Positions 1 through 10,751 of a DNA stretch of 10,751 bases are shown here, in pieces. A program made the position numbers and the translations under genes. The notes under the pieces are model-generated. The model ran no database searches. It worked only from the letters and a program-made list of their open reading frames with translations, and was not told the DNA's origin. The stretch is from positions 1 through 10,751 of the forward strand of contig JAFGON010000036.1 in assembly GCA_016926475.1 (NCBI GenBank), given 5' to 3'. How positions within the stretch are numbered: the first letter of the stretch is position 1; each line of letters starts with the position of its first letter. The DNA is from a candidate division WOR-3 bacterium (GTDB lineage Bacteria; SDB-A).

Positions 1-387
1 CCATGTATAGCCGTGGTCGGTTGTTTTGTAAATGAACAATGTATCTGTTCCTGATGAATGGCAGGATTGAATACCTGCGTAGATGTAACCGTTGGCGTCG
101 TAATCAATAGCCATGTTATACCTGTAGGGAATTTCGCACTGGTTCGTGACCAGAAGATCCGGTCCCCATAGAGGGGCGTATCTCGAAGGTTCCGTGTTCG
201 CAGTAAAGTCTTCCTGATTTTGGACAGGACAAGGCGTTGTCTCAGGAAGGATTCCTTCATCGGGATCAACGCCTTCACCTGTGCGAATTGAAACAGCTTC
301 GGTGAAAATATTTCCTGATGGACCATATCCACTCGCGAAAATACAGGCACATACGAGCATACCGATTAGAACAAAAATTTTCTTCAT
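1..387 (-). CDS. Exported Asp-box (BNR-repeat) protein, N-terminal part
   Basis: This is the first 129 codons of a minus-strand gene that runs off the left edge. It starts at the ATG at 387-385, four bases after a full AGGAGG Shine-Dalgarno site (397-392), and has a promoter at 447-419. The N-terminus is a classic signal peptide: MKK, then a hydrophobic run to about residue 17 and a small-residue region (A18-S19-G20) suited to signal peptidase I. The mature part is acidic and rich in Pro, Thr and Tyr. The last visible residues, TTDHGYTW, match the Asp-box consensus S/T-x-D-x-G-x-T/S-W found on sialidase and BNR-type beta-propellers, and the preceding strand (GYIYAGIQ, then LFIYKT) fits a propeller blade. 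It is probably a secreted or surface propeller protein. Whether it is an enzyme cannot be told, because the rest of the gene is outside the window. Confidence 0.8.
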   Translation of the reverse strand, partial: MKKIFVLIGMLVCACIFASGYGPSGNIFTEAVSIRTGEGVDPDEGILPETTPCPVQNQEDFTANTEPSRYAPLWGPDLLVTNQCEIPYRYNMAIDYDANGYIYAGIQSCHSSGTDTLFIYKTTDHGYTW

Positions 388-418
388 CAGTCCTCCTTTT
401 TGTTTGTTTTCAAGTAAA

Positions 419-447
419 ATTATAGTAAAAAACTATTATAATGTCAT
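419..447 (-). promoter_or_regulatory. Sigma70-type promoter of the Asp-box protein gene
   Basis: On the minus strand, a -35 ATGACA (447-442) and a perfect -10 TATAAT (424-419) are separated by 17 bases. The -10 lies 31 bases before the ATG at 387, leaving room for a short leader that contains the AGGAGG site. A second ATTATA lies at 435-440 but has no matching -35. Confidence 0.6.
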
Positions 448-519
448 TAAAATAATATTAGCAATTTCCTTGGGAATTTCGGATCAATGATTATATTACG
501 CAACAATGCCAAAAAATAT

Positions 520-547
520 TTGATGCCTGCCAAATGTCTGGTATAAT
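520..547 (+). promoter_or_regulatory. Extended -10 promoter of the toxin-antitoxin operon
   Basis: A -10 TATAAT at 542-547 is preceded by TG plus one base (539-541), giving the extended -10 form. A -35-like TTGATG sits at 520-525 with a 16-base spacer. The antitoxin ATG follows 24 bases after the -10, with AGGAGG at 561-566. Confidence 0.65.
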
Positions 548-563
548 AAAGTCAAATGGCAGG
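526..563 (+). promoter_or_regulatory. Probable autoregulatory operator: CCTGCCA/TGGCAGG inverted repeat
   Basis: CCTGCCA (526-532) and TGGCAGG (557-563) form a perfect 7-bp inverted repeat. The left arm lies between -35 and -10, and the right arm overlaps the Shine-Dalgarno site of the antitoxin. A further TGCCA lies at 507-511, 21 bases (two helical turns) before the TGCCA in the left arm. Xre-type antitoxins commonly repress their own operon, so the arms are good candidates for antitoxin binding. That role is inferred. Confidence 0.5.
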
Positions 564-571
564 AGGTATTA

Positions 572-1069
572 ATGGGCGTAAAAGAACACGGCAAAAAAAT
601 CAAACCGGCCGGAGACTTGCAAAAATACATTGATTCAACCGGTAATAAATCTGATAAAACCCATCCCTACGTCATACTTCTGGGTCTAAAACCCTGCGAC
701 ACCGAACCTTTGCTCAAGAACATAGAAGGCGGTATTCCATATACCGCTTTTCAAAGACTTCAAAAAAACCTCGAGATGACGACAGGTGAACTGGCGGAGC
801 TTCTGCAGATAAACGTACGAACGCTTCAGAGGAGAAAAAAATCCGGAAAACTCGAACCGGACGAGTCCGACAGGCTGTTGCGGCTTTCGAGGGTGTTCGG
901 AAAAGCTCTTGAGCTTTTCGAAGGTGATTTCGATGGCGCCAAAAAATGGCTTTCCGAAAAGCAGACCGGTCTTGGGAACCTCAGACCGATAGATTTCATA
1001 AAAAGCGAAGTAGGAGCAATAGAGGTCGAAAATCTTTTGGGCAGACTCGAACATGGCGTTTTTCCTTGA
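572..1069 (+). CDS. Xre/MbcA/ParS-type antitoxin (DUF2384)
   Basis: A 165-residue antitoxin of the RES-Xre family. It binds and blocks the RES toxin encoded next and, by family precedent, represses the operon. After an N-terminal extension, residues about 60-97 form a helix-turn-helix (pattern AELLQINVRTLQRRKKSGKL). Residues about 98-165 form the DUF2384 toxin-binding part, with the typical AKKWLSE segment, the IDFIKSEVGA segment, and the family hallmark C-terminal tail LGRLEHGVF, which reaches into the toxin active site in solved complexes. The start is the ATG at 572, five bases after AGGAGG (561-566). The stop TGA (1067-1069) overlaps the probable TTG start of the toxin, so the two are translationally coupled. 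The length and both domains look intact. Confidence 0.92.
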   Translation: MGVKEHGKKIKPAGDLQKYIDSTGNKSDKTHPYVILLGLKPCDTEPLLKNIEGGIPYTAFQRLQKNLEMTTGELAELLQINVRTLQRRKKSGKLEPDESDRLLRLSRVFGKALELFEGDFDGAKKWLSEKQTGLGNLRPIDFIKSEVGAIEVENLLGRLEHGVFP

Positions 1070-1533
1070 AGATAACTTCCTGGCGCATAGTTAAGAAAAA
1101 ATTCGAATCATCGGCTTTTTCCGGAGAAGGTTCGAGAATATACGGCGGAAGGTGGAACAGTCCAGGGAAAAAAGTTGTGTACACCTCGGAGAGTGTTTCA
1201 CTCGCACTGCTTGAAATCGCAGTCCATCTAAACAGTAAGTTATTGGAAGACTTTTTTTTAATACCGGTCACTTTTGAAGATTCCTTTGTGAAAAAGGTTG
1301 ATCTGAAGGATTTGCCGAAGAACTGGAGAAAATTTCCGGCACCGGTGTCGTTGAAAAGAATCGGAGATTTGTGGTACGATAAAATGAATTTTCCGGTTCT
1401 AAAAGTTCCCAGTGCAGTCGTGACGAGGGAATTCAACTATCTTTTAAACACCTCACACGAAAAATTCAGGAAGATATTAATCGGCAAACCCGAAATTTTT
1501 GAAATTGATCCGCGGCTTATTAAAAGCAGTTGA
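1066..1533 (+). CDS. RES-domain toxin (NAD+-depleting)
   Basis: A 155-residue RES toxin. Family members degrade or phosphorolyse NAD+ or transfer ADP-ribose; MbcT and ParT are characterised relatives. The N-terminus matches the family closely: SWRIV, then AFSGEGSRIYGGRWNSPG, then VVYTSESVSLALLEIAVH. The expected polar active-site residues are present: R29 in GGRWN, Y39, E50 in the ALLEI helix, S116 in VPSAVV, and the NYLLN segment at 124-128. No ATG lies at the right place in this frame. The TTG at 1066 starts the protein where relatives start and overlaps the antitoxin stop by 4 bases (TTGA). An upstream in-frame extension to about 946 lies wholly inside the antitoxin gene and is unlikely to be translated. 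The Shine-Dalgarno site is weak, consistent with coupling and low toxin output. The toxin appears complete. Confidence 0.88.
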   Translation: MKITSWRIVKKKFESSAFSGEGSRIYGGRWNSPGKKVVYTSESVSLALLEIAVHLNSKLLEDFFLIPVTFEDSFVKKVDLKDLPKNWRKFPAPVSLKRIGDLWYDKMNFPVLKVPSAVVTREFNYLLNTSHEKFRKILIGKPEIFEIDPRLIKSS

Positions 1534-1577
1534 TTGAGAGGTGTTTAAGATTTCTATAAACTGCGGACGATCGATGT

Positions 1578-1607
1578 TTGACCTTATATGCGTTGAAGGT
1601 TTATAAT
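1578..1607 (+). promoter_or_regulatory. Promoter of the transglutaminase-like gene
   Basis: TTGACC (1578-1583) and a perfect TATAAT (1602-1607) are separated by 18 bases. The start codon is 34 bases further on. The transglutaminase gene therefore does not depend on the toxin-antitoxin transcript. A distant 7-bp repeat pair, GGTGTTT (1540-1546) and AAACACC (1612-1618), flanks the promoter, but its meaning is unclear. Confidence 0.55.
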
Positions 1608-1641
1608 CAAAAAACACCCACCTTAAAAAACGGGAGGCTCC

Positions 1642-3660
1642 ATGGTTTTTTTGTTATTTATAATGTCTCAAATTAATCCCTGGGGCAATTATCCGGAAAA
1701 ACTCATTCCCGCCTCTGAAAAAGGTTACAGCATGAATTTATTCCTTCTGCGTGTTGAAGGCAATCTGGGGATTTCTACTGTCTCAGCGGGGGATGAATAC
1801 ATCGCGTATTTTCACGTGCCTGTTTGTTACGAGCACCAGGTTCCCGTTTATTTCGAAGTTGATAATCCTTACATGATCAACTACAGGTTCATAGAACTTA
1901 CGCCTCCGAATTACATGGTAGCTGCAACTATGAGACCTGGAGCGCCGACAAGTATCAACTGGAAGGTATGGGTCCTTGTGCTTCAGGAAACATGGTCCGA
2001 CCTGCCTCAGTACGTTCCGATTCCTGAACCGGGCGAGCTGCCTGATTCAGTTCTCAAATGGCTTGTCCAGACGGATTGCGCACAGCTCGAGGCGCCTATT
2101 GTGACAGCAAGCGCCGCAACTGTTCTCGGAACAACCGACAACCTTATTGAGCTGGCTGATTCGATACATTCGTTCTGCTACAAAATACCGTGGCAGTTTC
2201 CGCACTCGCCCATGGCTTTCGACGCGGTCTACGCCCTGACCTGGGGAAATTCCTGCACGGGCCACGCGCACGCCGCAGCCGCGCTTTTCAGGGCTAACGG
2301 AATCCCGGCGAGAACCCTAATGAACTGTGTGATTTTAAATACCCTATACGACCACCATTGGGCGATAGATTTTTACGTACCTGATTACGGTTGGGTGAGA
2401 ATGGATCCGAGTATAGCGACATACCCGCAATACCCTTACACGGAAGCAGTGACAATGGTTTGCAACCCCGAGGACGAATTTCCCGTGTGGATGCTTCCCG
2501 GATGCGAAGCTTCATGGCACACTTCGGACCCGGTCTTTGGAAGGGGTGAACCCGGGTGGGGCGGTGGCCACACCGCTCAGCTGGAGCACTATTTCGCGGT
2601 TCAGAACGACACGGCTCTGCTCGCGAGAGTTGTTTCAGGTCAGGTTTATGCCAAACAGGTTGAGATTTGCGGTCTTCCGCTCAGTCCGCCCGACAGTATA
2701 ATCCGGGAGCAGGCCGTCCAGTGCACGTACGAAGCCAAACAGGCTTTTCTCGACAACAGAATAGACGAATTTCTAAAAAACATGCAGGATGCACTGAATC
2801 TTTTCAACAGCATCACCTTACAGGATGTGGACACTGTATTTGCTGAAGATTTTGAATCCGGTTCAGCGGGGTGGACCCACGGCGGAAATTTTGACGAGTG
2901 GGAGCTAGGTATACCTTCCGTCGGACCGGTCAACTCCCATTCAGGCAGTTACTGCTGGGGGACCGACCTTGACGGAGATTACGAGGACAATTCCGACAAC
3001 TGGCTGCTTTCTCCTCTGATAGAATTGCCTTCGTTGTCGACGGTATATCTCGATTTCTGGATATGGAATTCCATAGAGGACGACAACCCCTATTACACAA
3101 CGGACTACGCCTGGGTCGAAGTGTCGGCTGACGGATGTGTCACGTTCGAACCGGTTTGCTCAAAGACAGGCGGGATAAACGACGACCCTGAAATCCCGGA
3201 TGTCGGAGGGTGGTCCAAAATTGTGCTCGACCTTCACAAATACGCGGGAGACAAAATATATGTGAGATTCAGGTTCAGGTCCGATGTTTCCATTCACAGT
3301 ACTGGGACATACATAGACGATGTTTCGATTTACGGAAGACTGAAACCTTCTACGGGCGTCGAAGAGTTTCTCCCTGTTATATTAAAACCTATAAACTTTC
3401 AAATTTCATACAATCCTCATACTGTTTCTCTAATCCTCAGCTTTAATCTGAACAGGGATGATTTTGCAGAGTGTGTTTTATACAATTTGTCAGGGCAAAA
3501 AATCAATGAAATTGCCAGCGGCCGTTTCAGTTCCGGTGAAAATGTTTTGACCGTCGATTTGAGCGGTCCAGTTCTAGATTTATCAAGCGGTAAATACTTC
3601 GTTCGCTTAACAACTTCTTCCGGTGATTGCTTTACACAGCCATTCATCATCTGTCAGTGA
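1642..3660 (+). CDS. Secreted transglutaminase-like protein with C-terminal sorting-type domain
   Basis: A 672-residue multidomain protein. Residues about 185-275 form a transglutaminase-like (papain-fold) domain with a plausible catalytic triad: C205 in GNSCTGHAHA, H238 (or H239) in DHHWAIDF, and D255 in RMDPS. The YGWVRMDPS segment is typical of the family. Such enzymes act as peptidases or amidases, or cross-link proteins. A helical linker follows, then residues about 385-575 form a beta-sandwich of the kind seen in immune-inhibitor-A and MAM-like proteins (FESGSAGW, then DNWLLSPLIELP, then RFRFRSD and YIDDVSIYG). The last 90 residues resemble a type IX or Por secretion C-terminal sorting domain (VLYNLSGQKI, then LSSGKYFVRL). 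The start ATG follows GGGAGG (1632-1637), and an in-frame TAA at 1624-1626 rules out an extension. The N-terminus is hydrophobic but short and lacks positive charges, so it is a poor signal peptide. Confidence 0.8.
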   Translation: MVFLLFIMSQINPWGNYPEKLIPASEKGYSMNLFLLRVEGNLGISTVSAGDEYIAYFHVPVCYEHQVPVYFEVDNPYMINYRFIELTPPNYMVAATMRPGAPTSINWKVWVLVLQETWSDLPQYVPIPEPGELPDSVLKWLVQTDCAQLEAPIVTASAATVLGTTDNLIELADSIHSFCYKIPWQFPHSPMAFDAVYALTWGNSCTGHAHAAAALFRANGIPARTLMNCVILNTLYDHHWAIDFYVPDYGWVRMDPSIATYPQYPYTEAVTMVCNPEDEFPVWMLPGCEASWHTSDPVFGRGEPGWGGGHTAQLEHYFAVQNDTALLARVVSGQVYAKQVEICGLPLSPPDSIIREQAVQCTYEAKQAFLDNRIDEFLKNMQDALNLFNSITLQDVDTVFAEDFESGSAGWTHGGNFDEWELGIPSVGPVNSHSGSYCWGTDLDGDYEDNSDNWLLSPLIELPSLSTVYLDFWIWNSIEDDNPYYTTDYAWVEVSADGCVTFEPVCSKTGGINDDPEIPDVGGWSKIVLDLHKYAGDKIYVRFRFRSDVSIHSTGTYIDDVSIYGRLKPSTGVEEFLPVILKPINFQISYNPHTVSLILSFNLNRDDFAECVLYNLSGQKINEIASGRFSSGENVLTVDLSGPVLDLSSGKYFVRLTTSSGDCFTQPFIICQ

Positions 3661-3720
3661 AAACAAAGGGCAATTATAAGCAATCATAAAATAACCAAAA
3701 AAAAGTAAAGGAGAACAACA

Positions 3721-4182
3721 ATGGGTTTTGATTCAAAAATACTTTTTCAAACCGCAGTTCTGATTCTGGCAATATCTGTGTTTTCATTTGCCTGTTCGCA
3801 AAAAGAAACAAGGAATGAAACAGAGCAACCGGCCGATACAACTGTGACGGTTGAATCAACGGAACAGACAATCGAGAAAACCGGCACGATCGACGAGAGC
3901 GACCCGACGGATCCCAACCACATGAATTTTCCCTACGACGCCTACACATTCGAAGCTGTCGCCGGCGACAAAGTGAGGGTGGAAGTTATGACAGAAGCTT
4001 TTACACCTCTTCTCAAACTCGTCGAGGTATCCACAGGCGCGGTTCTGGCCGAATGGGACAGCGAGTATCCGACCGGAGACGCCCTGATCTACGTAATCGC
4101 CGGTCCAGGCGAATACGAAGCGAGGGTATATTCGACAAATTCAGGAACGGGTGAATATAGTCTTAAAATTATAGTGGAATAA
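3721..4182 (+). CDS. Small exported (lipo)protein with PPC-like domain
   Basis: A 153-residue envelope protein. Residues 1-25 form a signal sequence: K6, a hydrophobic stretch, then F-S-F-A-C25. Cysteine followed by SQKE suggests a lipoprotein, but F at -2 and S at -3 make the lipobox atypical. An acidic, Thr-rich linker (about 28-50) precedes a domain matching the bacterial pre-peptidase C-terminal (PPC) pattern: YDAYTFEAVAGDKVRVEV, then TPLLKLVEV, then a GDALIYVIAGPGEYEARVYS segment, and a closing GEYSLKI. PPC domains are secreted beta-sandwich modules, usually attached to peptidases; here the domain stands alone. An AAAGGAG site (3707-3713) sits 7 bases before the ATG. It lies 60 bases after the transglutaminase gene with no clear terminator between, so co-transcription is possible. 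Confidence 0.75.
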   Translation: MGFDSKILFQTAVLILAISVFSFACSQKETRNETEQPADTTVTVESTEQTIEKTGTIDESDPTDPNHMNFPYDAYTFEAVAGDKVRVEVMTEAFTPLLKLVEVSTGAVLAEWDSEYPTGDALIYVIAGPGEYEARVYSTNSGTGEYSLKIIVE

Positions 4183-4218
4183 AGCGGAGTAAACGGACGT
4201 TAGTTCTAAATAGGCAGT

Positions 4219-4247
4219 TATAAACCGGTAGGGTATAAACCAGTAGG
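4219..4247. repeat. 15-bp tandem duplication (TATAAACCrGTAGG)
   Basis: TATAAACCGGTAGG (4219-4232) is repeated at 4234-4247 with one base difference (G to A). The period is 15 bases. It sits in the 72-base spacer between two convergent genes, at the point where base composition shifts. Confidence 0.7.
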
Positions 4248-4250
4248 TTT
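4237..4250. terminator. Weak hairpin between convergent genes
   Basis: AAACC-AGTA-GGTTT forms a 5-bp stem followed by two more T residues on the plus strand. It could terminate the plus-strand PPC gene and, less well, the minus-strand unit. The stem is short, with only two G/C pairs. Confidence 0.25.
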
Positions 4251-4254
4251 TTCA

Positions 4255-5592
4255 TCATTTAATACCGTCTGTCAATTCATCGAATTCATCTTCTAATTTT
4301 CCGATATTCTCGGTCAGTAAATTTATTTCATCTTTGAGTCTCCGGAGTTTTTCTGAAAATTTCTCCGAACCTGCGGATTCCGGGTGAAGAGGTTTGAAAA
4401 GGTTTTGTTTAAATTCTTCGATTTCAGGGAATATTCTTGAGTACTCTGTTTCTTTTTTTCTATTTATGATTATATCCGCGATATTTTCTACAATCTCAGG
4501 TGTGAGTCTATTTCTTGTTCTTTTTTCAGTGAAAATTGACGCATCGACAAGCATAATCCCTTCGTCCGTCTTTTTAGGGCTAAAACCGAATATAAATGAC
4601 TGCTGGTAATTTCCCAAAAAATACAGGTTTGGAAGTCTTACGGCAAAATCAAGGGGTTTTTGAGAAATCAAACTAAAAAATTCATCTCTAAGATAATCTT
4701 CAGCCAGAGTCCGTGCGTCAATGTATAGAAAAATATCTTCTCCTTCAGAAATTACAAGATTTACTTCATTTGAAAGGTATTCTTTGTAAAGATCGTCGGC
4801 TCTTCGAAATTCTCCGGGTTCTCTTGAGGTTCTGAATAAAATTCTTCTCATGGAAACGTATGATTTAGGAAAATGAATTTTTGCGAATTTTTCTCCGTAA
4901 GGCGGAGCGCCTTCAGGTTTCAGAACTCTTATTTTTTCAGATTTTGAAAATTTTTTCAAAATGGCCTGGATCAGAAAAGAATGTAAAGATTCAGTGCATA
5001 CAAAAATATTACAGGTATAATTTTCGTTATAATCAAAATACACCCCGTTTTCTACTCCTGAAAACAATATATTTTCACATCCCTTTTTTTCAGCCAAAGC
5101 GATCATAAGCTCTTTGGCGTTTTCTTTAGCCCTCTGTTCTGGGTTGAAAAAAATACTTCCATGCTGAAAATACCTGAAGAGGGTGATGAAGAAAGAGCTT
5201 TTCTCACCTGCCAAGGATTTATTCTTATCCGACAGCTCAAGAGCCAATATTTTTACCTTCCTGTCTTTTTCTTCTTCATTTAAAGTGTTTTCAAAGAAGT
5301 CTTGATCAGTTTTATCCGGAAATTCAATGGAATTTGTTTTATAAAAATCATTTAACAAAAAGATCAGATTTTCATAGGCGTTTTCGTCTGTAGTAAGACC
5401 GGAAAAATAATGCTCTTTGTTTATTGAGAAAGGATTTGAAGTATCCATTGATTCTTCACAAAACTTCAAAAGAACTGTCCCGAAGAATATTGAAAAACTT
5501 TTCCATGATTGACGGCCGCCGCAGAAATTTTGATACAACCTTATGTATTCTCTCGCTTTATCTGAAAATAACCTGTCAGCTCTTTGAAGCAT
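4255..5592 (-). CDS. Degenerate HsdM-like protein (inactive N6-methylase fold)
   Basis: A 445-residue protein, second gene of a minus-strand pair. Its layout follows type I methylase subunits. GSIFFNPEQ (145-153) sits where motif X (GEFFTP) belongs. The C-terminal part resembles the end of HsdM: LRDEFFSLISQKPLDFAVRLPNLYF split across 301-325, then IMLVDAS (346-352), the LTPEIVENI helix, and EYSRIFPEIEEFKQN split across 383-397. The key catalytic parts are absent. The DPACGSG motif I position reads ILFSGVENG (175-183), and the NPPF/Y motif IV position reads about AKIHFPKSY (237-245). It should not bind SAM or methylate DNA in the normal way. A coiled coil (about 408-440) ends it. The ATG at 5592 overlaps the upstream HsdS-like gene by 17 bases, after a weak GGGA site; the frame is open further upstream to about 5706 but inside that gene. 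Assignment is by pattern recognition; the inactive role is inferred. Confidence 0.6.
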   Translation of the reverse strand: MLQRADRLFSDKAREYIRLYQNFCGGRQSWKSFSIFFGTVLLKFCEESMDTSNPFSINKEHYFSGLTTDENAYENLIFLLNDFYKTNSIEFPDKTDQDFFENTLNEEEKDRKVKILALELSDKNKSLAGEKSSFFITLFRYFQHGSIFFNPEQRAKENAKELMIALAEKKGCENILFSGVENGVYFDYNENYTCNIFVCTESLHSFLIQAILKKFSKSEKIRVLKPEGAPPYGEKFAKIHFPKSYVSMRRILFRTSREPGEFRRADDLYKEYLSNEVNLVISEGEDIFLYIDARTLAEDYLRDEFFSLISQKPLDFAVRLPNLYFLGNYQQSFIFGFSPKKTDEGIMLVDASIFTEKRTRNRLTPEIVENIADIIINRKKETEYSRIFPEIEEFKQNLFKPLHPESAGSEKFSEKLRRLKDEINLLTENIGKLEDEFDELTDGIK

Positions 5593-6193
5593 TTGATATT
5601 CCCAGTAAATTGTTGAGAGTGAGGTCCAGTATTCCTTTTTTATGTTCGATAATTTTCTCGTAGTATTCCATCTGTTTGGTGAGGTTTTCGTATATATTAA
5701 CCGCATTTTTCTGAATTTCGATATCAGGTAAGGTTATCTCAAGGGATTCGAGAGAGTTTTTGTTAATTATGTGTGTGTTTGCCCTGTTAGATGAAAAATG
5801 AGTCTGCGAAGGGGGAAGGTTGATGTAAAGGGCAAGATAGGGAGGAAATATTTCATTCCTATTTATACCCTCTATCGGTCGTATTCTCAGGATAAAAAAA
5901 TGGTGCGTCGCGACTGCATCAGAATCGCCCCTGAAAACAGCTGCAACATGATTGGTTGATTTGGCTTTGAACAGGATGTCGTCATCTTTAAGAAGATGCT
6001 TATCGAGAATTCTTCTATTGTCAATTTTAACGGATTTAAAAAGGTCAACATTTTCTAAAATAAGAGAGCGACCGACATCTGATAACTGTATTACCCGCAC
6101 ATCCCCATCGTTATCTTCTTCTATCGAAGACCTGAAAAGATAACCAGCTCTGATTTCACATATATCGGACAGCTTGATTCTTTTAATACCCAT
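5576..6193 (-). CDS. Half-length type I restriction specificity subunit (HsdS-like, one TRD)
   Basis: A 205-residue HsdS-like protein. It opens with the usual start of a target-recognition domain (KLSDICEIRAGYLFRSSI), followed by VIQLSDV, a DDDILFKAKS segment, THHFFILRI, and an SLESLEITLPDIEIQ segment that leads into the conserved helix (about 158-200). Full HsdS proteins have two such TRD-plus-helix halves, about 400 residues. This one has a single half, so it would need to dimerise, as known half-S proteins do, and would then read a palindromic target. The ATG at 6193 fits the family start (MGIKRIKLSDIC). Upstream TTG (6226) and ATG (6208) codons are in frame but no candidate has a good Shine-Dalgarno site. 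It ends with TGA, overlapping the HsdM-like gene. It lies first in the pair, the reverse of the common M-then-S order, and no HsdR gene is seen in the window. Confidence 0.82.
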   Translation of the reverse strand: MGIKRIKLSDICEIRAGYLFRSSIEEDNDGDVRVIQLSDVGRSLILENVDLFKSVKIDNRRILDKHLLKDDDILFKAKSTNHVAAVFRGDSDAVATHHFFILRIRPIEGINRNEIFPPYLALYINLPPSQTHFSSNRANTHIINKNSLESLEITLPDIEIQKNAVNIYENLTKQMEYYEKIIEHKKGILDLTLNNLLGISNASKS

Positions 6194-6236
6194 GACAGAT
6201 GATATCATATTTAAAAAAATATACAAAGCAATAATG

Positions 6237-6253
6237 GTAAAAAATTTTTTTAC
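6237..6253. repeat. A/T-rich palindrome in the divergent promoter region
   Basis: GTAAAAAA and TTTTTTAC arms (8 bp) flank a single T. The palindrome lies between the divergent HsdS-like and MoxR genes and overlaps the possible minus-strand -10. It could be an operator, but its low complexity also allows chance. Confidence 0.35.
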
Positions 6254-6277
6254 ACACTAGTAAAATTTTCTTGACAA
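6249..6277 (-). promoter_or_regulatory. Possible promoter of the HsdS/HsdM-like pair
   Basis: On the minus strand, TTGTCA (6277-6272) and a poor -10 TGTAAA (6254-6249) are spaced by 17 bases, about 55 bases before the ATG at 6193. The -35 overlaps that of the opposite promoter through a TCTTG-A-CAAGA palindrome (6269-6279). The -10 match is weak. Confidence 0.3.
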
Positions 6278-6299
6278 GATATTAAATTTTTGATATATG
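6271..6299 (+). promoter_or_regulatory. Promoter of the MoxR/VWA operon
   Basis: A perfect -35 TTGACA (6271-6276), a 17-base spacer, and -10 TATATG (6294-6299) preceded by TG plus one base (extended -10, 6291-6293). Transcription would start near 6306, giving a leader of roughly 37 bases before the ATG at 6343. Confidence 0.7.
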
Positions 6300-6332
6300 T
6301 AGGTAATAAAATTTAGCAAGACAATAATAATT

Positions 6333-6337
6333 GGAGG
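6333..6337 (+). promoter_or_regulatory. Shine-Dalgarno GGAGG that sets the MoxR start
   Basis: GGAGG lies 5 bases before the ATG at 6343. The frame is also open from a TTG at 6331, but that codon touches the ribosome binding site itself, so 6343 is the real start. Confidence 0.8.
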
Positions 6338-6342
6338 TTAAA

Positions 6343-7683
6343 ATGGATGAGATACTGAAAAGTCTAAAAATATGGGGTTACGAAAAGTATTCCAAAATAA
6401 TTCTTGCGGCTTTGGTCACGGGGGAACCCCTTCTTTTTATAGGAAAACACGGATCAGGTAAAACATTTATGTTGTGTCAGTTAGCACGTGCGCTCGGTTA
6501 TGAGACAGAAGGAGCTGAAAAAGAATTCAACGCTTACGACGCTTCAAAATCGGTTTTTGAAGATATCATCGGTTTCCCCGATCCTGAAATGATGAAAAAA
6601 GGGAAAATTGACTACATAAAATCGCCAATGACATTGTGGAACAAAAAATTCATATTGATTGACGAATTGTCGAGGGCGAATTATGCCATGCAGAGCAAAT
6701 GGCTTGAAGTCATTAAGGACAGATCCTTAATGGGAGAGAATATTCCTTCGCTGAAATATGTATTTTCGGCGATGAATCCCCTGAATTATCCCGGTGCTTA
6801 TTCGCTTGATCCTGCCCTTGCAGACAGATTTTCACAAATTGTGGAGATAGACGATTATTTTAAAGAAGAAGACATAATCAAAATCGTCAAAGGAAATAAT
6901 GAAAAATCATCACTTCTGAGAGAAAACGAAGAATTTGACGGGAGAATTACGGAAAAACTTCAAAGTCTGATAAAGAAAGTAAAAAAAGAATATTATTCTT
7001 TGCCCAAAAAAATTACCGAAATGTCTGAAAAATTCTGCTCTGCATATTACAGAAATGCCCAGGACGTATGTTCAGAAAAAGAATACAAAGCCGTAAGCGA
7101 GAGAAGGGCGGGAATGATTTTCAGGACGCTGAAAGTCATGTTCGCGATAGACTTGTCGGAAAAAATTAAAATTACGCCGAAAGCTTTTAGGGAAAATTTT
7201 AGAATGGCATCCGAATTTTCCTGGATTTATCCCGCCATAGAGGACGGGAATACGAGAAATCTTGAGAAGGAAATACTTGAAAAGACAATCAGAGACCTGG
7301 GTTTTATCAAGATAGAGCCGGAAAAGGAGGATAGCACTGAAAGAATACTTCAAAAATTCAAGAATTCAACCTCAGGTAAAGAAGCCTTTAAATCGGTTCT
7401 GACAATTTTAAACAAAATAAGGCTTTTGCAGGAAAAGAATGTTACGCCCTGTGAAAAGGACAGCCAGCTTTTTGAAAACGTGGTTGATGTTGTGCTCAAC
7501 CAAGATGCTGATTTGCTCAACAGGAATCTTAACGGAATGAGTGTTGACAGCTACAGAACAACAGGGATTTGCGACAACTACATCGACAACGACGACAATA
7601 CAGCAGTTGAAATAATTTCGGAAATTTTTACAAGGGAGGAAAATTATGCTAGTGGAAGTATTCAAGAGAAGAAAACTGCTTAA
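6343..7683 (+). CDS. MoxR-type AAA+ ATPase
   Basis: A 446-residue AAA+ ATPase of the MoxR/AAA_5 type, first gene of the plus-strand operon. Visible motifs: Walker A GKHGSGKT (34-41); Walker B FILIDELSRA with D107 and E108; sensor 1 asparagine N145 in SAMNP; the arginine finger region LDPALADRF with R162; and a sensor 2-like SERRAG (252-257). Family members form hexameric rings that remodel protein complexes and typically work with a VWA-domain partner encoded nearby, which is the case here at 8718. The C-terminal 190 residues are lysine-rich and helical, with no domain recognised, longer than in minimal MoxR proteins; they may bind a specific partner. The last 38 bases overlap the next gene. 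All ATPase residues expected for activity are present. Confidence 0.88.
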   Translation: MDEILKSLKIWGYEKYSKIILAALVTGEPLLFIGKHGSGKTFMLCQLARALGYETEGAEKEFNAYDASKSVFEDIIGFPDPEMMKKGKIDYIKSPMTLWNKKFILIDELSRANYAMQSKWLEVIKDRSLMGENIPSLKYVFSAMNPLNYPGAYSLDPALADRFSQIVEIDDYFKEEDIIKIVKGNNEKSSLLRENEEFDGRITEKLQSLIKKVKKEYYSLPKKITEMSEKFCSAYYRNAQDVCSEKEYKAVSERRAGMIFRTLKVMFAIDLSEKIKITPKAFRENFRMASEFSWIYPAIEDGNTRNLEKEILEKTIRDLGFIKIEPEKEDSTERILQKFKNSTSGKEAFKSVLTILNKIRLLQEKNVTPCEKDSQLFENVVDVVLNQDADLLNRNLNGMSVDSYRTTGICDNYIDNDDNTAVEIISEIFTREENYASGSIQEKKTA

Positions 7684-8482
7684 GGGTCTTTCTTTTCTTG
7701 CCGCAATCTTGAAAGAAGTCGCATTCAGTTCCGAAAAGGAAATCGAAGAATTGAATGTATTTACAAGAAGAGCCGCCCACTGGATTGTGCCTCCTCCGGA
7801 AAACAGGGGCGGGAGTTTTTACAAGACTCTGAAGAAGGAATTTATTCTCGGTGACAAAAAAATGGTCGGATTTTTCTGTATTGATTCCGGAAAAGTATAT
7901 GAAGTTTCGCAGTATCTTTGGGAAAAACTTACTGTAAACGGCACTATTGAAAAGCTTTTCCCCGGTTCAAGGGCAGGACTCCCTCTGAAAAAGTGCGTCA
8001 AGTTCAACAAGTTTCTCAACAAAGTCATCAATGAAATATCTATGTTTCAGAAGAACAGCAACTGGGATTATGAATTGCCGATTGTCCAGGATCGCTTGAA
8101 CGAAAGCAGTTTTATTAACGTAAAGAATTTTGAAGAAATTTTCACGAAGAACGGTGATGACTATTGTTTAAAGAGCAGAGTATTCCCGAGGGTGTTCAGG
8201 GAAAAGCTTTTGATAGTCAGGGAAAGGGAAATCAAAGGAGTTAAAATCAACGACGTTCTTTTCAAGGTTGGTAAATGCACCAACGGTTCAAGATCCAGAA
8301 ATGAAAATGAATATGTTTGTGTAGTGGACGGAAAGATGAAAATTCCCGGCAACAGTGAATTCAAGTATTTCTCTCAGGACAGCCGGCTCAAGGTTTTTGA
8401 AAGCGACAGCATCGACACAAAACTCAGTTCAATTCTTAAGACTATTTATCTTCTCAAGCAAACACCGGAAGTGAACAGCTGA
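7646..8482 (+). CDS. Unrecognised protein of the MoxR-VWA operon, ending at an in-frame TGA
   Basis: A 278-residue protein with no family I recognise. The ATG is 5 bases after GGGAGGA (7634-7640) and lies 38 bases inside the MoxR gene, so it is translationally coupled to it. It is basic, with many Lys, Phe and Asn, and shows no signal peptide or clear membrane segment. A tryptophan- and proline-containing patch (HWIVPPPENRGG, near residue 45) and a basic stretch (RVFPRVFREKLLIVREREIKG, split around residues 180-200) stand out, followed by predicted beta strands. Its place between a MoxR ATPase and its VWA partner suggests an adaptor or substrate-binding component of the same complex. The TGA at 8480-8482 may not be the ancestral end: the frame continues without a break to 8716, which would give about 355 residues. 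Confidence 0.75.
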   Translation: MLVEVFKRRKLLKGLSFLAAILKEVAFSSEKEIEELNVFTRRAAHWIVPPPENRGGSFYKTLKKEFILGDKKMVGFFCIDSGKVYEVSQYLWEKLTVNGTIEKLFPGSRAGLPLKKCVKFNKFLNKVINEISMFQKNSNWDYELPIVQDRLNESSFINVKNFEEIFTKNGDDYCLKSRVFPRVFREKLLIVREREIKGVKINDVLFKVGKCTNGSRSRNENEYVCVVDGKMKIPGNSEFKYFSQDSRLKVFESDSIDTKLSSILKTIYLLKQTPEVNS

Positions 8483-8716
8483 AAACAACCGCGTTTTAAA
8501 AGCGGTGTTTATTTTGTCTGCAAATCCCCAGATATATTATTTTACGATACAGCTCCGGAAGTCATAACCGATATTGATATGATCAAGAATATTTACAGCA
8601 GAATAGATTGCTGGATTTACAATCCCTTGCACCCCGCGCTGGACAGGTTCGCGGATTTCGAAAAAACAACCTCACTCGGAATTATTGACGGGAAAGCTCT
8701 TTGCAAAGCCGGTTAA
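8483..8716 (+). other. 77-codon open continuation of the same frame after the TGA
   Basis: After the TGA at 8480-8482 the frame stays open for 77 codons and ends with TAA at 8714-8716, one base before the ATG of the metallopeptidase-VWA gene. The encoded stretch looks like real protein (KSGVYFVCKSPDILFYDTA, then RIDCWIYNPLHPALDRFADF). The only in-frame ATG, at 8579, has no Shine-Dalgarno site, and no other good start exists, so an independent gene is unlikely. The next gene also lacks a good ribosome binding site, which makes sense only if ribosomes arrive from this frame. It is most likely the C-terminal end of the preceding protein, cut off by a nonsense codon or reached by readthrough; a sequencing error is possible. 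Confidence 0.55.
8488..8506 (+). terminator. GC hairpin directly after the TGA: possible attenuator
   Basis: ACCGC (8488-8492) pairs with GCGGT (8502-8506) across a 9-base loop GTTTTAAAA, followed by a U-rich but interrupted stretch (GTTTATTTTG). It starts 5 bases after the TGA. It could act as a weak intrinsic terminator that lowers downstream expression. It lies inside the open continuation, so it may also be simple coding sequence. Confidence 0.3.
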
Positions 8717-8717
8717 C

Positions 8718-10172
8718 ATGAAAAACGTCAAAGAGAAATTCACGGAAATGATTTTTGAAGAAAAAAGCTTTTTAAAGCCGCTTTTCGACATTTACAAGAG
8801 CACGGTAAAAGACGTGATAGTCGAAAAGGATTCCGAAAGTGTAAAAACCGCCTGTGTCCAACAGGCCGGAGACAACGGATTCGTTATCAGAATAAACGAA
8901 GATTTCATGAAAAGAAAAATGACCGGAAAGTATGATCTTCTTTGGGTGCTGATCCATGAATTATCGCACATTTTCTTCGAGCATTTTAAATATGCCGTTA
9001 AAATCTGCCCGGAATTCACGAATTTTTGCGCTGACATAAACTGCAATTCGCTGATGTTCAACCTCAACAGGAAAAAAAGAATAAAGGTTCTTGACCGCTG
9101 TTACGGCAGTTTCTACAAAAAAATGTTAAAAAACCGTTTTTTCACAGAAAAAGACCTTATGTTTCTTCTCGCGCCGCCCTCCAAAAGCAGAAAAAGCGTG
9201 GAACAGGATTTCAAAAAAATTGTCAACCTCTCTCCGTCCCGGAAAAACACGCTCATTTCACTGTGGTTTGACAATTACTTAAAACCTGGAATGCCGGTTC
9301 CGCAGTTGGAGAGTATATTGAAAAGATTTATCCGAAAAAGGGAAAATTTCACTTACATCTCACTCGTCAACAGCGAATTGACCAAAATCAGTGCGGTCAA
9401 AACCGCCGTTTCCGGCTTTATTGATCATATAAAAACCAGTTTATACTGCAGGAACGCATCCTCCATAGAAAAGATAAAAATTAAATTTCAGGAAGGCGGG
9501 AATCTCCGAAAAGCAGAACTTCTGAAAAAACTGATGGAAAAAGTCTTCTGTGAAAATATGTTCAAAAGTGTAAACTACAAAAATGACTTGGTCGAATCGA
9601 CGGGCGTCATACCGAATTTTTCAAGAAAACAGCTTTCACTTATTAATTGCGGAGTGAATACCCTTTTCTACCAGAACAAAATCCCGGCGAGGGTTAAAAG
9701 CGACGAGTTTTCGCCTGTATATATTGACCAGTCTGGTTCCATGGAATCCTACAAGGAATTGATTTACATTCTTTTGAGAAAAATCTCTGATCTTTTCCCC
9801 GGTCCGTATTTTGTGTTTTCGTCTGAACTTAAGAAGATAACCCTTCAGGACGTGAAAGAGGGGAATGCCATAACCGGCGGGACGGATATAAATCCTGTAG
9901 TCGAGCACATAAATTCGTGTAAATTCAAAAAAGCATTGATCATAACAGACGGCTGTTTCAAAAAACCGGATACGAGAGCCAAAGCGGAGACGTATGTAAT
10001 TTTGCCGTCCAAATCTTGTGAAAGTCATGCTTTAAAGAGCACAATGAATGATATCGGTGATATAAAAGGAATATTTTACCTCGATGTAGAATGTGAAAAC
10101 ACCTCACAAAGGTTCAACCAATTGAGAAGGAGGAGACCATGTATTTTGAAGAAACGTCAATATACGAGATGA
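8718..10172 (+). CDS. Metallopeptidase-VWA fusion (DUF2201-like), MoxR partner
   Basis: A 484-residue protein. The N-terminal half is a putative metallopeptidase domain with HELSH (H80, E81, H84) in a hydrophobic helix and a likely third ligand D106 in NFCADINCN, matching the DUF2201 N-terminal layout. The middle (about 125-300) is basic and helical. The C-terminal part is a VWA-like domain with an intact metal-ion-dependent adhesion site: D337, S339 and S341 in DQSGS, T389 in GGTD, and D411 in IITDG. MoxR ATPases pair with VWA proteins, so this is the expected partner of the protein at 6343. The ATG at 8718 is one base after the TAA of the preceding frame. The upstream in-frame TTG at 8685 is less likely. 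No good Shine-Dalgarno site is seen, pointing to coupling. The end overlaps the next gene by 34 bases. Both metal sites appear functional; the substrate is unknown. Confidence 0.85.
   Translation: MKNVKEKFTEMIFEEKSFLKPLFDIYKSTVKDVIVEKDSESVKTACVQQAGDNGFVIRINEDFMKRKMTGKYDLLWVLIHELSHIFFEHFKYAVKICPEFTNFCADINCNSLMFNLNRKKRIKVLDRCYGSFYKKMLKNRFFTEKDLMFLLAPPSKSRKSVEQDFKKIVNLSPSRKNTLISLWFDNYLKPGMPVPQLESILKRFIRKRENFTYISLVNSELTKISAVKTAVSGFIDHIKTSLYCRNASSIEKIKIKFQEGGNLRKAELLKKLMEKVFCENMFKSVNYKNDLVESTGVIPNFSRKQLSLINCGVNTLFYQNKIPARVKSDEFSPVYIDQSGSMESYKELIYILLRKISDLFPGPYFVFSSELKKITLQDVKEGNAITGGTDINPVVEHINSCKFKKALIITDGCFKKPDTRAKAETYVILPSKSCESHALKSTMNDIGDIKGIFYLDVECENTSQRFNQLRRRRPCILKKRQYTR
10128..10133 (+). 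promoter_or_regulatory. Shine-Dalgarno AGGAGG of the last gene, inside the VWA gene
   Basis: A full AGGAGG lies 5 bases before the ATG at 10139, within the coding end of the metallopeptidase-VWA gene. The strong site suggests high translation of the following gene and shows that the overlap is genuine. The local run of arginine codons in the VWA tail is partly a by-product of this site. Confidence 0.75.
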
Positions 10173-10751
10173 ACATTAAGTTAGTAAAAAACATTCCCAT
10201 TCTTCTATACGAAGATCCGAACGTAAAGGATGAAAGGGAGAAAAAAGCAAGGGATATGTGGTTTGAAGCGCTAAAAAATAAAGAGGAAACAAAAACTCCT
10301 GACGAATACTGCCCTCCCGAATACGAAGAAATCATTCTGTTGAACACTGGTTTGAGAAATTCCATCAGCAGAGAAGGCGATTTTGATTTCATTGAAAACT
10401 TTGATTATTCTACAGAAGATTCAGAAGAAAACCTTCAACTTATAAAAAATGCCTCGGAATTTTTAGGGACTGAGATAACAGTGATAGCGGGAAATGATTT
10501 TTTTGTAGATTACAGAACTGTTTTTAATTATAGAAATTCTAAAGCCGCTTTCAGCCGTGCCGTTTCAGACGGCTCTGTTTTTAGCCCTTATGCTTATCTT
10601 AAATCTACAGGCGATTTTTTTGCTGCCGATCCATATACTGCTGAATTCAGGGTTAAAAACAAAAAATACCAGATGCTCATCAACAGTGCGTCGAGATTTT
10701 CCTACCTGCCTAAAGGTGAATTGTCAGAAAAACCCATGAAGGGAGAAGAAG
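10139..10751 (+). CDS. Acidic protein of unknown function, N-terminal part
   Basis: The frame from the ATG at 10139 is open to the window end, giving 204 codons and no stop. It starts 34 bases inside the metallopeptidase-VWA gene behind a strong AGGAGG. The first 110 residues are markedly acidic (CPPEYEEII, then DFDFIENFDYSTEDSEEN), in contrast to the basic proteins before it. The later part (FFVDYRTVFNYRNSKAAFSRAV, split near residues 120-142, then YLKSTGDFFAADPYTAEFRV) looks like a folded domain that I do not recognise. There is no signal peptide or membrane segment. Its position makes it a fourth component of the MoxR/VWA system, perhaps a partner, regulator or peptidase substrate. This is inference from context only. 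Confidence 0.75.
   Translation, partial: MYFEETSIYEMNIKLVKNIPILLYEDPNVKDEREKKARDMWFEALKNKEETKTPDEYCPPEYEEIILLNTGLRNSISREGDFDFIENFDYSTEDSEENLQLIKNASEFLGTEITVIAGNDFFVDYRTVFNYRNSKAAFSRAVSDGSVFSPYAYLKSTGDFFAADPYTAEFRVKNKKYQMLINSASRFSYLPKGELSEKPMKGEE

Follow-up and report, generated by a model that had tools for sequence, protein, structure and literature searches.

The window, that is, the whole stretch of DNA analysed here, is the complete contig C36 (10,751 bases) of a 2.15-Mb assembly of 106 contigs. On its minus strand, a half-HsdS (S) and an HsdM relative (M) diverge from a plus-strand set encoding a MoxR ATPase, a middle protein, a HExxH-VWA protein and an acidic ORF. The features are as follows.

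572–1533, plus strand: Xre-RES toxin-antitoxin pair, a neighbour of both copies of the cassette; context, outside the cassette
4255–5592, minus strand: HsdM-like pseudo-methyltransferase; counted from the start common to the second copy (copy 2) it has 445 aa, and the longest ORF is 4255–5706
5576–6193, minus strand: half-HsdS with a single target-recognition domain and a C-terminal helix, about 205 aa; the ORF extends to TTG 6226
6194–6342: divergent intergenic region, 149 bases
6343–7683, plus strand: MoxR-type AAA+ ATPase, 446 aa
7646–8482, plus strand: middle protein with no assigned family, 278 aa, stop-truncated relative to copy 2
8685–10172, plus strand: metallopeptidase-like (HExxH) and VWA protein, 495 aa
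10139–10751, plus strand: acidic protein of no known family, partial, running off the contig end

The likely start codon of the M gene is ATG 5592, matching the start in copy 2, and that of the S gene is ATG 6193; with these starts the two genes overlap by 17 bases. The acidic ORF is incomplete in the window because the contig ends at position 10751. The first-pass annotation had described an S/M-like pair divergent from an AAA+/HExxH-VWA operon across a shared promoter region of 149 bases, with neither a restriction subunit nor an intact methylase in the window. Domain matches confirm these genes, the gap between S and MoxR is exactly 149 bases when S starts at ATG 6193, and the window lacks both HsdR and motifs I and IV of M.

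In the shared intergenic region, a -35-like TTCTTGACA (6268–6276) is kept in the window, in copy 2 and in the ortholog locus of another genus (G003), and TATATG lies 17 bases downstream of it in the MoxR direction. This pattern is expected by chance about 0.2 times in the window, and its conservation is only suggestive on its own.

The half-HsdS and pseudo-HsdM pair

The half-HsdS matches the Pfam family Methylase_S (E 1.2e-12) with a single domain over 205–216 aa, and its profile retrieves 8vsr 'Esub1' (198 aa) and 1yf2 HsdS among PDB sequences, at E 5e-10. At 3/3 loci the protein (205–236 aa) carries one Methylase_S domain, not the two of a two-domain HsdS. The two S proteins of the window genome are 83% identical, so that both probably read the same sequence.

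In the window M, only the C-terminal part matches N6_Mtase (E 0.002) or hsdM TIGR00497 (E 2.4e-4); the C-terminal match of the copy 2 protein to N6_Mtase/hsdM reaches E 3e-5, and the M profile that includes copy 2 and G003 matches the PDB entries HsdM 3lkd (E 1.7e-8) and 7bst (E 9e-8). The M of G003 is a clear HsdM relative, with HsdM_N and N6_Mtase (1e-27). When it is aligned to a profile built from 18 intact HsdM proteins, DPFCNAG stands at motif I, and motif IV, NPPF, is missing; the window M gives no alignment with this profile over motif I (DPxCGxG) or motif IV (NPPF). The loss of these motifs rules out the reading of M as an active methylase. Its best-retained portion is the HsdM C-terminal part, including the coiled coil, which contacts HsdS in type I enzymes. 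Their sequences mark S and M as worn-down subunits of a type I enzyme.

The restriction subunit HsdR is absent at all three loci. The sole R-M-S operon seen in the genome is a complete type I system that has R, M and S genes of its own, located on contig C81 and unlinked to the S/M pair; a direct linkage of this kind, which the first-pass annotation had named as an observation that would speak against its proposal, was thus not found.

The MoxR and HExxH-VWA core

The MoxR-type protein matches the Pfam families AAA_5 (6e-10), AAA_3 (5e-7) and bpMoxR (9e-6), and its profile matches Midasin and MoxR 2r44 in the PDB. Its Walker A (GKHGSGKT) and Walker B (ILIDE) motifs are intact. This AAA+ ATPase adjoins a vWA protein, as is characteristic of a MoxR-vWA core.

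In the HExxH-VWA protein, the residues HE..H, D117 and N121 and those of the MIDAS (DxSxS, T, D) are invariant across 10 homologues from several genomes. The predicted VWA domain finds structural matches with Z of about 11 to 11.6, and the protein weakly matches the CoxE/DUF2201 VWA models. Its whole-length Foldseek matches are phage 'metallopeptidase' proteins; PHROG 1314 is matched at E 2e-9, and PHROG 1297 also. A structure search for a solved zincin-fold relative of the N-terminal peptidase domain returned PDB lists dominated by VWA domains, with residues 1–337 barely covered.

The middle protein matched no Pfam family; its AlphaFold model, built from 2 sequences only, has a pLDDT of 31, and profile comparison revealed no detectable relation between it and the middle proteins of other MoxR-VWA loci. 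In copy 2 this protein continues past the position of the stop, and in the window the frame, apart from that one stop, runs on to about 8665. The window copy may be failing or decaying, or the stop in the middle gene may be a base error.

The acidic protein is complete in copy 2, with 310 aa (L014 4621–5553, minus strand), and has no Pfam or PDB sequence match. By eye, the C-terminal half of the copy 2 protein resembles retropepsins, with INTAS for DTGAS and then IIGSDFF; this by-eye resemblance would imply a pseudo-protease. In G003, an M28/M20-like peptidase is the last gene of the operon, at the position of the acidic protein.

The VWA type was present in 13/386 bacterial genomes searched at a threshold of E 1e-8. 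At the examined loci outside the phylum, no S or M was found near the core over the available stretches, several of these being short contigs. The core occurs with a middle-like ORF in G072 and G191 and with other proteins elsewhere; in G072 it lies beside ordinary genes. An S-adenosylmethionine synthetase gene (MetK) accompanies the core in G007, G028 and G142. The synthetase directly follows MoxR/HExxH-VWA or VWA at L018 2270–3457, L019 6384–7457 and L049 1–504, in different families. The MoxR scan also found two Ignavibacteria MAGs (L023 and L024) in which MoxR-VWA is followed by a WYL/DeoR-type regulator; further downstream are DUF1016 (L023), and DUF3800 and a HerA-like ATPase (L024).

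As for mobile elements, a 181-kb viral contig (L188) carries a VWA-MoxR pair, and its positions 6021–11244 hold HExxH-VWA, MoxR and a third protein of 563 aa. The VWA protein had no match in plasmids, that of G003 had none in annotated phage records, and scans of viral contigs with the VWA and S profiles returned no relatives.

Recurrence of the cassette

A search with the VWA protein revealed a second copy of the cassette in the same genome, about 84% identical and divided between contigs C70 and C92. It also revealed an ortholog locus in a different genus of this family, in the genome deposited as 'Desulfuromonas sp. SDB' (G003, LKUE01000431). At 3/3 loci, from two genera of one phylum, S/M is divergent from MoxR-middle-VWA, and this recurrence exceeds chance.

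Between the window genome (G000) and G003, the identities are 42% for MoxR, 33% for VWA, 26% for the middle protein (345 aa in G003), 30% for S and 22% for M, compared with 68% for RpoB. Since the order is kept at identities of 22–42%, either the layout has persisted while the sequences changed greatly or the cassette was transferred as a whole. The dN/dS values between the two copies are 0.35 (M), 0.23 (S), 0.13 (MoxR), 0.26 (middle), 0.16 (VWA) and 0.14 (last ORF); by these ratios, purifying selection has acted on every gene of the cassette since the copies separated.

The S profile found exactly three loci in the four genomes of the phylum, each beside the core. Of these genomes, 2/4 encode S together with the VWA protein and the other 2/4 encode neither, a perfect agreement in a small sample. 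The interpretation of the first-pass annotation, that S/M may be a sensor recruiting or triggering the other arm, is supported in part: the two arms form a conserved unit at three loci in two genera and are not rarely together, the outcome that the annotation had named as refuting, and the S/M coupling was not found in unrelated lineages.

Known systems, possible functions and flanking genes

The cassette resembles type I R-M systems in its S and M relatives, in the overlap of the S and M genes and in the retained C-terminal S-binding region of M. It differs in the absence of HsdR, the half-length S, the lost motifs I and IV and the divergent MoxR-peptidase operon. As for MADS (PADLOC mad1–mad8), S matches mad5, the M of G003 matches mad2 and an AAA ATPase is present; the window MoxR reaches mad8, at no better than E 5e-4, and the G003 protein does not. 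However, the generic models Specificity_I and MTase_I outscore the MADS models for S and M, and the MADS models do not detect the VWA or middle proteins. Most of the eight mad genes were not found at the loci, and MADS membership is ruled out by the best matches, which are to non-MADS models. The cassette is neither a type I R-M system nor MADS.

In jumbo phages, MoxR was reported together with a vWA protein that carries a metallopeptidase at its N-terminus, and a role in virion assembly was proposed for the pair (Viruses 2021, PMC7824862). In the present locus, MoxR likewise adjoins a vWA protein with an N-terminal HExxH domain; the locus differs in being chromosomal and in having the middle protein and the divergent half-HsdS/pseudo-HsdM. 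Ternary conflict systems centred on MoxR-vWA have been described, of the VMAP, iSTAND, FtsH and beta-propeller types (eLife 2020, PMC7159879), and such systems, when they include peptidases and a variable third component, are predicted to act against invaders (PMC7159879, PMC12839542). The cassette shares with them the MoxR-vWA core, a fast-diverging third protein and the peptidase sometimes carried by the vWA component (PMC7159879). On the other hand, the four published third components were undetected here, the middle protein having no Pfam match, and an HsdS/HsdM pair was not found in the consulted passages on the ternary systems (PMC7159879).

The core belongs to the already known MoxR and metallopeptidase-vWA kind. 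The first-pass annotation had not recognised the combination as a described defence system. This does not hold for the effector arm, already described in PMC7824862, PMC7159879 and PMC12839542; it stands for the coupling of a half-HsdS/pseudo-HsdM to the MoxR-vWA core, which was not found in the literature searched. The S/M-coupled form of the MoxR-peptidase-vWA core is rare and new, being known from three loci, which belong to two genera of a single phylum.

The S/M pair is most likely a DNA-reading sensor or regulator that would gate the MoxR-peptidase machine. We tentatively propose, with a confidence somewhat short of even, a MoxR/vWA-peptidase machine equipped with a restriction-derived DNA-reading module, in which S/M would be the DNA sensor. 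In the mechanism that we infer (S-M complex formation, signal transfer, peptidase activation and a role in defence), half-HsdS and pseudo-HsdM would assemble like a type I methyltransferase core, without methyl transfer. The complex would recognise a single fixed sequence in DNA, which may be a palindrome read by a dimer of the half-S, and this recognition may be methylation-sensitive. Binding of invading DNA would send a signal to the MoxR ring, either straight to it or by way of the middle protein, which diverges fast; MoxR with ATP would then remodel its VWA partner through the MIDAS and unleash the fused HExxH peptidase, and the outcome would be proteolytic damage to proteins of the host or the invader. 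The most far-reaching version, in which a dead type I methyltransferase core reads DNA sequence or methylation and switches on an ATP-driven peptidase, so that 'restriction' would proceed by protein cleavage, appears rather doubtful.

The sensor reading is supported by the same S-M and MoxR-middle-VWA order at three loci despite identities of 22–42%, by dN/dS values of 0.13–0.35 for every cassette gene and by the co-presence of S and VWA in the four genomes of the phylum. The state of M, without motifs I and IV yet with the C-terminal region and coiled coil, also points to it, as do the invariant HE..H and MIDAS residues and the defence-like neighbours. The published proposal that MoxR-vWA-peptidase systems act against invaders (PMC7159879, PMC12839542) also speaks for it. 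Against this reading, the arms are transcribed divergently and not as one operon, core relatives without S/M show that the core functions without a DNA-reading pair, and the S/M coupling is found in one phylum only, with a window copy that is possibly decaying. Phage relatives of the core may, moreover, serve virion assembly (PMC7824862).

The main rival, itself unlikely, takes S/M as a regulator that controls transcription of the MoxR operon by binding the 149-base region, with the invader sensed elsewhere, for example by the middle protein; S/M would repress or activate the divergent operon, possibly in response to DNA methylation or SAM. It is made serious by the WYL/DeoR-type regulators that Ignavibacteria relatives carry beside MoxR-VWA. 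Divergent placement across a short region with the conserved TTCTTGACA is the usual layout for a regulator and the genes it controls, and S has stayed similar in the two copies (83%) instead of diversifying. However, a repressor made from two-subunit R-M relatives would be unusual, and no palindrome was found conserved across the intergenic regions of the three loci.

The core could also be a chaperone for protein maturation or assembly with a processing peptidase, comparable to CoxD/CoxE, RavA-ViaA and phage virion assembly, and S/M an unlinked, co-inherited neighbour. The same core in phage genomes (the 181-kb contig L188; PMC7824862) and beside ordinary genes in G072 agrees with this. It is nevertheless quite unlikely, as the S/M pair has stayed in place at three loci while the sequences diverged widely, is missing from the two genomes that lack the core and is under purifying selection. 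Finally, a decaying type I remnant without HsdR, lying beside the MoxR operon by chance, would explain the strong degeneration of M, the absent HsdR and the stop in the middle gene of the window, but this orphan is highly improbable, being disfavoured by the dN/dS between copies (0.35 for M, 0.23 for S), by the same degenerate state and order in another genus (G003) and by the separate complete type I system on C81.

If S/M, as in the sensor reading, gates the peptidase, restriction-type recognition of self and non-self DNA would have been rewired to a proteolytic effector, and R-M enzymes would be linked to MoxR-vWA conflict systems, with a definable DNA trigger. The six-gene set has natural controls in the same core with a WYL regulator, with MetK or with no extra partner.

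Neighbours of the core loci are often defence-like (R-M, Xre-RES, PLD-HerA, DUF1016, HerA-like). A type II R-M system (N6_N4 MTase and an EcoO109I-type enzyme) directly adjoins the G003 cassette (L017 6937–8248). Downstream of copy 2 is a PLD-HerA-type ATPase fusion of 750 aa (L014 1627–3879, minus strand), and a 23S-IVP four-helix protein lies between them. The window is duplicated on C92 and C70 (L015 and L014) with 75–88% DNA identity, except for positions 1509–3828, which hold a secreted transglutaminase/MAM/sorting-tail protein (ORF 1642–3660). The Xre-RES pair, of the ParS/ParT type, is found beside both copies, the second at L015 4942–5996; its dS of 0.9–1.0, against 0.27–0.56 for the cassette, hints at different ages or at gene conversion.
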